Shown piece by piece: positions 1 to 64,000 of a stretch of DNA of 64,000 nucleotides; within the stretch, counting starts at the first letter, position 1; each line of letters opens with the position of its first letter. Both the position numbers and the translations under genes were made by a program. The stretch spans positions 62,001 through 126,000 of the forward strand of contig NZ_JAUYTP010000022.1 in assembly GCF_030695125.1 (NCBI RefSeq), read 5' to 3'. The notes under the pieces are model-generated. The model ran no database searches. It had not been told where the DNA came from and saw only the letters and a program-made list of their open reading frames with translations. Source of the stretch: Allobosea sp. (GTDB taxonomy: Bacteria > Pseudomonadota > Alphaproteobacteria > Rhizobiales > Beijerinckiaceae).

Positions 1-13
1 ACGGAGGTCGGCG

Positions 14-727
14 GTGACGCTGCTTTACGGGATCGCCGCCGTTCTGCTGATCTGGTGGCTGTCGAAGCTGTTTGCGAGCACCAATCCGAAGGTGCTCGCC
101 AAGGCGCTCAAGGGCGGAGGTGGGGTGCTGTCGCTGGGCGTCGCCGCCCTGCTGATGATGCGCGGCCGCGCCGACATGGCGATCTTCGTCGGCGGCATCG
201 GCGCCTGGCTGCTCGGCTGGAGCGCGACCGGGCCCGGCGGCATCCGCTTTCCCTGGGGGGCGTCCTCGACCGAGACGCCTGGGGCGCGCTCGCGCGTCGC
301 CTCGCAGCTGCTGGCGATGGAACTCGATCATGACAGCGGCGGCATGACCGGGACGGTCAGCGCCGGCCGCTTCGCCGGCCGCAGCCTCGATGATCTGACG
401 CTGGCGGAGATTGCCGATCTGATGCGCGAATGCCTCGCGCAGGATCCCGAGGGCGCCCGCCTGCTAGAGGCTTATCTCGACCGCCGGTCGCCCGGCTGGC
501 GTGAAGACGCTGATCGTCACCGCGACGCGGGGCAGGGCCGCGCGACGGGCTCGGGCGCGATGTCGCATCAGGAGGCCTACGAGATCCTGGGGCTTCAGCC
601 TGGGGCGGGAGAGGAGGCGGTCCGCGAGGCCCATCGCGCCCTGATGAAGCGCATCCACCCGGATGCCGGGGGCACCAGCGGACTTGCCGCCCGCGTCAAC
701 CAGGCCAAGGACGTCCTTCTGAAGTGA
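14..727 (+). CDS. J-domain membrane protein (DnaJ-like)
   Basis: 237 aa. The N-terminus has hydrophobic segments (about residues 3-20 and 40-70), consistent with membrane anchoring. The last ~55 residues form a J domain with the HPD signature (IHPDAGG), the motif by which DnaJ proteins stimulate Hsp70 ATPase. A C-terminal J domain on a membrane-anchored protein resembles TIM14/DjlA-type co-chaperones in architecture, and recruitment of DnaK to the inner membrane is inferred. The start is GTG, preceded by GGAGG at 3-7 with six bases between. The gene converges with the D,D-carboxypeptidase downstream. Confidence 0.8.
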   Translation: MTLLYGIAAVLLIWWLSKLFASTNPKVLAKALKGGGGVLSLGVAALLMMRGRADMAIFVGGIGAWLLGWSATGPGGIRFPWGASSTETPGARSRVASQLLAMELDHDSGGMTGTVSAGRFAGRSLDDLTLAEIADLMRECLAQDPEGARLLEAYLDRRSPGWREDADRHRDAGQGRATGSGAMSHQEAYEILGLQPGAGEEAVREAHRALMKRIHPDAGGTSGLAARVNQAKDVLLK

Positions 728-790
728 GCCGCCGGCGGGAAACAGGGATGAGGTCTGGTACGACATGTCAGCGATCCTTGTCCTTGTCCG

Positions 791-2470
791 TCAGCCGCGG
801 GCGGCGAAGCAGGCGAAGCCGTCGCGCTTGAGCCTGGCGCAGGCCCGCTCGGCATCCTTGGAGTCGTCGAAGCCGGCGAAGCGGGCGCGGAACAGCGTCG
901 TGCCGCCCTTTTCGACCTTTTCCGTCAGCGGCGTTGCGTCGGCGAGGGGGCCCGCCGCCTTGGTCCGGGCCCGGGCCAGGATGTCCCTGGCCTTGGCCTC
1001 GTCGTCGGTGGCGCCGAGCTGAATGATCCACTTGCCGGCCGTGGCGACGACGGGGCGGCTCTCGCTGGTCCTGGCCGGCTCGGCGGCCTTCTCGGCCACC
1101 TTGGCGAGCGTGGTCACGCCAGCGTCCGGGGCGGGCGGGACGTGAACCGCTGCGACCTTGACGGGCTGGGCGGCCTCAGGCTCGGCCACCTTCGCGATCG
1201 AGGAGGTGACGTCGACATTCGCCGGCGGCCGCAGGATCTTGCCGTCGGCGGCGGGGGCGCCGATCGACCAGCGCATGGCGGGCGGCGTCGTTGTCGCGGC
1301 GACCGGGCGCATGCCGGAGAGCTGCAGCTGCTGCGCACCGGCGCTGACCGGACGCGGCGGGGCGATCGGGGTGGTGGTCGGCACCGGAGCGTAGGCGCGG
1401 GCGGCGGCGGGGAGCGGCGCCTGCGTTTCGACGCGCGGACGCGGCACCGGCAGCGGGGCAGGCTCGGCGACGGCGGCGGCCACGACCGGCGCGGCCGGGC
1501 GCGGACGCTCCTGGATGCGCTCGGGTGCCCGCTCGGGAGCGCGCTCCTCGGCCTCGGGCGCCTCGGCGACGAGGGTCGAGGCGCGGCCGCTGGTCGCGGC
1601 CCTGGGCAGCGTCGCGACGACGAGATCGGCCATGATCTTGTCGCGCGAGGCGCCGGAGCGGCCGCCCAGCACCACCGAGACGACATGGCGGCCGTCGGCC
1701 TTGGCCGAGGTCATCAGGTTGAAGCCCGAGAGGCGGGTGTAGCCGGTCTTGATCCCGTCCACGCCTTCGATGCGGCCGAGCAGCTTGTTGTGGTTGCGAT
1801 AGGCGCCGCCGGCGTAGTTGAACACGCGGGTCGAGAACATCGGGTAGTAGCGCGGGAAACGCTCCTGGATGGCGCGGGCGAGGATCGTCAGATCGCGCGC
1901 CGTGGTCATGTTCGGCGGGCTGTGAGGCAGGCCGTGGGGGTTGTAGAAGGTCGTGCGGCCCATGCCGAGCGAGCGGGCCCGCGCCGTCATCATGCGGGCG
2001 AACTCATCCTCCGAGCCGCCGACATTCTCGGCGACCGTCATGGCCACGTCATTGGCCGATTTGGTGATCAGCGCGAGGATGGCGTCGCGGACGGTGATGG
2101 TCTCGCCGGGGGCGAAGCCGATCTTGGAGGGCTCCTGGCGGGCGGCATGGGCCGAAACCGTCAGCTCCGAATTCATGTTGAAGCGGCCGCGCTCCATCTG
2201 CTCGAACAGCACATAGAGCGTCATGACCTTGGTGATCGAGGCGGGGATGCGGGGCGCATCCTCGTTGACCGCATGCAAGGTCCGGCCCGTTCTGGCGTCG
2301 ACGACCATCGCTGCATAGGGCGGGGCATAGCCGCCGCCGGCCGGGCGCTTCTTCTTGCGCGCCGCCTCGGCAGGCGAGGCGACCGCCGCAACCGCGACTG
2401 CCACGATGCCGATCATTGCCACGAGCGCGCGAGAGCGCACGCGCCTGGACACAACGCAACCAAAAGCCAT
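791..2470 (-). CDS. D-alanyl-D-alanine carboxypeptidase (peptidase S11) with C-terminal SPOR domain
   Basis: 559 aa. This is a periplasmic penicillin-binding protein that trims the terminal D-Ala from peptidoglycan pentapeptides. An N-terminal signal peptide ends near SPAEAA. The three S11 active-site motifs are visible: SxxK as SITK, SxN as SAN, and KTG as IKTGYT. A long Pro/Ala/Glu-rich linker leads to a C-terminal SPOR domain (GKWIIQLGA...), which in this family binds denuded glycan at division septa. ATG at 2470 is preferred over a GTG six bases upstream because GAGG lies seven bases before the ATG. The fusion to SPOR suggests septum-targeted wall trimming. Confidence 0.9.
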   Translation of the reverse strand: MAFGCVVSRRVRSRALVAMIGIVAVAVAAVASPAEAARKKKRPAGGGYAPPYAAMVVDARTGRTLHAVNEDAPRIPASITKVMTLYVLFEQMERGRFNMNSELTVSAHAARQEPSKIGFAPGETITVRDAILALITKSANDVAMTVAENVGGSEDEFARMMTARARSLGMGRTTFYNPHGLPHSPPNMTTARDLTILARAIQERFPRYYPMFSTRVFNYAGGAYRNHNKLLGRIEGVDGIKTGYTRLSGFNLMTSAKADGRHVVSVVLGGRSGASRDKIMADLVVATLPRAATSGRASTLVAEAPEAEERAPERAPERIQERPRPAAPVVAAAVAEPAPLPVPRPRVETQAPLPAAARAYAPVPTTTPIAPPRPVSAGAQQLQLSGMRPVAATTTPPAMRWSIGAPAADGKILRPPANVDVTSSIAKVAEPEAAQPVKVAAVHVPPAPDAGVTTLAKVAEKAAEPARTSESRPVVATAGKWIIQLGATDDEAKARDILARARTKAAGPLADATPLTEKVEKGGTTLFRARFAGFDDSKDAERACARLKRDGFACFAARG

Positions 2471-2777
2471 GAACACGCCTCAACTCGTACTGTCGCCCCG
2501 ATCCCGGATCCGCGCCTTGCGGCGTGGCATATGGGACACAGTTTTGGAGGTTAGGCGGGTGCGGTTACGGAGCCGTTAAAAAGCGAACGATCTCGCCGTC
2601 TGCCGTAGCGGCAGCGTGATGCGTTTGGCGCATTGCAGCATCGCCTTGACATTCATGTTGCGCTGCACAATATCAGTGGCGTCCCGGTGGTGAACGCTTT
2701 TCATCTGACCCAGGGGCGCCAAACCCGGGCCTTCAGGCTCGTCAGCAAGAGGCGGCATCCGTGCCGAGGGAAGAAAC
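2471..2777. other. Intergenic region between divergent carboxypeptidase and phasin genes
   Basis: About 300 bases without a credible gene. It must contain the promoters of both divergent genes. The only specific element seen is a sigma-70-like promoter facing the phasin gene (separate entry). Short reading frames here are GC-driven shadows. Confidence 0.6.
2646..2674 (+). promoter_or_regulatory. Candidate sigma-70 promoter for the phasin gene
   Basis: A perfect -35 hexamer TTGACA (2646-2651) is followed after 17 bases by AATATC (2669-2674), a weak -10. It would leave a leader of about 100 bases before the phasin start. It was judged by eye only. Confidence 0.4.
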
Positions 2778-3119
2778 ATGATCCAGCAGTTCGAAACCAT
2801 CCAGAAGGCTTCCAAGGACAACGTCGATGCGGCCCTGAAGGCTTTCGGCGCGACCTCCAAGAGCGTCCAGACCATCGCCGTCGAGGCGACCGACTACGCC
2901 AAGAAGTCGTTCGAGACCGGCACCGCTGCGCTCGAGAAGCTCGCCGCCGTCAAGACCATCGACAAGGCCATCGAGATCCAGACCGACTACGTCAAGACCG
3001 CCTTCGAGGGCGCCGTCGCCCAGATGACGAAGATGGGCGAGCTCTACACCGCCCTGGCCAAGGACGCTTACAAGCCGTTCGAAGGCATCGTCGCCAAGGG
3101 CGTCCCGGCCGCCAAGTGA
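2778..3119 (+). CDS. Phasin family protein
   Basis: 113 aa, all-helical and low in Cys/Trp. It has the phasin pattern of amphipathic helices (EAFGATSKS-like and ATDYAKKSFE segments). Phasins coat polyhydroxyalkanoate granules or act as stress-related helical proteins. There is no signal peptide. ATG follows a GAAGAAAC leader. It is a single-gene unit: a candidate promoter lies upstream and a strong terminator (3170-3197) lies downstream. No PHA synthase is nearby, so a granule role is family-based only. Confidence 0.85.
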   Translation: MIQQFETIQKASKDNVDAALKAFGATSKSVQTIAVEATDYAKKSFETGTAALEKLAAVKTIDKAIEIQTDYVKTAFEGAVAQMTKMGELYTALAKDAYKPFEGIVAKGVPAAK

Positions 3120-3169
3120 GCTGAGCCCGCGCCGCTGACGCGGCGCGCAGGTTCGCTGACACGCTATCA

Positions 3170-3197
3170 AACCCGGCCGCGAGGCCGGGTTTTTCTT
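3170..3197 (+). terminator. Rho-independent terminator after phasin
   Basis: A GC-rich stem (ACCCGGCC / GGCCGGGT, loop GCGA) is followed by TTTTCTTT, 51 bases after the phasin stop codon. Confidence 0.85.
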
Positions 3198-3333
3198 TGC
3201 CCGACTCGGGCCCTGATGCTGCGCTGCAGCAGCTGGAAGCCTCTTTGAACCGATTGAAAACTGGCGCGAGGAAGCGCATGTCTTGGGCATCGCCGCGGTG
3301 GGCCGTGGCTTGCTAGCCAGTGGTTCTCATCCG

Positions 3334-4863
3334 ATGCTCGACAAAGCCATCCCGCCGCGCACCCTCAGGCTGAACGCGATCGACAATGTCGCCGTCGCCG
3401 TCGATCCGATCGATCTCGGCGTGACGGCCGCCGGGGTGACGGCGCTGAAGCGGATTCCGCGCGGCCACAAGCTGGCGCTGAGCGCCATCGCCACCGGCGA
3501 GCCGATCCGCAAGTTCGGCCAGATCATCGGCTTCGCCACTGTCGACATTCCGCCCGGCGAATGGGTTCACGAGCACAACACCGGCTTCCACGCGTTCGAG
3601 CGCGACTATGCCTTCTGCGCCGAGGCCAAGCCCGAATTCGTGCTGCCGGTGGAGCAGCAGGCGACTTTCGAAGGCTTCCGCCGCGCCAATGGCAAGGCCG
3701 GCACGCGCAACTATGTGGGCATCCTGACCTCGGTGAACTGCTCGGCCTCGGCCGCCCGCTTCATGGCCGAGGAGGTCAAGCGCTCCGGGCTGCTCGCCGA
3801 TTATCCGAATGTCGACGGCGTCATCGCGCTGACCCACGGCACGGGCTGCGGCATCGACTACAATGGCGAGAGCTTCGAGGTGCTGAAGCGCACCACCTGG
3901 GGCTATGCCTGCAACCCGAACATGGCTGCGGTTCTCGTGGTCGGTCTCGGCTGCGAGGGTTTTCAGATCAAGCGGATGAAGGACGCCTATGGCGTCGAGG
4001 AGAGCGACGTCTTCCGCACGCTGACGATTCAGGAGACCGGCGGCACCCGCAAGGCGGTCGCCGCGGGAATCGAGGCGCTCAAGGTGATGCTGCCGATCGC
4101 CAACCGCGCGCGGCGCGAGACCGTGCCGGCGTCCGAGTTGATGCTGGCCCTGCAGTGCGGCGGCTCGGACGGCTATTCCGGCATCACCGCCAACCCGGCG
4201 CTGGGCAAGGCGGTCGACATCCTGGTCGAGCATGGCGGCACGGCCATCCTCTCCGAGACGCCGGAGATCTACGGCGCCGAGCATCTGCTCACCCGTCGCG
4301 CCGCCAACCGCGAGACCGGCGAGAAGCTCGTCGGCATCATCAAGTGGTGGGAGGACTACACGGCGCGCGCCCGCATGGACATGAACAACAATCCCTCGCC
4401 TGGCAACAAGGCGGGCGGGTTGACGACCATCCTGGAGAAGTCGCTGGGCGCCGCCGCCAAGGGCGGCACCAAGACGCTGGCCGCCGTCTACCACTATGCC
4501 GAGCCGGTGCGCTCCAAGGGCTTCGTCTACATGGACACGCCCGGCTACGATCCCGTCTCGGCGACGGGTCAGGTGGCAGGCGGGGCCAACATCCTCGCCT
4601 TCACGACCGGGCGCGGCTCCGCCTATGGCTGCAAGCCGACGCCCTCGATCAAGCTCGCCACCAACACGCCGATGTATCTCAAGCAGACCGACGACATGGA
4701 CATCAATTGCGGCGATGTCCTCGACGGCGTGACGCTGGAGGAGAAGGGCCAGGAGATTTTCGACTATCTGCTGAAGGTCGCCTCGGGCGAGAAGTCCAAG
4801 TCCGAGGAGATGGGCTATGGCGACGCCGAATTCGTGCCTTGGCAGATCGGCGCGACGATGTGA
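3334..4863 (+). CDS. UxaA-family dehydratase (altronate/galactarate dehydratase type)
   Basis: 509 aa. The family dehydrates sugar acids (D-altronate in UxaA, D-galactarate in GarD) using iron. The N-terminal SAF-like segment runs from about residue 10 to 85, with GHKLAL and HEHNT. The catalytic part follows, with the family signatures THGTGCG, GLGCEG, LQCGGSDGYSGITANP, NPSPGNKAGG and FTTGRGSAYG. The ending (VASGEKSKSEE) resembles GarD more than UxaA, so the substrate is left open. An in-frame TTG at 3283 would add 17 residues. ATG at 3334 fits the family N-terminus, though no good ribosome site is visible for either. There are no sugar-acid catabolic neighbours. Confidence 0.85.
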   Translation: MLDKAIPPRTLRLNAIDNVAVAVDPIDLGVTAAGVTALKRIPRGHKLALSAIATGEPIRKFGQIIGFATVDIPPGEWVHEHNTGFHAFERDYAFCAEAKPEFVLPVEQQATFEGFRRANGKAGTRNYVGILTSVNCSASAARFMAEEVKRSGLLADYPNVDGVIALTHGTGCGIDYNGESFEVLKRTTWGYACNPNMAAVLVVGLGCEGFQIKRMKDAYGVEESDVFRTLTIQETGGTRKAVAAGIEALKVMLPIANRARRETVPASELMLALQCGGSDGYSGITANPALGKAVDILVEHGGTAILSETPEIYGAEHLLTRRAANRETGEKLVGIIKWWEDYTARARMDMNNNPSPGNKAGGLTTILEKSLGAAAKGGTKTLAAVYHYAEPVRSKGFVYMDTPGYDPVSATGQVAGGANILAFTTGRGSAYGCKPTPSIKLATNTPMYLKQTDDMDINCGDVLDGVTLEEKGQEIFDYLLKVASGEKSKSEEMGYGDAEFVPWQIGATM

Positions 4864-4923
4864 GCGCCGGAACCGGGGCGCTGGTTTGGGCGTTCCCTCC
4901 CATCAAATGGGAAAAGGGATGCC

Positions 4924-5292
4924 ATGACCCGTCACGCGCTCACCACCGCCGTTCTCGCGGCCTTTCTGCTCGTTGCAGGGCCCGCGATCGCCACACCGGT
5001 TTCGGCCCCGGCCGCCTCGACCGGTCTTCTCGGCGCGGCTCAGCCCCTCGATATCGAGACTGTTCAGGTCCGTGGCAATGAGCCTCAATATCGGGGAAAC
5101 CGGCAGTTTCGTGGCAACCAGCAGTATCGCCGCGGTGGTCCCGGTGTTCGGCGCTACGGGCCGCGCCCGCGCTATGCGCCCGGCGCCCGCTTTCGCTCCG
5201 CCCCTCCCGGCTATCGCCGTTACGGCGCACGGCCCGGGAACTGGCGCACCCGCGGCTGCGTCACCGTCGGGGCGATCTGGTTCTGCCCGTGA
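4924..5292 (+). CDS. Small secreted Arg/Gly/Tyr-rich protein, unknown function
   Basis: 122 aa. An N-terminal signal peptide (ALTTAVLAAFLLVAGPAIA) precedes a low-complexity basic region rich in Arg, Gly, Tyr, Gln and Asn. The C-terminus contains two cysteines (RGCVTVGAIWFCP). Similar Arg/Tyr/Gly-rich exported proteins are common in Hyphomicrobiales, but I cannot name a function. A terminator follows at 5321-5347, so it ends a transcription unit. It may be co-transcribed with the UxaA-type gene 60 bases upstream. Confidence 0.7.
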   Translation: MTRHALTTAVLAAFLLVAGPAIATPVSAPAASTGLLGAAQPLDIETVQVRGNEPQYRGNRQFRGNQQYRRGGPGVRRYGPRPRYAPGARFRSAPPGYRRYGARPGNWRTRGCVTVGAIWFCP

Positions 5293-5320
5293 TCGATCAC
5301 GCACCATCGACGATACGGAA

Positions 5321-5347
5321 AGCCGGGCTCGCGCCCGGCTTTTTTAT
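5321..5347 (+). terminator. Rho-independent terminator after small secreted protein
   Basis: Stem AGCCGGGC / GCCCGGCT with loop TCGC, followed by TTTTTATT. It lies 28 bases past the stop codon. Confidence 0.85.
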
Positions 5348-5448
5348 TCGAGATCGTGAACCCCGACGCAGGCTGAAATGACGATGTAACGGAGCCGCGC
5401 CAATAGCCAGCGCGCCGGCTTGTTCTCGTCCTTCGCCTGAGGTTCGTT

Positions 5449-5841
5449 ATGAAGACCCTTCTGCTCGTCACGGTTCCGCGCGTCTTGCTGGGGCTGCTCT
5501 TCCTCGTCTCCGCCGTCGACGGCTTCTGGTGGCTGGCCACCGGCACGCATCTGATCCATCCGCCGACCAGCAGCCGCGGTGTCGCCTTCGAGCAGACGCT
5601 GCAGGCCTCCGGCTTCGTCTGGCCACTGCTGAAGACGGTCAACCTCGTCGGCGCGTTGAGCCTGCTGGGCAATATCGCGCCGGCGCTCGGGCTCGCGCTG
5701 ATCGCGCCGGTGATGGCGGTGATCGTGCTGTTCCACCTGGTGCTCAATCCGCAAGGACTGCCTGTCGCGGTGATCCTGGTGGCGCTGGGATCGCTGCTGG
5801 TCTGGGCGTATCGGGATCGCTATGCGGCGCTGCTGCGGTAG
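5449..5841 (+). CDS. DoxX-like small integral membrane protein
   Basis: 130 aa with about four transmembrane segments. The first is MKTLLLVTVPRVLLGLLFLV, followed by SAVDGF. The pattern resembles the DoxX/DoxX-like family of small inner-membrane proteins of uncertain role. It stands alone, with a terminator upstream and a type A repeat downstream. The start ATG follows GAGGTTCGTT. Confidence 0.65.
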   Translation: MKTLLLVTVPRVLLGLLFLVSAVDGFWWLATGTHLIHPPTSSRGVAFEQTLQASGFVWPLLKTVNLVGALSLLGNIAPALGLALIAPVMAVIVLFHLVLNPQGLPVAVILVALGSLLVWAYRDRYAALLR

Positions 5842-5850
5842 CGGTCGCGC

Positions 5851-5980
5851 GTCATTCTCGGGCGCAGCCCTCGGGTCCGATCTTCGATCGGCCCAAGGAT
5901 AAACGCCGCGAAGACCCGAGAATCTCAGGACGAGAATGGGCGGGTTTCCGTGATGCTCGGGTCAAGCCCGAGCATGACGC
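5851..5980. repeat. Intergenic palindromic repeat, family A (copy 1)
   Basis: It opens with GTCATTCTCGGG and closes with CTCGGGTCAAGCCCGAGCATGAC, listed here as the palindrome CTCGGG-TCAAG-CCCGAG. Internal pieces include GACCCGAGAAT. It lies between the convergent DoxX-like and aminotransferase genes and ends at the latter's stop. The same modules recur at 11403, 24033, 29321 and 35054. Confidence 0.8.
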
Positions 5981-5986
5981 GTCACG

Positions 5987-7171
5987 TCACAGCGTAAACC
6001 CGCGCAGCCGCTCGCTCAGCGCGCCGATCCGGTCGGCGGCGACATTGGCGATGGCGATGCGCAAATGCCGCTCCTGGCCCGGGCCGAAATAGGGGCCGGG
6101 CAAGGCGAGCACGCCGCGCTCCTGCACCAAAGCGCGCACCACATCCGCCGCCGGTACACCGGGGAAGGGGTGCGCGACATAGGCGAAATAGGCGCCGGCC
6201 GCGAGCACGCGCCAGTCATTGAGCGGGGCCATCGCCTCGCGGAACAGCGCGGCGCGGGCGTTGATCTCGGCCCGGTTGGCCTCGCGCCAGTCGCGGATGC
6301 CGTCGATGCCCCAGGTCACGGCCGTCTGGCCGGCCCGCACCGGACTGATCTGGACACAGTCGAGCACCTTGGCGATCTCGGCCATCACGGCTTCGCCGGC
6401 CGTGATCGCGCCCAGCCGCCAGCCCGGCACAGCATAGGCCTTGGAGAAGCTGTAGAGGCCGATGACGGAGTCCTGCCAGGGCGTTGCGGCGAAGACCTCA
6501 TGCGGGGCCGCAGCGCCGGCAGGCAGGAAATCACGATAGGTCTCGTCGAGCACCAGCCAGAGACCGCGCCGCGCGCACAGCTCCGCGAAGGCGGCGATGG
6601 TGGCGGGCGGATAGATCGCGCCCGTCGGATTGTTGGGTGTCACCAGCACGATGGCGCGCGTGCCGGTGTCGATCAGCGCCTCCGCCGCGGCGACATCGGG
6701 CACGAAGCCGGCCGCCGGATCGCAGGGCAGCGGCCGTGCCTCGATGCCGAGCATGCGCAGCGTCATCTCGTGGTTGAAGTACCAGGGCGCCGGCAGCAGC
6801 ACGTTCTGGCCAGCCCGCGCCACTGCCATCATCGTCATGACGAAGGCCTGGTTGCAGCCCGAGGTGATCGCGACCTCGCCCGCCTTGAAGGGGGCACCGT
6901 AGACCCGGGCGATTTCGGCCGCATAGGCCTCGCGCAGGGGCATGTCGCCGGTGATCGGGCCGTAGCGCGTGGCGTCGGGAGAGGCGGCGGCCTGCGCCAG
7001 CCGCTCCAGCAGCGCGGCTGGCGGGGGCGAGCCCGGCACGGCCTGCGAGAGGTCAACCAGCGGGCCGCTGCGCCCGTCATAGGCGCGCGCCCAGGCTTGC
7101 GCCTGCGGGATCGGCGGCGTGGCGGTGTCGAGGAGATCGGGGTTCAGGGCGGCGTGAGACGGGGCAAGCAT
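5987..7171 (-). CDS. PLP-dependent aminotransferase, class I/II fold
   Basis: 394 aa, the full length for fold-type I aminotransferases (AspC/AlaT-like). Seen: TSGCNQAF at the cofactor phosphate region, VTPNNPTGAIYP, the DETYRDF acidic motif holding the pyridine ring, the Schiff-base lysine in YSFSKAYAVPG, and the C-terminal HLRIAIAN substrate-arginine segment. The substrate cannot be told from sequence alone. It is monocistronic, with a repeat on each flank. Confidence 0.88.
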   Translation of the reverse strand: MLAPSHAALNPDLLDTATPPIPQAQAWARAYDGRSGPLVDLSQAVPGSPPPAALLERLAQAAASPDATRYGPITGDMPLREAYAAEIARVYGAPFKAGEVAITSGCNQAFVMTMMAVARAGQNVLLPAPWYFNHEMTLRMLGIEARPLPCDPAAGFVPDVAAAEALIDTGTRAIVLVTPNNPTGAIYPPATIAAFAELCARRGLWLVLDETYRDFLPAGAAAPHEVFAATPWQDSVIGLYSFSKAYAVPGWRLGAITAGEAVMAEIAKVLDCVQISPVRAGQTAVTWGIDGIRDWREANRAEINARAALFREAMAPLNDWRVLAAGAYFAYVAHPFPGVPAADVVRALVQERGVLALPGPYFGPGQERHLRIAIANVAADRIGALSERLRGFTL

Positions 7172-7253
7172 GGTGCGCAGCTTTGGGACGCGGGTGGGCC
7201 TTCGTCAATCGGCGCGGGCAAGCTCCTCACAGCACAGCGCCCTATCCCGCAAG

Positions 7254-7368
7254 CCTCATCCTGAGGAGCGATCTGAAAGATCGCGTCTCGAAGGATCGTT
7301 CAGGAGGTGCCGGCGCCAGGCTGGAGCATCCTTCGAGACGCCGCGTATCGCGGCTCTTCAGGATGAGG
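7254..7368. repeat. Intergenic palindromic repeat, family C (copy 1)
   Basis: CATCCTGAGGAG opens it and CTTCAGGATGAGG closes it. The inner inverted pair is CGTCTCGAAGGATC against GCATCCTTCGAGACG. It sits between the divergent aminotransferase and sirtuin genes. Further copies lie at 19332 and 54658. Confidence 0.8.
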
Positions 7369-7448
7369 GCGTCGAATGCGATGAAAAGACGCTGCCCGGA
7401 CTGTGGCTGCATCTTATATCCTCTTGATAACGGAGAGGGACGACCTGG

Positions 7449-8195
7449 ATGCCAGACGACGCCATCGAGGCGCTGCACGACCTGCTCGACCGGGCCGGCA
7501 GCATCGTCGCCTTCACCGGTGCCGGCATCTCGACCGAATCGGGCGTGCCGGATTTCCGCACGCCCGGCTCGCCCTGGATGGTCAACAAGCCGATCCCCTT
7601 CGAGGCCTTCGTCAGGAGCCGGGAGGCGCGCATCGAGGCGTGGCGGCGGAAATTCGCGATGGACGATCATTACGCGGACGCTGTGCCGAACATCGGGCAT
7701 CGGGCTCTGGCCCGATTGGTCGGGGAGGGCCGCTCGCCCGCTATCATCACCCAGAACATCGACGGTCTGCACCAGGCCTCGGGCGTGCCCGACGACCGCG
7801 TCATTGAGCTGCATGGCAACGGCACCTATGCGACCTGCCTGACCTGCGGCTGGCGGCACGAACTGGCGGCGATCCGGCCCGTCTTCGAGGCCACCGGCGA
7901 ACCGCCCGACTGCCTGATCTGCGCCGGGCCGGTGAAATCCGCCACGGTCTCCTTCGGCCAAGCGATGCCGCAGGACAAGATGAGCCGGGCCCAGCAACTG
8001 GCGCTGGAGGCTGAGCTTTTCCTGGTCGTCGGCTCGTCGCTCGTGGTCTATCCGGCGGCGACGCTGCCGATCATCGCCAAGAAGCAGGGCGCGCGGCTGG
8101 TCATCGTCAACCGCGAGCCAACCGAACTCGACGCCATCGCGGATCTCGTCGTGCGGGCCGAGATCCGGGCGGTGCTGGGGCGGTTGGCGGGCTGA
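7449..8195 (+). CDS. cobB: NAD-dependent protein deacylase (sirtuin, Sir2/CobB)
   Basis: 248 aa, within the usual range for bacterial sirtuins. It removes acyl groups from lysines using NAD. Seen: the NAD-binding GAGISTESGVPDFR motif, TQNIDGLHQ, the catalytic His in ELHGN, and zinc-binding pairs CLTC and CLIC. The C-terminal Rossmann part has VVGSSLVVYPA and IVNREPT. The class is not certain; no Y/R pair typical of the desuccinylase CobB/SIRT5 group was verified. ATG follows GGAGAGGG. Confidence 0.9.
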   Translation: MPDDAIEALHDLLDRAGSIVAFTGAGISTESGVPDFRTPGSPWMVNKPIPFEAFVRSREARIEAWRRKFAMDDHYADAVPNIGHRALARLVGEGRSPAIITQNIDGLHQASGVPDDRVIELHGNGTYATCLTCGWRHELAAIRPVFEATGEPPDCLICAGPVKSATVSFGQAMPQDKMSRAQQLALEAELFLVVGSSLVVYPAATLPIIAKKQGARLVIVNREPTELDAIADLVVRAEIRAVLGRLAG

Positions 8196-8310
8196 AGCCC
8201 CTGCGACGTTTGCGACCGGACGCCGCAAGAGGGCTTGAGGCTGCGGCAAAACAGGCTATGGGGCAGGGCGCCCGCCGCCCTCTTGTCCGCATCCCCGTCG
8301 AAGGCTAGCC

Positions 8311-8766
8311 ATGTCCAGCGAGAAAACCATTCCGCCCGCCGCTCTGGCGCTCGGTGTCGCCGGCATCATCCCGTTCCTGGCCTGCACCGTCGGAATCCTG
8401 GCCGGGCTGACGCTGCCGGTGCTCGGCGGCGGTGGCCGGCTGACGCAGGCCCTGATCGTCTACGGCGTCGCGATCCTGTCCTTCCTCGGGGGCGTGCGCT
8501 GGGGGATCGCGATCGGCTATGAGAACGAGGCCGTGCAGCGGCGGGATTTCATCATCGCGGTGGTGCCGGCCCTGATCGGCTGGGGCGCCACGCTGCTCGC
8601 GCCCGTCGGCGCGCTATGGACCCTTTGCGCGGCCTTCATCCTGCTCGGCCTGCTGGATTTCGGCCTCTACTGCCGCGATGTCGCGCCCGAATGGTATGGC
8701 CGGCTGCGACTGGGCCTGTCGGGCGCGGTCGCCGTGCTCCTGGGCGTGGCTGCGGCTGCGGCCTGA
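8311..8766 (+). CDS. DUF3429 integral membrane protein
   Basis: 151 aa with about five hydrophobic helices. It carries the DUF3429 pattern: LGVAGIIPFLA at the N-terminus, YGVAILSFLGGVRWG in the middle, then a helix leading into LDFGLYCRD. Function is unknown in this family. It follows the sirtuin by 115 bases. Confidence 0.8.
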   Translation: MSSEKTIPPAALALGVAGIIPFLACTVGILAGLTLPVLGGGGRLTQALIVYGVAILSFLGGVRWGIAIGYENEAVQRRDFIIAVVPALIGWGATLLAPVGALWTLCAAFILLGLLDFGLYCRDVAPEWYGRLRLGLSGAVAVLLGVAAAAA

Positions 8767-8788
8767 CGGGTCCGTCGCCGAAAGGCCG

Positions 8789-9799
8789 TCACGGGTTCGC
8801 CTGCGAGGCCTGTTTCTCCAGTTCGGCCCTGATGGTCGCGGTCGGCTCGCCGCGCGCCATCATCGCGGCCGCACGCTGGCCGTGGCGCGCGAGCCCGTGC
8901 CGCGTCTTGTCGGCGGCCGTCATCAGCACATGCAGTGGTTCGAAGCCTGTTGCCTGCAGCCGTCGCACATAGGCCAGCTGGCTTTCATAGGGAACGATCC
9001 GATCCTCGCGATCCGACAGAACGACGATCGACGGCCTGGGCTGCGTGGGGATGCGCCCGACATGGTCGATCGGATCGTGAAGGGCCTGGATGTTGGTGCT
9101 TTGAACGGTGCGCCGCTTGTCCCAGTGTCGCGTGACCTCACGGACGGACAGCAAGGCCGACGACAGCGCCGCGGCTGAAATGTCGTGGCGCCGGTTCAAG
9201 AGGGCCGCCGCGATCTGCCCGCCGCCGGACTGACCCGCCAGAATGAAACGCGAGACACCATAGCGATTCTTGATCGCGTTGAGCGCGCGGTCCATCAGCA
9301 TCACCTCACGCAACTCGCGGCGCGCGTTGTGGTCGCCCGACGATCCGTACATGCCCGGACGCGCCAGGAAGATGGTGGGACGCCCCGCCTCCCGGGACCA
9401 TCGCGCCATGTCGCGCTGGAGCCCATCGGGCGAGCGCCGCTCATAGCCGGGCGCGATGAAGCGAACGGCCGTTCTCGTCTTCAGCATCACGTCGCCGCTG
9501 AAATAGACCAGGACCACCGGATTTTCGGCTGAGTTCAACCCGTGCGAATAGGCGCGGATGCAATCGCCTTTGCCGTCGAATTCGACCCAGAAGCCGTCAG
9601 GCACGGTCAAACACTGGGCCGGTGAGCTGCGCGAGCCATGCAGCGCTTCGTAAGGATCGAACGGTTCTCCGGCACGCGGGATCGCGAGCTCTCTGGGCGT
9701 GGTCGGCGCCCCCGCCGGGAGTTCCAGCCTCTGCGCCAGAGCTGCCTGGGCCTGCCCGACCATCAAAACGGCGATGGCCCACCTTGATAGCCGCTGCAT
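8789..9799 (-). CDS. Secreted alpha/beta-hydrolase-fold protein
   Basis: 336 aa with a classical signal peptide (MQRLSRWAIAVLMVGQAQA, cut near ALAQ). The nucleophile elbow reads AGQSGGG (GxSxG). A downstream Asp (LSDREDRIVP) and His (TRHGLARHG) could complete a triad. The fold suggests a peptidase- or esterase-like serine hydrolase in the periplasm; the substrate is unknown. Alternative starts at 9850 (ATG) and 9856 (GTG) would add 17 or 19 residues before the signal peptide. I chose 9799 because it gives a normal leader. It converges with DUF3429. Confidence 0.7.
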   Translation of the reverse strand: MQRLSRWAIAVLMVGQAQAALAQRLELPAGAPTTPRELAIPRAGEPFDPYEALHGSRSSPAQCLTVPDGFWVEFDGKGDCIRAYSHGLNSAENPVVLVYFSGDVMLKTRTAVRFIAPGYERRSPDGLQRDMARWSREAGRPTIFLARPGMYGSSGDHNARRELREVMLMDRALNAIKNRYGVSRFILAGQSGGGQIAAALLNRRHDISAAALSSALLSVREVTRHWDKRRTVQSTNIQALHDPIDHVGRIPTQPRPSIVVLSDREDRIVPYESQLAYVRRLQATGFEPLHVLMTAADKTRHGLARHGQRAAAMMARGEPTATIRAELEKQASQANP

Positions 9800-9961
9800 G
9801 TGCCAGCCCGACCTTCCAGTCACCGGCTCCAGCCGGCCGTTCAAACGCATCGGCACAAGCCTGTCGGACCTGCGCGACGGCGCGATGATAATGGGTCGGT
9901 CGTTATCAATCTCGTGCGTTGCGCCGGACCACCGAGCCTGCGTTTCCGATTTGGGCGGCCA

Positions 9962-10594
9962 TCACTCCCGCGAGGCCAAAGCGAGCCGCAGGGCCAGCAT
10001 CCCGAACACCGCGCCCATCAGCTTCTGCGGCCAGCGGGCGAGATGGGGGCGGGCGGCGAGCGCCTGACCGAGCCGGCTCGCGGTCAGGATGACCACACCG
10101 TTGGCGAGCAGCCCCATCAGGTTGAGGATCGTCGCCAGCACCACGACCTGCAGCGCGATCGAGCCGGCCTCGGGCTTCAGGAACTGCGGCAGCAGCGCCA
10201 GCATGAACAGCGCCATCTTGGGATTGAGCAGATTGGTCAGCAGGCCCTGCAGAAAGATTCTGCGCAGCGGCAGGCGGGTTGCGTCGGCGCTCGGGGCGAA
10301 CAGGGGCGCCTGGGCGCGCAGGGTCGTCCAGGCGAGCCAGGCGAGATAGGCCGCGCCGAGAAAACGCAGCGCGTCATAGGCCGCGGGCACCAGCAGGAAG
10401 AGCTGCGACAGGCCAAAGGCCGCGGCAAAAGCCTGGAGATAGCTGCCGGCCGCGATGCCGGCATAGGTCAGGAAGCCGGCGCTGCGCCCCTGACCGAGGC
10501 TGCGCGAAGCGATCAGCAGCATGTCGGGGCCCGGCGTCGCGGTCAGCACCGCGCAGGCGGCGGTGAACAGCGCCAATGTCGCGAGATCGGGCAT
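9962..10594 (-). CDS. LysE/RhtB-family amino-acid exporter
   Basis: 210 aa, six predicted transmembrane segments. Seen: the N-terminal family signature TPGPDMLLIASRSLGQG and the internal LTNLLNPKMALFMLALLPQF. The family exports amino acids or related metabolites. An upstream ATG at 10630 would add 12 hydrophilic residues. The ATG at 10594 is preferred because GGAGG lies just upstream (GGAGG-ATGCG-ATG) and the protein then begins as the family does. Confidence 0.88.
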   Translation of the reverse strand: MPDLATLALFTAACAVLTATPGPDMLLIASRSLGQGRSAGFLTYAGIAAGSYLQAFAAAFGLSQLFLLVPAAYDALRFLGAAYLAWLAWTTLRAQAPLFAPSADATRLPLRRIFLQGLLTNLLNPKMALFMLALLPQFLKPEAGSIALQVVVLATILNLMGLLANGVVILTASRLGQALAARPHLARWPQKLMGAVFGMLALRLALASRE

Positions 10595-10769
10595 CGCATC
10601 CTCCGCGGACGCGCCTGCCGCGTCGGTCATGATCTAGCGCAAACCGCAGGACCAATCGAGTTTTTCGACCATCGCGGATGTGGATGACGCGAAGCCGGCT
10701 GTATCGCGACTCGTCAGCAATGGTATCTTCGCCCTGCGAATCAAGCGTTTCGGGCGGGGGTGGCGGCAG

Positions 10770-11384
10770 ATGTCCGATGAGTTCGGAGAGAGTGGGCGGA
10801 GGCCGATCGGGCCGATCCAGTCGCTCAACCGCGTCATGCGGCTCGACGGGCCCGAAGGGCTCGGCCCGGAGACCGGCGTCGAGGTCAGCGGCCATGTCAA
10901 ATGGTTCGACGTCAGCAAGGGCTACGGTTTCGTCGTGCCCGAGGATGGCGGGGCCGACGTCCTCGTCCATGTCACGATCCTGAAGCGCGATGGTTTCAAC
11001 GCCATCGCCGAAGGCGCTCACATCGTGCTTGAAGCAATCGAGAAGCCGCGCGGCCGACAGGCGATCCGCGTGCTCTCGATCGACACCACCGCGGCCCGCC
11101 ACCCGGCCGAGATGCCGCTGGCGCGCACCAATGTCCAGGTCACCCCGACGAGCGGGCTCGAGCGGATGACGGTGAAGTGGTTCAATCGCCTGCGCGGCTT
11201 CGGCTTCGTCTCGGCCGGCGAGAACGCGCCCGACATCTTCGTGCATATGGAGACGATGCGGCGCTACGGGCTGGTCGAACTGATTCCCGGCCAGGTCGTG
11301 CTGGTGCGCTACGGACCCGGGCCCAAGGGCCTGATGGCGGCCGAGATCCGGCTGGAGCAGGGCGGGGCGCCGATCTCGCACTGA
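10770..11384 (+). CDS. Protein with two cold-shock domains
   Basis: 204 aa. Two CspA-type nucleic-acid-binding domains are visible: the first around GHVKWFDVSKGYGFVVPED with DVLVHVT, the second around MTVKWFNRLRGFGFVSAGE with DIFVHMET. Each carries the RNP1-like (GYGFV / GFGFV) and RNP2-like (VLVHV / IFVHM) aromatic motifs. Tandem CSD proteins of about 200 aa are typical of Hyphomicrobiales and probably bind RNA or ssDNA. GTG at 10680 would add 30 residues without family resemblance. ATG at 10770 follows a G-rich leader. Confidence 0.85.
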   Translation: MSDEFGESGRRPIGPIQSLNRVMRLDGPEGLGPETGVEVSGHVKWFDVSKGYGFVVPEDGGADVLVHVTILKRDGFNAIAEGAHIVLEAIEKPRGRQAIRVLSIDTTAARHPAEMPLARTNVQVTPTSGLERMTVKWFNRLRGFGFVSAGENAPDIFVHMETMRRYGLVELIPGQVVLVRYGPGPKGLMAAEIRLEQGGAPISH

Positions 11385-11402
11385 GCTGAGTTCGGCGATG
11401 CC

Positions 11403-11489
11403 GTCATGCTCGGGCTTGACCCGAGCATCTCCCGCCGCAGAGGGCACTTCTTCTTGCCGGAGATGGTCGGGTCAAGCCCGACCATGACG
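11403..11489. repeat. Intergenic palindromic repeat, family A (copy 2)
   Basis: The cleanest copy. GTCATGCTCGGGCTTGAC then CCGAGCATC forms one palindrome and GATGGTCGGGTCAAGCC then CGACCATGAC a second; the two halves are inverted relative to each other. It lies between the convergent cold-shock and erpA genes and could serve as a bidirectional transcription barrier. Confidence 0.85.
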
Positions 11490-11491
11490 TG

Positions 11492-11842
11492 TCAGAGCGC
11501 AAACGACGTCCCGCAGCCGCAGGAACTCGTCGCGTTCGGGTTGGTGATCTTGAAGGACTGGCCTATCAGGTCGTCGACGAAGTCGATGGTGCAGCCTTCG
11601 AGAAGATCGAGCGAGGTCTCGTCGATCAGCACGGTGGCGCCGTCGCGCTCGATGACCAGGTCGCCAGGCGCCTTCTCCTGGTCAACGTCGAAGATGTACT
11701 GAAAGCCCGAGCAGCCGCCGCCGACGACGCTGACGCGCAGCATCGAGCCCGGCGGTTCCTTCGCCATCACCGAGAGAATGCGGGTCGCGGCCTTCCCGGT
11801 CACGGCGATGCCGCGCGGTTGGGCCTGAAGATCGGTCGTCAT
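11492..11842 (-). CDS. erpA: Iron-sulfur cluster insertion protein ErpA (A-type carrier)
   Basis: 116 aa. A-type Fe-S carriers deliver clusters to apo-proteins. The three conserved cysteines are present: GGGCSGFQY and the C-terminal SSCGCGTSF pair. Charged N-terminal residues replace the shorter start of IscA, and the FKITNPNATSSCGCG ending is ErpA-like. It is divergent from dgt, a conserved arrangement in Hyphomicrobiales. Confidence 0.92.
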   Translation of the reverse strand: MTTDLQAQPRGIAVTGKAATRILSVMAKEPPGSMLRVSVVGGGCSGFQYIFDVDQEKAPGDLVIERDGATVLIDETSLDLLEGCTIDFVDDLIGQSFKITNPNATSSCGCGTSFAL

Positions 11843-11927
11843 CGGCAGATGCTCCTTGCACCTTCGTTACCCGCAAAGGTAAGTGCGCCGCAACGCCTCC
11901 ACAAGCCGGGGCAGCGACGGGCCCGCC

Positions 11928-13175
11928 ATGCCGCAGCCAGACACCACCGCCTTCGGGGCCGTTTCCGCGCGCGAGCCCGGCGATCGCTGGCGCGCGCCTT
12001 ACGCCTGCCGGACCGCCACCAGCCGCGGCCGGCTGATCGCGGAGCCGGCCTCGCCGACGCGCAATCCGTTCCAGCGCGACCGCGACCGCATCATCCACTC
12101 CACCGCCTTCCGCCGGCTCAAGCACAAGACGCAGGTCTTCGTCTCGCATGAGGGCGACCATTTCCGCACAAGGCTGACGCATACGATCGAGGTGGCGCAG
12201 ATCGCGCGCGCCCTGGCGCGGGCGCTGGGGCTCGACGAGGACCTCGCCGAGGCGCTGGCGCTGGCGCATGACCTCGGCCATACGCCCTTCGGTCATACCG
12301 GCGAGGATGCGCTGGCCGACTGTATGGCCGATGCCGGCGGCTTCGACCACAACGCCCAGACGCTGCGGATCGTGACCCGGCTGGAGCGGCGCTATGCCGG
12401 TTTCGACGGGCTGAACCTGACCTGGGAGACGCTGGAGGGGCTGGTCAAGCACAACGGCCCGCTGCTGCTGGCGGACGGCTCCCCGACCGACCGCTATGCG
12501 CAGACGGGCATCCCCGCAGCGATCGTCGAATACCAGGCCAGGCAGGACCTCTGGCTCGACTCCTATGCCTCCGCGGAAGCGCAGGTCGCGGCGCTCGCCG
12601 ACGACATCGCCTACAACGCGCACGACATCGACGACGGCTTGCGGGCCGGGCTGTTCGGCCATGCGGAACTGCGGGCCGTGCCGTTCCTGGCCGCCCTGCT
12701 CGACGAGATCGAAGGCTTGCATCCGGGGCTGGAGACGGCGCGCGCCACCAATGAGCTGGTGCGCCGGGTGATCACGCGCTTCGTCGAGGGCGTCATCTCC
12801 GAGTCGCAGGCGCGGCTGGCGGCGCTGGCGCCGGCTGATGCCGATGCGATCCGGCGGGCGGGGCACCCGGTCATCGCCTTCCCGGCGGGAATCGAAGCCG
12901 CCGACCGTGACATCAAGGCCTTCCTCTATCCCAACATGTATCGCCATGCCCGGATCGCGCCGATCCGCCGCGACGCGGCCCAGGTGGTGCGGGACCTGTT
13001 CGGCCGCTTCAGCGCCGATCCCGCACTGATGCCGGCCGAGTGGGCGGCGGGGTGCGAGAGTCTCGACGCTCATCGGCGGGCGCGGCGCATCGCCGACTAC
13101 ATCGCCGGCATGACCGACTGGTACGCGCTCGACGAGCACCGCCGCCTGTTTGACGCAACCCCCTCGCTGCGATAG
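11928..13175 (+). CDS. dgt: Deoxyguanosinetriphosphate triphosphohydrolase-like protein
   Basis: 415 aa. It hydrolyses dNTPs to deoxynucleosides and tripolyphosphate. Seen: [15 protein letters not shown] near the N-terminus, and the metal-binding HD-domain residues in [15 protein letters not shown] (first His) and [14 protein letters not shown] (HD pair). The length fits the short dGTPase-like group. ATG at 11928 was chosen over GTG at 11883. argS follows 35 bases after the stop, so they are probably one operon. Confidence 0.9.
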
Positions 13176-13210
13176 GGCCGGGCTCTCCTTTTCAGCAGAT
13201 CTTGGCCGCT

Positions 13211-14974
13211 ATGAACCTGTTCGAGACCTATTCCGCCCGCGTCACCGCCGCCCTGTCGGCGCTGTCGGCGCGCGGTGCGCTGCCGGCCGGGCTCGATCTC
13301 GGCCGCGTCGTGGTCGAGCCGACGCGCGATGCCAGCCATGGCGATCTCGCGACCAACGCCGCGATGGTGCTGGCCAAGGAGGCCGGCACCAACCCGCGCG
13401 CGCTGGCCGCGCTGCTGGTCGAGGAACTCGTCAAGGACGGCGAGATCGTCAAGGCGGAGATCGCGGGGCCCGGCTTCATCAATCTGACGCTGCAGCCGGC
13501 CGTCTTCACCGCCATCCTCAGGGATGCGGTGGCGCGCGGGCTCGATTACGGGCGTGGCGCGGCCAAGCCGGAGCCGAAGATCAATGTCGAATATGTCTCG
13601 GCCAATCCGACCGGGCCGATGCATGTCGGCCATGGCCGCGGCGCCGTGTTCGGCGATTCGCTGGCCAACATCCTCGCCTTCGCCGGCCATGAGGTGACGC
13701 GGGAATACTACATCAACGATGCCGGCGCGCAGGTCGACGTGCTCGCCCGCTCGGCCTTCCTGCGCTACCGCGAGGCACTGGGCGAGACGATCACGATTCC
13801 GGAAGGGCTCTATCCCGGCGATTATCTCGTCTCGGTCGGCGAGACCCTGGCGAAGGTGCATGGCGATGCACTTCTCGCCCTGCCGGAAGCCGAATGGCTG
13901 CCGCTGGTGCGCGGCGTGGCGATCGACGGCATGATGGCGATGATCCGCGACGACCTCGCCGCGCTAGGCGTCGTCCATGACGTGTTCTTCTCGGAGCGCT
14001 CGCTGCAGAGCGTCGCCGGTGGCGGCGATGCGGTCGCCGAGACGATCGCGGATCTGCGCGCCCGCGACCTGATCTATCAGGGCCGGCTGCCGCCGCCCAA
14101 GGGCCAGAAGGACGAGGACTGGGAGGATCGCGAGCAGGCGCTGTTCCGCGCCACCCAGTTCGGCGACGATGTCGACCGGCCGCTGCTGAAGTCGGATGGC
14201 AGCTACACCTATTTCGCCAACGACATCGCCTATCACCGCTCGAAGTTCACCCGCGGCTTTGCCCAGATGATCGACGTCTGGGGCGCCGACCATGGCGGCT
14301 ACGTCAAGCGCATGCAGGCGGCGGTTAAGGCCGTCACGCATGAGAAGGGTTCGCTCGACGTCAAGCTGTGCCAGCTGGTCAAGCTGCTGCGCCATGGCGA
14401 GCCGGTGAAGATGTCGAAGCGCTCGGGCGATTTCGTCACGCTGCGCGAGGTGATCGACGAGGTCGGCCGCGATGCGGTGCGCTTCATGATGATCTTCCGC
14501 AAGAACGACGCGACGCTCGACTTCGACCTCGCCAAGGTGGTCGAGCAGTCGAAGGACAACCCGGTCTTCTATGTCCAGTATGCGCATGCGCGCTGCGCCT
14601 CGATCTTCCGGCAGGCGCGCGAGGCCTTTCCCGATCTCGATCTGTCGCCCGCCGCTCTCGTCGGCGCCGACCTGGCGCGCCTCGACGACGAGGCGGAGGT
14701 GGGTATCGTCAAGTTGATCGCGGCCTATCCGCGAATCATCGAAGGCGCGGCGAGCGCCCATGAGCCACATCGCGTGGCCTTCTTCGTGCATGAGCTGGCC
14801 AGCGCTTTCCATTCTTTGTGGAACAAGGGCAAAGACTCGCCGCAATTACGGTTCGTTAATCAAACTGATCGAGAGTTGACTGTGGCGAGGTTGGCGTTTG
14901 TGCATGCGGTGCGCAGCGTCCTTGCTTCCGGTCTGGCAGTCGCGGGAGTTGCGGCGCCGGAAGAGATGCGCTGA
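13211..14974 (+). CDS. argS: Arginyl-tRNA synthetase
   Basis: 587 aa, normal for a class I ArgRS. The N-terminal Arg-tRNA recognition domain is followed by the Rossmann core with the HIGH motif as HVGH (about residue 137) and the KMSKS motif as KMSKR (about residue 399). The C-terminal DALR anticodon-binding domain ends with [19 protein letters not shown] at 13211 (MNLFETYS) is preferred over a TTG three codons upstream. It lies between dgt and the SPOR gene. Confidence 0.96.
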
Positions 14975-15073
14975 CGGCCCCCTGGCCCTCGGCGCGCACA
15001 AGGTCAGGTTGACCGCGTGGCGCATTGGGGGTTCCCATGGCAGCCATCGGCCTGCGCTGGAATGGATCATGCC

Positions 15074-16780
15074 ATGAGTGAGCCAGCTAGAAACCGTTTC
15101 GCCCTCGATCTCGAAGATCTCGAGCGCCAGCTTCGCAGCGCCGGGCAGGCGCCCAGGGTCGGGCAGCCGGCCGACCCGCTGGCGGAGCTGACGCGCATCG
15201 TCGATCAGGGCGATCCGCTGAAAGACATCTTCGGCCATCGCGGCCAGGCGGCTGCGCCCCAGCTCGTGCCGGGTTCGCGGCCTGCGCAGGTCCAGCCCCG
15301 GCCCGAAATCGGCCGCCAGGAGGCGGATCGTCCCGAGATCTCGCGTCACGAGCCGTCCTTCGACGCCGTGCAGCAGTTCCAGGCAGTCGCGGAGCAGTCG
15401 CCGCCGCCCGCCGAACTCCGCGGTGCGCTCGACGAATTCGAGGCCCTGCTGCGTCGCAGCGATGCCGGACGTCCCGCGCCCGCCGCGGTCGCCCCGCTGC
15501 GGGCCGAGCCGCGCTTCGACGAGTCCGACGAGAGCTTCGCGCGGCCTGCGCCGCAGAGCTATCAGCGCGCCGCCGTCGCGCCCGATCTCGCCCCGGCTCC
15601 GCGGGACCTGGACGAGGAGCGCGGTTATCCGGCGCCCTACGACCAGCAGATGCCCGGCGAGGTCCCGTCCTTCCAGTCGGTCCTGCCTGTCCATGACGAT
15701 GGGCCGGTCGATGACGACATGCCGGATCTGGAGCCGCGCCGGTCCCGCAAGGGGCTCTATGCCGCCGCCGCGATCCTGGTGGTCGGTGTGGTCGGCGTCG
15801 GCGCCGTGATGTCGCTGCGCAGTCCGACGAAGAGCACGGACGGGCTGCCCCCGACCATCACGGCCGCCGCCGGGCCGACCAAGGTCGAGCCGGTCAATCC
15901 CGGCGGGGCTGAAATTCCCAACCAGAACAAGCAGATCTACGAGCGTCCGGGCGAGACGGCACCTGCGCAGACGAAGGTCGTCAGCCGCGAGGAACAGCCG
16001 GTCGACGTGCAGCAGGCGGCCCGCTCTCTGCCGACCCGCGTCGTGCTGCCCGGCCCGGGTACGGGCACGGCGACGACGCCGGCCGCCACCCCGGTCGCGC
16101 CGGCCCAGGCTCCGGGCGCTGCCGCCTCCATCGTGACACCGTCCGAGCCTCTGCTCACTCCGGTGCCGCCGGTTCCGGGGCTGGGCGAGCCGCGTCGCGT
16201 GCGGACGGTCTCGATCCGTCCCGATGGCACGCCCGCGCCGCCGGCCAATGGCGTGTCCGGTTACACCAACGGCGCCGTGCCGCTGTCTACCGGTTCGGCT
16301 CCGCCGGCCCGCCCGGCGGCGATCGCCCCGGCCAACCCGACCACCGCGGCGGTGCCGCCGCGCCCTGCCGCGACGCCTGCCGCAGCGCCTGCCGCCGAAG
16401 CCGCCAAGGTGCAGGAGCGCGCCGCAGCGCCCGCGACGACGCCTTCGGCGCCGCTGCGCATCGCCAATGTGGCTCCGGCTGCGCAGACGCCGGCCGCGCC
16501 GGCGCCCGCCACTGCCGCCATCCGCAGCGGAACCGGCGATTTCGTGGTCCAGCTCGGTGCGCCGGGCAGCGAATCGGAGGCGCGTGCGACCTTCGCGGCG
16601 CTGCAGCGCAAATATCCCGGCCAGCTCGGCGGTCAGTCGCCGATCGTGCGCCGGACTGAACTGGCCGGCGGCAAGACCGTGTTCCGCCTGCGCGTGGGCC
16701 CGTATTCGCGCGAGGACGCCACCTCGATGTGCACGGCGCTCCAGGCGGCGGGCGGGCAGTGCTTCATCGCCAAGAACTGA
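15074..16780 (+). CDS. SPOR-domain membrane protein
   Basis: 568 aa. The N-terminal ~230 residues are cytoplasmic and acidic. One transmembrane helix follows (LYAAAAILVVGVVGVGAVM), then a long Pro/Ala/Thr-rich periplasmic linker. The C-terminal SPOR domain runs from about DFVVQLGAPGS to the end (QCFIAKN). SPOR domains bind septal peptidoglycan, and this is the usual argS-nagZ-linked SPOR protein of alphaproteobacteria. ATG at 15074 (MSEPARNRF) was chosen over upstream in-frame codons that add a Trp-rich stretch. Confidence 0.85.
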   Translation: MSEPARNRFALDLEDLERQLRSAGQAPRVGQPADPLAELTRIVDQGDPLKDIFGHRGQAAAPQLVPGSRPAQVQPRPEIGRQEADRPEISRHEPSFDAVQQFQAVAEQSPPPAELRGALDEFEALLRRSDAGRPAPAAVAPLRAEPRFDESDESFARPAPQSYQRAAVAPDLAPAPRDLDEERGYPAPYDQQMPGEVPSFQSVLPVHDDGPVDDDMPDLEPRRSRKGLYAAAAILVVGVVGVGAVMSLRSPTKSTDGLPPTITAAAGPTKVEPVNPGGAEIPNQNKQIYERPGETAPAQTKVVSREEQPVDVQQAARSLPTRVVLPGPGTGTATTPAATPVAPAQAPGAAASIVTPSEPLLTPVPPVPGLGEPRRVRTVSIRPDGTPAPPANGVSGYTNGAVPLSTGSAPPARPAAIAPANPTTAAVPPRPAATPAAAPAAEAAKVQERAAAPATTPSAPLRIANVAPAAQTPAAPAPATAAIRSGTGDFVVQLGAPGSESEARATFAALQRKYPGQLGGQSPIVRRTELAGGKTVFRLRVGPYSREDATSMCTALQAAGGQCFIAKN

Positions 16781-16834
16781 GCCTTCCGAAGGCATCGCGG
16801 CCGACCGCCGCGACCTGATCTGTCAGACCTCCCG

Positions 16835-16868
16835 ACCGGCGGCGCCCTCGCGCCGCCGGTTTTGCTTT
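16835..16868 (+). terminator. Rho-independent terminator after SPOR gene
   Basis: Ten-base stem ACCGGCGGCG / CGCCGCCGGT with loop CCCTCG, followed by TTTGCTTT. It separates the SPOR gene from the TRAP binding-protein gene. Confidence 0.8.
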
Positions 16869-17009
16869 GGCGTCCGGCGCAAGGCGTCCCCGTCGGCCGG
16901 TCGGTGGTCCGCCATCGGGTTTCGTGCGAAGAGGCGCGCAGCAGAGTCGCTGGAGGCGCTCCTCGAGGGGCGCGGCGACCGAAGACCGAAAGCCTATCTG
17001 GAGGACACC

Positions 17010-18104
17010 ATGGATCGTCGCAACTTCGTCAAGACCGCCGCGGGCGGCGCCGCCGGCAGCGCGCTGATCGCGGCACCCGCCATCGCCCAGACGCAGCCCA
17101 AGATCAGCTGGCGGCTGACCTCGAGCTATCCCAAGAGCCTCGACACGCTGTTTGGGCTCTCGACCCAGGTCGCCAAGCGCGTCGCCGAGGCGACCGACGG
17201 CAACTTCCAGATCCAGGTCTTCGCGCCCGGCGAGATCGTGCCCGGTCTGCAGGCGCTCGATGCCGTGCAGAACGGCACGGTCGAATGCAGCCACACCCTG
17301 TCGAGCTTCTATATCGGCAAGGACCCGGCCTTCGCCTTCGAGACCTCGCTGCCCTTCGGCTTCAACACCCGCCAGCAGAACGCCTGGCTCTATGCTGGCG
17401 GCGGGCTCGAGCTCTGCCGCGCCTTCATGAAGAAGCAGGGCCTCTACACCATCCCCTCGGGCAACACCGGCGCGCAGATGGGCGGCTGGTTCCGCAAGGA
17501 GATCAAGTCGCTCGAGGATCTCAAGGGCCTGAAGATGCGCATCGCCGGGCTCGGCGGGCAGATCATGTCCAAGCTCGGCGTCGTGCCGCAGCAGATCGCC
17601 GGCGGCGACATCTATCCGGCGCTGGAGCGCGGCACGCTCGATGCGGTCGAGTTCTCCGGCCCGCTCGACGACGAGAAGCTCGGCTTCCAGAAGGTCGCGA
17701 AATACTACTACTACCCCGGCTTCTGGGAGGGGAACGCCAATGTCAGCTTCCTCGTCAATCTCGAGAAGTGGAACGCGCTGCCCGCGTCCTACAAGGCGAT
17801 CGTCGAGGCGGCCTGCGCCGAGGCGAACGCGCTCTGCGTTGCCAAATACGACCACGGCAATCCCGATGCGCTGGTGCGTCTCGCCGGCACGGGGGCGGAG
17901 CTGCGGCCCTTCCCGCAGGAGGTGATGCTGGCGGCCTTCAAGGAGGCCTTCGCCATGTATGCCGAGCTGGCCGCCAAGAACGCCGAATTCAAGACGTTCT
18001 ACGACTCCTTCCTGCCCTACTGGAAGAAGGAGAACCTCTGGTTCCGCGTCGCCGAGCTGCCCTTCGACGCCTTCAACGCCCAGATGGCGCAGCAGATGCG
18101 CTGA
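17010..18104 (+). CDS. TRAP transporter solute-binding protein, DctP family
   Basis: 364 aa periplasmic binding protein for carboxylate-type solutes. The N-terminus is a twin-arginine signal (MDRRNFVKTAAGG ... APAIAQ). The mature part shows the DctP pattern: FAPGEIVPGLQALDAVQNG, the conserved LKGLKMRI with the ligand-contacting Arg, and GGDIYPALERGTLDAVEF. GGAGG lies five bases before the ATG. No DctQ or DctM membrane subunits are in the window, so this subunit is an orphan. It interrupts the usual SPOR-nagZ order, between a terminator and a repeat. Confidence 0.88.
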   Translation: MDRRNFVKTAAGGAAGSALIAAPAIAQTQPKISWRLTSSYPKSLDTLFGLSTQVAKRVAEATDGNFQIQVFAPGEIVPGLQALDAVQNGTVECSHTLSSFYIGKDPAFAFETSLPFGFNTRQQNAWLYAGGGLELCRAFMKKQGLYTIPSGNTGAQMGGWFRKEIKSLEDLKGLKMRIAGLGGQIMSKLGVVPQQIAGGDIYPALERGTLDAVEFSGPLDDEKLGFQKVAKYYYYPGFWEGNANVSFLVNLEKWNALPASYKAIVEAACAEANALCVAKYDHGNPDALVRLAGTGAELRPFPQEVMLAAFKEAFAMYAELAAKNAEFKTFYDSFLPYWKKENLWFRVAELPFDAFNAQMAQQMR

Positions 18105-18127
18105 GGCGTTTCGTCCGAACCTCAACC

Positions 18128-18230
18128 GTCATCCCGGGCGACCGCAGGTCGCCCGGGATCCATCCTGGGGCTCCGACGCCCTGTGATGGCTCCCGGGCCG
18201 CGCCGCTTCGCGGCCCGGCCAGGATGACGG
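18128..18230. repeat. Intergenic palindromic repeat, family B (copy 1)
   Basis: GTCATCCCGGGCGACC opens it, CGGGATCCATCC is in the middle and AGGATGACGG closes it. Two internal hairpins are visible: GGGCGACC/GGTCGCCC and GGGCCGCG/CGCGGCCC. It lies between the TRAP binding-protein gene and nagZ. Other copies start at 21039, 26803, 37972, 44974, 49380 and 51509. Confidence 0.8.
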
Positions 18231-18272
18231 CGGAGGGTTGACCGCGCCCGCGGCGCTTCCTACCCCAGCACC

Positions 18273-19283
18273 ATGACCTCACGCGCCTTCATCGCCGGCT
18301 GCCTCGGCACGAGCCTCACTCCTGACGAGCGCGCCTTCTTCAGGGAGGCGCGGCCCTGGGGTTTCATCCTGTTCCGGCGCAACACGCAGGATCCGGCTCA
18401 GGTTGCTGCCCTGACGGCCGAAATGCGCGAGACGGTGGGCTGGCATGCGCCGATCCTGATCGACCAGGAGGGCGGGCGGGTGCAGCGCATGGCCCCGCCG
18501 CACTGGCCGAAATATCCGGCCGCACAGGCCTTCCTCGCGATCAACGACCCCGTGGCGCAGCGCGAGATCGTCAGGCTCTCCGCCCGGCTGATGGCGCATG
18601 ATCTGAAGTCCGTGGGCATCGATGTCGACTGCCTGCCGGTGCTCGACGTTCCCGTCGCCGGCAGCCACGACGTCATCGGCGACCGCGCCTATGCGCATGA
18701 GCCCGACCGTGTCGCCCAGCTCGGGCGCGCCGCGGCGGAGGGGCTGATGGCCGGCGGCGTGCTGCCGGTGATCAAGCACATGCCCGGCCACGGCCGCGCG
18801 CGGGCCGACAGCCATCACGACCTGCCGATCGTCGAGGCCTCGCTGGCGGAGCTGCGGGCGCATGATTTCCGGCCCTTCCGGCATCTCGCGGACATGCCGA
18901 TGGCGATGACGGCGCATGTCGTCTTCACCGCGCTCGACCCGAAGAACCCGGCGACGGTGTCGCGCAAGGTCGTGCAGGAGATCATGCGCGGCGAGCTGCG
19001 CTATGACGGGCTGATCATGACCGACGACATCTCGATGAAGGCGCTTTCGGGTGGTTTTGCGCAGAAGGCGCGCGCCGCGATCCGCGCCGGGGTCGATGTC
19101 GTGCTGCATTGCCACGGCATCATGGAGGAGATGGTCGCCATCGCCGGGGCCGTGCCGGCGATGAAGGGCGACCGAGCCCGCCGCGCCGCGATGGCGCTGG
19201 CCCGCATCCGCCATGAACCCGAGCCGCTGGATGTCGAGGCCGCCCGCGCGCAGGTCGCGAGCGCGCTTGCGTTGAGCGGCTGA
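18273..19283 (+). CDS. nagZ: Beta-N-acetylhexosaminidase
   Basis: 336 aa, glycoside hydrolase family 3. It releases GlcNAc from muropeptides during cell-wall recycling in the cytoplasm. Seen: the KHMPGHG...DSHHDLP signature whose His/Asp pair is the NagZ acid-base dyad, and the nucleophile Asp in MTDDISMKAL. IDQEGGRVQR near the N-terminus is also typical. It leads the nagZ-scpA-scpB order conserved in alphaproteobacteria, although a family C repeat separates it from scpA here. Confidence 0.94.
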   Translation: MTSRAFIAGCLGTSLTPDERAFFREARPWGFILFRRNTQDPAQVAALTAEMRETVGWHAPILIDQEGGRVQRMAPPHWPKYPAAQAFLAINDPVAQREIVRLSARLMAHDLKSVGIDVDCLPVLDVPVAGSHDVIGDRAYAHEPDRVAQLGRAAAEGLMAGGVLPVIKHMPGHGRARADSHHDLPIVEASLAELRAHDFRPFRHLADMPMAMTAHVVFTALDPKNPATVSRKVVQEIMRGELRYDGLIMTDDISMKALSGGFAQKARAAIRAGVDVVLHCHGIMEEMVAIAGAVPAMKGDRARRAAMALARIRHEPEPLDVEAARAQVASALALSG

Positions 19284-19331
19284 ACGTCCGAACGTGGCTG
19301 TCGGGGCGTAGCGCCTGTCCCCACCCCACAG

Positions 19332-19446
19332 CCCTCATCTTGAGGAGCAAGCCGCAAGGCTTGCGTCTCGAAGGATGCTCCAGATCGCTTGGGCGCCTCC
19401 TGGAGCATCCTTCGAGACGCCGCTGCGCGGCTCCTCAGGATGAGGG
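19332..19446. repeat. Intergenic palindromic repeat, family C (copy 2)
   Basis: CCCTCATCTTGAGGAGC opens it and GGCTCCTCAGGATGAGGGC closes it. The inner inverted pair is GCGTCTCGAAGGATGCTCCA against TGGAGCATCCTTCGAGACGC. It lies between nagZ and scpA, and an open frame reads through it into scpA. Confidence 0.85.
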
Positions 19447-19489
19447 CTGCGGATGGGATCGGCGCGATCGAAGCAGGGGATGGCCGGCC

Positions 19490-20320
19490 ATGGCGGCGCA
19501 ACTGCCATTCGAGGATGACGGCGCGCATCGCGATGACGAGCCGGCGCTGCTCGTCGACGTCGACGGCTATGAAGGCCCGCTCGATCTTCTGCTCGATCTG
19601 GCGCGCCGGCAGAAGGTCGATCTGCACCGCATCTCGATCCTGGCGCTGGCCGAGCAATACCTCGTCTTCGTCGAGCAGGCGCGGGCGCTGCGGCTTGAAC
19701 TCGCGGCCGATTATCTGGTGATGGCGGCGTGGCTGGCCTATCTCAAGTCGCGGCTGCTGCTGCCCGAGCCGCCCAAGGGCGAGGAGCCGAGCGCGGCCGA
19801 TCTCGCCACCGCGCTCGCCTTGCGCCTGCGCCGGCTGGAGGCGATCCGGGCGGCGGCGCGCAAGCTGTCCTCGCGCGAGCGGCTGGGGCATGACGTGTTC
19901 GCGCGCGGGGCGCCGGAGGCGATCGTCGCCGGGGCCCGGCCGGTCTGGGAGGCGGAACTCTACGATCTGCTGGCGGCCTATGCGCAGCAGCGGATGAAGC
20001 GCGTGCAGGGCCATATCTCGGTCGGCCAGCGCGTCGTCTGGTCGCTGGTCGAGGCGCGTGAGGCCTTGCAGCGGCTGGTCGGGCAGGCCGGCGACTGGAC
20101 GCAGATCGATCCCTATCTGACGCGCTACATGGTCTCGCATGGGCTGCCCGCCCGCGAGATGGCGGCGACGGTGCGGGCATCCGCGCTCTCGGCCATGCTC
20201 GAGATGGTCAAGGAGGGCGTGCTCGATCTGCGCCAGGACGATGCCTTCGCGCCGCTTTATCTGCGCCGCCGCTCGGCCCGCCCGCCGGTGCTGCCGTTGG
20301 CGAGCGGGGACGCGTCATGA
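19490..20320 (+). CDS. scpA: Segregation and condensation protein A
   Basis: 276 aa kleisin subunit that bridges SMC heads in bacterial condensin. Seen: the N-terminal FEGPLDLLL signature as YEGPLDLLLDLARRQKVDL, then AADYLVMAAWLAYLKSRLLLP. The C-terminal winged-helix ends near LDLRQDDAFAPLYL. ATG at 19490 follows AGGGGA. In-frame sequence upstream runs into a family C repeat and is not coding. scpB overlaps by four bases. Confidence 0.94.
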   Translation: MAAQLPFEDDGAHRDDEPALLVDVDGYEGPLDLLLDLARRQKVDLHRISILALAEQYLVFVEQARALRLELAADYLVMAAWLAYLKSRLLLPEPPKGEEPSAADLATALALRLRRLEAIRAAARKLSSRERLGHDVFARGAPEAIVAGARPVWEAELYDLLAAYAQQRMKRVQGHISVGQRVVWSLVEAREALQRLVGQAGDWTQIDPYLTRYMVSHGLPAREMAATVRASALSAMLEMVKEGVLDLRQDDAFAPLYLRRRSARPPVLPLASGDAS

Positions 20321-20997
20321 CGGACGCGACGACGCAGCCGGCCCAGGCCGAGATCGAGGACGGCCTTGAAGCCTTCGCGCAGGCGATGCGCGTGGTCGAG
20401 GCGCTGCTGTTTGCCTCCGCCCAGCCGCTGCCGGCCGAGGAACTGGCGCGCTGCGTGCCCGCGGGTATCGACATCGGCCAGGTCCTGGCGCGGCTGACGG
20501 CGCTCTACGAGCCGCGCGGGGTCAACCTGCGCGCGGTCGCCGGGGCTTACGCCTTCCGCACCGCGCCCGATCTCGGCTATCTGCTGGCGGCGGAGGCCGA
20601 GCCCCCGCGCAAATTGTCGCGGGCGGCGCTCGAGGTGCTGGCGATCATCGCCTATCACCAGCCGGTGACGCGGGCCGAGATCGAGGAGATCCGCGGCGTC
20701 GCCACCGCCAAGGGCACGCTCGATATCCTGATCGAGGCGGGCTGGGTGCGCCTGCGCGGCCGGCGCCGGTCGCCGGGGCGGCCCGTCACCTTCGGCACGA
20801 CGCCGGGATTCCTCGATCATTTCGGGCTCGGCCGCATCGACGACCTGCCGGGACTGGAGGAACTCAAGGGCTCGGGCTTCATCGAGGGGCGGCTGACGCG
20901 CGACCTCGCCATGCCGGTTCCCGACGACGATCCAGACCTGCGCGCCGACGAGGATCCGCTCGGCGACCTGTTCACGCCGCTTGACGAGAACGGCTGA
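20317..20997 (+). CDS. scpB: Segregation and condensation protein B
   Basis: 226 aa, two winged-helix domains. It dimerises and binds ScpA in the SMC complex. Seen: RVVEALLFASAQPL at the start of the first domain and the family core LSRAALEVLAIIAYHQPVTRAEIEEIRGV (positions about 20620-20700). The start ATGA overlaps the scpA stop, suggesting translational coupling. The C-terminal tail is acidic. Confidence 0.94.
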   Translation: MTDATTQPAQAEIEDGLEAFAQAMRVVEALLFASAQPLPAEELARCVPAGIDIGQVLARLTALYEPRGVNLRAVAGAYAFRTAPDLGYLLAAEAEPPRKLSRAALEVLAIIAYHQPVTRAEIEEIRGVATAKGTLDILIEAGWVRLRGRRRSPGRPVTFGTTPGFLDHFGLGRIDDLPGLEELKGSGFIEGRLTRDLAMPVPDDDPDLRADEDPLGDLFTPLDENG

Positions 20998-21038
20998 GCG
21001 CCGCACAGGGCGGGCATCTTTCGGCACCAGCCTTCCCC

Positions 21039-21145
21039 GTCATCCTGGACAAGCGGCGAAAGCCGCGCCGTCCGGGATCCATCATCGGGCTCCGTCGCGC
21101 CCTTCGATGGATCCCGGGACGACCTCCGGTCGCCCCAGGATGACG
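21039..21145. repeat. Intergenic palindromic repeat, family B (copy 2)
   Basis: GTCATCCTGGACAAGCGGCG opens it, GGGATCCATC and ATGGATCCCGGG form the central inverted pair, and CCCAGGATGACG closes it. It lies between scpB and the ABC ATPase gene. Confidence 0.8.
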
Positions 21146-21174
21146 AAGCAGGCCGTTGCAAACTGGAGCATCCG

Positions 21175-22293
21175 TTGGTCGCCAACGAAACCAAATCGCG
21201 CTGGCTGAGCTGGGGGCGCCGTGGCACGGCGGGCGCCGCGATTCCGATGGCGCTGGGCTTCGACGGCGTGACCCAGCGCTTCGGCGATGTCACTGCGCTC
21301 AAGAACGTCTCGCTGTCGGTCGAGCCCGGCGAGATCGTCGCGCTGCTTGGCCAGTCGGGCTGCGGCAAGACGACCCTGCTGCGGCTGGCGGCAGGCGTCG
21401 AGCGGCCGAGCGCGGGCCGCGTCCTGCTTGAGGGCCGCGACGTGTCCTCGCGCGACAGCTTCGTCGAGCCCGAGCGGCGTGGCGTCGGGCTGGTGTTTCA
21501 GGACTATGCGCTGTTTCCGCATCTCTCGGTGCGCGAGAATGTCCGCTTCGGGCTCTCCCGCCGCGGCCAGAGCGAAGCCTCCGCCGATGCCACCGCGCTG
21601 CGCGCTATCGCCCGCGTCGGCCTGGCCGATCTCGCCGAATCCTATCCGCATATGCTCTCGGGCGGCGAGCAGCAGCGCGTCGCGCTGGCGCGCGCCGTGG
21701 CGCCGCGGCCCGGCGTGCTCCTGATGGACGAGCCGTTTTCCAATCTCGACCGGCGCCTGCGCGACGTGGTGCGCGACGAGACGGCGGCGCTGCTGCACGA
21801 AACCGGCGCCACCTCGATCATCGTGACGCATGACCCCGAGGATGCGATGCGCATCGCCGACCGGATCGTGCTGATGCGCTCGGGCGCGATCGTGCAGATC
21901 GGCACCGGCGAGGATCTCTACCGCCGGCCCGGCAGTCTCTTTGCCGCCCGATTCTTCTGCGACTTTACCGAGGTCGCCGGTCGCGTCCGGCGCGGGGCGG
22001 TCGATACGCCGTTCGGGCGGTTTCCGGCGCCGGCTCTGGCGGAGGGCAGCGAGGCGGTGGCCTGCATCCGGCCGCATGCGATCCGGATCGTTCCGAAGGG
22101 CTTCTGCCTGCCGGGGCGGGTGGTGACCCGGCGCTTCCTCGGCGAGGTCGATCACCTGCTGATCGCGGTCGACGGGTTCGAGCGCCTGCTGTCGGTGCGG
22201 GCCTCGCTGGCGGGCGTCATCGGGGAGGGCGACGATGTCGGCCTCGACATTCCCACCGACGAAGTTCTTGTGTTCCCTGCGGGGGACACATAG
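21175..22293 (+). CDS. ABC transporter ATP-binding protein (iron/sulfate/polyamine MOI type, FbpC-like)
   Basis: 372 aa. Walker A is GQSGCGKTT, the Q-loop region is [10 protein letters not shown], the signature is LSGGEQQR, Walker B is [12 protein letters not shown] and the switch His is in [12 protein letters not shown]-terminal TOBE-like domain follows ([11 protein letters not shown]). The overall match is to CysA/PotA/FbpC-type importers, with FbpC closest by eye. The TTG start at 21175 is favoured by GGAG six bases upstream; ATG at 21247 (MALGFDGV) would give a more typical family N-terminus, so the start is uncertain. No permease is adjacent. Confidence 0.85.
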
Positions 22294-22360
22294 GTTCCGC
22301 CGCGACAGCTTGATCCGGGGTCGCAAGCCCCCGGCAACATTCAAATCGAGGGAGTTCGCC

Positions 22361-22600
22361 ATGGGTGGCGTCAGCATCTGGCACTGGATCGTCGTCGGCG
22401 TCATCGTGATGCTGCTGTTCGGTCGCGGCAAGGTTTCCGAGTTGATGGGCGACGTCGCCAAGGGCATCAAGTCGTTCAAGAAGGGTATGGCCGAGGACGA
22501 GACCCCGCCGGCGCCCACAGCCGCGACCCCTGCCGATCCCAAGATCATCGACGCGCAGGCCACCCCTTCCGCGCCCGCGAAGGCCGAGACCAAGGCCTGA
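22361..22600 (+). CDS. tatA: Sec-independent translocase subunit TatA
   Basis: 79 aa. One N-terminal transmembrane helix ([15 protein letters not shown]) precedes the conserved FGRGK hinge and an amphipathic helix ([16 protein letters not shown]), with a charged low-complexity tail. TatA oligomers form the protein-conducting element for folded, twin-arginine substrates. ATG follows GAGGGA. It heads tatA-tatB-tatC. Likely clients in this window are the TRAP binding protein and the YkuD lipoprotein, both with RR leaders. Confidence 0.95.
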
Positions 22601-22644
22601 GGCCTGGCCTTCCCTTCGCGGGAGGCTGAGAGGACGAACTGTCG

Positions 22645-23190
22645 ATGTTCGACATCGCCTGGAGCGAATTCATGCTGGTCGGGGCCGTCGCGCTCGTCGT
22701 GATCGGCCCCAAGGACCTGCCGAAGGCGATGCGGGCCGTCGGCCAGGCGGTCGGCAAGATGCGTCGCATGGCTACCGAGTTTCAGGGCCAGTTCAACGAC
22801 GCGATGCGCGAGGCCGAGCTCCACGACCTGAAGAAACAGGTCGAGGATGTCGGTGGCTCGGTGTCGACGGCGATGAACAGCGAGAGCTGGAGTTCCGATT
22901 TCAAGCCGATCGAGATGCCGGCCTCGACCGGTCTCGACGATGCGGCGCTGAAGGAGGCCGAGGCCAAGCTCGCGGCCATTCCCGTGCCCGACCCGCTGCC
23001 GCCGGTCACGATCGCGCCGTCCGAGGTCGCGGCCGCCGCCGAGCCGGCGCCCGAACCCAAGCCCAAGCGCGTCCGCAAGGCCGCGCCCGAGGCGGCCGAG
23101 GCCGAACCGGCGGCGCAGCCCGCGCCTGAGAAGACGCCGCGCAAGCGCAAGACCGCAGCCGCCGATTCCGGCGAAGGGAGCGCGGCATGA
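22645..23190 (+). CDS. tatB: Sec-independent translocase subunit TatB
   Basis: 181 aa. N-terminal helix ([20 protein letters not shown]) then the TatA/B hinge [10 protein letters not shown] and an amphipathic helix. The long Ala/Pro/Lys-rich tail is usual for alphaproteobacterial TatB. It forms the substrate-receptor complex with TatC. The tatC start overlaps its stop by four bases. Confidence 0.94.
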
Positions 23191-24011
23191 CCATCGCCAA
23201 CACCCGCGACGGCGAAGACGAGATCGAGGCCTCCCGCGCGCCGCTGATCGACCATCTGATCGAACTGCGCGCCCGGCTGATCAAGTCGCTGGTCGCCTTC
23301 CTGGTGATGTTCTTCATCTGCTTCGCCTTCGCGACGCAGATCTACAACGTGCTCGTTCAGCCCTATGTCTGGGCGGCGGGGCCGGGCGCCAATGTCCAGC
23401 TGATCTACACCGCACCGCTGGAATATCTCTTTACCCAGATCAAGATCGCGGCCTTCGGGGCGGGCTTCTTCGCCTTCCCGGTGATCGCGACGCAGATCTA
23501 CAAGTTCGTCGCGCCGGGGCTCTACAAGAACGAGCGCGCCGCGTTTGCGCCCTATCTCGCGGCGACGCCGATCTTCTTCGTCGCGGGCGCGGCGATGGTG
23601 TTCTTCTTCGCCATGCCGGTGCTGATGAAGTTCTCCATCGGCATGCAGCAGGCGGCCACCGACGGGCAGGCCGGCATCGCGCTGTTGCCCAAGGTCAGCG
23701 AATATCTCTCGCTGATCATGACGCTGATCTTCGCCTTCGGCATCTCCTTCCAGCTGCCGGTGATCCTGACCCTGCTCGGCCAGGCCGGCATCCTCGACAC
23801 CGTGTTCCTGAAGGAAAAGCGCCGCTACGCGATCGTCTTCGTCTTCGTCGTCGCCGCGATCCTGACCCCGCCGGACGTGATTTCGCAGCTCATGCTCGCC
23901 GTGCCGATGCTGCTGCTCTACGAGCTGTCGATCTTTTCGGTCGGCTATGTCGAGCGCAAGCGCGCGGCCAAGCAGGCGGCCGACGACGCTGCGGATGCGG
24001 CGAGCGAGTAG
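23187..24011 (+). CDS. tatC: Sec-independent translocase subunit TatC
   Basis: 274 aa, six transmembrane segments. Seen: the N-terminal cytoplasmic [15 protein letters not shown] signature that contacts the RR signal peptide, and [13 protein letters not shown] with [21 protein letters not shown] further on. It is the core receptor of the Tat system, in the inner membrane. The ATGA overlap with tatB implies coupling. Confidence 0.96.
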
Positions 24012-24032
24012 TATTCGTCCTTCAGGGGACTT

Positions 24033-24127
24033 GGCGTCATGCTCGCCCTTGTGGCGAGCATCCACGTCTTAGTCATAGGGCTCGACGAGAGAAGACGTGG
24101 ATGGTCGGGACAAGCCCGACCATGACG
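24033..24127. repeat. Intergenic palindromic repeat, family A (copy 3)
   Basis: GTCATGCTCGCCCTTGTGG opens it, CACGTCTT and AAGACGTG form an inner inverted pair, and GGTCGGGACAAGCCCGACC then ATGACGG closes it. It lies between tatC and serS. Confidence 0.8.
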
Positions 24128-24211
24128 GAGAGGGCTGGTAGGGGCTCGTTCGTCACGAACCCTGTTCCCTCGCGCGCGATCCCGGTCTAGAGCAACGGCC
24201 TGTTCCCCTGA

Positions 24212-25792
<1,581 letters not shown>

Positions 25793-25816
25793 GTGCGTGT
25801 CGCGTGGGAAATGATG

Positions 25817-25977
25817 CGCGGGGAACCCTCTCCCATAGGGAGAGGGCAGGGTGAGGGTCGGCCGTTTGACGCTTTGGCTGCAACCTCACCGCTCCCGTCG
25901 TCAGATCGTCGCGCGACTGGTCCAGGGGCCGACACCTCACCCCTGCCCCTCTCCTTACAGGAGAGGGGTTCCCCGCG
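25817..25977. repeat. Intergenic inverted-repeat element, family D
   Basis: Ends are inverted: GCGGGGAACCCTCTCC against GGAGAGGGGTTCCCCGC, with nested CAGGGTGAGG against CCTCACCCCTG. It separates serS and surE. Only one copy is in this window. This CTCACCC/CTCTCC type is familiar as an intergenic repeat in other GC-rich proteobacteria. Confidence 0.75.
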
Positions 25978-26019
25978 ATCATCCATCCCTGTTGCGGCCT
26001 TATTGAAAGACCTCTGACC

Positions 26020-26781
26020 ATGCGCATTCTCGTGACCAATGACGACGGCATCCACGCCGAGGGCCTCGCTGTGATGGAGCGCATCGCGGCGCAGCTCTCC
26101 GACGATGTCTGGGTCGTCGCGCCGGAGACCGACCAGTCGGGCGTGGCGCATTCGCTGTCGCTGTCGAACCCGCTGCGGCTGCGGCAGATCGGCGAAAAGC
26201 GCTTCGCCGTGACGGGCACGCCGACCGATTGCGTGATCATGGCAGTGCGCTCGATCATGATCGACAACCGGCCGGACATCGTCCTGTCGGGCGTCAACCG
26301 CGGCCAGAACGTTGCCGAGGACGTGACCTATTCCGGCACCATCGCCGCCGCCATGGAGGGCACGCTGCTCGGCATCCCCGCGATCGCGGTGAGCCAGGGA
26401 TACGGTCCCGGCGGGCGCGAGAACATCCACTGGGACTGCGCGGAACACCATGCGCCCGGCATCATCCGCCGGATTCTCGAGGAGGGGATCCCCAAGGAGA
26501 TCCTGTTCAACCTGAACTTCCCCAATGTCGCGCCGGCCGAGGTTGCGGGGATCGCGGTGACGGTGCAGGGCCGGCGCGACCAGGAGCTGATGCAGCTCCA
26601 GCCGCGCCAGGACGGGCGCGGCAACCCGTATTTCTGGATCGCCTTTGCCCGCGGCAAGAGCGAGCCGGCCAACGGCACCGATCTGCGCGCGCTGGCGGAG
26701 AAGAAGATCTCGATCACGCCGCTCGAACTCGACCTGACGCATGAGCCGACGCTGACGCGCTTTGCGCGGGTGTTTGCTTGA
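26020..26781 (+). CDS. surE: 5'-nucleotidase / survival protein SurE
   Basis: 253 aa. It is a metal-dependent phosphatase acting on nucleoside 5'-monophosphates. Seen: the N-terminal metal site [14 protein letters not shown], the conserved [15 protein letters not shown], then [19 protein letters not shown]. The order surE-pcm-(nlpD-like) is the same as in E. coli and many proteobacteria. Confidence 0.95.
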
Positions 26782-26802
26782 GCGACGCTTCTCTCACCTG
26801 CG

Positions 26803-26902
26803 CCATCATCCTGGCCGGAGCGAAGCGCAGCGCCGGGATCCATCGTAGAGCCCTGCGCCCGACATTGGATCCCGGTCGACCTCCGGTCGCCCAGGATGAC
26901 GA
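26803..26902. repeat. Intergenic palindromic repeat, family B (copy 3)
   Basis: CATCATCCTGGCC opens it, CGGGATCCATC and TTGGATCCCGG form the central inverted pair and CCCAGGATGACG closes it. It lies between surE and pcm. Confidence 0.75.
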
Positions 26903-26936
26903 CGTGGTTGTCATGTCGGTCGGCGCGGACTGAACC

Positions 26937-27623
26937 ATGACCGACGGCGAGGGCGACGCCATGAGCGAGGAGTTGCCGGCCAGCGAGGGCGAGCGGACCG
27001 TCGCCTTCCTGTTGTCGCTGCGCGCGCAAGGGGTGCGCGATCTCGCCGTGCTGCGCGCCATGGAGAAGGTCGCGCGCGAGCGATTCGCGCCGTCGCGCTT
27101 CGCCGATCTCGCCCGGCAGGACGTGTCCGTGCCGCTGCCCTGCGGCCAGACGATGACGGCGCCGCACACGGTCGCGGCGCTCCTCACCGCGCTCGACCTG
27201 CAGGCCGGCGCACGCGTGCTCGAGGTCGGCACCGGCTCGGGCTATGTCACGGCCCTGCTGGCGGCGATGGGCGGGGCGGTGGTCTCGCTCGAGCGTTACC
27301 GCACGCTGGCGCTGGCGGCCCATGAGCGCGTCGCGGGCAGCGGCTATGGCGCTTCGGTCGAACTGCGCCATGCCGACGGCTTCCAGGCCGACCGGACGCT
27401 GGGCCGGTTCGACCGCATCCTGGTCAATGGCGTCACCCATGCGATCCCCGAGGCGCTGCTGCTGCGGCTGGCGCCCGGCGGACGGCTGGTCGGGGCGCTG
27501 CGGGTCGAGGGCGCGGCGCGGCGCGTGGTGGTGACGCGGCTGGCCGATGGCGGCTTCGACCATGTGCCGGGCCCCGCCGTGCGCCTGCCGCCGCTGATCC
27601 CGGGGCTGGCGCGGGCGCTCTAG
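26937..27623 (+). CDS. pcm: Protein-L-isoaspartate O-methyltransferase
   Basis: 228 aa. It uses S-adenosylmethionine to methylate isoaspartyl residues for protein repair. Seen: PLPCGQTMTAPHTVA (family segment before the SAM fold), motif I LEVGTGSGYVTALLA and VSLERYRTLA. The AIPEALLLRLAPGGRLVGAL ending is typical. A second in-frame ATG at 26961 is also possible. The usual length is 210-220 aa. Confidence 0.93.
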   Translation: MTDGEGDAMSEELPASEGERTVAFLLSLRAQGVRDLAVLRAMEKVARERFAPSRFADLARQDVSVPLPCGQTMTAPHTVAALLTALDLQAGARVLEVGTGSGYVTALLAAMGGAVVSLERYRTLALAAHERVAGSGYGASVELRHADGFQADRTLGRFDRILVNGVTHAIPEALLLRLAPGGRLVGALRVEGAARRVVVTRLADGGFDHVPGPAVRLPPLIPGLARAL

Positions 27624-27787
27624 GCACTGCCGATCCGGCATCCGGCCTCCAGCCGGCGCCGGTTCCGCGCCGGTCGCGGCCGTTCCGCGAAAAAGCAAAC
27701 GCGACGGGGCGGTGCGAAACGCTTTCGTAACCTGAACACGGCTTTAATGCTGGCTATCGAGTTGCGTCGTTTGCGAGTGCCAGTTCC

Positions 27788-29224
27788 ATGCGTAGCCCAG
27801 CCGGATCGGTCAAATTCAGTGTCGTTCTGCGCGCTTCGACGGCGTGCCTGCTCGCCCTGGGTGTCAGCGCCTGCTCGTCGGAAACGATGCGCTTCACCGA
27901 CACGCCCTTCGCCAGCCCCTTCAAGACCGCCGAAGCTGCAGCGCCAGGACGCGATCCGGCCACGACAGGCTCGATCGGTCGCTCGGCCAGCACGGCCGTC
28001 TACGCGGCGCCCGCGCCGGCGATGACGGCGGTGCGCTCCCAGCCCTTGCCGCCGCCGCAATCGGCCGTCGCCCTGCGAAGCGCCGCGCCGCAGCCGATGG
28101 CCGGCAATGCTTCGGGCTGGTCGGCTCAGGGTGGCACGCCGATCGTCGTCGCCCAGGGCGAGACGCTCGACATGATCTCGTCGCGCTACGGCGTGCCGCG
28201 CGCGGCGCTGATCTCGGCCAATGGCCTGTCGAGCCCCACGATCGCGCCGGGCTCGCGCCTGACGATTCCCGTCTACAACGCGGCAGGCGCGACGCCTGCA
28301 GCCGCGCCGGCTCCGCGTCAGCAGTTCGCCCAGGCCCCGGCCGAGGTTCGCGCCGATATGCCGCGCTCGGATGCCTCGCGCTTCGTTACCGGCCCGGCGC
28401 CTGCCGCTTCGCTCGCGCCGGTTCGTCCCGCTGCGCCGGTCCAGGCCAGCCGGACGTCGGTGCAGGCCGCCGCCGACACCAAGGCCAGTGCTGCCCAGGC
28501 CAAGGCGGCGGCTGCTGCCGAAGCCAAGGCGAAAGCTGAGGCCGATGCGCTGGCGATGCGCGAATCGCGGGCTCGTTTTGCCGCCGAGGCGAAGGCCAAG
28601 GCCGCCGCGAAGGCGTCCACGCCGGTTGCAGCCACTCCCGTGGCCAAGCCGGCCGTCGCCGCCGTCGCTCCCAAGCCTGTCGCCGCCACCAGGCCCGCCA
28701 GCGCTGAGGTGAAGCCCGCTCGCCCGGTCGAGGCCGCCAAGCCGGTCGTCGTCGCCAGTGCGCCCGCCGCCGAGCCCAAGGCCAGCGCCGTGCCGAAATC
28801 CGCGCCGGAGCCTGCCACCACCGCGAGCCTGCCGAAAGCCGAAGAGACCAGCGAGAAGGCCGATTTCCGCTGGCCCGCGCGCGGCCGCGTCATCGCCGGC
28901 TTCAGCGGCCGGGGCGGCAATGAAGGCATCAACATCGCCGTGCCGGAAGGCACGCCGGTCAAGGCGGCCGAGGGCGGCACCGTGGCCTATGCCGGCAACG
29001 AGCTGAAGGGCTACGGCAACCTCGTCCTGATCCGCCATCCCAACGGCTACGTCTCGGCCTATGCCCATAATGGCGAGATCAAGGTGAAGCGCGGCGAGAC
29101 GGTGAAGCGCGGACAGGTCGTCGCGAGTTCAGGCCAGACCGGCAACGTCTCCTCGCCGCAGCTGCATTTCGAGCTGCGCAAGGGCTCCGCGCCGGTCGAT
29201 CCGACGCCCTATCTCAACAACTGA
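27788..29224 (+). CDS. NlpD-like lipoprotein: LysM plus degenerate LytM (M23) domain
   Basis: 478 aa. A lipobox (VSAC, Cys29) marks a lipoprotein. One LysM peptidoglycan-binding domain lies at about residues 118-161, followed by a ~190-residue Ala/Lys-rich linker. The C-terminal LytM/M23 domain covers about residues 365-475. Zinc-ligand positions are altered: GNEGINI replaces the usual HxGxD segment, and PQLHFEL has Gln where the first His of HxH belongs. E. coli NlpD is degenerate in the same places. That points to an amidase activator rather than an active endopeptidase. The surE-pcm neighbours match the E. coli nlpD locus. Confidence 0.87.
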   Translation: MRSPAGSVKFSVVLRASTACLLALGVSACSSETMRFTDTPFASPFKTAEAAAPGRDPATTGSIGRSASTAVYAAPAPAMTAVRSQPLPPPQSAVALRSAAPQPMAGNASGWSAQGGTPIVVAQGETLDMISSRYGVPRAALISANGLSSPTIAPGSRLTIPVYNAAGATPAAAPAPRQQFAQAPAEVRADMPRSDASRFVTGPAPAASLAPVRPAAPVQASRTSVQAAADTKASAAQAKAAAAAEAKAKAEADALAMRESRARFAAEAKAKAAAKASTPVAATPVAKPAVAAVAPKPVAATRPASAEVKPARPVEAAKPVVVASAPAAEPKASAVPKSAPEPATTASLPKAEETSEKADFRWPARGRVIAGFSGRGGNEGINIAVPEGTPVKAAEGGTVAYAGNELKGYGNLVLIRHPNGYVSAYAHNGEIKVKRGETVKRGQVVASSGQTGNVSSPQLHFELRKGSAPVDPTPYLNN

Positions 29225-29270
29225 GTTCAGCTTCGACCGGTCTCCGCGAGACCCCACCGGTCGGAACACA

Positions 29271-29309
29271 GCGGGGCGGCCCCAGGAATGGCCGCCCCGC
29301 TCTTTTTTT
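29271..29309 (+). terminator. Rho-independent terminator after nlpD-like gene
   Basis: Eleven-base stem GCGGGGCGGCC / GGCCGCCCCGC with loop CCAGGAAT, followed by TCTTTTTTT. It is the strongest terminator in the window. Confidence 0.9.
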
Positions 29310-29320
29310 GCCTGATGACC

Positions 29321-29412
29321 GTCATGGTCGGGCTTGACCCGACGATCTCGTTATCGAGCCTCTTCCTGTCTGAGATTCTCGGGTCTTCGCTGCGCTTAGC
29401 CCGAGAATGACG
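29321..29412. repeat. Intergenic palindromic repeat, family A (copy 4)
   Basis: GTCATGGTCGGGCTTGACCC opens it and CCCGAGAATGACGG closes it, with GATTCTCGGGTC inside. It lies immediately after the nlpD-like terminator, between convergent genes. Confidence 0.8.
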
Positions 29413-29422
29413 GGGTGCCGGC

Positions 29423-30310
29423 TCATCCCTCCAGCTTCGTCCCCAGCCGTCCCGCGAGGTCCTGGATGTACTGCCAGGCGGTGCGGCCGGAGCGCGAGCC
29501 GCGCGTCGTCGCCCATTCGAGCGCCTCGTGGCGCAGGGTCTGCGCATCGATCGTCAGCCCGAAATGGCCGGCATAGCCCTCGATCATCGCGAGATACTCG
29601 TCCTGGCTGCATTTGTGGAAGCCGAGCCAGAGGCCGAACCGGTCCGAGAGCGAGACCTTCTCCTCGATCGCCTCGCCCGGATTGATCGCGGTCGAACGCT
29701 CATTGTCCATCATGTCGCGCGGCATCAGATGGCGGCGGTTCGAGGTCGCGTAGAACACGACATTGCCGGGCCGCCCCTCGACGCCGCCATCGAGCGCGGC
29801 CTTCAGCGATTTGTAGGAGGTGTCGTCGCCGTCGAAGGAGAGATCGTCGCAGAAGACGATCGCGCGGTGCGCGTCCGGGCGCAGCAGGCCCATCAGCACG
29901 GGCAGGCTCTCGATGTCCTCGCGGTGGATTTCGATCAGCTTGAGGGGCAGGGCCTGGCCGGCGAGGCGCGTGTTGGTGTCGGCATGGACCGACTTGACCA
30001 GCGACGATTTGCCCATGCCGCGGGCGCCCCAGAGCAGGACATTGTTGGCCGGCAGGCCGCGCGCGAAGCGCTCGGTGTTCTCCGCCAGCGTGTCGCGGAC
30101 GCGGTCGACGCCGCGCAGCAGCGACAGCGCCACGCGGTTGACGCGGGCGACGGGCGAGAGTTCGCTGCCGGCCGGATGCCAGACGAAGGCGTCGGCGAGC
30201 GTCAGGTCGGCGGGCTTGCGCGCGGGCGGCGCGATCCGCTCGAGCGCATCGGCGATGCGCAGCAGGGCGGTCAGCGTCGCATCGGTGTCGGTCTTGAAGG
30301 GGACGGTCAT
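29423..30310 (-). CDS. DUF815-family P-loop ATPase
   Basis: 295 aa. AAA-type ATPase of the DUF815/COG2607 family, with no defined role. Walker A is WGARGMGKSSLVK, Walker B is IVFCDDLSF and a sensor-1-like VVFYATSNRRHLMP follows. DRFGLWLGFH and the C-terminal SGRTAWQYIQDLAGRL are family-typical. An upstream ATG at 30403 would add 31 Arg/Pro-rich residues; 30310 (MTVPFKTDTD) is preferred. It diverges from yajC. Confidence 0.88.
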   Translation of the reverse strand: MTVPFKTDTDATLTALLRIADALERIAPPARKPADLTLADAFVWHPAGSELSPVARVNRVALSLLRGVDRVRDTLAENTERFARGLPANNVLLWGARGMGKSSLVKSVHADTNTRLAGQALPLKLIEIHREDIESLPVLMGLLRPDAHRAIVFCDDLSFDGDDTSYKSLKAALDGGVEGRPGNVVFYATSNRRHLMPRDMMDNERSTAINPGEAIEEKVSLSDRFGLWLGFHKCSQDEYLAMIEGYAGHFGLTIDAQTLRHEALEWATTRGSRSGRTAWQYIQDLAGRLGTKLEG

Positions 30311-30463
30311 GGCGGGCCTTCGGGCGGGTCTCGACAACGGCCGTACCCGGCGGTACGGCGCTCCAGAGGGTAAACGGCGTGTCGCGCCAAAGCGCAAGCC
30401 CATTGCGCGAACAGCGCCAAGCCCATAGGTGATGAGCGCTGCCGGCGAGCCAGGCGCGTCCGA

Positions 30464-30491
30464 TTGATTTAACGGCGTCTCTGGCTATAGT
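30464..30491 (+). promoter_or_regulatory. Candidate sigma-70 promoter for yajC-secD-secF
   Basis: TTGATT (30464-30469), 16 bases, then TATAGT (30486-30491). It stands about 85 bases before the yajC start in an otherwise GC-rich leader. It was judged by eye. Confidence 0.5.
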
Positions 30492-30577
30492 CCGCGCGTT
30501 TTTAGAGGCCTGTGACGATTTCTGCCGCGCCCTGCGGCCGGGGGCGTGCTGCGCCGCCGCGATGAAGGAGCCCTTTC

Positions 30578-30904
30578 GTGATCACCCCCGCTTTCGCCCA
30601 GGCTGCCGGCGCCGGTGGTTCCACCGACATGCTGATGTCGCTGGTGCCCTTCGTGCTGATCTTCGTGATCATGTGGTTCCTGATCATCCGTCCCCAGCAG
30701 AAGCGGGTGAAGGCGCATCAGGAGATGATCAAGAACGTGCGGCGCGGCGATACGGTCGTGACCTCCGGCGGTATCATCGCCAAGGTGACCAAGGTGACGG
30801 ACGATGCTGAACTCGAGGCGGAAATCGCCGACGGCGTCAGGGTCAAGCTCGTCAAGGGCATGATCACCGACGTTCGCGCCAAGGGCGAGCCGGTCAAGAG
30901 CTGA
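30578..30904 (+). CDS. yajC: Preprotein translocase subunit YajC
   Basis: 108 aa, one N-terminal transmembrane helix (LMSLVPFVLIFVIMWFLI) then the family motif RPQQKRVKAHQEMI and GDTVVTSGGIIAKV. It is an accessory of the SecDF complex in the inner membrane. The start is GTG, preceded by AAGGAG nine bases upstream. It heads yajC-secD-secF. Confidence 0.94.
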   Translation: MITPAFAQAAGAGGSTDMLMSLVPFVLIFVIMWFLIIRPQQKRVKAHQEMIKNVRRGDTVVTSGGIIAKVTKVTDDAELEAEIADGVRVKLVKGMITDVRAKGEPVKS

Positions 30905-30976
30905 ACAAGGCCCCGCCGGGCTGACGATGCCGGCCCCTGAACGGGCTGGCGCGCGACAACAAGGCTTTACACGCAG

Positions 30977-32587
30977 ATGCTCCGTTTCCAGACCCGCAAG
31001 GTCATCGTCGTCCTGCTCGTGCTGCTCTTCGGCTGCGGTTTCGCGCTGCCGAACCTGTTTTCGCCCGAGACCCGCAAGGCGATCGAGCAGGGCGCGCCGT
31101 CCTGGATTCCGCGCATCCTGCTGCCGATCCATGCCGTCGTTCTCGGCCTCGATTTGCAGGGCGGCTCGCATGTGCTGCTCGAGATCGACCGCGCCGATCT
31201 GGTGCGCAGCCAGGTGACGCAGCTGCGCGACGACGTGCGGCGCATCCTGCGCGAGGAGCGTGTCGGGTTCTCGGGCGGCATCGGCATGACCGGGCGCGGC
31301 GTGAGCGTGCGCGTTCCCGAGGCCGCCGACCGGGCCAAGCTTCTGCCGAAGCTGCGCGAACTCGCGCAGCCGATCGGCACCCTCGGCGCCTTCGGGCCGT
31401 CGGGCAACCAGACCATCGACATCGCCGAACAGCCCGATGGGCTGATCCAGCTGTCGGTCACGGAGGCCGGCGCCAATGAGCGCGTGCGCCGTGCCGTCGA
31501 GCAGGCGATGGAGGTGCTGCGCCGCCGCGTCGATGCGCTCGGGACGACCGAGCCCAACATCCAGCGCCAGGGCCTCGACCGCATCCTCGTCCAGGTGCCG
31601 GGCCTGCAGGACCCGCAGCGGCTGAAGGATATTCTCGGCCAGACCGCCAAGCTGCAGTTCCGCATGGTCGCCGACAGCCAGGGTGGCGATGTCGACATGC
31701 TGCCCTCGCAGGATGCCGGCGGCTCGCTGGTGCCGGTCGAGCGCCGTGTCATCGTCGAGGGTGAGGATCTGATCGACGCGCAGCCCGCCTTCGATTCGCG
31801 GACCTCGCAGCCGATCGTGAATTTCCGCTTCAACATCCGCGGCGCCCAGCGCTTCGGCCAGGCGACGACCGAGAATCTCGGCCGGGCGCTCGCCATCGTG
31901 CTCGACAACAAGGTCATCTCGTCCCCGGTCATCCAGTCGCCGATCACCGGCGGCTCGGGCCAGATCTCCGGCAACTTCACCGTCGAATCGGTCAACAACC
32001 TCGCCATCCTGCTGCGCGCCGGCGCGCTGCCGGCGAAGATGACGATCGTCGAGGAGCGCACCGTCGGCCCAGGCCTGGGCGCCGATTCGATCCAGGCCGG
32101 CAAGATGGCGACGCTGATCGCCTGCGTGCTGGTGATCCTTTACATGATCGGCACGTATGGCGTGTTCGGCCTGATCGCCTCGATCGCGCTATTGGTGCAT
32201 GTCTGCCTGATCTTCGGGCTGATGTCGGTTCTGGGCGCGACGATGACGCTGCCGGGCATCGCCGGCATCGTCCTGACGATCGGCACGGCGGTCGATTCCA
32301 ACGTGCTGATCTATGAGCGCATGCGCGAGGAATCGCATCAGGGACGCTCGCTGGTCTCGGCGCTGGAGGCGGGTTTCCAGCGCGCCTTCGCCACGATCAT
32401 CGATTCCAACGTCACCATGCTGATCGCGGCGCTGGCGCTGTTTGCGCTGGGGTCGGGCCCGGTGCGCGGCTTCGCCGTCGTGTTCATTCTCGGCATCCTG
32501 ACCACCGTCATCACGGCGGTGACGCTGACCCGGATGCTGATCGCGCTGTGGTATCGCTGGGCCCGCCCCAAGGCCCTGCCTTTCTGA
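30977..32587 (+). CDS. secD: Protein-export membrane protein SecD
   Basis: 536 aa. Six transmembrane helices and a large periplasmic P1 domain. Seen: GLDLQGGSHVLLEID after helix 1 and the conserved GTAVDSNVLIYERMREE in the membrane half. SecDF uses the proton gradient to pull proteins out of the Sec channel. secF follows 30 bases later. Confidence 0.96.
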   Translation: MLRFQTRKVIVVLLVLLFGCGFALPNLFSPETRKAIEQGAPSWIPRILLPIHAVVLGLDLQGGSHVLLEIDRADLVRSQVTQLRDDVRRILREERVGFSGGIGMTGRGVSVRVPEAADRAKLLPKLRELAQPIGTLGAFGPSGNQTIDIAEQPDGLIQLSVTEAGANERVRRAVEQAMEVLRRRVDALGTTEPNIQRQGLDRILVQVPGLQDPQRLKDILGQTAKLQFRMVADSQGGDVDMLPSQDAGGSLVPVERRVIVEGEDLIDAQPAFDSRTSQPIVNFRFNIRGAQRFGQATTENLGRALAIVLDNKVISSPVIQSPITGGSGQISGNFTVESVNNLAILLRAGALPAKMTIVEERTVGPGLGADSIQAGKMATLIACVLVILYMIGTYGVFGLIASIALLVHVCLIFGLMSVLGATMTLPGIAGIVLTIGTAVDSNVLIYERMREESHQGRSLVSALEAGFQRAFATIIDSNVTMLIAALALFALGSGPVRGFAVVFILGILTTVITAVTLTRMLIALWYRWARPKALPF

Positions 32588-32617
32588 CGCAAGCCCACTG
32601 TTCAAGGAGATCAGCGC

Positions 32618-33571
32618 ATGCGTCTGCTTCGCATCGTTCCCGATGGTACGACTTTCAAATTCGTCCGCTTCCGGCGTTTCAGCTACCCGTTCTCGGCTGC
32701 CTATTCGCTGCTGGTGCTCTTCCTGTTCCTGACGGTCGGGCTGAATTTCGGCATCGATTTCCGCGGCGGTACGCTGATCGAGATGCAGTCCAAGGCGGGA
32801 CGGCCGGATATCGCGCAGGTCCGGCAGAGCGCCAATGCGCTGGGCTTCGGCGAGGCCGAGGTCCAGGAATTCGGCGCGGCCGGCGAAATCTCGATGCGCT
32901 TTGCCCTGCAGCCGGGCGGCGAGGTGGCGCAGCAGCAGGTCGTGGTCAAGGCGCGCGACGCCTTCTCGGCGGCTTATGATTTCCGCCGGGTCGAGACGGT
33001 CGGTCCGCGCGTCTCCGGCGAGCTGGTCCAGGCCGGCACGCTCGGCGTCGTGCTCGCGATCATGGGCGTGCTGATCTATCTCTGGTTCCGCTTCGAGATG
33101 CAGCTCGCGATCGGGGCGATCCTGGGCACGCTGCACGACATCGTGCTGACGCTGGGCTTCTTCCTGATCACGCAGCTCGAGTTCAACCTGACCTCGATCG
33201 CGGCGATCCTGACCATCGTCGGTTATTCGCTGAACGAGACCGTGGTGGTGTTCGACCGCACGCGCGAATTGCTGCGACGCTACAAGACGATGTCGATTCC
33301 CGACCTGCTCGACCTTTCGGTGAACTCGACGCTGTCGCGCACGGCGATCACCTCGACCACGACGGTGCTGGCGCTGGTCGCGCTGGTGATCTTCGGCGGC
33401 ACGGCGATCGAGGGCTTTGCGCTGGTGATGCTGTTTGGCGTCGTCGTCTGCACCTATTCCGCGATGTTCATCTCGACGCCGGTCCTGCTCTATCTCGACG
33501 TCCGGTCGGGTTTCAGCCGCTCCGAGGGCGCCGACGACAAGCTGCCCGCCGGGGCCAAGGCCAAGAACTGA
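32618..33571 (+). CDS. secF: Protein-export membrane protein SecF
   Basis: 317 aa, six transmembrane helices. Seen: NFGIDFRGGTLIEMQ after the first helix, and GYSLNETVVVFDRTREL with SRTAITSTTTVLALVAL in the membrane domain. Partner of SecD. AAGGAG precedes the ATG. The next gene starts 20 bases after the stop, so they are probably co-transcribed. Confidence 0.96.
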   Translation: MRLLRIVPDGTTFKFVRFRRFSYPFSAAYSLLVLFLFLTVGLNFGIDFRGGTLIEMQSKAGRPDIAQVRQSANALGFGEAEVQEFGAAGEISMRFALQPGGEVAQQQVVVKARDAFSAAYDFRRVETVGPRVSGELVQAGTLGVVLAIMGVLIYLWFRFEMQLAIGAILGTLHDIVLTLGFFLITQLEFNLTSIAAILTIVGYSLNETVVVFDRTRELLRRYKTMSIPDLLDLSVNSTLSRTAITSTTTVLALVALVIFGGTAIEGFALVMLFGVVVCTYSAMFISTPVLLYLDVRSGFSRSEGADDKLPAGAKAKN

Positions 33572-33591
33572 GCGACGCGGGCCGGCCCGGC

Positions 33592-33969
33592 ATGCCCCGC
33601 TTCGACGGTTTCGTTCCCGGCCGCCACCCTCTCGACGCCTTCGGCGCCGGCGGCTTCCGCTTCGCCGGCATGGGCCATGTCGGCTCGATCCTGGCGACGC
33701 CGGCGGGAATCGCGATCTGGCCGGTGACCTGTTTTGCCGACGTCACCGCACAAAGCTTCCAGCGGGTGCTGGACGAAGCCGACACGATCGACTTCCTGCT
33801 GATCGGCACCGGCGCCGACATCGCCTTCATTCCCCACGCCTGGCGCGCCCTGCTCAAGGAGCGCGGCATCACGGTCGAGGGCATGGCGACCGGCGCCGCG
33901 GCGCGAACCTACAATGTGCTCGTCGGCGAGGATCGCCGCGTCGCCGCCGCGCTGATCGCGGTGGATTAG
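33592..33969 (+). CDS. Mth938-like domain protein (DUF498, NDUFAF3 homologue)
   Basis: 125 aa. Compact alpha/beta domain with FRFAGMGHVGSILATPAGIAIWPV near the N-terminus (positions 33657-33725), the IDFLLIGTGADIAFIP core and EGMATGAAARTYNVL. It belongs to the Mth938/DUF498 family, whose human member NDUFAF3 is a respiratory complex I assembly factor. The bacterial role is not established. It sits directly after secF. Confidence 0.87.
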   Translation: MPRFDGFVPGRHPLDAFGAGGFRFAGMGHVGSILATPAGIAIWPVTCFADVTAQSFQRVLDEADTIDFLLIGTGADIAFIPHAWRALLKERGITVEGMATGAAARTYNVLVGEDRRVAAALIAVD

Positions 33970-34148
33970 GGCGGCCTGCGCCGCTGCGCGGCCTTTGCGG
34001 GTGAGGCTGCGCCCGGCGTCGCGTGGTCCGGCCCCATTCGCGTCGGCCAAATCGCGTCCCCCATGTCCGAGAGGCGTAGCCAGCGACCCGCGCCTCGTCC
34101 TACACTGCCGCATACGTGGCCAGGGGGCAGGCACCGGATCGAGGCCAG

Positions 34149-35045
34149 ATGATGCCGCAGGCAACCGAGACCGACCGTCGCAGCGAGACCACGCCTTCGG
34201 CGCTGCCGCAGGCCTATGCGCACTGCGCCAGCGTGGTGCGCGAGCAGGATCACGACCGCTACATCGCCTGCCTCTACGCGCCCGAATCGCAGCGCCCGGC
34301 CTTGATGGCGCTCTATGCCTTCAGTCTGGAGATTGCCCGCGTGCGCGCGCTGGTCAGCGAACCGCTGCCGGGCGAGGTGCGGATGCAGTGGTGGCGCGAT
34401 CTGCTCGAGGGGCAGAGTGCCGGCGAAGTGCAGGCCCATCCGGTCGCGGCCGCGCTGCTCGACACCATCGCCCGCTACCGCCTGCCGATCGCGCCGCTGA
34501 CCGGGCTGATCGAGGCGCGCATCTTCGATCTCTATGACGACCCGATGCCGTCGCAGCGCGATCTCGAGGGCTATGCCGGCGAGACCGCGAGCGCGCTGAT
34601 CCGGCTGGCCTCGATCATCCTCGCCAATGGCCGCGATCCCGGCGGGGCGGCGGCCGCGGGCTATGCCGGCGTCGCTTATGCGCTGACGGGGCTGATGCGC
34701 GCCTTCCCCTGGCATGCGGCCGAGGGGCAGGTCTATCTGCCCGGCGACATCCTCGCCCGCAACGGCGTCACCCGCGACGACATCGTGCGCGGGCGCGGCG
34801 GGCCGGGCGTGCTCTATTCGCTGAAGGAGATGCGCGCGATCGCGCGCGGGCATCTGGGGAAGCTGCGCGAGTTGCGGGCGACGATCCCGCCCGCGGTGAT
34901 GCCGGCCTTCCTGCCGGTGGTGCTGGTCGAGCCCTATCTCAAGCGCATGGAGCGCTCGGGCTACGATCCCTACCGCACGATCATCACCATGCCGGCTTGG
35001 CAGCGGCAATGGGCGATCTGGCGCGCGGCGAAGGCGGCTGGCTGA
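34149..35045 (+). CDS. Squalene/phytoene synthase-fold protein (NDUFAF6-like)
   Basis: 298 aa with the trans-isoprenyl-diphosphate synthase fold. The first Asp-rich motif expected after the ALYAF segment is absent: the sequence reads ALYAFSLEIARVRALVSE with no DxxxD. PLPGEVRMQWWRDLLEG and DLYDDPM are present. This pattern matches the NDUFAF6/COG1562 branch rather than true phytoene synthase, so catalysis is doubtful. GAGG precedes tandem ATGs at 34149 and 34152; a GTG at 34116 is less likely. No carotenoid genes are nearby. Confidence 0.83.
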   Translation: MMPQATETDRRSETTPSALPQAYAHCASVVREQDHDRYIACLYAPESQRPALMALYAFSLEIARVRALVSEPLPGEVRMQWWRDLLEGQSAGEVQAHPVAAALLDTIARYRLPIAPLTGLIEARIFDLYDDPMPSQRDLEGYAGETASALIRLASIILANGRDPGGAAAAGYAGVAYALTGLMRAFPWHAAEGQVYLPGDILARNGVTRDDIVRGRGGPGVLYSLKEMRAIARGHLGKLRELRATIPPAVMPAFLPVVLVEPYLKRMERSGYDPYRTIITMPAWQRQWAIWRAAKAAG

Positions 35046-35053
35046 GCAACCTC

Positions 35054-35158
35054 GTCATTCTCGGGCGGAGCCGAAGCGCAGACCCGAGAATCTCTGGCCG
35101 GAGATGCTCGCACGCTTTCTCGTCCTGAGATGCTCGGGTCTGCGCCCGAGCATGACGA
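35054..35158. repeat. Intergenic palindromic repeat, family A (copy 5)
   Basis: GTCATTCTCGGGCGGAGCC opens it, GACCCGAGAATCTC follows, and GATGCTCGGGTC then GCCCGAGCATGACGAG closes it. It lies between convergent genes and reaches the trmFO stop. Confidence 0.8.
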
Positions 35159-35165
35159 GCCTTGG

Positions 35166-36572
35166 TTACTCCGCCGCCTGAGCCTGCTCCCCGCCGGCCC
35201 AGGCCTCCATCTCGACCTTCGCGCGCGCGGTCAGCGCATGCTTGCGGGCGACGCTCTTGGCCGGGCCCTTCAGCTTCTTGCCGTCGGGGCCATGCGTCGC
35301 CTGGCCCTCGATATGGGGAAACAGCCCGAAATTGATGTTCATCGGCTGGAAGGAGCGCGGGCCTTCGTCGATGGTGACGATGTGGCCGCCGGTGATGTGG
35401 TTGACCAGCGCGCCCAGCGCCGTTGTCGCGGGCGGCAGGTCGAGCGCCTGGCCGAGCCGCTCGGCCGCCGCCATGCGGCCCGCCAGCAGGCCGATCGCGG
35501 CGCTTTCGACATAGCCCTCGCAGCCGGTGATCTGCCCGGCAAAGCGCAGGCGCGGATCGGCTTTCAGGCGGAGCCGCTCGTCGAGCAGTTTCGGCGAGTT
35601 GAGATAGGTGTTGCGGTGGATACCGCCGAGCCGCGCGAACTCGGCGTTCTGCAGGCCCGGGATCATCCGGAAGATCGCGGCCTGCTCGCCATATTTCAGC
35701 TTGGTCTGGAAGCCGGTCATGTTGAACAGGGTGCCGAGCGCATTGTCCTGGCGCAGCTGCACCACCGCATAGGCCTTGACCGTCGGGTTATGCTTGTTGG
35801 TCAGGCCGACCGGCTTCATCGGGCCCCAGCGCAGGGTCTCGCGGCCGCGCTGCGCCATCACCTCGATCGGCAGGCAGCCGTCGAAATAGGGCGTGCCCTC
35901 CCATTCCTTGAACTCGGTCGTCTCCGCCGCGAGCAGCGCGTCGATGAAGGCCTCGTACTGGTCGCGGTCGAGGGGGCAGTTGATGTAGTCGGCGCCGGTG
36001 CCGCCTGGACCCGCCTTGTCATAGCGCGACTGGAACCAGGCCTGGTCCATGTCGACCGAATCGAAATGCACGATCGGGGCGATGGCGTCGAAGAAGGCGA
36101 GCGCATCCTCCCCGGTCAGCGACTGGATGCCAGAGGCGAGGGCGGGCGAGGTCAGCGGGCCGGTGGCGATGATGACGCTGTCCCAGTCCGCCGGGGGGAG
36201 GCCCGCGATCTCGGCGCGGTCGATCGTGACCAGCGGATGGGCCTCGAGCGCCGCGGTGACGCCCTGGGAGAAGCCGTCGCGGTCGACGGCCAGCGCGCCG
36301 CCGGCCGGGACCTGATGGGCGTCGCCGGTCGCCATGATCAGCGAATCGAGCCGGCGCATCTCCCAGTGGAGCTGGCCCACCGCGTTGGAGAGCGAATCGT
36401 CGGAGCGGAAGGAGTTGGAGCAGACGAGCTCGGCCAGCCCTTCCGTCTTGTGCGCCTCGGTGCCGCGGACGGGCCGCATCTCGTGGAGGATGACGGGGAC
36501 GCCGGCCCTGGCGATCTGCCAGGCGGCTTCGGAGCCGGCGAGACCGCCGCCGATGATGTGAACGGGTTCCAT
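35166..36572 (-). CDS. trmFO: Folate-dependent tRNA U54 methyltransferase TrmFO
   Basis: 468 aa flavoprotein. It makes ribothymidine at position 54 of tRNA using methylenetetrahydrofolate and FADH2. Seen: the FAD-binding [15 protein letters not shown] at the N-terminus, [14 protein letters not shown], and [19 protein letters not shown] near the end. ATG at 36572 matches the family N-terminus. A longer in-frame start at 36653 is rejected, because it would extend across an upstream terminator hairpin. Confidence 0.94.
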
Positions 36573-36621
36573 CGCCTCGATGTGTCGCCCGCCGCCGCCG
36601 ACGTCAAGGGAAGCCGGGCCC

Positions 36622-36654
36622 GAAATGCAAAATGCCCGCCTTGCGGCGGGCATT
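36622..36654 (-). terminator. Rho-independent terminator after the DUF1127 gene
   Basis: On the minus strand: stem AATGCCCGCC / GGCGGGCATT with loop GCAA, then TTGCATTT. It separates the DUF1127 gene from trmFO, so the two are not one transcript. Confidence 0.75.
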
Positions 36655-36743
36655 CGCTCTTCAACCGGACGTCGCGAGGGAGGGTCGCTTCGTCCAGGAG
36701 ATACCAGGCGTGACCGGCGCCCCGGTTGCGGAGCGCCGAGCCT

Positions 36744-36899
36744 TCAGACGGCGGCGTGGGTGCGCGCGACGAAGGTGATTTCCGAGCGCGACAGGCCGAG
36801 ATCATCGAGCTCGCGGTCGGTCAGGCGGGAGAGCTCGCGAACGGTCTCGCGATAGCGCAGGTAAGAGCGGATCTTGGCGGCGATCATGGTGACGAACAT
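36744..36899 (-). CDS. DUF1127 small protein (51 aa)
   Basis: 51 residues, translated by hand from ATG at 36899 to TGA at 36744-36746. The sequence begins MFVTMIAAKIRSYLRYRE and contains the family core ELSRLTDRELDDLGLSRSEI. DUF1127 proteins are Arg-rich small proteins linked to phosphate and RNA metabolism in some alphaproteobacteria. AGGA precedes the start by nine bases, and a terminator follows at 36622-36654. Family membership is clear; function is not. Confidence 0.85.
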   Translation of the reverse strand: MFVTMIAAKIRSYLRYRETVRELSRLTDRELDDLGLSRSEITFVARTHAAV

Positions 36900-37260
36900 A
36901 ACGGGGTCCTACTAGGTTTCCGGAGCGGGTCGGTGCCCACAGCGACGAATTCGTTGTGCAGTGCATATAAGTGAGCCAGTGCGGCGCAAACAGAGGCATC
37001 ACGTCAGTTCCGTTATGCGATCAGCGCATGAACCATTCTCAAAACCTTCACTTTTGCCGCTTCGCCCGCGTCCAGCGGTTAACGGATCGGTAAGATTCGT
37101 CGCGTTTCTGCCTAATCGCTGATCAAGGGCCGTGGCTGCTCAGGGGCCAGGGTCCGATCTGCCGCCGGTTTGGGCAGGATAGGCCCCTTAACGATGTTGC
37201 GCTGCATATAAGCGTCGATTCACCATTCTCGTGGCGAATCGGCGCGTTCGGGAGCGCAAA
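36900..37260. other. Intergenic region upstream of the DUF1127 gene
   Basis: About 360 bases with no credible gene. It is less GC-rich than the flanks. Two similar sites read TGCATATAAG, at about 36960 and 37203. They could be promoter elements, but no complete -35/-10 pair was convincing. Confidence 0.5.
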
Positions 37261-37262
37261 CC

Positions 37263-37306
37263 GGGCCGGGCGGCGCGAATCCGGCGATTCGGCCGGCCGC
37301 CCGGCC
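37263..37306 (-). terminator. Possible terminator after the IalB gene
   Basis: On the minus strand a GC-rich stem (GGCCGGGCGG / CCGCCCGGCC) with a ~20-base internal arm is followed only by CGGTTTGCG. The U tract is weak. Confidence 0.35.
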
Positions 37307-37312
37307 TCCTTC

Positions 37313-37819
37313 TCAGTCGCAGGCCGCGAGATGGCGCGAGGCGGCGGTGACGCCGGCGAGCGAGAACGCGTAGCGCGTCTCGTTGCCGCGGCCGGAGCGG
37401 GCCTCCAGCTCCATGATGCGGCCGGCGCGCATCGCCGCCAGCAGCTCCGGCTCGCGCTCGACCCGGCGCAGCCAGGCATGGCTTCCCTGGGTGATCATGC
37501 GGAAGGTGTCGTCGCCGATGGTGACGGTGACCTCCGAGCCGGTGGCGAACTCATAGCCGGCCTGCAGGCTGGCTTCGGTGCGCTGCGGCGTCTCGCTCTC
37601 CTTGACGAAGAAATACACGTCGCCATGGCGCAGCGTCTCGGGCGCGGCGCTGGTGGGGGTGGCGAGGATGTAGCAGCTGCGCGCCTCGCCCTGGCCGAAG
37701 GCGGCGGCGTTCCAGCTGCCATACTGGCCGAGCGGGGTGGCGGTGGCGGCTGCGGCCGGCAGAGGGCCAAGGCCGAGCGTGGCGGCGATGAGGGCGGCGC
37801 GGGTGGCGGATCTCGTCAT
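37313..37819 (-). CDS. Invasion-associated locus B (IalB) family protein
   Basis: 168 aa, secreted: the signal peptide MTRSATRAALIAATLG ends near AAAA. The mature part follows the IalB/COG5342 pattern: a short W..A....Q..SCYILATPT segment, a central beta-rich stretch (FVKESE...YEFATGSEVTVTIGDD) and a final Cys. The family is periplasmic and of unclear biochemical role. AAGGAG precedes ATG 37819 by six bases, which decides the start over a longer frame to 37927. Confidence 0.8.
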   Translation of the reverse strand: MTRSATRAALIAATLGLGPLPAAAATATPLGQYGSWNAAAFGQGEARSCYILATPTSAAPETLRHGDVYFFVKESETPQRTEASLQAGYEFATGSEVTVTIGDDTFRMITQGSHAWLRRVEREPELLAAMRAGRIMELEARSGRGNETRYAFSLAGVTAASRHLAACD

Positions 37820-37971
37820 CCTGTCTCCTTTCCTACGAAGCGGGCAGGGTGCGAGGGTAGCGGTTAACGAGGCGTGACCATGGCGGGCGGGTCTGGCTTG
37901 GCGCTCCCATGGGTGCCCAAGGGGCATGCCGGGGCGGGTCCGTCCGACCAGATGGCCTCACCCTCACTGCC

Positions 37972-38122
37972 GTCATCCCGGACAAGCCGCGTCAGCGGCG
38001 CCGATCCGGGATCCATTCCGGACCCTCTCGGAACCAGCGTTCCGGCATGGATCCCGGGTCTCCGCGGAGTTTATCCTTGGGCCGATCTTAGATCGGACCC
38101 GAGGGCTGCGCCCGGGATGACG
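37972..38122. repeat. Intergenic palindromic repeat, family B (copy 4)
   Basis: GTCATCCCGGACAAGC opens it. CGGGATCCATTCCGG and CCGGCATGGATCCCGGG form the central inverted pair, and GCCCGGGATGACGG closes it. It also contains GGGCCGATCTTAGATCGGACC, close to a module inside family A copy 1. This fills most of the gap between the IalB gene and the Cys-rich gene. Confidence 0.8.
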
Positions 38123-38167
38123 GCGAGGGGGAAGGGCACGGATAGGCCTCCTGAGCCGCCGCGCCGC

Positions 38168-38494
38168 TCACCCGCCGTCCTGCGCGATCTCCTCGGCGAC
38201 GCGGGCATCGGCGCGGCGGCAGGCCTCGTCCGGGTCGAGCCCGGCCTGCCGGTTCTCGATGGCGTATCGGAAGCGGCGGCGTTCCGTGTCGGGGGCAGCC
38301 TGCATGAAGGCGATGAAGCATGCTCCGTCGCTGCGCCGGCAGCTCCGCTGGCGCCGGCAGGTCCGGTTCGGGCAGAAGCTCCAGACCTGGACGAGATCGC
38401 CGCAGCGATGCAGCAGCAGCGGCCGCACCCTCTGGCAGCTCTCGAAATCGGTGATGGGCGGGATGTCGGCGAAGCGGCCGCGTCGTTGCGTCAT
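38168..38494 (-). CDS. Cys-rich hypothetical protein (108 aa)
   Basis: 108 aa with no signal peptide or membrane helix. Cysteines cluster at residues 20, 31, 41, 46, 52 and 59, including FCPNRTC. This may be a small zinc-binding module. The rest is Arg-rich. GGGAGA lies eight bases before the ATG at 38494, which supports translation. I do not recognise the family. Confidence 0.6.
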   Translation of the reverse strand: MTQRRGRFADIPPITDFESCQRVRPLLLHRCGDLVQVWSFCPNRTCRRQRSCRRSDGACFIAFMQAAPDTERRRFRYAIENRQAGLDPDEACRRADARVAEEIAQDGG

Positions 38495-38773
38495 GGATCG
38501 TCTCCCTTGCGGGGAGGGGGCGAGCGCCGGCCCCCGCCCGCTGTTGCAGCGTCGGTTTGCGAGAACGGGGCTGGCGGAGCGCCGCGAGGCGCGGGGTATA
38601 GAGGCCGCAACCGTTGAGCCAGGCTGCGGCGCGACAGGATTGAGCCACCCGTCGCACGCCCCCCGGCGCTCCGCCTTCGGCGTTTTTCGTCTCCGGGCCG
38701 CGCTTATCGGGTCGAAGGCCGGCCATCGCCGCGAGCCCTTTCGACGCCAGTGCCCCTCATCGGGTTGTCGCGT
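38495..38773. other. Intergenic region, nothing recognised
   Basis: GC-rich sequence between the Cys-rich gene and the 46-codon frame at 38774. The frames on both strands lack ribosome sites and family features. No repeat family or tRNA was seen. Confidence 0.5.
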
Positions 38774-38914
38774 CTATTTGGGCATGGGACGACGGCGTTT
38801 GCCGACGACCGTTCCAGCGAGCTCCTCGCACAGGGGCCGTAGTACCCCCAGGGCGGTGCCCCGAAACCTCCCGGGACTGGCGTGTGAAACCAGCCGCAGG
38901 CGCCGACCCTTCAC
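38774..38914 (-). CDS. Possible 46-aa ORF or structured intergenic element
   Basis: A GTG-initiated minus-strand frame of 46 codons ends in TAG at 38774-38776. The product is Arg-rich: it begins MKGRRLRLVSHASPGRFRG and ends VVGKRRRPMPK. GTG has GTGGCTGG before it rather than a clear ribosome site. The surrounding 38750-38960 bases are rich in short GC palindromes such as CCCCAGGGCGGTGCCCCG. It could equally be an RNA element or repeat. I cannot decide between these. Confidence 0.25.
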   Translation of the reverse strand: MKGRRLRLVSHASPGRFRGTALGVLRPLCEELAGTVVGKRRRPMPK

Positions 38915-39205
38915 CCAGCCACTGGCACACCTCCGGTTGGCCGCCCCGTTTGGGTGATGGGCGAGGGGAGTATGGGGGATGCGGGGAGGGCGGGGATAAG
39001 GTTGCGTGGGAACCGCGATGAGATTGGCACCGCATGTGACCAGTCACAGTTGACAGGGACCATGTTGCTTCAGTCTGCGTCTGCCATAGTACTCAAAAGC
39101 GAGCGTGGTCGATAATCAGCCAATTCAAAAAATGAATATCAATATTATTACAATAAAACGTATACACGTGAACAAATGATTTAGTTTTTTGATATTATTG
39201 TTTTA
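38915..39205. other. GC-to-AT transition: left edge of the AT-rich island
   Basis: GC-rich up to about 39055, then abruptly AT-rich. In 39121-39180 only 13 of 60 bases are G or C. No gene, tRNA, integrase or clear direct repeat marks the edge. The AT-rich part lies downstream of the island's second gene. Confidence 0.6.
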
Positions 39206-39820
39206 TTACCAGCCGAGAAGCATATCTGGCCTTAATGGACCAATAAAAGAGCTGCGCGATACTTTATCTGTCGCCGCTAAGGAATCGTATGACCTGCATA
39301 TAGCAAAATACGACCTCATAAATATTGGGCTATCTCGACTATTATGCATGATCAGCCCCCCTGTGCCGGCCCAATTTGGGTGGACCGCCTCGCATAGAAC
39401 GTTATAGATGTCAGATGCTTCGGGCATATGCTTGTCTAGAAACCTGATTCCATCAGCGACATGTGGCGATTTTATTCCTAGCTCTGTCTCGAATTCTCGA
39501 GATGCAAAGAAATGTTTTCTTAAAGTATTGCGAAATTTCTCTTTATCATTGGCGTTTCGCGCTCTAATCATCTTGTCGATAAAATCAATAAACGTCCCTG
39601 CTGTTTCCAGCAAGCCTCTTGCTGTCATACTTGCCGTTATCATGCGGCCACGTTCTAAACTTTCAATGCAATCTTCAGACAGCTCCAAAAGTCTGTTTAC
39701 TATAGATATAGAGTATTCCCTAATCGTTATACCGGAGGCTGAATGCTTATAAAATAATTTGTTAAGATCGAATCCCAGTTGGCGCACAATATCGATTTCA
39801 TGCAGCAGTTTGATTTTCAT
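39206..39820 (-). CDS. Unrecognised helical protein, second gene of the AT-rich island
   Basis: 204 aa from ATG 39820; a TTG at 39853 would add 11 residues and overlap the upstream gene by eight bases. It is predicted mostly helical, without signal peptide or membrane helix. Visible landmarks are RGLLETAGTFIDFIDKMI in the first half and YNVLCEAVHPNWAG in the second. The RxLLET plus YxxLxExxHPN arrangement recalls DUF5677-like and other HEPN-related helical proteins, but no R-x4-6-H catalytic motif was found, so that link is weak. Codon use is AT-rich like its partner, 25 bases upstream. Confidence 0.75.
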   Translation of the reverse strand: MKIKLLHEIDIVRQLGFDLNKLFYKHSASGITIREYSISIVNRLLELSEDCIESLERGRMITASMTARGLLETAGTFIDFIDKMIRARNANDKEKFRNTLRKHFFASREFETELGIKSPHVADGIRFLDKHMPEASDIYNVLCEAVHPNWAGTGGLIMHNSRDSPIFMRSYFAICRSYDSLAATDKVSRSSFIGPLRPDMLLGW

Positions 39821-39845
39821 ACTGTTTTCATTTAGATGATTTTGG

Positions 39846-41546
39846 TCAAACAATTTTGCTATCCCTATAAATCGCTATAAGCATATTATATGAAGCGACA
39901 TTACGCGCCGCCTTTAGTGTTGATCCGAATCCAGTCGTTGTATTATTTTTGTATTTGCAGACGACTTTGTGGTTTGGAGCATGCATGTTTTTGGTATCGG
40001 GATACGTCAAGAAATCAGGCTTTGCTCGGTCAGAAAATGATTGAGTAAATTCTTGAAGGATTTGAGAGTATGGAGCTTTATCATTAAAACGTGCGTTGAT
40101 ATCAATAAACGTCTCGATCTGCCCTGCAGATCTATCTCCAAGATCAAATTTTTTATTATAGTTTTCGAGGCTACTTTCAAAAATTGACTTTAGAAATTGA
40201 AAATTTTCTTCTGTTGAAACCACTGAATTAGCGTACATTAAACTCTGTATTATGTCGTGTAATTGTGCTTTGCTAATTTCATGATGTTTAATAAAAATTT
40301 GTTTCTCTCCAGCTTCTACGCAGTAAATCTCTCTGAGTTTATCTGTAGCGACCGGTACTCTGATGTTGTTGGGTGCGTTGCTTTGACAGGATAGGGCTAT
40401 TGCTGCTATAAATTGACTGCCAACTAATGCTGCGGTGCCGCTACAATGCGTACACGCGCCATTCTGATCATAGGTTGATGTCGTTGAGAAACAAGAAATT
40501 GTATCTTTATCGCTGACGTTCCATCGCAACTTATGGGTGTTAATCCAGGAACGCGCCTGCTTGACTTGTCTATCAGAGGGAACCCAACGTAATGCTGTAC
40601 AGCGTGTTTTGTTATAGTATTCGTTTATTCGTTTTTCTTGATACTTCCTAAATTGTGGCTGATTTAGGTCTTCCAGTTTGGATAGTATGGATTCCGCTAC
40701 AAGGACCGTTGCGGCTCGCTTTGAGCTACCAACTTCTTGTATCTCGCCGACCCCTGGGATCGATGTAGAAGCTTCAAATGCTGGGTCGTGCTCGGGGCGG
40801 CCCTCAATCTTTGTGACGACGTATGATGGTGTATTTCCAAAACAATCCTGAGTATATTCCTGCAAAAAAGTCTTTGGATCTCGTATAATTAAAATATCGT
40901 ACTCATATTTTGCTAAAGTGCCTACTGGATCGGCAGTGCGAATTATAAAATCCTCAATATCCGAGAAACTTGAACCGTTTATGTGTAGCGAATGAATAGT
41001 TTCGAAATATGCTCGAGAAAGATCTGACTCCGAGAATATATGATTTTGATCTGTGCAAATATTACCTAGATCGGATTTTTGCCAAACAGTTGCAATAAAA
41101 TCCAAGCGCCCAAGGTGGTTGCAGGCAAACGATCCGTGTTCTCTGCCTCTCGATAAAAAGAAACCCGATCGTATAAGTATTCTGAGAGTTAAGTAATTAT
41201 AGATCGACTTACCGGCCGAAGCGGTAGTTGAACTTATATTTTGATAGAAATGAGAAAATTCACTATCTATTTGCCCAGCTTCGTGTCCAATCAAAGAACT
41301 GTGTCGTATAGAATATATAAATTCATATTTTTTTGGTGCATTTATATAATGATTGACGCGTTGCGAAAAATAATCGCAGTAAATTTTGTGAGATTCAATC
41401 ATACTTACTATCGCAGCTAGTCGATTCTCCATCGCCGTGATCGACGCATCAAAACGCTCGATCTCGGAGGTATATATATCCCGAACGCGCGCTGACATTT
41501 CGGCGAGAACATGATTTAGCCGAAGTGTTGATAGTTCAAGGCTCAT
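39846..41546 (-). CDS. Tandem degenerate RNase III-like / dsRBD protein (566 aa)
   Basis: 566 aa, AT-rich, no signal peptide. By eye it reads as four domains. RNase III-like 1 (~55-205) has IRHSSLIGHE where RNase III has ALTHRS, and YFETIHSLHINGSSFSDIE like the FEALIGAIYLDGG helix. dsRBD 1 (~224-292) has FLQEYTQ, YVVTKIEGRPEHDPAFE and GSSKRAATVLVAESIL. RNase III-like 2 (~335-465) has GTAALVGSQFIAAIAL in the signature helix. dsRBD 2 (~490-562) has YSQILQEF, NHKVVCKYK and GFGSTLKAARNVASYNML. The signature-helix Glu/Asp are missing in both nuclease-like domains, so cleavage is unlikely. dsRNA binding is inferred. It heads a two-gene unit. Confidence 0.75.
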   Translation of the reverse strand: MSLELSTLRLNHVLAEMSARVRDIYTSEIERFDASITAMENRLAAIVSMIESHKIYCDYFSQRVNHYINAPKKYEFIYSIRHSSLIGHEAGQIDSEFSHFYQNISSTTASAGKSIYNYLTLRILIRSGFFLSRGREHGSFACNHLGRLDFIATVWQKSDLGNICTDQNHIFSESDLSRAYFETIHSLHINGSSFSDIEDFIIRTADPVGTLAKYEYDILIIRDPKTFLQEYTQDCFGNTPSYVVTKIEGRPEHDPAFEASTSIPGVGEIQEVGSSKRAATVLVAESILSKLEDLNQPQFRKYQEKRINEYYNKTRCTALRWVPSDRQVKQARSWINTHKLRWNVSDKDTISCFSTTSTYDQNGACTHCSGTAALVGSQFIAAIALSCQSNAPNNIRVPVATDKLREIYCVEAGEKQIFIKHHEISKAQLHDIIQSLMYANSVVSTEENFQFLKSIFESSLENYNKKFDLGDRSAGQIETFIDINARFNDKAPYSQILQEFTQSFSDRAKPDFLTYPDTKNMHAPNHKVVCKYKNNTTTGFGSTLKAARNVASYNMLIAIYRDSKIV

Positions 41547-41576
41547 GATTGATCAACGCATCTTTGACACGCGCAG

Positions 41577-41605
41577 ATTACAGCAGGCAGGCGGTGCCAA
41601 TGCAA
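41577..41605 (-). promoter_or_regulatory. Candidate promoter for the island's two genes
   Basis: On the minus strand TTGCAT (41605-41600), 17 bases, then TGTAAT (41582-41577), about 30 bases before the ATG at 41546. No good ribosome-binding site precedes that ATG. Confidence 0.4.
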
Positions 41606-41780
41606 GCGATGATCAAAAAACTTTCAATTTGATGACGATTCGGGGTCGCCAAGGTCTTTTGCGGTACGCTGCCCATTGTTCGGAGTTCGTCGCCGTGGCG
41701 TGCCTCCCGAGCCGCAGGATTGGTGCAGGATTGGTGCAGGCGCTACCGTGGGAGACGGGTGAGGAATTGCGCCCGAACCG

Positions 41781-44798
<3,018 letters not shown>

Positions 44799-44973
44799 GG
44801 GGGCGTCCGGTCAGGGATGAAGCGTAGAGATAGGGCAAAAGCCGCGCCACACCAGCCCATGGGGCGGGCGGCGGCGTTGTCTATCACGCAAGCCGCCAGC
44901 GGCGCGTCGTCGCGGGGCGCGATGCTGACAGGGTGTGGCAGGAGTGGGGGGGCGGCTCGTCGCCTGACGCGCC
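44799..44973. other. Intergenic region upstream of uvrA
   Basis: No gene is supported. It must hold the uvrA promoter, but no clear -35/-10 or SOS box was seen. A family B repeat follows. Confidence 0.5.
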
Positions 44974-45115
44974 GTCGTCCCGGGCGACCCCTCGGGTCCG
45001 GCCTTCGGCCGCCCCAAGGGCAGGCTCCGGGAGACCCGGGATCCATTCCGGAAGCTGACCGAGCAGCGTTCCGGAATGGATCCCGGGTCTGCGCTTCGCT
45101 CCGCCCGGGATGACC
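44974..45115. repeat. Intergenic palindromic repeat, family B (copy 5)
   Basis: GTCGTCCCGGGCGACC opens it. GGGATCCATTCCGGAA and TTCCGGAATGGATCCCGGG form a near-perfect inverted pair, and CGCCCGGGATGACC closes it. It ends a short distance before the downstream aminotransferase stop. Confidence 0.8.
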
Positions 45116-45151
45116 CCGCCTTACGACTTGGTCACCAGAACTGGAGAACGC

Positions 45152-46333
45152 TCAGGCTGTCGCAGCCCCGAGATACGCCACCGCCGCATCGACGCCGCCG
45201 GAACCGTGCGGCACGCCCTTCGCCTGCAGCGCCATCTCGACGACGCCGAGCGTTCCCAGCACGGTCGGCGCGTTGACATGGCCCATATGGGCGATGCGGA
45301 AGGCCTTGCCGGTGAGATCGCCGATGCCGAGCCCGAGCGAGACGCCGCCGATATCGCGGGCGAAGTTGGTGATCACGGTGGATTCGACGCCCTGGACCAG
45401 GATCGGCGTGACGGAGGGGGCGCGCTGGGCGGGGTCTGTGATGTTGAAGGTCACGGCCTGGCCTTGCGACCAGCGTGCCACGGCGGCATGGGTCGCGCCG
45501 GCGAGGAGGCGGTGGCGCTCCCAGACGGCCTCCAGCCCCTCCTCGAAGATCATGTCGAGCGCCGCGCGCAGGCCGAAGAGCAGATGCTCGGGCGCGGTGC
45601 CGCAATGCTTCATATAGGCGAGCGTGTTCATCCGCGACGACCAGTCCCAGTAGAGCGTCTTCATCGTCGCGGTCTTGTGCGCGGCAATCGCCTTCTCGTT
45701 GGCGGCGACGAAGGCCAGCCCCGGCGAGGTCATCAGCCCTTTTTGGGAGGCCGACATGGCGACGTCGACGCCCCAGGAATCCATCTCGAAGGGCATGCAG
45801 CCGACCGAGGCGACGCCGTCGACCATGAACAGGGCCGGGTGGCCTGCGGCGTCGATGGCGCGGCGCACGGCCGGGACGTCGTTGACGACGCCCGAGGCGG
45901 TGTCGATCTGCACCATCAGCACGGCCTTGATGGCGTGGCCGTCATCGGCGCGCAGCCGTGCCTCGACGGCGGCGGGGTCGATCGCAGCGCGCCAGCTTCC
46001 CGGCAGAACCTCGACATCGGCGCCCATGAAGGCGGCCATCTCGCCCCAGCCGATGGCGAAGCGGCCGCTCGCCAGCACCAGCACCTTGTCGCCGCGCGAC
46101 AGCACATTGGTCAGCGCCGCCTCCCAGCCGCCATGGCCGTTGGCGGCGTAGACGAAGGTCTCGCCGGTGGTGCGGAAGACGCGCTTGAGATCGGCCAGCA
46201 CCGACTCCGTCAGATCGACGATCGGCTTCGAGCTCAGCTCCTCGGCCGGGCGCATCATCGCCTGGAGCACGCGGTCGGGGATATTGGTCGGCCCCGGCAT
46301 CGCGAGGATGTGCCGGCCGTTGGCGACGCTCAT
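45152..46333 (-). CDS. Class V aminotransferase, serine-glyoxylate / alanine-glyoxylate type
   Basis: 393 aa. Transfers an amino group to glyoxylate, probably from serine or alanine. Seen: AMPGPTNIPDRVLQAM at the start (the class V PGPT), AANGHGGWEAAL, the cofactor Asp in VDGVASVG and the Schiff-base lysine in SASQKGLMTSPG. It is closest in feel to SgaA of serine-cycle and photorespiratory organisms, but no serine-cycle genes are here. ATG at 46333 is preferred over a frame start at 46423 that adds 30 residues. It diverges from the MFS gene. Confidence 0.87.
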   Translation of the reverse strand: MSVANGRHILAMPGPTNIPDRVLQAMMRPAEELSSKPIVDLTESVLADLKRVFRTTGETFVYAANGHGGWEAALTNVLSRGDKVLVLASGRFAIGWGEMAAFMGADVEVLPGSWRAAIDPAAVEARLRADDGHAIKAVLMVQIDTASGVVNDVPAVRRAIDAAGHPALFMVDGVASVGCMPFEMDSWGVDVAMSASQKGLMTSPGLAFVAANEKAIAAHKTATMKTLYWDWSSRMNTLAYMKHCGTAPEHLLFGLRAALDMIFEEGLEAVWERHRLLAGATHAAVARWSQGQAVTFNITDPAQRAPSVTPILVQGVESTVITNFARDIGGVSLGLGIGDLTGKAFRIAHMGHVNAPTVLGTLGVVEMALQAKGVPHGSGGVDAAVAYLGAATA

Positions 46334-46551
46334 CTGACGGGAATCCTGTGTGGCGGCGGGGTGCCTGAGGGGGGGCCCTGTCGCCATAGCGACAGTGCCG
46401 GCCCACAAGCAAGAGCCGTGCACGCCGCAGGGTCATGCCGTCACCGGCGGGCTGCTGCATGGCGCCCCTGCATTCATTTCGCTGGCTTAGCGGCTCGCGC
46501 CGGTTCAATGGCTAGCAAAATGGCCTGGCTCGAACCGGATACCCCTCGGAC

Positions 46552-47778
46552 ATGACCGCCACCACGCCGCCCGCCCGCATCGCCCAGGCCGCCGCCATGC
46601 CGGTGCTGCTGGCGCTCAGCGCGACGCATCTGCTCAACGACATGATGCAGTCGCTGATCCCGGCGATCTACCCGATCATCAAGACCGCCTATGGCCTGGA
46701 TTTCGGGCAGATCGGCCTGATCACCCTGACCTTCCAGATCACCGCCTCGCTGTTTCAACCGCTGGTCGGGGCCTATACCGACAAGAACCCGATGCCCTAT
46801 TCGATGGTCGCGGGCATGGGTTTCACGCTCGCCGGGCTGATCGGGCTGGCCTATGCCGGCAGCTACCCGCTGCTGCTGCTCTCGGCGGGCTGCGTCGGGC
46901 TCGGTTCCTCGATCTTCCACCCGGAGGCGACGCGCATGGCGCGCAACGCCTCGGGCGGGCGTCACGGGCTGGCGCAGGGCATCTTCCAGGTCGGCGGACA
47001 GACGGGCGGGGCGCTCGGGCCTCTGCTGGCCGCCTTCATCATCGTGCCGCGCGGGCAGGCGAGCCTGGCCTGGTTCTCCGCCGCGGCTCTGGTCGCGATG
47101 ATGCTGATGACCTGGACCGCCGGGCGCTATGCGCAGCTGCAGCGCCAGCAGGCGGCGGCACCTGCAAAGGCGAAGGCGGCTGCGGCGGCCCCAGCGCGCT
47201 CGACGGCGGCGGTTGCCTTCGCGGTCACGATCCTGGTGATCCTGCTGTTCTCGAAGAACGCCTATTCGCAGAGCTTCAGCTCGTTCTACACCTTCTACCT
47301 GATCGGCAAGTTCGGGGTCAGCGTGCAGACCTCGCAGGTCATGCTGTTCCTGTTCCTCGGCTCCTCGGCGGCGGGCGCGATCTTCGGCGGCATCATGGGT
47401 GACCGGATCGGCCGCAACAAGATCATCTGGTTCTCGATCCTGGGCGCGCTGCCGTTCACGCTGATGCTGCCCTTCGCCGACCTGTTCTGGACCGGGGTGC
47501 TGACGATCGTCATCAACCTGATCATGTCCAGCGCCTTTGCCGCGATCCTGATCTACGCGATGGAGCTGATGCCCGGCCGCATCGGACTGGTCGGCGGGTT
47601 GTTCTACGGCCTGTCCTTCGGGCTGGGCGGGGTGGCTGCCGCGCTGCTCGGCGAACTCGCCGACCGGATCGGGATCGACGCGGTCTATGCGATCTGCGCC
47701 TTCCTGCCGGCGATCGGCCTGCTCGCCTGGTTCCTGCCGAAGCTGACGCCGCAAGGGGCGGGTGCGCCTGCTCATTGA
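46552..47778 (+). CDS. MFS exporter, fosmidomycin-resistance (Fsr)-like
   Basis: 408 aa with 12 predicted transmembrane helices. The N-terminus ALSATHLLNDMMQSLIPAIY and GSSIFHPEATRMAR (motif in helices 3-4) are characteristic of the Fsr/fosmidomycin-resistance branch. A linker of ~45 residues rich in Ala/Lys joins the halves. A drug-efflux role is inferred from the family; the natural substrate is unknown. Confidence 0.87.
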   Translation: MTATTPPARIAQAAAMPVLLALSATHLLNDMMQSLIPAIYPIIKTAYGLDFGQIGLITLTFQITASLFQPLVGAYTDKNPMPYSMVAGMGFTLAGLIGLAYAGSYPLLLLSAGCVGLGSSIFHPEATRMARNASGGRHGLAQGIFQVGGQTGGALGPLLAAFIIVPRGQASLAWFSAAALVAMMLMTWTAGRYAQLQRQQAAAPAKAKAAAAAPARSTAAVAFAVTILVILLFSKNAYSQSFSSFYTFYLIGKFGVSVQTSQVMLFLFLGSSAAGAIFGGIMGDRIGRNKIIWFSILGALPFTLMLPFADLFWTGVLTIVINLIMSSAFAAILIYAMELMPGRIGLVGGLFYGLSFGLGGVAAALLGELADRIGIDAVYAICAFLPAIGLLAWFLPKLTPQGAGAPAH

Positions 47779-47897
47779 GGCACCGGCACAGAGCGAGAAT
47801 TGATCTCGCCCAAAGCGGCGCTGGCGGCTTGCGCTAGCATCCCTCCCCAAACCGCGCCCCGACCGCTCAGGCCGGAGGCGCAAGCAGGGGGGACGCC

Positions 47898-48689
47898 ATG
47901 ACGGACACGCAGACAACAGAGGCGCCGCGGCCCGACCCGGTGGTGCGCCGGATCGGCGTGCATGATGTGGTCGAAGCCTTCATCGCGGGCCTGCGCGATT
48001 TCCAGGCGGCCCCGCTCTTCGGCCTGTTCTTCGGCGGGCTCTATGCGCTGGCGGGGCTGGCGATCCTGATGTCGCTGACGCGTTTCGGCATGCCCTATCT
48101 GGCCTATCCGCTGGCGGCGGGCTTCGTGCTGATCGGGCCTTTCGTCGCGGTCGGGTTGTACGAGGTGTCGCGGCGGCGCGAGGCCGGGGAGCCGCTGGCC
48201 TGGGGCAAGGTGCTCGGCGTCGTCTTCGCACAGAGCCAGCGCGAACTCGGCTGGATGGCCTTCGTCACGTTGTTCGTGATGATGATGTGGCTCTACCAGG
48301 TGCGGCTTCTGCTGGCGCTGTTCCTGGGCTTCCAGTCCTTCGCCAGCTTCAACGGCTTTCTCAGCGTGATCGTGACGACGCCGGAGGGGCTGATGTTCCT
48401 CGCCGTCGGCAATCTCGTCGGGGCGGTGCTGGCGGCGGCGTTGTTTTCACTGACGGTGGTGTCGTTTCCGCTGCTGCTCGACCGCGAGGTCGACTTCATC
48501 ACCGCGATGATCACCAGCGTGCGTGCCGTCGCCGCCAACCCGGTGCCGATGCTGGGCTTCGCGGCGGCGATCGTCGCCCTGTCGGCGATCGCGATGCTGC
48601 CGATCTTCCTCGGCCTCATCGTGCTCCTGCCGGTGCTCGGCCATGCGACCTGGCATCTCTACCGGCGGGTGGTCGAGCCGGCGGCCTGA
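47898..48689 (+). CDS. DUF2189 integral membrane protein
   Basis: 263 aa, about six transmembrane segments. The N-terminal RRIGVHDVVEAFIAGLRDF followed by a helix pair and YEVSRRREAGEPLAW is the DUF2189 pattern. Function is unknown in the family. It follows the MFS gene by 120 bases in the same direction. Confidence 0.85.
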   Translation: MTDTQTTEAPRPDPVVRRIGVHDVVEAFIAGLRDFQAAPLFGLFFGGLYALAGLAILMSLTRFGMPYLAYPLAAGFVLIGPFVAVGLYEVSRRREAGEPLAWGKVLGVVFAQSQRELGWMAFVTLFVMMMWLYQVRLLLALFLGFQSFASFNGFLSVIVTTPEGLMFLAVGNLVGAVLAAALFSLTVVSFPLLLDREVDFITAMITSVRAVAANPVPMLGFAAAIVALSAIAMLPIFLGLIVLLPVLGHATWHLYRRVVEPAA

Positions 48690-48774
48690 TCCGCGCCGGC
48701 GGCGATGCGGGGCCGGCCTGCTGTCATGACGTGTCGCACGGCCCGTGCCAGTCTGCCTCCGTGAGGAGAGGACG

Positions 48775-49350
48775 ATGGACGAACGGCGACCCTACCGCGC
48801 GATGGCCTTCAACAATCTCTGGGCCAACCACCGGCTGCTGCGCAGTTGCGCGGGCCTCTCGCAGGCCGAATGGGTGGCACCGCGCACCGGGTTCTTCCCG
48901 AGCCTGCGGGCGACGCTCAACCACATCCTGATCATCGACCACTTCTATGTCGATGCGATGGAGGGCGGGACACTCGGCCCCGCCGCCTGGGCCAACCGCG
49001 AGCCCTGCGCGACGCTGCCCGAGCTTCAGGCCGCGCAGGAGGCGATGGACCGGCGCCTGATCGCCGTGGTCGAGGCGGCGGGCCAAGGTGCGGAGAAAGG
49101 CGGGCTGGAGCGGATCGTCAGCGTGCATCGCGGCGCCCGCATCCAGCGCGAGCGGCTCGACCGGCTGCTGCTGCACCTGTTCCAGCACCAGATCCACCAT
49201 CGCGGCCAGGCCCATGCCATGCTCAGCGGCACGTCGGTGGCGCCGCCGCAGCTCGACGAGTTCTTCTCGGTCGGCGAGGCGGAGCTGCGGGAAGGCGAGT
49301 TCGCCGCGCTGGGGCTGAGCGAGGCGGCGGTGTGGGGGGAGGAGGGCTAG
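48775..49350 (+). CDS. DinB family protein
   Basis: 191 aa four-helix bundle of the DinB/YfiT superfamily. The metal-site histidines typical of the family are visible: NHILIIDHFY near residue 45-55 and HLFQHQIHHRGQAH further on. Such proteins are putative metal-dependent thiol transferases; the substrate is unknown. ATG at 48775 follows GAGGAGAGG, which decides it over a start 30 bases upstream. Confidence 0.87.
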   Translation: MDERRPYRAMAFNNLWANHRLLRSCAGLSQAEWVAPRTGFFPSLRATLNHILIIDHFYVDAMEGGTLGPAAWANREPCATLPELQAAQEAMDRRLIAVVEAAGQGAEKGGLERIVSVHRGARIQRERLDRLLLHLFQHQIHHRGQAHAMLSGTSVAPPQLDEFFSVGEAELREGEFAALGLSEAAVWGEEG

Positions 49351-49379
49351 ACATTGCCGATCCCGAACGGAGCCACCGC

Positions 49380-49474
49380 GTCATCCCGGGCTTGCCCCGG
49401 GATCCATCGGAGGGCTCCGGAGCTTTACGATGGATCCCGGATCTGCGCCGCTGCGCGGCTTGTCCGGGATGACG
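49380..49474. repeat. Intergenic palindromic repeat, family B (copy 6)
   Basis: GTCATCCCGGGCTTGCC opens it, CCCGGGATCCATC and GATGGATCCCGG form the central inverted pair, and GTCCGGGATGACGG closes it. It is upstream of ssb and just before its SOS box. Confidence 0.85.
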
Positions 49475-49566
49475 GCGCGCTTGTGGTTTCTGGGCAGCCT
49501 CGAGAGGACGGGGCGAGATCATCGCAGGCCCCACGAAATCAGGGGACAACCCTGCAAATGGCGCTT

Positions 49567-49581
49567 GAACAAAACAGGAAC
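49567..49581 (+). promoter_or_regulatory. LexA/SOS box upstream of ssb
   Basis: GAAC-AAAACAG-GAAC, an exact match to the alphaproteobacterial direct-repeat SOS operator (GTTC-N7-GTTC read on the other strand). It lies 85 bases before the ssb start. LexA repression of ssb is inferred. Confidence 0.75.
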
Positions 49582-49665
49582 ATCATTGATAGTGGCGCGG
49601 TCGGCCGGTAGGGTCGCGCTCCGGTGAAAAGCCGGTTTCGATGTGCGCAGGAAATGGAGCCTCTC

Positions 49666-50205
49666 ATGGCTGGTAGCGTCAACAAGGTCATTCTGGTCGG
49701 CAATCTCGGCCGCGATCCCGAGGTCCGGCGGCTCGGCTCGGGCGAGCCGGTCGTCAATCTGCGCATCGCCACCTCCGAAACCTGGCGCGACAAGCAGTCG
49801 GGCGAGAAGAAGGAGCGCACCGAGTGGCACTCGGTGGTGATCTTCAACGAGAACCTCGCCAAGGTCGCCGAGCAGTATCTGAAGAAGGGCTCGAAGATCT
49901 ATATCGAGGGCCAGCTCCAGACCCGCAAATGGCAGGACCAGTCGGGCGTCGAGAAGTACACCACCGAAATCGTGCTGCAGCGCTATCGCGGCGAACTGAC
50001 GATCCTCGACAGCCGCGGCCAGGGCGGCGGTTCGGACGAATACAGCGAGGGCGGCGGCGGCATGGTCGAGGAGCGCTCCTCGGGCTCGTCCTTCGGCCGG
50101 TCGGGCCCGGCGAGCGGCGGCGGTTCGCGCCAGCCGGCGATGGCGGGCGGTAGCGGCGGGGGGCGTTCGTCCTCGAGCCATCTCGACGACGACATCCCGT
50201 TCTAG
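49666..50205 (+). CDS. ssb: Single-stranded DNA-binding protein
   Basis: 179 aa. N-terminal OB fold ([43 protein letters not shown]), a Gly/Ser-rich linker and the acidic protein-interaction tip DDDIPF. Binds ssDNA in replication, repair and recombination. ATG at 49666 follows GGAG by six bases, and the longer frame from 49624 has no family support. An SOS box lies upstream and a terminator downstream. Confidence 0.96.
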
Positions 50206-50239
50206 GCCGGACTCGCCGTTCGAGGCCGCATGCGACAGC

Positions 50240-50270
50240 AAGGCCGGGGCATCGCCCCGGCCTTCTTCAT
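50240..50270 (+). terminator. Rho-independent terminator after ssb
   Basis: Eleven-base stem AAGGCCGGGGC / GCCCCGGCCTT with loop ATC, then CTTCATT. The U tract is modest. Confidence 0.75.
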
Positions 50271-50363
50271 TCAAGCGGCTCTCGCCATGCCATCAGGGCA
50301 GGGCGCCCCTGTCGCGCGGTGTGCTTGCCGGCTTGTCGTGGTGCGGCCAAGGTCGCGTCCATC

Positions 50364-51476
50364 ATGAACAAGCCCGATCCCGTCTCCGCCCTGTCCGTCT
50401 GGCTCGCTTTGGAGAGCCCCACCCACCACGCCCCCGGCGTCAACGGCATGATGGATCTCGTCGCCGCCGAGGTCGCAGGGCTGCCGATCGCGGTCGAGCG
50501 CATCCCCGGCTGCGACGGGCTCGGCGACAGCCTGATCCTGCGGGCCGGACCCGCCAAAAGCGAGCCGGCGATCGCGGTGATGTCGCATCTCGACACGGTC
50601 CACCCGGTCGGGACCAGCGCGCGCGATCTGCCCGTGCGGGTCGAGGGCGACCGGCTTTACGGGCCGGGCGTCTACGACATGAAGGGCGGCGCCTTTCTGG
50701 CGCTGCAGGCCTTCAAGCAGGTCGCGCTCGCCGGCAACGCGAAGCGGCCGCTGGTCTTCCTGTTCACGCCCGACGAGGAGATCGGCTCGCCGACGACGCG
50801 CGGGCTGATCGAGGAGATCGGCCGGGCCTCGGCCGCGGTCCTCGTCACCGAGCCGGCGCGCGAGGGCGGCAAGATCGTCACGGCGCGCAAAGGCGTCGGG
50901 CGCTTCGAGGTCAAGCTGGAAGGCCGGCCGGCGCATTCGGGCGCGCGCCATGCCGATGGCCGCAGCGCGATCCGCGAGGCGGCGCATCAGATCCTGGTGA
51001 TCGAGGCGATGACCGATTATGCGCGCGGCGTCACCACCACGGTCGCGCTGATGGGCGGCGGCACGGCCGCCAACGTCATTCCCCAGCATGCCTGGTTCAG
51101 CGTCGATCTGCGCGTCGCCAGCGCCGCCGACGGCCGGGTGATGGAAGAGCGCATCCTTAGCCTCGCGCCGAAGGATCCGGACGTCCGCATCACCGTGAGC
51201 GGCGGCATGAACCGGCCGCCCTATGAGAAGTCACCCGAGGGCGCGGCCTTGTTCGAGACGGCGCGCGCGATCGCGGCCGGCATCGGCTTCGACCTGCAGG
51301 ATTGTGCGATGACCGGCGGCGGCTCCGACGGCAACTTCACCGCAGCCCTCGGCGTGCCGACCCTGGACGGGCTTGGCATCGACGGCGAGGGCGCGCATAC
51401 GCTGTCGGAATACGGGCTGATCTCGTCGATCGCGCCGCGGCAGGCGCTGATCAAGGGGCTGCTCGAGACGGTGTGA
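50364..51476 (+). CDS. M20-family metallopeptidase / amidohydrolase
   Basis: 370 aa. Two-zinc hydrolase of the M20 family (ArgE/DapE/CPG2-like). Seen: MSHLDTVHP (first His and Asp), GPGVYDMKGG (bridging Asp), the PDEEIGSP catalytic Glu, EPAREGG and the final GGSDGNF region with TLDGLGIDGEGAH. The internal dimerisation domain begins near ARKGVGRFEVKLEGRPAHSG. Glutamate carboxypeptidase-like by feel; substrate unknown. ATG at 50364 gives the shorter, family-like N-terminus. Confidence 0.87.
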   Translation: MNKPDPVSALSVWLALESPTHHAPGVNGMMDLVAAEVAGLPIAVERIPGCDGLGDSLILRAGPAKSEPAIAVMSHLDTVHPVGTSARDLPVRVEGDRLYGPGVYDMKGGAFLALQAFKQVALAGNAKRPLVFLFTPDEEIGSPTTRGLIEEIGRASAAVLVTEPAREGGKIVTARKGVGRFEVKLEGRPAHSGARHADGRSAIREAAHQILVIEAMTDYARGVTTTVALMGGGTAANVIPQHAWFSVDLRVASAADGRVMEERILSLAPKDPDVRITVSGGMNRPPYEKSPEGAALFETARAIAAGIGFDLQDCAMTGGGSDGNFTAALGVPTLDGLGIDGEGAHTLSEYGLISSIAPRQALIKGLLETV

Positions 51477-51508
51477 GGTTTCTCCTCGTCTGGCGTTGAG
51501 ACGCGGGT

Positions 51509-51546
51509 GTCATCCCGGGTCTCCGCTTCGCTCCGTCCGGGATGAC
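51509..51546. repeat. Intergenic palindromic repeat, family B half-copy (copy 7)
   Basis: Only the outer ends are present: GTCATCCCGGGTCTCCGC and GCTCCGTCCGGGATGACC, with no central ATCC pair. It appears to be a deletion derivative, between the M20 gene and the gyrA terminator. Confidence 0.7.
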
Positions 51547-51574
51547 CGGCCTCCTGTGAGGGCCGAGAAACCAA

Positions 51575-51606
51575 CGAAAAAGGGGCTGCAGCGATGCAGC
51601 CCCTTT
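51575..51606 (-). terminator. Rho-independent terminator after gyrA
   Basis: On the minus strand the stem AAAGGGGCTGCA / TGCAGCCCCTTT with loop TCGC is followed by TTCGTTGG. It lies just past the gyrA stop. Confidence 0.85.
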
Positions 51607-51632
51607 CCATATCTTTGCAGGCAGCGACGCGC

Positions 51633-54425
51633 TTACGCCTCGCTCGCGCCCTCGGACGCCGGGCCGGCCTCGGCCTCGCCGTCCTCGCTCTCGCCCTCGT
51701 CGCCGATGCGCTCGACCGAGACGACCTTCTCGCTGGCGTCGGTGTTGAACACCGTCACCCCTTGCGTCGAGCGACCGGCGATGCGGATGCGGTTGCCCGG
51801 GCCGGCATCGACCGGCACGCGGATCACCTGGCCGCCATCGGTGACCAGCATGATCTGGTCGCGGTCGTCGACCGGGAAGGAGGCGATGAGCTTGCCGTTG
51901 CGGTCGTTGACGACCATGGCGACGATGCCCTTGCCGCCGCGCCCGGTGACCCGGTACTCGAAGGAGGAGCTGCGCTTGCCGTAGCCCTTCTCCGACACCG
52001 TCAGGATGAACTGCTCGGCGAGCTGCATCTCCAGCCGCTTGGCGCCGAGCTCGACCTCACCGGCCGTCTCCTCGCCGTCGCCATTGGCCGGCGCCTCGGC
52101 CACATCCTCGGCCTCGCCGTTGAGGGCGCGGCGCTGGGCGGCAGCGTCCTTCAGATAGGTCGCGCGCTCTTCCGGCGTGGCATCAAGGTGCCTGAGGATC
52201 GAGAGCGAGATCACCTCGTCGTCCTTGGCAAGCGTGATGCCGCGCACGCCGGTGGAATCGCGGCCCTTGAAGACGCGCACCTCGGTGACCTCGAAGCGGA
52301 TGCACTGGCCGGCCGAGGTCGTCAGCAGCACGTCGTCGTTCTCGGTGCAGATCTGCACGTCGACGATGTGGTCGCCCTCGTCGAGCTTCATCGCGATCTT
52401 GCCGGCGCGGTTGACGTTGACGAAGTCCGACAGCTTGTTGCGGCGGACGCCGCCGGACGCGGTCGCGAACATCACGTCGAGCGTCTCCCAGCTCGCCTCG
52501 TCCTCGGGCAGCGGCATGATCGTGGTGATGCGCTCGCCCTTGTCGAGCGGCAGCATGTTGACGAGGGCCTTGCCCCGGGCGTTCGGCGCCGCCAGCGGCA
52601 GGCGCCAGACCTTTTCCTTGTAGACCTGGCCGAGCGAGGAGAAGAACAGCACCGGCGTGTGGGTGTTGGCGACGAAGAGGCGGGCGACGAAATCCTCGTC
52701 CTTGGTCGCCATGCCGGAGCGGCCCTTGCCGCCGCGCTTCTGGGCGCGATAGGTCGAGAGCGGCACGCGCTTGATGTAGCCGCCATGCGACACGGTCACG
52801 ACCATGTCCTCGCGGGCGATCAGATCCTCGTCGTCGAGGTCGGAGCCCCAATCCTGGATCACGGTGCGGCGCGGCGTGGCGAAGGCGGCCTTCACCTCGG
52901 CCAGCTCGGCCTTGATGATGTCCTGGATGCGGATGCGCGAGCGCAGGATGTCGAGGTAATCGGCGATCTCGGTGGCGAGCTTCTGCAGTTCGTCGCCGAT
53001 TTCGTCGCGGCCGAGAGCGGTCAGGCGGGCGAGGCGCAATTCGAGGATCGCCCGGGCCTGTGCGTCCGACAGGCGATAGGTGCCGTCGGCGTTGATCGGG
53101 TGGCGCGGATCGTCGACCAGCGCGATCAGCGGTGCGATGTCCTCGGCCGGCCAGTCGCGGTCCATCAGCGAGGCGTGCGCGGCGGCGGGCGTCGGCGCGG
53201 TGCGGATCAGGCGGATGACCTCGTCGATATTCGCCACCGCCGTCGCCAGCCCGCAGAGCACATGGGCGCGCTCGCGGGCCTTGTTGAGCAGGTAGCGCGT
53301 GCGCCGCGAGACGACCTCCTCGCGGAACTCGACGAAGGCGACGATGAAGTCGCGCAGGTTGAGCACTTCCGGCCGGCCGCCATTGAGCGCCACGAAATTG
53401 CAGCCGAAGGAGGTCTGCAGCTGGGTGAAGCGGTAGAGCTGGTTGAGGACGACGTCGGAGAGCGCATCGCGCTTGATCTCGATGACGACGCGCACGCCCT
53501 CGCGGCTGGATTCGTCGCGCAGGTCGGAAATGCCCTCGATGCGCTTCTCGCGCACCATGTCGGCGATCTTCTCGACCATCGAGGCCTTGTTCACCTGGTA
53601 GGGCACCTCGGTGACGATGATCGCCTCGCGCTCCTTGCGCAGCTCCTCGATATGCGTCTTCGAGCGCATCACGATCGAGCCGCGGCCGGTGTGGTAGGCG
53701 GCGTGGATGCCGCTGCGGCCCATGATCGAGGCGCCGGTCGGGAAATCGGGGCCGGGCACGATCTCGATCAGCTCGTCGATCGTGATCTCGGGGTTGTCGA
53801 TCAGCGCGACGCAGGCGTCGATGACCTCGCCGAGATTATGCGGGGGTATGTTGGTGGCCATGCCGACCGCGATGCCGCCGGCGCCGTTGACGAGCAGGTT
53901 GGGATAGCGCGCCGGCAGGACCTTGGGCTCGCGCTCCTTGCCGTCATAGTTCGGCTGGAACTCGACGGTGTCGAGGTCGAGGTCCTCGAGCAGCGGCATC
54001 GCCGCCTTGTCGAGCCTGGCTTCGGTGTAACGATCGGCGGCGGGGGAATCGCCGTCCATCGAGCCGACATTGCCCTGGCCGTCGATCAGCGGCAGGCGCA
54101 GCGAGAAATCCTGCGCCATGCGCACGAGCGCGTCATAGACCGCGAGATTGCCGTGCGGATGGTATTTACCCATCGTGTCGCCGACGATGCGGGCGCATTT
54201 GGTGTAGGGCCGGTCGGGCAGGTTCTTGTTCTCGTGCATCGAGAACAGGATGCGCCGATGCACGGGCTTGAGGCCGTCGCGGACGTCGGGCAGAGCGCGG
54301 CTCACGATCACGCTCATGGCGTAATCAAGATAGCTCTTCTTCATCTCGTCGGTGATGGCGATGGGCTTGATGTCGCCGCCGAACTGCGGCTCGCCCGGGC
54401 GCTTGTCGTCTGTGTCGTCGCTCAA
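51633..54425 (-). CDS. gyrA: DNA gyrase subunit A
   Basis: 930 aa. Breakage-reunion subunit. The active Tyr is in DRYTEARL (about Tyr133). The C-terminal domain has the gyrase-specific GyrA box QKRGGKG. The quinolone-resistance region reads [12 protein letters not shown]: Asn93-Leu94 stand at E. coli Asp82-Ser83, while Asp98 matches Asp87. The start is TTG (54423-54425); the next in-frame ATG is 27 codons later, inside the conserved domain, so TTG is likely real. An acidic C-terminal tail is present. Terminator at 51575-51606. Confidence 0.96.
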
Positions 54426-54657
54426 GGGATAAGGTCCCGATTCCGGTTATTTTTCAGTCCTCTGGCTAACCGATTCCGGCGCTTTAGGCCAGCCGCGCCG
54501 CCGGCTTTTCGGTGGAAAATAAGATCAATGAAATCAGTTGCTTGGGCGTCATTTTCGAAACGCCTTCCGCTGCGCTCCACATTCCCGCCTCGATTGAGCG
54601 TCGGCGCGGCTCGAAACGGCCTCGTCCGCAGGTTGGGGGCATGGGCCGATCTCCAGC
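54426..54657. other. Intergenic region upstream of gyrA
   Basis: About 230 bases with no credible gene. It should contain the gyrA promoter. An AT-richer patch (GAAAATAAG) lies near 54511. No supercoiling-sensitive or SOS element was recognised. Confidence 0.5.
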
Positions 54658-54767
54658 CTTCATCCTGAGGAGGTCGCTTCAGAGACCGTCTCGAAGGATG
54701 CTCCAGCTCATCCCAGAGCCTCCTGGAGCATCCTTCGAGACGCTGCTGCGCAGCTCCTCAGGATGGG
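54658..54767. repeat. Intergenic palindromic repeat, family C (copy 3)
   Basis: CTTCATCCTGAGGAGG opens it. CGTCTCGAAGGATGCTCCAG and CTGGAGCATCCTTCGAGACG form an exact inner inverted pair, and CAGCTCCTCAGGATGGGGG closes it. It lies between the divergent gyrA and marC genes. Confidence 0.85.
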
Positions 54768-54842
54768 GGCCTAGATTCGGCAGCTGCCCTGGGCAGCCGT
54801 CGGCTCTTCCGAAGCGGCGCGCGGCATGCCTTAAGTGCCGCC

Positions 54843-55475
54843 ATGCAACTCGACTTCCTCACCTCCGCGCTCGTCACCCTGCTCGTCACGCTCGATCCGC
54901 CGGGGCTCGCGCCGATCTTCCTGTCGCTGACGCAGGGCATGTCGGTGGCTGAACGCCGGCAGGTCGCGATCCGCGCCTGCATCATCGCCTTCGGCATCCT
55001 GGCCTTCTTCGGCGTGGCCGGCGACATCGTGCTGAAGGCGCTCGGCGTCTCGCTGCCGGCCTTCCGCATCGCCGGCGGTCTCCTGCTGTTCTGGATCGCC
55101 TTCGAGATGGTGTTCGAGCGGCGTACCGAGCGCAAGCAGCAGACCGCGACCACCGCGATCACGCAGGATCACATCCGCAACGTCGCCGCCTTCCCGCTGG
55201 CGATCCCGCTGATGGCGGGGCCGGGCGCGCTGACCGCCATCATCCTGCTGGCCGGGCGGGCCGAGGGCGACCCGCTGCGGCTGACGGCGCTGGCGATCAT
55301 CTGCGGGCTCGTGATCCTCTCCTGCCTCGCCGTGTTCCTCCTGGCGACTCCGCTCGCCCGCCTGCTCGGCATCACCGGCAACATCGTCCTGACACGGCTG
55401 CTGGGCGTCATCCTCGCGGCGCTGGCGGTGCAGTTCGTGATCGACGGGGTCAGCGCGGTGGTCCGGGCGGGGTAG
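54843..55475 (+). CDS. MarC-family membrane protein
   Basis: 210 aa, six transmembrane helices. Seen: LVTLDPPGLAPIF near the N-terminus, FRIAGGLLLFWIAFEMV, and FPLAIPLMAGPGALTAIILL in the second half, all family hallmarks. The family's role is uncertain. It converges with the DJ-1/PfpI gene, five bases apart. Confidence 0.9.
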   Translation: MQLDFLTSALVTLLVTLDPPGLAPIFLSLTQGMSVAERRQVAIRACIIAFGILAFFGVAGDIVLKALGVSLPAFRIAGGLLLFWIAFEMVFERRTERKQQTATTAITQDHIRNVAAFPLAIPLMAGPGALTAIILLAGRAEGDPLRLTALAIICGLVILSCLAVFLLATPLARLLGITGNIVLTRLLGVILAALAVQFVIDGVSAVVRAG

Positions 55476-55479
55476 GCGC

Positions 55480-56145
55480 TCACAGCCGCGCCAGAATCTC
55501 CTCGCGCGCCTTGCGGGACCCTGCGAGCCGCAGCCGCGCCGCCTGCAGGATGTCGGCAGGCGCCTCTCGCGGCGTGCCGGCATCGAAGGGTGGCTGCGGT
55601 GCGTATTCGATGGCGAGCTGGATCGTCTGCGCCTCGGTCTCGCCGAGCAGCTCGGCCACCACCGTCAGCCCGAAATCAATTCCCGAGGTGACACCGCCGG
55701 CGGTGATCAGCGTGCCGTCGCGGACAACCCGCTCCGGGACCGGCGTGGCGCCGAAGCGGGTCAGGAAGTCGAGCGCGTTCCAGTGAGAGGTGGCGCGCTT
55801 GCCCTTCAACAGCCCGGCCGCACCGAGCACCAGCGAGCCGGTGCAGACGGAGGTGAGATAGCGCAGGCTGGGCGCCCGCTCGCGCAGGAAGGCGAGCACC
55901 GTCTCGTCCTCCAGCAAGGCATTGACGCCGGCGCCGCCCGGCACGCAGAGCACGTCGAGCGGCGGGCAGTCGGCGAAGGTCACGGTCGGCGTCAGCATCA
56001 GCCCGGTGGCTGAGCGCAGCGGCTGCAGATCCTTCCAGATCAGATGGACCTCGCTGCCGGGCACCGACGCGAAGACTTCATAGGGGCCGGTGAGGTCGAG
56101 CTGCTGGACCTGGGGAAAGGCGAGAAGGCCGAAGCGAAGGGTCAT
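55480..56145 (-). CDS. DJ-1/PfpI-family protein
   Basis: 221 aa. Class I glutamine-amidotransferase-like fold. Seen: GLLAFPQVQQLDLTGPYEVF, VPGGAGVNALL with the family Glu/Gly region, and the nucleophile-elbow Cys in TSVCTGSLVLGAAGLL followed by ATSHW. It resembles isonitrile-hydratase-type members, but activity is unproven. It diverges from a regulator whose N-terminal domain has the same fold. ATG at 56145 fits the fold start; a TTG at 56205 is rejected. Confidence 0.87.
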   Translation of the reverse strand: MTLRFGLLAFPQVQQLDLTGPYEVFASVPGSEVHLIWKDLQPLRSATGLMLTPTVTFADCPPLDVLCVPGGAGVNALLEDETVLAFLRERAPSLRYLTSVCTGSLVLGAAGLLKGKRATSHWNALDFLTRFGATPVPERVVRDGTLITAGGVTSGIDFGLTVVAELLGETEAQTIQLAIEYAPQPPFDAGTPREAPADILQAARLRLAGSRKAREEILARL

Positions 56146-56204
56146 GGCGAAGCATCCTTGTTGACGCCACAACGATAGCCGCTCAGGGTCTGGCCGGATC
56201 GCCA

Positions 56205-57185
56205 ATGAGCCCTCGTTTCATGCCAAATTTGCTCCGTCGGATCGAAGTCGTCGCCTTCCCCAAGGTTCAGCTCCTGGATGTCGCGGGGCCGCTTCAGGTT
56301 TTCGCCACCGCCAACGACCTCGCCGCGCTCGACGGCCAAGCGCTGCCCTATGACCCCGTCGTCGTCGCGGCGGGCGCGCAGGTAAGGACCAGCGCCGGCC
56401 TCGATCTCGGCACCATCCCGTTGCCGCCCGTCGAGGCGCCGCTGCACATCCTGGTCGTCGCCGGCGGCTGGGGCGTCTACGAGGCCTGCGAGGATGCGCG
56501 GCTTGTCGACTGGATCGGCCGGCGTGCCAAGGCAGCGCGGCAAACGGCCTCCGTGTGCAGCGGCGCGTTCCTGCTGGCCTCGACCGGCCTGCTCGACGGG
56601 CGCCGGGCCGTCACCCATTGGCAGCGCTGCGCCGAATTTGCGCGCCGGTTCCCGAAGGTTCATCTCGACCCCGACCCGATCTTCATCCGCGACGGCGACA
56701 TCTGGACTTCGGCCGGCGTGACGGCCGGGATCGATCTGGCGCTGGCGCTGGTCGAGGCCGATCTCGGGCGCAAGGCGGCGCTGGCGGTCGCGCGACAGCT
56801 CGTCGTTTTCCTGAAGCGGCCCGGTGGACAGGCGCAGTTCAGCGCCGCGCTCTCCCTGCAGGAGCGGGACGGGCGCTTCGACGACCTGCATGGCTGGATC
56901 GTCGAAAACCTGCGCGGCGACCTCAGCCTCGACCGTCTCGCCGCTCGCGCCGGGATGAGCCTGCGCAGCTTCGCGCGCCATTACCGGCAGGCGACCGGCC
57001 GCACGCCGGCCAAGGCGGTCGAGACGCTCCGGATCGAGACGGCGCGGCGGCTGCTCGAGCAGGGCCTGGCGGTGGCGCGGGTCGCGTCCCGCTGCGGCTT
57101 CGGCTCGGAGGAGACGCTGCGCCGCGCCTTCCAGCGCCGTTTCGCCGCCAGCCCGCAAAGCTATCGCGAACGGTTCGCGGGATAG
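56205..57185 (+). CDS. GlxA-family transcriptional regulator (DJ-1/PfpI domain plus AraC HTH)
   Basis: 326 aa. The N-terminal DJ-1/PfpI-like sensor domain (EVVAFPKVQLLDVAGPLQVF, VCSGAFLLASTGLLDGRRAVTHW) is followed by two AraC-type helix-turn-helix motifs (LAARAGMSLRSFARHYRQ and VASRCGFGSEETLRRAFQRR). Such regulators usually control adjacent catabolic or stress genes. The divergent DJ-1/PfpI gene, 60 bases away, is the likeliest target (inferred). An alternative ATG lies at 56220. Confidence 0.92.
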   Translation: MSPRFMPNLLRRIEVVAFPKVQLLDVAGPLQVFATANDLAALDGQALPYDPVVVAAGAQVRTSAGLDLGTIPLPPVEAPLHILVVAGGWGVYEACEDARLVDWIGRRAKAARQTASVCSGAFLLASTGLLDGRRAVTHWQRCAEFARRFPKVHLDPDPIFIRDGDIWTSAGVTAGIDLALALVEADLGRKAALAVARQLVVFLKRPGGQAQFSAALSLQERDGRFDDLHGWIVENLRGDLSLDRLAARAGMSLRSFARHYRQATGRTPAKAVETLRIETARRLLEQGLAVARVASRCGFGSEETLRRAFQRRFAASPQSYRERFAG

Positions 57186-57398
57186 CGCGGCGTCGAGAGC
57201 CGAACGCGACGCCCGGTCGCGGTCAGCCGAAAGATCACGTCAGTCGGCCGGGGCTCGTCGCATCTTCCGCGCTCCGTCGCCACGGCCCGGGGTTGCCAGC
57301 CGCGCCATGTCCCGGCAAAATCTTGGCAGCGGGAGACGTGCAGCAGAGTTTGCCGGCGGATTATTCCGTCGGGCAGCAGACATGGAAAGCCTCCGATC

Positions 57399-58109
57399 AT
57401 GATCAGCGACGGTGAAAAGGCCGGTATCGGCACGCAGGACGAGACGGCCGGGCTCGGGCGTCGGGCGGGACGCCTCGACCGGCGGTCGTTCCTGGTCGGC
57501 TCGGCGGCGGGCCTCGGCGCGATCGGGCTCGGCGGTTGCGTCACGCCCGACGGGATGAGCCTCGCCGAGGCGCAGAAGCTGTATGGGCCGGTGCCGGAAG
57601 AAAAATTCCCGATCCCCGCGGCCGATGTCAGCAAGGTCGATCCGCGGTTTTTCCGTCGCACGGTCGCCTATGAGACCAAGGAAGCGCCCGGCACGATCAT
57701 CGTCGATCCCGGCAATTACCATGTCTACCGGATCGAGGAGGGCGGGCAGGCCACCCGCTACGGCGCCAATGTCGGGCGCGAGGGGTTCCTGTGGCATGGC
57801 GACGCCTATATCGGGCGCAAGGCCGAATGGGCGACCTGGACCCCGCCCAAGGAGATGATCAAGCGCCAGCCGGAGGCGGCCAAATATGCGCGCGGCATGC
57901 CCGGCGGTCTCGATAATCCGCTCGGCGCCCGCACGCTGTATCTCTACCAGAAGGGCGCCTACACGCTCTATACGATCTATGCCTCCCTCGATGAGGAATC
58001 GATCGGCTCGGGCATCACGAGCGGCTGCGTCGGCCTGCTGACTCAGGACATGATGCATCTCTACGATCGCACGCCGGTGAAGACGAAGGTCGTCGTGCTG
58101 CCGGCCTAG
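57399..58109 (+). CDS. L,D-transpeptidase-like (YkuD) lipoprotein with atypical active site
   Basis: 236 aa. A twin-arginine-like leader (LDRRSFLVG) leads into a lipobox with Cys47 (GLGGC). The YkuD domain carries the catalytic-type Cys at residue 210 (ITSGCVGLL). The usual IHGT His before it is replaced by Tyr194 (TIYAS). The Arg commonly after the Cys (CIRM in many relatives) is Gly. Other landmarks (IVDPGNYHVYRI, GREGFLWHG, LYDRTPVKTKVVVL) are family-like. If inactive, it may bind rather than cross-link peptidoglycan. Confidence 0.83.
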   Translation: MISDGEKAGIGTQDETAGLGRRAGRLDRRSFLVGSAAGLGAIGLGGCVTPDGMSLAEAQKLYGPVPEEKFPIPAADVSKVDPRFFRRTVAYETKEAPGTIIVDPGNYHVYRIEEGGQATRYGANVGREGFLWHGDAYIGRKAEWATWTPPKEMIKRQPEAAKYARGMPGGLDNPLGARTLYLYQKGAYTLYTIYASLDEESIGSGITSGCVGLLTQDMMHLYDRTPVKTKVVVLPA

Positions 58110-58184
58110 CGCCGAGCGAGGCGGCTCGCCCGGGACGACTCGGGCGCGTCGCGACAGAGCGGCTGCCGCGCGACTGCGTCGGCC

Positions 58185-59381
58185 CTATTTCTCCAGAAAC
58201 GCCCGGATCGCGCCCTCGGCCTGCTTCATCGAGATGACGCCGTCGAGATGGCCGCGCGCGCCCTGGATGTGGACATGGCTGACGTCGACGCCGCCCTTCC
58301 TGAGCGTGTCGGCGGTCCGGTCGACCATGTCTGCGGTGAAGACGAGGTCTTTGGGCTGGGTGATCAGCAGCACCGGCGCCTTGATCTTCGTCGCCGCGTC
58401 CGTGAGCGAGGTGCCGCCTGCGGCGAAGAGCTGGTTGGCCTTGACCAGATAGAGGAAGTGGTTGGCGTCGGAGACTTTTGCGCGGGCCTCGCCGGCATTG
58501 TCGAGGATGCTCTGGACCTGGAACTTGCTGCCCAGTGATTTCGCCGGGTCCTCGCCCTCCTTGGCGGCGCGGCGGCCGAAGGTGGCGTTGGCCCAGTCGG
58601 CATGGTTGGCTTGCAGTGTCACCACCGTCAGCGCCTTGGCCAGCCCAGCATTGGGCGGCGTCTTGCCGTAATAGTCGCCCTTGTTCCAGTTGGGATCGAC
58701 CAGGATCGGCGCCGCCCAGACGTCGAGCCAGGCGATGAGCTGGGCGTCGGCCTCGCCCGCGCCGATGACCGGCATCGCCTTGGCGACCATCTCGGGGTAG
58801 CGCGCCGCCCATTCGAAGGTCTGGAGCGAGCCCATCGAGGGGCCGGCGACCAGGGCGAGCCGCTTGATGCCGAGACTTTCGACCAGCGCCTTCTGGACAG
58901 CGACGAAATCGCCGACCGTCACCACCGGAAAGTCGAGCGCATAGGGCTTGCCGGTGTCGGGATCGATCGAGGCCGGACCGGTGGTGGTGGTCTTGGGATC
59001 GCCGGTGTTGAGGTTCACCAGCGTGTCGGAGGACAGGACGAAATACTTGGTGGTGTCGATCGCCTTGCCGGGGCCGATGATCGCGTCCCAGTAGCCGGGC
59101 GCGGCGTCCGTGGCGGCGTATTTGCCGGCGGCGTGCGAGTTGCCTGAGAAGAAGTGGCAGATCAGCACGGCATTGGACTTGTCGGCGTTGAGCGTGCCGT
59201 AGCTCTCCCAGCCGACCTTGACGTCCTTGAGGGTGCGGCCGCTCTGCGTGGTGTAGCTCGGCAGCGTGAAGACCTTCTTCTCGGTCATCAGGTCCTGGGC
59301 GGCTGCCGGCTGTCCCACGCTCATCAGATCCATCGCCATCCATCCCACGACGCCGGCCGTGGCCGCAATCCAGTGTTTCAT
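58185..59381 (-). CDS. Exported alpha/beta hydrolase of the homoserine-acetyltransferase (MetX) fold
   Basis: 398 aa. The signal peptide (MKHWIAATAGVVGWMAMDL ... PAAA) directs export. The mature part follows MetX: WESYGTLNADKSNAVLICHFFSGNSHAAG, GPASIDPDTGKPYALDFPVVTVGDFV, nucleophile Ser in GPSMGSLQTFEWA and a C-terminal His in GHLDG. True MetX is cytoplasmic, so a periplasmic esterase or acylase role is more likely. GGGAGAG precedes ATG 59381 by six bases, which decides the start over 59453. Confidence 0.84.
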   Translation of the reverse strand: MKHWIAATAGVVGWMAMDLMSVGQPAAAQDLMTEKKVFTLPSYTTQSGRTLKDVKVGWESYGTLNADKSNAVLICHFFSGNSHAAGKYAATDAAPGYWDAIIGPGKAIDTTKYFVLSSDTLVNLNTGDPKTTTTGPASIDPDTGKPYALDFPVVTVGDFVAVQKALVESLGIKRLALVAGPSMGSLQTFEWAARYPEMVAKAMPVIGAGEADAQLIAWLDVWAAPILVDPNWNKGDYYGKTPPNAGLAKALTVVTLQANHADWANATFGRRAAKEGEDPAKSLGSKFQVQSILDNAGEARAKVSDANHFLYLVKANQLFAAGGTSLTDAATKIKAPVLLITQPKDLVFTADMVDRTADTLRKGGVDVSHVHIQGARGHLDGVISMKQAEGAIRAFLEK

Positions 59382-59497
59382 CGCCGCTCTCCCTCGTGGG
59401 GCCGCCATCCGCCCGGTGCGGCCGTCCCGTCGTGCGAGCGGCCTTGGCTGCATCCAAGCGGATTTCGCGGGCCGGCGAAAGCGGGAAAGCCGCGCCC

Positions 59498-61255
59498 TCA
59501 GCGCAGCGGCAGCGGTTCGCCGATGGCGGCGCCGGTGGGGCGCAGCAGCGCCTCGGCCTGGAGTTCGAAGGCGGGGGCCGCCAGGGTGCCGTTGAGGCGG
59601 AAGGGCAGCCGCAAAGGGCCGGTCACGGGCTGGAGCAGCGCCGCCATGTCGAGCGACCCGTCGGTCAGCGCGGCGCTGCCGACCAGAGTCAGCCGGTAGC
59701 CGGCGCCCGCCATCTGGGCCTCGCTCAGGGTCAGGACGCCGTCTGCGACAGTCAGGTTGGCGGCGGCGGTCTCGAAGGCCGTCTTGCCCTGGCGCCAGTC
59801 ACGCACGGCCAGGCTCGGGTTGCGCTCGGCCCTTCGCAGCAATTCGCCGAAGGAGAAACCGGCGAGCTCGCCCTGGCGCACCGCGACCGTGCCCCTGCCG
59901 CTGAGCGAGCCGAGAATGGCCGGCAGCGAGCGGCCGAGCCCGTCGAGGCTGAACTGGAGCGCGCCGGTGCCGCTGAGACGGGCCAATGGCGGCAGGTCGG
60001 CTCCGGCCCGGCCGAGATTGACCTTCTCGATGCCGCCGACGAACTTGACGTCGATGCCGCCCGGCGTCGCGGTGGCGAGCAGGCGCGCCTTGGCGCTGCC
60101 GCCATAGGCGCCGGCGCGCAGGATGCCAGCCTCGAAGCGGCCCTTCTTGACCAGGAGATAGGTCGCGACGTCGGTCAGCCGCGCACCCTCCAGACGCGCG
60201 GCCTCCACCGAGACGCGCAGGTCGATGTCCTGGGCCGTCCAGGCCTCGAAGGGCAGGGCGGCGGCGTCGGGCGCCGCATCGGCCGGCGGCAGATCCAGCC
60301 GCTGCACGAGCCGGCCGAGATCGAGCGTCGCGCCGGCCAGCGTGCCCGACAGGGCGGTGCGGCCGGCGATGCTGGTCAGATTGAGCGCGCCGTCGAGACG
60401 GTCGCCGTCCACCCGCACCGCGACATTGGTGAGCACGGTGTCGTGGGGCCTGATGCGGATGTCGGCCGTGAGGTCGACCGCCCCGACGGCCGAGGCAAGG
60501 CGCGGAGCCTCGCCGAACCAGCCGAGCAGGTCGCGCAGCGAGCGGGCCGTCAGGGTCATCTTCCCGGTGGTGATCGGCTCGGGCGCGCTGCTACGGGCGC
60601 CATCGAACTGCAGTTTCAGCGGCGGAGCGGCGATGCTGAGCATGGTCCGTCCCCGCGCGGTCGCCACGGGCCAGATCAGCTTCACTTCGGTCGGGACGCC
60701 GCGCCAGCTCAGGGTCCCGGCCACGGCCAGCGGGTCCTGCGCCCCGCGCTCGTCGATGACGAGATTGACCTCGCGCAGGATGGTCTGGATCGCGCCCTGC
60801 GCCCGCAGGAAGACCGACCCGGCGGTGATGACGATGCGGCTCTGGCCGCGCAGCCGCTCGATCGCCTCGAGCGGGACCGCGAGCCAGTCGGCCAGGCCGT
60901 CGCTCTGCGCGGGAACCACGACGTCGAGCTGCGGCCCGACCAGATCGATCCGGTCGAAATCGATCCGCCCCGCCAGCAGCGGCAGCAGCCGGGCCTGGGC
61001 ACGCAAGCGCAGCGCCTGACCCGACAGCGCCCCGTCACGCTGGCTGAAGGCGACCTGGGACAGGCTGATGCGCGGCCAGGGCAGCAAGGCGATCTCGGCG
61101 CGCTCCAGCGCGGTCACGACGAGGCCGGTACGGGTCTCGATCGCCGCGATGACGTGTTTCTCGACGCGCGAAACCGCGATGCCCCAGGACTGCAGGCCCA
61201 ACAGCCCGAGCGCCAGGACGAGAACATAGGCGAGGATCGAGGCGCGTCGCGTCAT
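59498..61255 (-). CDS. AsmA-family protein
   Basis: 585 aa. One N-terminal signal-anchor helix (ILAYVLVLALGLLGL) then a long, beta-rich periplasmic body of AsmA type, with a C-terminal AsmA-like segment (RRAERNPSLAVRDWRQGKT..., ADGVLTLSEAQMAGAGYRLTLVG). AsmA-like proteins are implicated in lipid transfer and outer-membrane homeostasis. ATG at 61255 follows GGAAG; a longer frame to 61339 lacks support. Confidence 0.83.
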   Translation of the reverse strand: MTRRASILAYVLVLALGLLGLQSWGIAVSRVEKHVIAAIETRTGLVVTALERAEIALLPWPRISLSQVAFSQRDGALSGQALRLRAQARLLPLLAGRIDFDRIDLVGPQLDVVVPAQSDGLADWLAVPLEAIERLRGQSRIVITAGSVFLRAQGAIQTILREVNLVIDERGAQDPLAVAGTLSWRGVPTEVKLIWPVATARGRTMLSIAAPPLKLQFDGARSSAPEPITTGKMTLTARSLRDLLGWFGEAPRLASAVGAVDLTADIRIRPHDTVLTNVAVRVDGDRLDGALNLTSIAGRTALSGTLAGATLDLGRLVQRLDLPPADAAPDAAALPFEAWTAQDIDLRVSVEAARLEGARLTDVATYLLVKKGRFEAGILRAGAYGGSAKARLLATATPGGIDVKFVGGIEKVNLGRAGADLPPLARLSGTGALQFSLDGLGRSLPAILGSLSGRGTVAVRQGELAGFSFGELLRRAERNPSLAVRDWRQGKTAFETAAANLTVADGVLTLSEAQMAGAGYRLTLVGSAALTDGSLDMAALLQPVTGPLRLPFRLNGTLAAPAFELQAEALLRPTGAAIGEPLPLR

Positions 61256-61478
61256 GAGCTTCCGAAACGTCAGAGCCTCGACTCGCGCTCGCGCGCCGGG
61301 TCCTGCGGAGATGGATCGCCTGTGACGGATGTCGCGCAAGGCGCCGCCGCCAAGGCAGGAGCCGGCCCCGATCCGATGGGTCGAGACCAGCGATCGCCCG
61401 AAACGCGGCCCCCCGATTTCGGCAGATAAGCTGTCCTGTGCCCGGTTTAGGACGATGGCCCCGACTTGTCGAGCCGGC

Positions 61479-63158
61479 TCAGGCGGCCCGGCCGCCAGCG
61501 CGCGCCAGCCGGAAGGCCGGATAGAGGCCGGCCAGCACGATCAGGAGGCCGGCGAGCGCGCCATCCTCGAAGGCGCCGCGCGAGGCGTGGCCATAGACCG
61601 TGGTGGCGAGCGTCTCGACATTGAGCGGCCGCAGCAGCAGCGTGGCGGGGAGCTCCTTCAGGCAATCGACGAAGACGAGCAGCGCCGCCGCCGCCACCGC
61701 GGGGCGGGCGAGCGGCCAGTGCATCTGTCTGATGACCTCGGGCGCGGAGGCGCCGAGCGTGCGGGCGGCGTCGTCGATGCGCGGCGAGATCCGCGACAGC
61801 CCGCTTTCGACGCCGGAGATGGCGATGGCGAGGAAGCGCACGACATAGGCGAGGACGAGCGCCGCCCCCGTGCCGATCAGCAGCAGGCCCGGATTGACCC
61901 CGAGCCAGCGCTGGGCGGCATTGGCGACGATGTTGTCCAGCGCGGCCAGCGGCACCAGCAGGCCGAGCGCCAGCACTGTTCCGGGCACGGCATAGCCGAG
62001 CGAGGCCAGCCGCGACAAAGCCGGCAGCCAGGGTTCGCGCCCCTGGCGGCGGGCTGCGGCGATGCCGACGCCGAGCGCCACGACGATTCCCGCGGCCAGA
62101 CCGGAAAACAGCAGCGCGTGGACCAGGCTGCGCAGCAGGCCGGCGTCGAGCTGCAGCCAGAGGTCGCGCCGCAGCACCTCGCCGACGAGGAAGCCGATCG
62201 GCAGCAGGGCGCCGAGCACGACCGGCAGGGCGCAGGCCAGCGTGGCGGCCAGCGCGCGGCCGCCGCTCAGCGGCACCCGCCCGACGGCGCGCGGCTGGCG
62301 CACCGGCAGGGAAAAGCGGCGCTGGCCGCGCAAGCGCGCCTCGATCAGCATCAGCGCCACCACGAGCAGCAGCATGACGCAGGCGATCTGCGCAGCGCCG
62401 GCGAGCGAGTTGCGATTGACCCAGGTGGTGTAGATCGACAGCGTCAGCGAGCGCACGCCGAGATATTCGCTGGCGCCGATGTCGTTGAGCGTCTCCAGCA
62501 GAGCGAGCGTCAGGCCGGCCGCCAGCGCGGGGCGCGCCATCGGCAGACCGATGCGCCAGAACAGCGTGGCCGGCGTGGCGCCGAGCGTGCGGGCCGATTC
62601 GACGATCGCCGCCGCCTGCAGGCCAAACAGCGCCCGCACGCTGAGATAGACGTAAGGGTAGAGCACGATCGCCATGATGCAGATCGCGCCGGGCAGGTTG
62701 CGCGGATCGGGAAACCAGTAATCGCGCAGCGACTGCCAGCCGGTGAGGGCGCGCAGGCCCGTCTGAAGCGGGCCCTGGAAGCCGAGGATTTCGACATAGA
62801 CATAGGCCGTGATGTAGGTCGGCAGCGCGAGCGGCAGGACCAGGAGCCATTCGAGGCTGCGCCGGCCGGGGAACTCGAACTGCGTCACGAGCCAGGCGGT
62901 GCCGACGCCGATCAGCGCGCAGAGCAGCCCGACGCCGAGCAGCAGCCGGCCGGTGTCGGCGAGCGCGGCGGGAATGACGTTGGCGGCCAGATGCGGCCAG
63001 ATCGACGCGGCCTGCGAGGACAGGGCGGTGTAGCCCAGCGCCAGAACCGGCAGGGCGACGAGGCCCGCCCCCAGCAGCGAAGCGAAGACCAGACGCGTCG
63101 ACGGCCGCCACGCGAGTGGCGACCGTCGGATGTCGGAGAGGGACGTGCTCAGGCTCAA
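61479..63158 (-). CDS. fbpB: Iron(III) ABC transporter permease (FbpB-like, fused two-domain)
   Basis: 559 aa, about 12 transmembrane helices arranged as two permease modules. EAA-type cytoplasmic loops are visible in each half (ESARTLGATPATLFWRIGLP and DDAARTLGASAPEVIRQMHWP). The start is TTG at 63158 (MSLSTSLSDIRRS), overlapping the binding-protein stop in a TTGA, so translation is probably coupled. No ATG is available near the N-terminus. No ATPase gene follows; the next gene is AsmA-like. Confidence 0.9.
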   Translation of the reverse strand: MSLSTSLSDIRRSPLAWRPSTRLVFASLLGAGLVALPVLALGYTALSSQAASIWPHLAANVIPAALADTGRLLLGVGLLCALIGVGTAWLVTQFEFPGRRSLEWLLVLPLALPTYITAYVYVEILGFQGPLQTGLRALTGWQSLRDYWFPDPRNLPGAICIMAIVLYPYVYLSVRALFGLQAAAIVESARTLGATPATLFWRIGLPMARPALAAGLTLALLETLNDIGASEYLGVRSLTLSIYTTWVNRNSLAGAAQIACVMLLLVVALMLIEARLRGQRRFSLPVRQPRAVGRVPLSGGRALAATLACALPVVLGALLPIGFLVGEVLRRDLWLQLDAGLLRSLVHALLFSGLAAGIVVALGVGIAAARRQGREPWLPALSRLASLGYAVPGTVLALGLLVPLAALDNIVANAAQRWLGVNPGLLLIGTGAALVLAYVVRFLAIAISGVESGLSRISPRIDDAARTLGASAPEVIRQMHWPLARPAVAAAALLVFVDCLKELPATLLLRPLNVETLATTVYGHASRGAFEDGALAGLLIVLAGLYPAFRLARAGGRAA

Positions 63159-64000
63159 TTGTCGAAGCCGACCTTGTCGACGAGATCGGCCGCAGCCTTG
63201 CGGTTCCTGGCGACGTCGCCGAGCGGGGTCGTGTCGGGAGTGATCGAACCGAGCAGCTTCACCGCGGCGCTTTCCTTGACGTCGGGATTGACCGGGAATT
63301 CGAAATTGCCGTCGGCATAGATCGTCTGCGCCTTTTCGCCGAGCATGTAGTCGATCAGCTTGATGGCATTGTCCTTGTTCGGCGCGTTCTTCGCAACCGC
63401 GGCGGCCGAGACATTCACATGCGTCCCGCCATTGGCGAAGGTGGTCTTGAGCGGCTTGATCGCATCGTACCAGCCCTTCTGCTCGTTCTTCGCCTGGCTC
63501 ATCAGGCCGATGTAATAGGTGTTCATCACCGCGATGTCGCACTGGCCCGACAGGATGTCGCGCGCCACGTCGCGGTCGCCGCCGCTGGGCTTGCGCGCGG
63601 TGTTGGCCTTCAGCGCCTTCAGATAGCTCTCGGTCTTCTCGGCGCCGTTGCGGGCGAGATAGGCGGCGAAGAAGGCGTTGTTATAGGGGTGCTGGCCGGA
63701 GCGGATGCAGAGCTTGCCCTTCCATTTCGGGTCGGCGAGATCCTCATAGGTGATCGCGTCCTGCTTCACGCGGTCCTTGGAGACGACGACGATGCGGGCG
63801 CGCTGGGTCAGCGTCACCCAGTTGTCGCCGGGGCCGCGCAGCGCGGCGGGGACGGTCTTCTCGATCATAGCCGACTTGGCCGGCTGGGTGATGCCGGCCT
63901 CGACCAGCCCATTGATCTGGCCGACATCGACCATCAGCATGACGTCGGCAGGGCTGTTGGCGCCCTCGGCGGCGACGCGCTCCTGCAGGCCGTCCTTGAG
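63155..64000 (-). CDS. fbpA: Iron(III) ABC transporter substrate-binding protein, partial (5' end beyond window)
   Basis: The last ~281 residues only; the frame is open through the window edge at 64000, where it reads LKDGLQERVAAEGANSPADV. The sequence matches ferric-binding proteins (FbpA/FutA type): VMLMVDVGQINGLVEAG, GNWVTLTQRARIVV-like segment as GDNWVTLTQRARIVV, QDAITYEDLADPKWKGKLCIRSG, and NTYYIGLM with paired Tyr that bind Fe(III) in this family. An internal ATG at 63940 is not the start. It is followed by the permease in the same operon. Confidence 0.92.
   Translation of the reverse strand, partial: LKDGLQERVAAEGANSPADVMLMVDVGQINGLVEAGITQPAKSAMIEKTVPAALRGPGDNWVTLTQRARIVVVSKDRVKQDAITYEDLADPKWKGKLCIRSGQHPYNNAFFAAYLARNGAEKTESYLKALKANTARKPSGGDRDVARDILSGQCDIAVMNTYYIGLMSQAKNEQKGWYDAIKPLKTTFANGGTHVNVSAAAVAKNAPNKDNAIKLIDYMLGEKAQTIYADGNFEFPVNPDVKESAAVKLLGSITPDTTPLGDVARNRKAAADLVDKVGFDN

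Follow-up and report, generated by a model that had tools for sequence, protein, structure and literature searches.

Homologues of the complex I assembly factors NDUFAF3 and NDUFAF6 follow yajC-secD-secF in an ancient bacterial gene cluster

The window analysed here, a 64,000-nt stretch of the Allobosea sp. genome, contains a compact run of genes on the plus strand that begins with yajC, secD and secF and ends with two genes whose human relatives act in the assembly of respiratory complex I. A LysM/M23 gene lies upstream in the window, and the cluster is bordered by genes on the minus strand:

29423-30403, minus strand: DUF815 AAA ATPase (PF05673, 347 bits), divergent neighbour of yajC
30578-30904, plus strand: yajC, which opens the sec cluster (PF02699, 99.6 bits; TIGR00739, above cut-off)
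30977-32587, plus strand: secD (TIGR01129, 462 bits, above cut-off)
32618-33571, plus strand: secF (TIGR00966, 281 bits, above cut-off)
33592-33969, plus strand: DUF498/Mth938-family protein of 125 aa (PF04430), homologue of NDUFAF3
34149-35045, plus strand: NDUFAF6-like protein of the SQS_PSY fold (PF00494, 204 bits), without the catalytic motifs
34335-34349, plus strand: site of the first squalene synthase DxxxD motif, here ARVRA (from the alignment)
34701-34715, plus strand: position of the second DxxxD motif, occupied by AFPWH, i.e. AxxxH (from the alignment)
35166-36653, minus strand: trmFO (TIGR00137, 544 bits), convergent neighbour

The secF stop codon and the ATG of the DUF498 gene are separated by 20 bp, and the DUF498 gene sits directly behind secF in relatives too. 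On the same strand, 179 bp lie between the DUF498 gene and the ATG of the squalene-synthase-like (SQS-like) gene. The open frame of the latter (34116-35045, plus strand) begins with GTG, and an ATG at 34149 or 34152 is the likelier start. By protein similarity, the closest named loci are those of Microvirga, Kaistia and Methylobacterium, which marks the source as an alphaproteobacterium of the Hyphomicrobiales type. A gene for an IalB-family protein (PF06776; 37313-37927, minus strand) is also found near the cluster.

The assignment of the gene after secF to the Mth938 family, proposed in the initial annotation, is borne out by a match to PF04430 of 104.2 bits (curated cut-off 33; E 4.8e-30) that covers profile positions 2-109 of 109. 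A genome-wide profile search identified this gene as the single PF04430 member in the genome; among solved structures, 2fi9 and 2fvt come closest to it. Since a PDB search yielded no recognisable NDUFAF3 or NDUFAF6 chain, the human sequences used below are provisional and serve as leads only; they agree with published residues and lengths (G77, R122, Q99, 333 aa, AxxxD/AxxxH), with the length of 333, Q99, AxxxD and AxxxH of NDUFAF6 fitting PMC8007014, PMC4992684 and PMC12470011. The provisional human NDUFAF3 (C3orf60) shares the PF04430 domain with the window protein over its whole length and scores 96-97 bits with a profile of alphaproteobacterial DUF498 proteins, 71 bits with one built from secDF-linked non-alphaproteobacterial loci and 67 bits with a gamma/beta profile; the window protein, in contrast, is bacterial and lacks a targeting sequence. 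Human AAMDC (C11orf67, PDB 2ab1) has the Mth938 domain as well and is picked up by the profile, but it is distant, with 30 bits to the alphaproteobacterial profile. A tree of 110 DUF498 residues gave the provisional NDUFAF3 no firm placement, its resolution being limited because the sequences are too short. Divergent DUF498 copies (~40-80 bits) occur at loci L107 and L113 and in genomes G312, G322, G212, G220 and G242; in several genomes the divergent form is a second copy, none of which was seen beside secDF.

The next gene carries the Pfam label of squalene/phytoene synthases, so that it could be taken for a regular synthase of hopanoids or carotenoids (HpnC, HpnD or CrtB) that lies next to secDF by chance. 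These head-to-head prenyl synthases share its fold (PDB 4hd1, 8is6, 5iys). Scores of the window protein against the equivalog models are, however, far below their cut-offs (HpnD 114.6 bits, cut-off 278.6; HpnC 54, cut-off 250; CrtB likewise), and the genome encodes its second SQS_PSY protein elsewhere (G000:C4). Neither DxxxD motif is kept in any of 42 aligned relatives, the second site reading AxxxH in 22/42, and a clade of 57 SQS-like rows stands apart from canonical squalene and phytoene synthases, HpnC/D and CrtB with support of 98/93. The sequence thus refutes the reading as a synthase placed by chance, to which we assign a negligible probability; judged from its residues, the protein is a dead prenyl synthase.

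The initial annotation had likened this squalene-synthase-fold protein to NDUFAF6, and the likeness holds. The provisional human NDUFAF6 (C8orf38) groups inside the SQS-like clade, matches the SQS-like profile with 235 bits, where motif-bearing canonical synthases reach at most 114, and is 31% identical to the window protein over 252 residues. These comparisons support a relationship that is specific to the SQS-like group and does not extend to true squalene synthases. NDUFAF6 has likewise lost its DxxxD motifs, the human protein having AxxxD and AxxxH (PMC8007014, PMC12470011), with AxxxH reported at the second site (PMC12470011). Its fungal, plant and prokaryotic orthologues have the same fold, the same double loss and AxxxH at the second site; the window gene differs in being encoded beside secDF. 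The human disease change Q99R, located on the provisional sequence, produces the residue type usual in bacteria (R/K in 40/42).

To follow the gene order, we drew 153 genomes evenly from the class of the window, 82 of which have DUF498, and mapped the neighbours at 81 DUF498 loci besides the window with profiles grown from the proteins of the window. The yajC gene lies upstream on the same strand in 80/81 loci and secD/secF within 1.6 kb in 78/81, which excludes chance adjacency; the SQS-like gene follows downstream in 57/81. A search with the SQS-like profile returned 80 named loci of the Hyphomicrobiales type. Among the 77 that were readable, a script placed DUF498 upstream of the SQS-like gene in 76 (in the 77th, L220, the two overlap), sec genes are present in 72, and 71 have the SQS-like gene next to both. 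Outside the class, the order yajC-secD-secF-DUF498 recurs in families f138, f141 and f160 (loci L170, L171, L172 and L177), followed by differing genes; at L170 a PTPS (QueD-like) gene takes the place of the SQS-like gene. The linkage, for which the initial annotation had proposed a neighbour survey, is therefore not limited to one lineage, and the cluster yajC-secD-secF-DUF498-(SQS-like) is ancient and widespread.

Conserved order does not by itself imply a shared process. We give even odds to the view that, whether the two genes act in complex I assembly or elsewhere, their position behind secF is inherited synteny only and carries no information on a link between SecDF insertion and complex I. 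Neighbours that have no role in complex I are kept too, namely DUF815 (62/81 loci), M23 (55/81) and, on the opposite strand downstream, trmFO (43/81). At 15 non-alphaproteobacterial (gamma/beta-type) loci no secDF lies within 8 kb of DUF498, and these genomes have Nuo. Moreover, many relatives have an unrelated gene inserted between DUF498 and the SQS-like gene, frequently in the opposite orientation; it encodes either a membrane protein of the Urate_ox_N type or a superoxide dismutase of the Fe/Mn type (e.g. L044:3099-3779 and L062:7151-7939). On the other hand, DUF498 stays behind secF or yajC more often than DUF815, M23 or trmFO stay in place, and it does so outside the class amid other downstream genes. 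It also remains directly behind yajC at L061 and L075, from which secD and secF have gone; in these two genomes a secF match lies elsewhere, inside a frame of ~890-940 aa. The idea of a missing constant gene in the interval from DUF498 to the SQS-like gene was rejected, the intervening genes being variable.

In the class set, all 82 genomes with DUF498 have NuoD above the cut-off, and the genomes lacking DUF498 divide into 48 with NuoD and 23 in which NuoD is absent or below the cut-off. DUF498 and the SQS-like gene occur together in 66 of these genomes, are both missing from 61 and occur singly in 26 (10 and 16). In a phylum-wide set, NuoD accompanies DUF498 in 143/147 genomes; of the four exceptions, three belong to family f141 and are incompletely assembled, and the fourth, G174, has a divergent DUF498 on a 4.1-kb contig (L175), a locus too short to judge sec adjacency. 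G174 is the only clear DUF498-bearing genome without NuoD or NuoC.

Genome size confounds the association within the class, because no class genome of at least 2.5 Mb lacks NuoD: all clearly NuoD-less class genomes are small, and among those with NuoD, DUF498 is present in 64/70 of at least 3 Mb and in 2/28 below 2 Mb. The test was therefore repeated outside the class. There, among genomes of at least 3 Mb, NuoD is present in 25/25 with DUF498, and DUF498 is absent from 19/19 listed NuoD-less genomes (p 0.0025, although the genomes are not independent). Counted by family, 18 NuoD-containing families have DUF498 and 15 do not, compared with 1 and 9 of the NuoD-less families (p 0.026), a modest association. 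Co-occurrence is thus strong in one direction: DUF498 is almost never present without complex I. The 48 class genomes that have NuoD and no DUF498 indicate that DUF498 is not essential for complex I, and the many complex I genomes without it argue for a helper and not a requirement.

One pattern among these genomes concerns the architecture of complex I itself. In all seven non-alphaproteobacterial families in which NuoC lies in a frame of ~590-630 aa, i.e. as a fused NuoCD (f140, f147, f152, f153, f154, f158 and f167), DUF498 is absent, and it is present in 15 to 18 of the 26 families with unfused NuoC and NuoD. The DUF498/NDUFAF3 family might help to join separate NuoC and NuoD and be dispensable where these are fused, an idea we regard as a long shot; since the families with the fusion probably form a single lineage, one event may account for the association.

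Human data suggest what the two proteins may do. NDUFAF3 binds NDUFS2, NDUFS3 and NDUFS7 and also associates with ND6 (PMC4992684), NDUFAF6 has a role in ND1 biogenesis (PMC8007014), and NDUFAF3, C8orf38 and C2orf56 show tight co-evolution in eukaryotes (PMC3436739). We therefore favour conserved roles, with DUF498 acting on the NuoB/C/D module and the SQS-like protein on NuoH. By analogy with the human factors, the DUF498 protein would act as a chaperone for NuoB, NuoC and NuoD, peripheral subunits of the Q module, as these reach the membrane, and the SQS-like protein, having lost both metal-binding Asp motifs, would be a membrane-bound chaperone in the biogenesis of the NuoH (ND1) core. Our preferred reading, to which we give a probability of about 0.6, is that the locus represents the bacterial version of an old cluster whose last two genes encode complex I assembly factors. 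A literature search found no knock-out data for bacterial DUF498 or SQS-like genes and no experiment on the bacterial SQS-like protein.

Alternatively, the two proteins could have a more general task in membrane or lipid biology, such as the handling of isoprenoids by the SQS fold, and have acquired a complex I role only in mitochondria. Genomes with complex I that lack both genes are numerous, a PF04430 match is found in the control set for Methanosarcina, and in a model of the Candida orthologue the SQS fold retains a large cavity (PMC8007014). We consider such a general function unlikely, as DUF498 practically never occurs without NuoD and none of the 42 SQS-like relatives has kept the catalytic Asp motifs, a loss they share with human NDUFAF6.

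The initial annotation saw in this neighbourhood an ancestral link between membrane insertion and complex I assembly that mitochondria inherited. The data support the two family assignments, the wide linkage, the strong association of DUF498 with complex I and the kinship with NDUFAF6; that either bacterial protein assembles complex I is a prediction, and a functional tie to SecDF or a shared step, as opposed to a frozen gene order, is a hypothesis. Unrelated neighbours are also conserved in order, which calls for caution about SecDF-YajC handing over NuoH, and we hold the idea that insertion by SecDF-YajC passes directly into the assembly of complex I to be a tentative and somewhat doubtful proposal.

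The linkage was, to our knowledge, already published in 2009: an abstract by Saada et al. (AJHG) reportedly used gene conservation analysis to connect NDUFAF3 both with the membrane-insertion cluster of SecF/SecD/YajC and with C8ORF38 (NDUFAF6), and the neighbours of bacterial DUF498 match those reportedly named there. The prokaryotic NDUFAF6 group and its motif loss are likewise already published. Our results are therefore a well-supported confirmation and not a discovery; what they add are counts, evidence that the linkage reaches outside the class, the dependence on complex I and the factor that confounds it, and the pattern seen with fused NuoC-NuoD. Defects in NDUFAF3 and NDUFAF6 cause fatal or severe complex I disease in humans. 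Their bacterial relatives occur in organisms that are tractable and have a simple complex I, so that the roles of both proteins, and any hand-over from SecDF/YidC, would be directly testable there.
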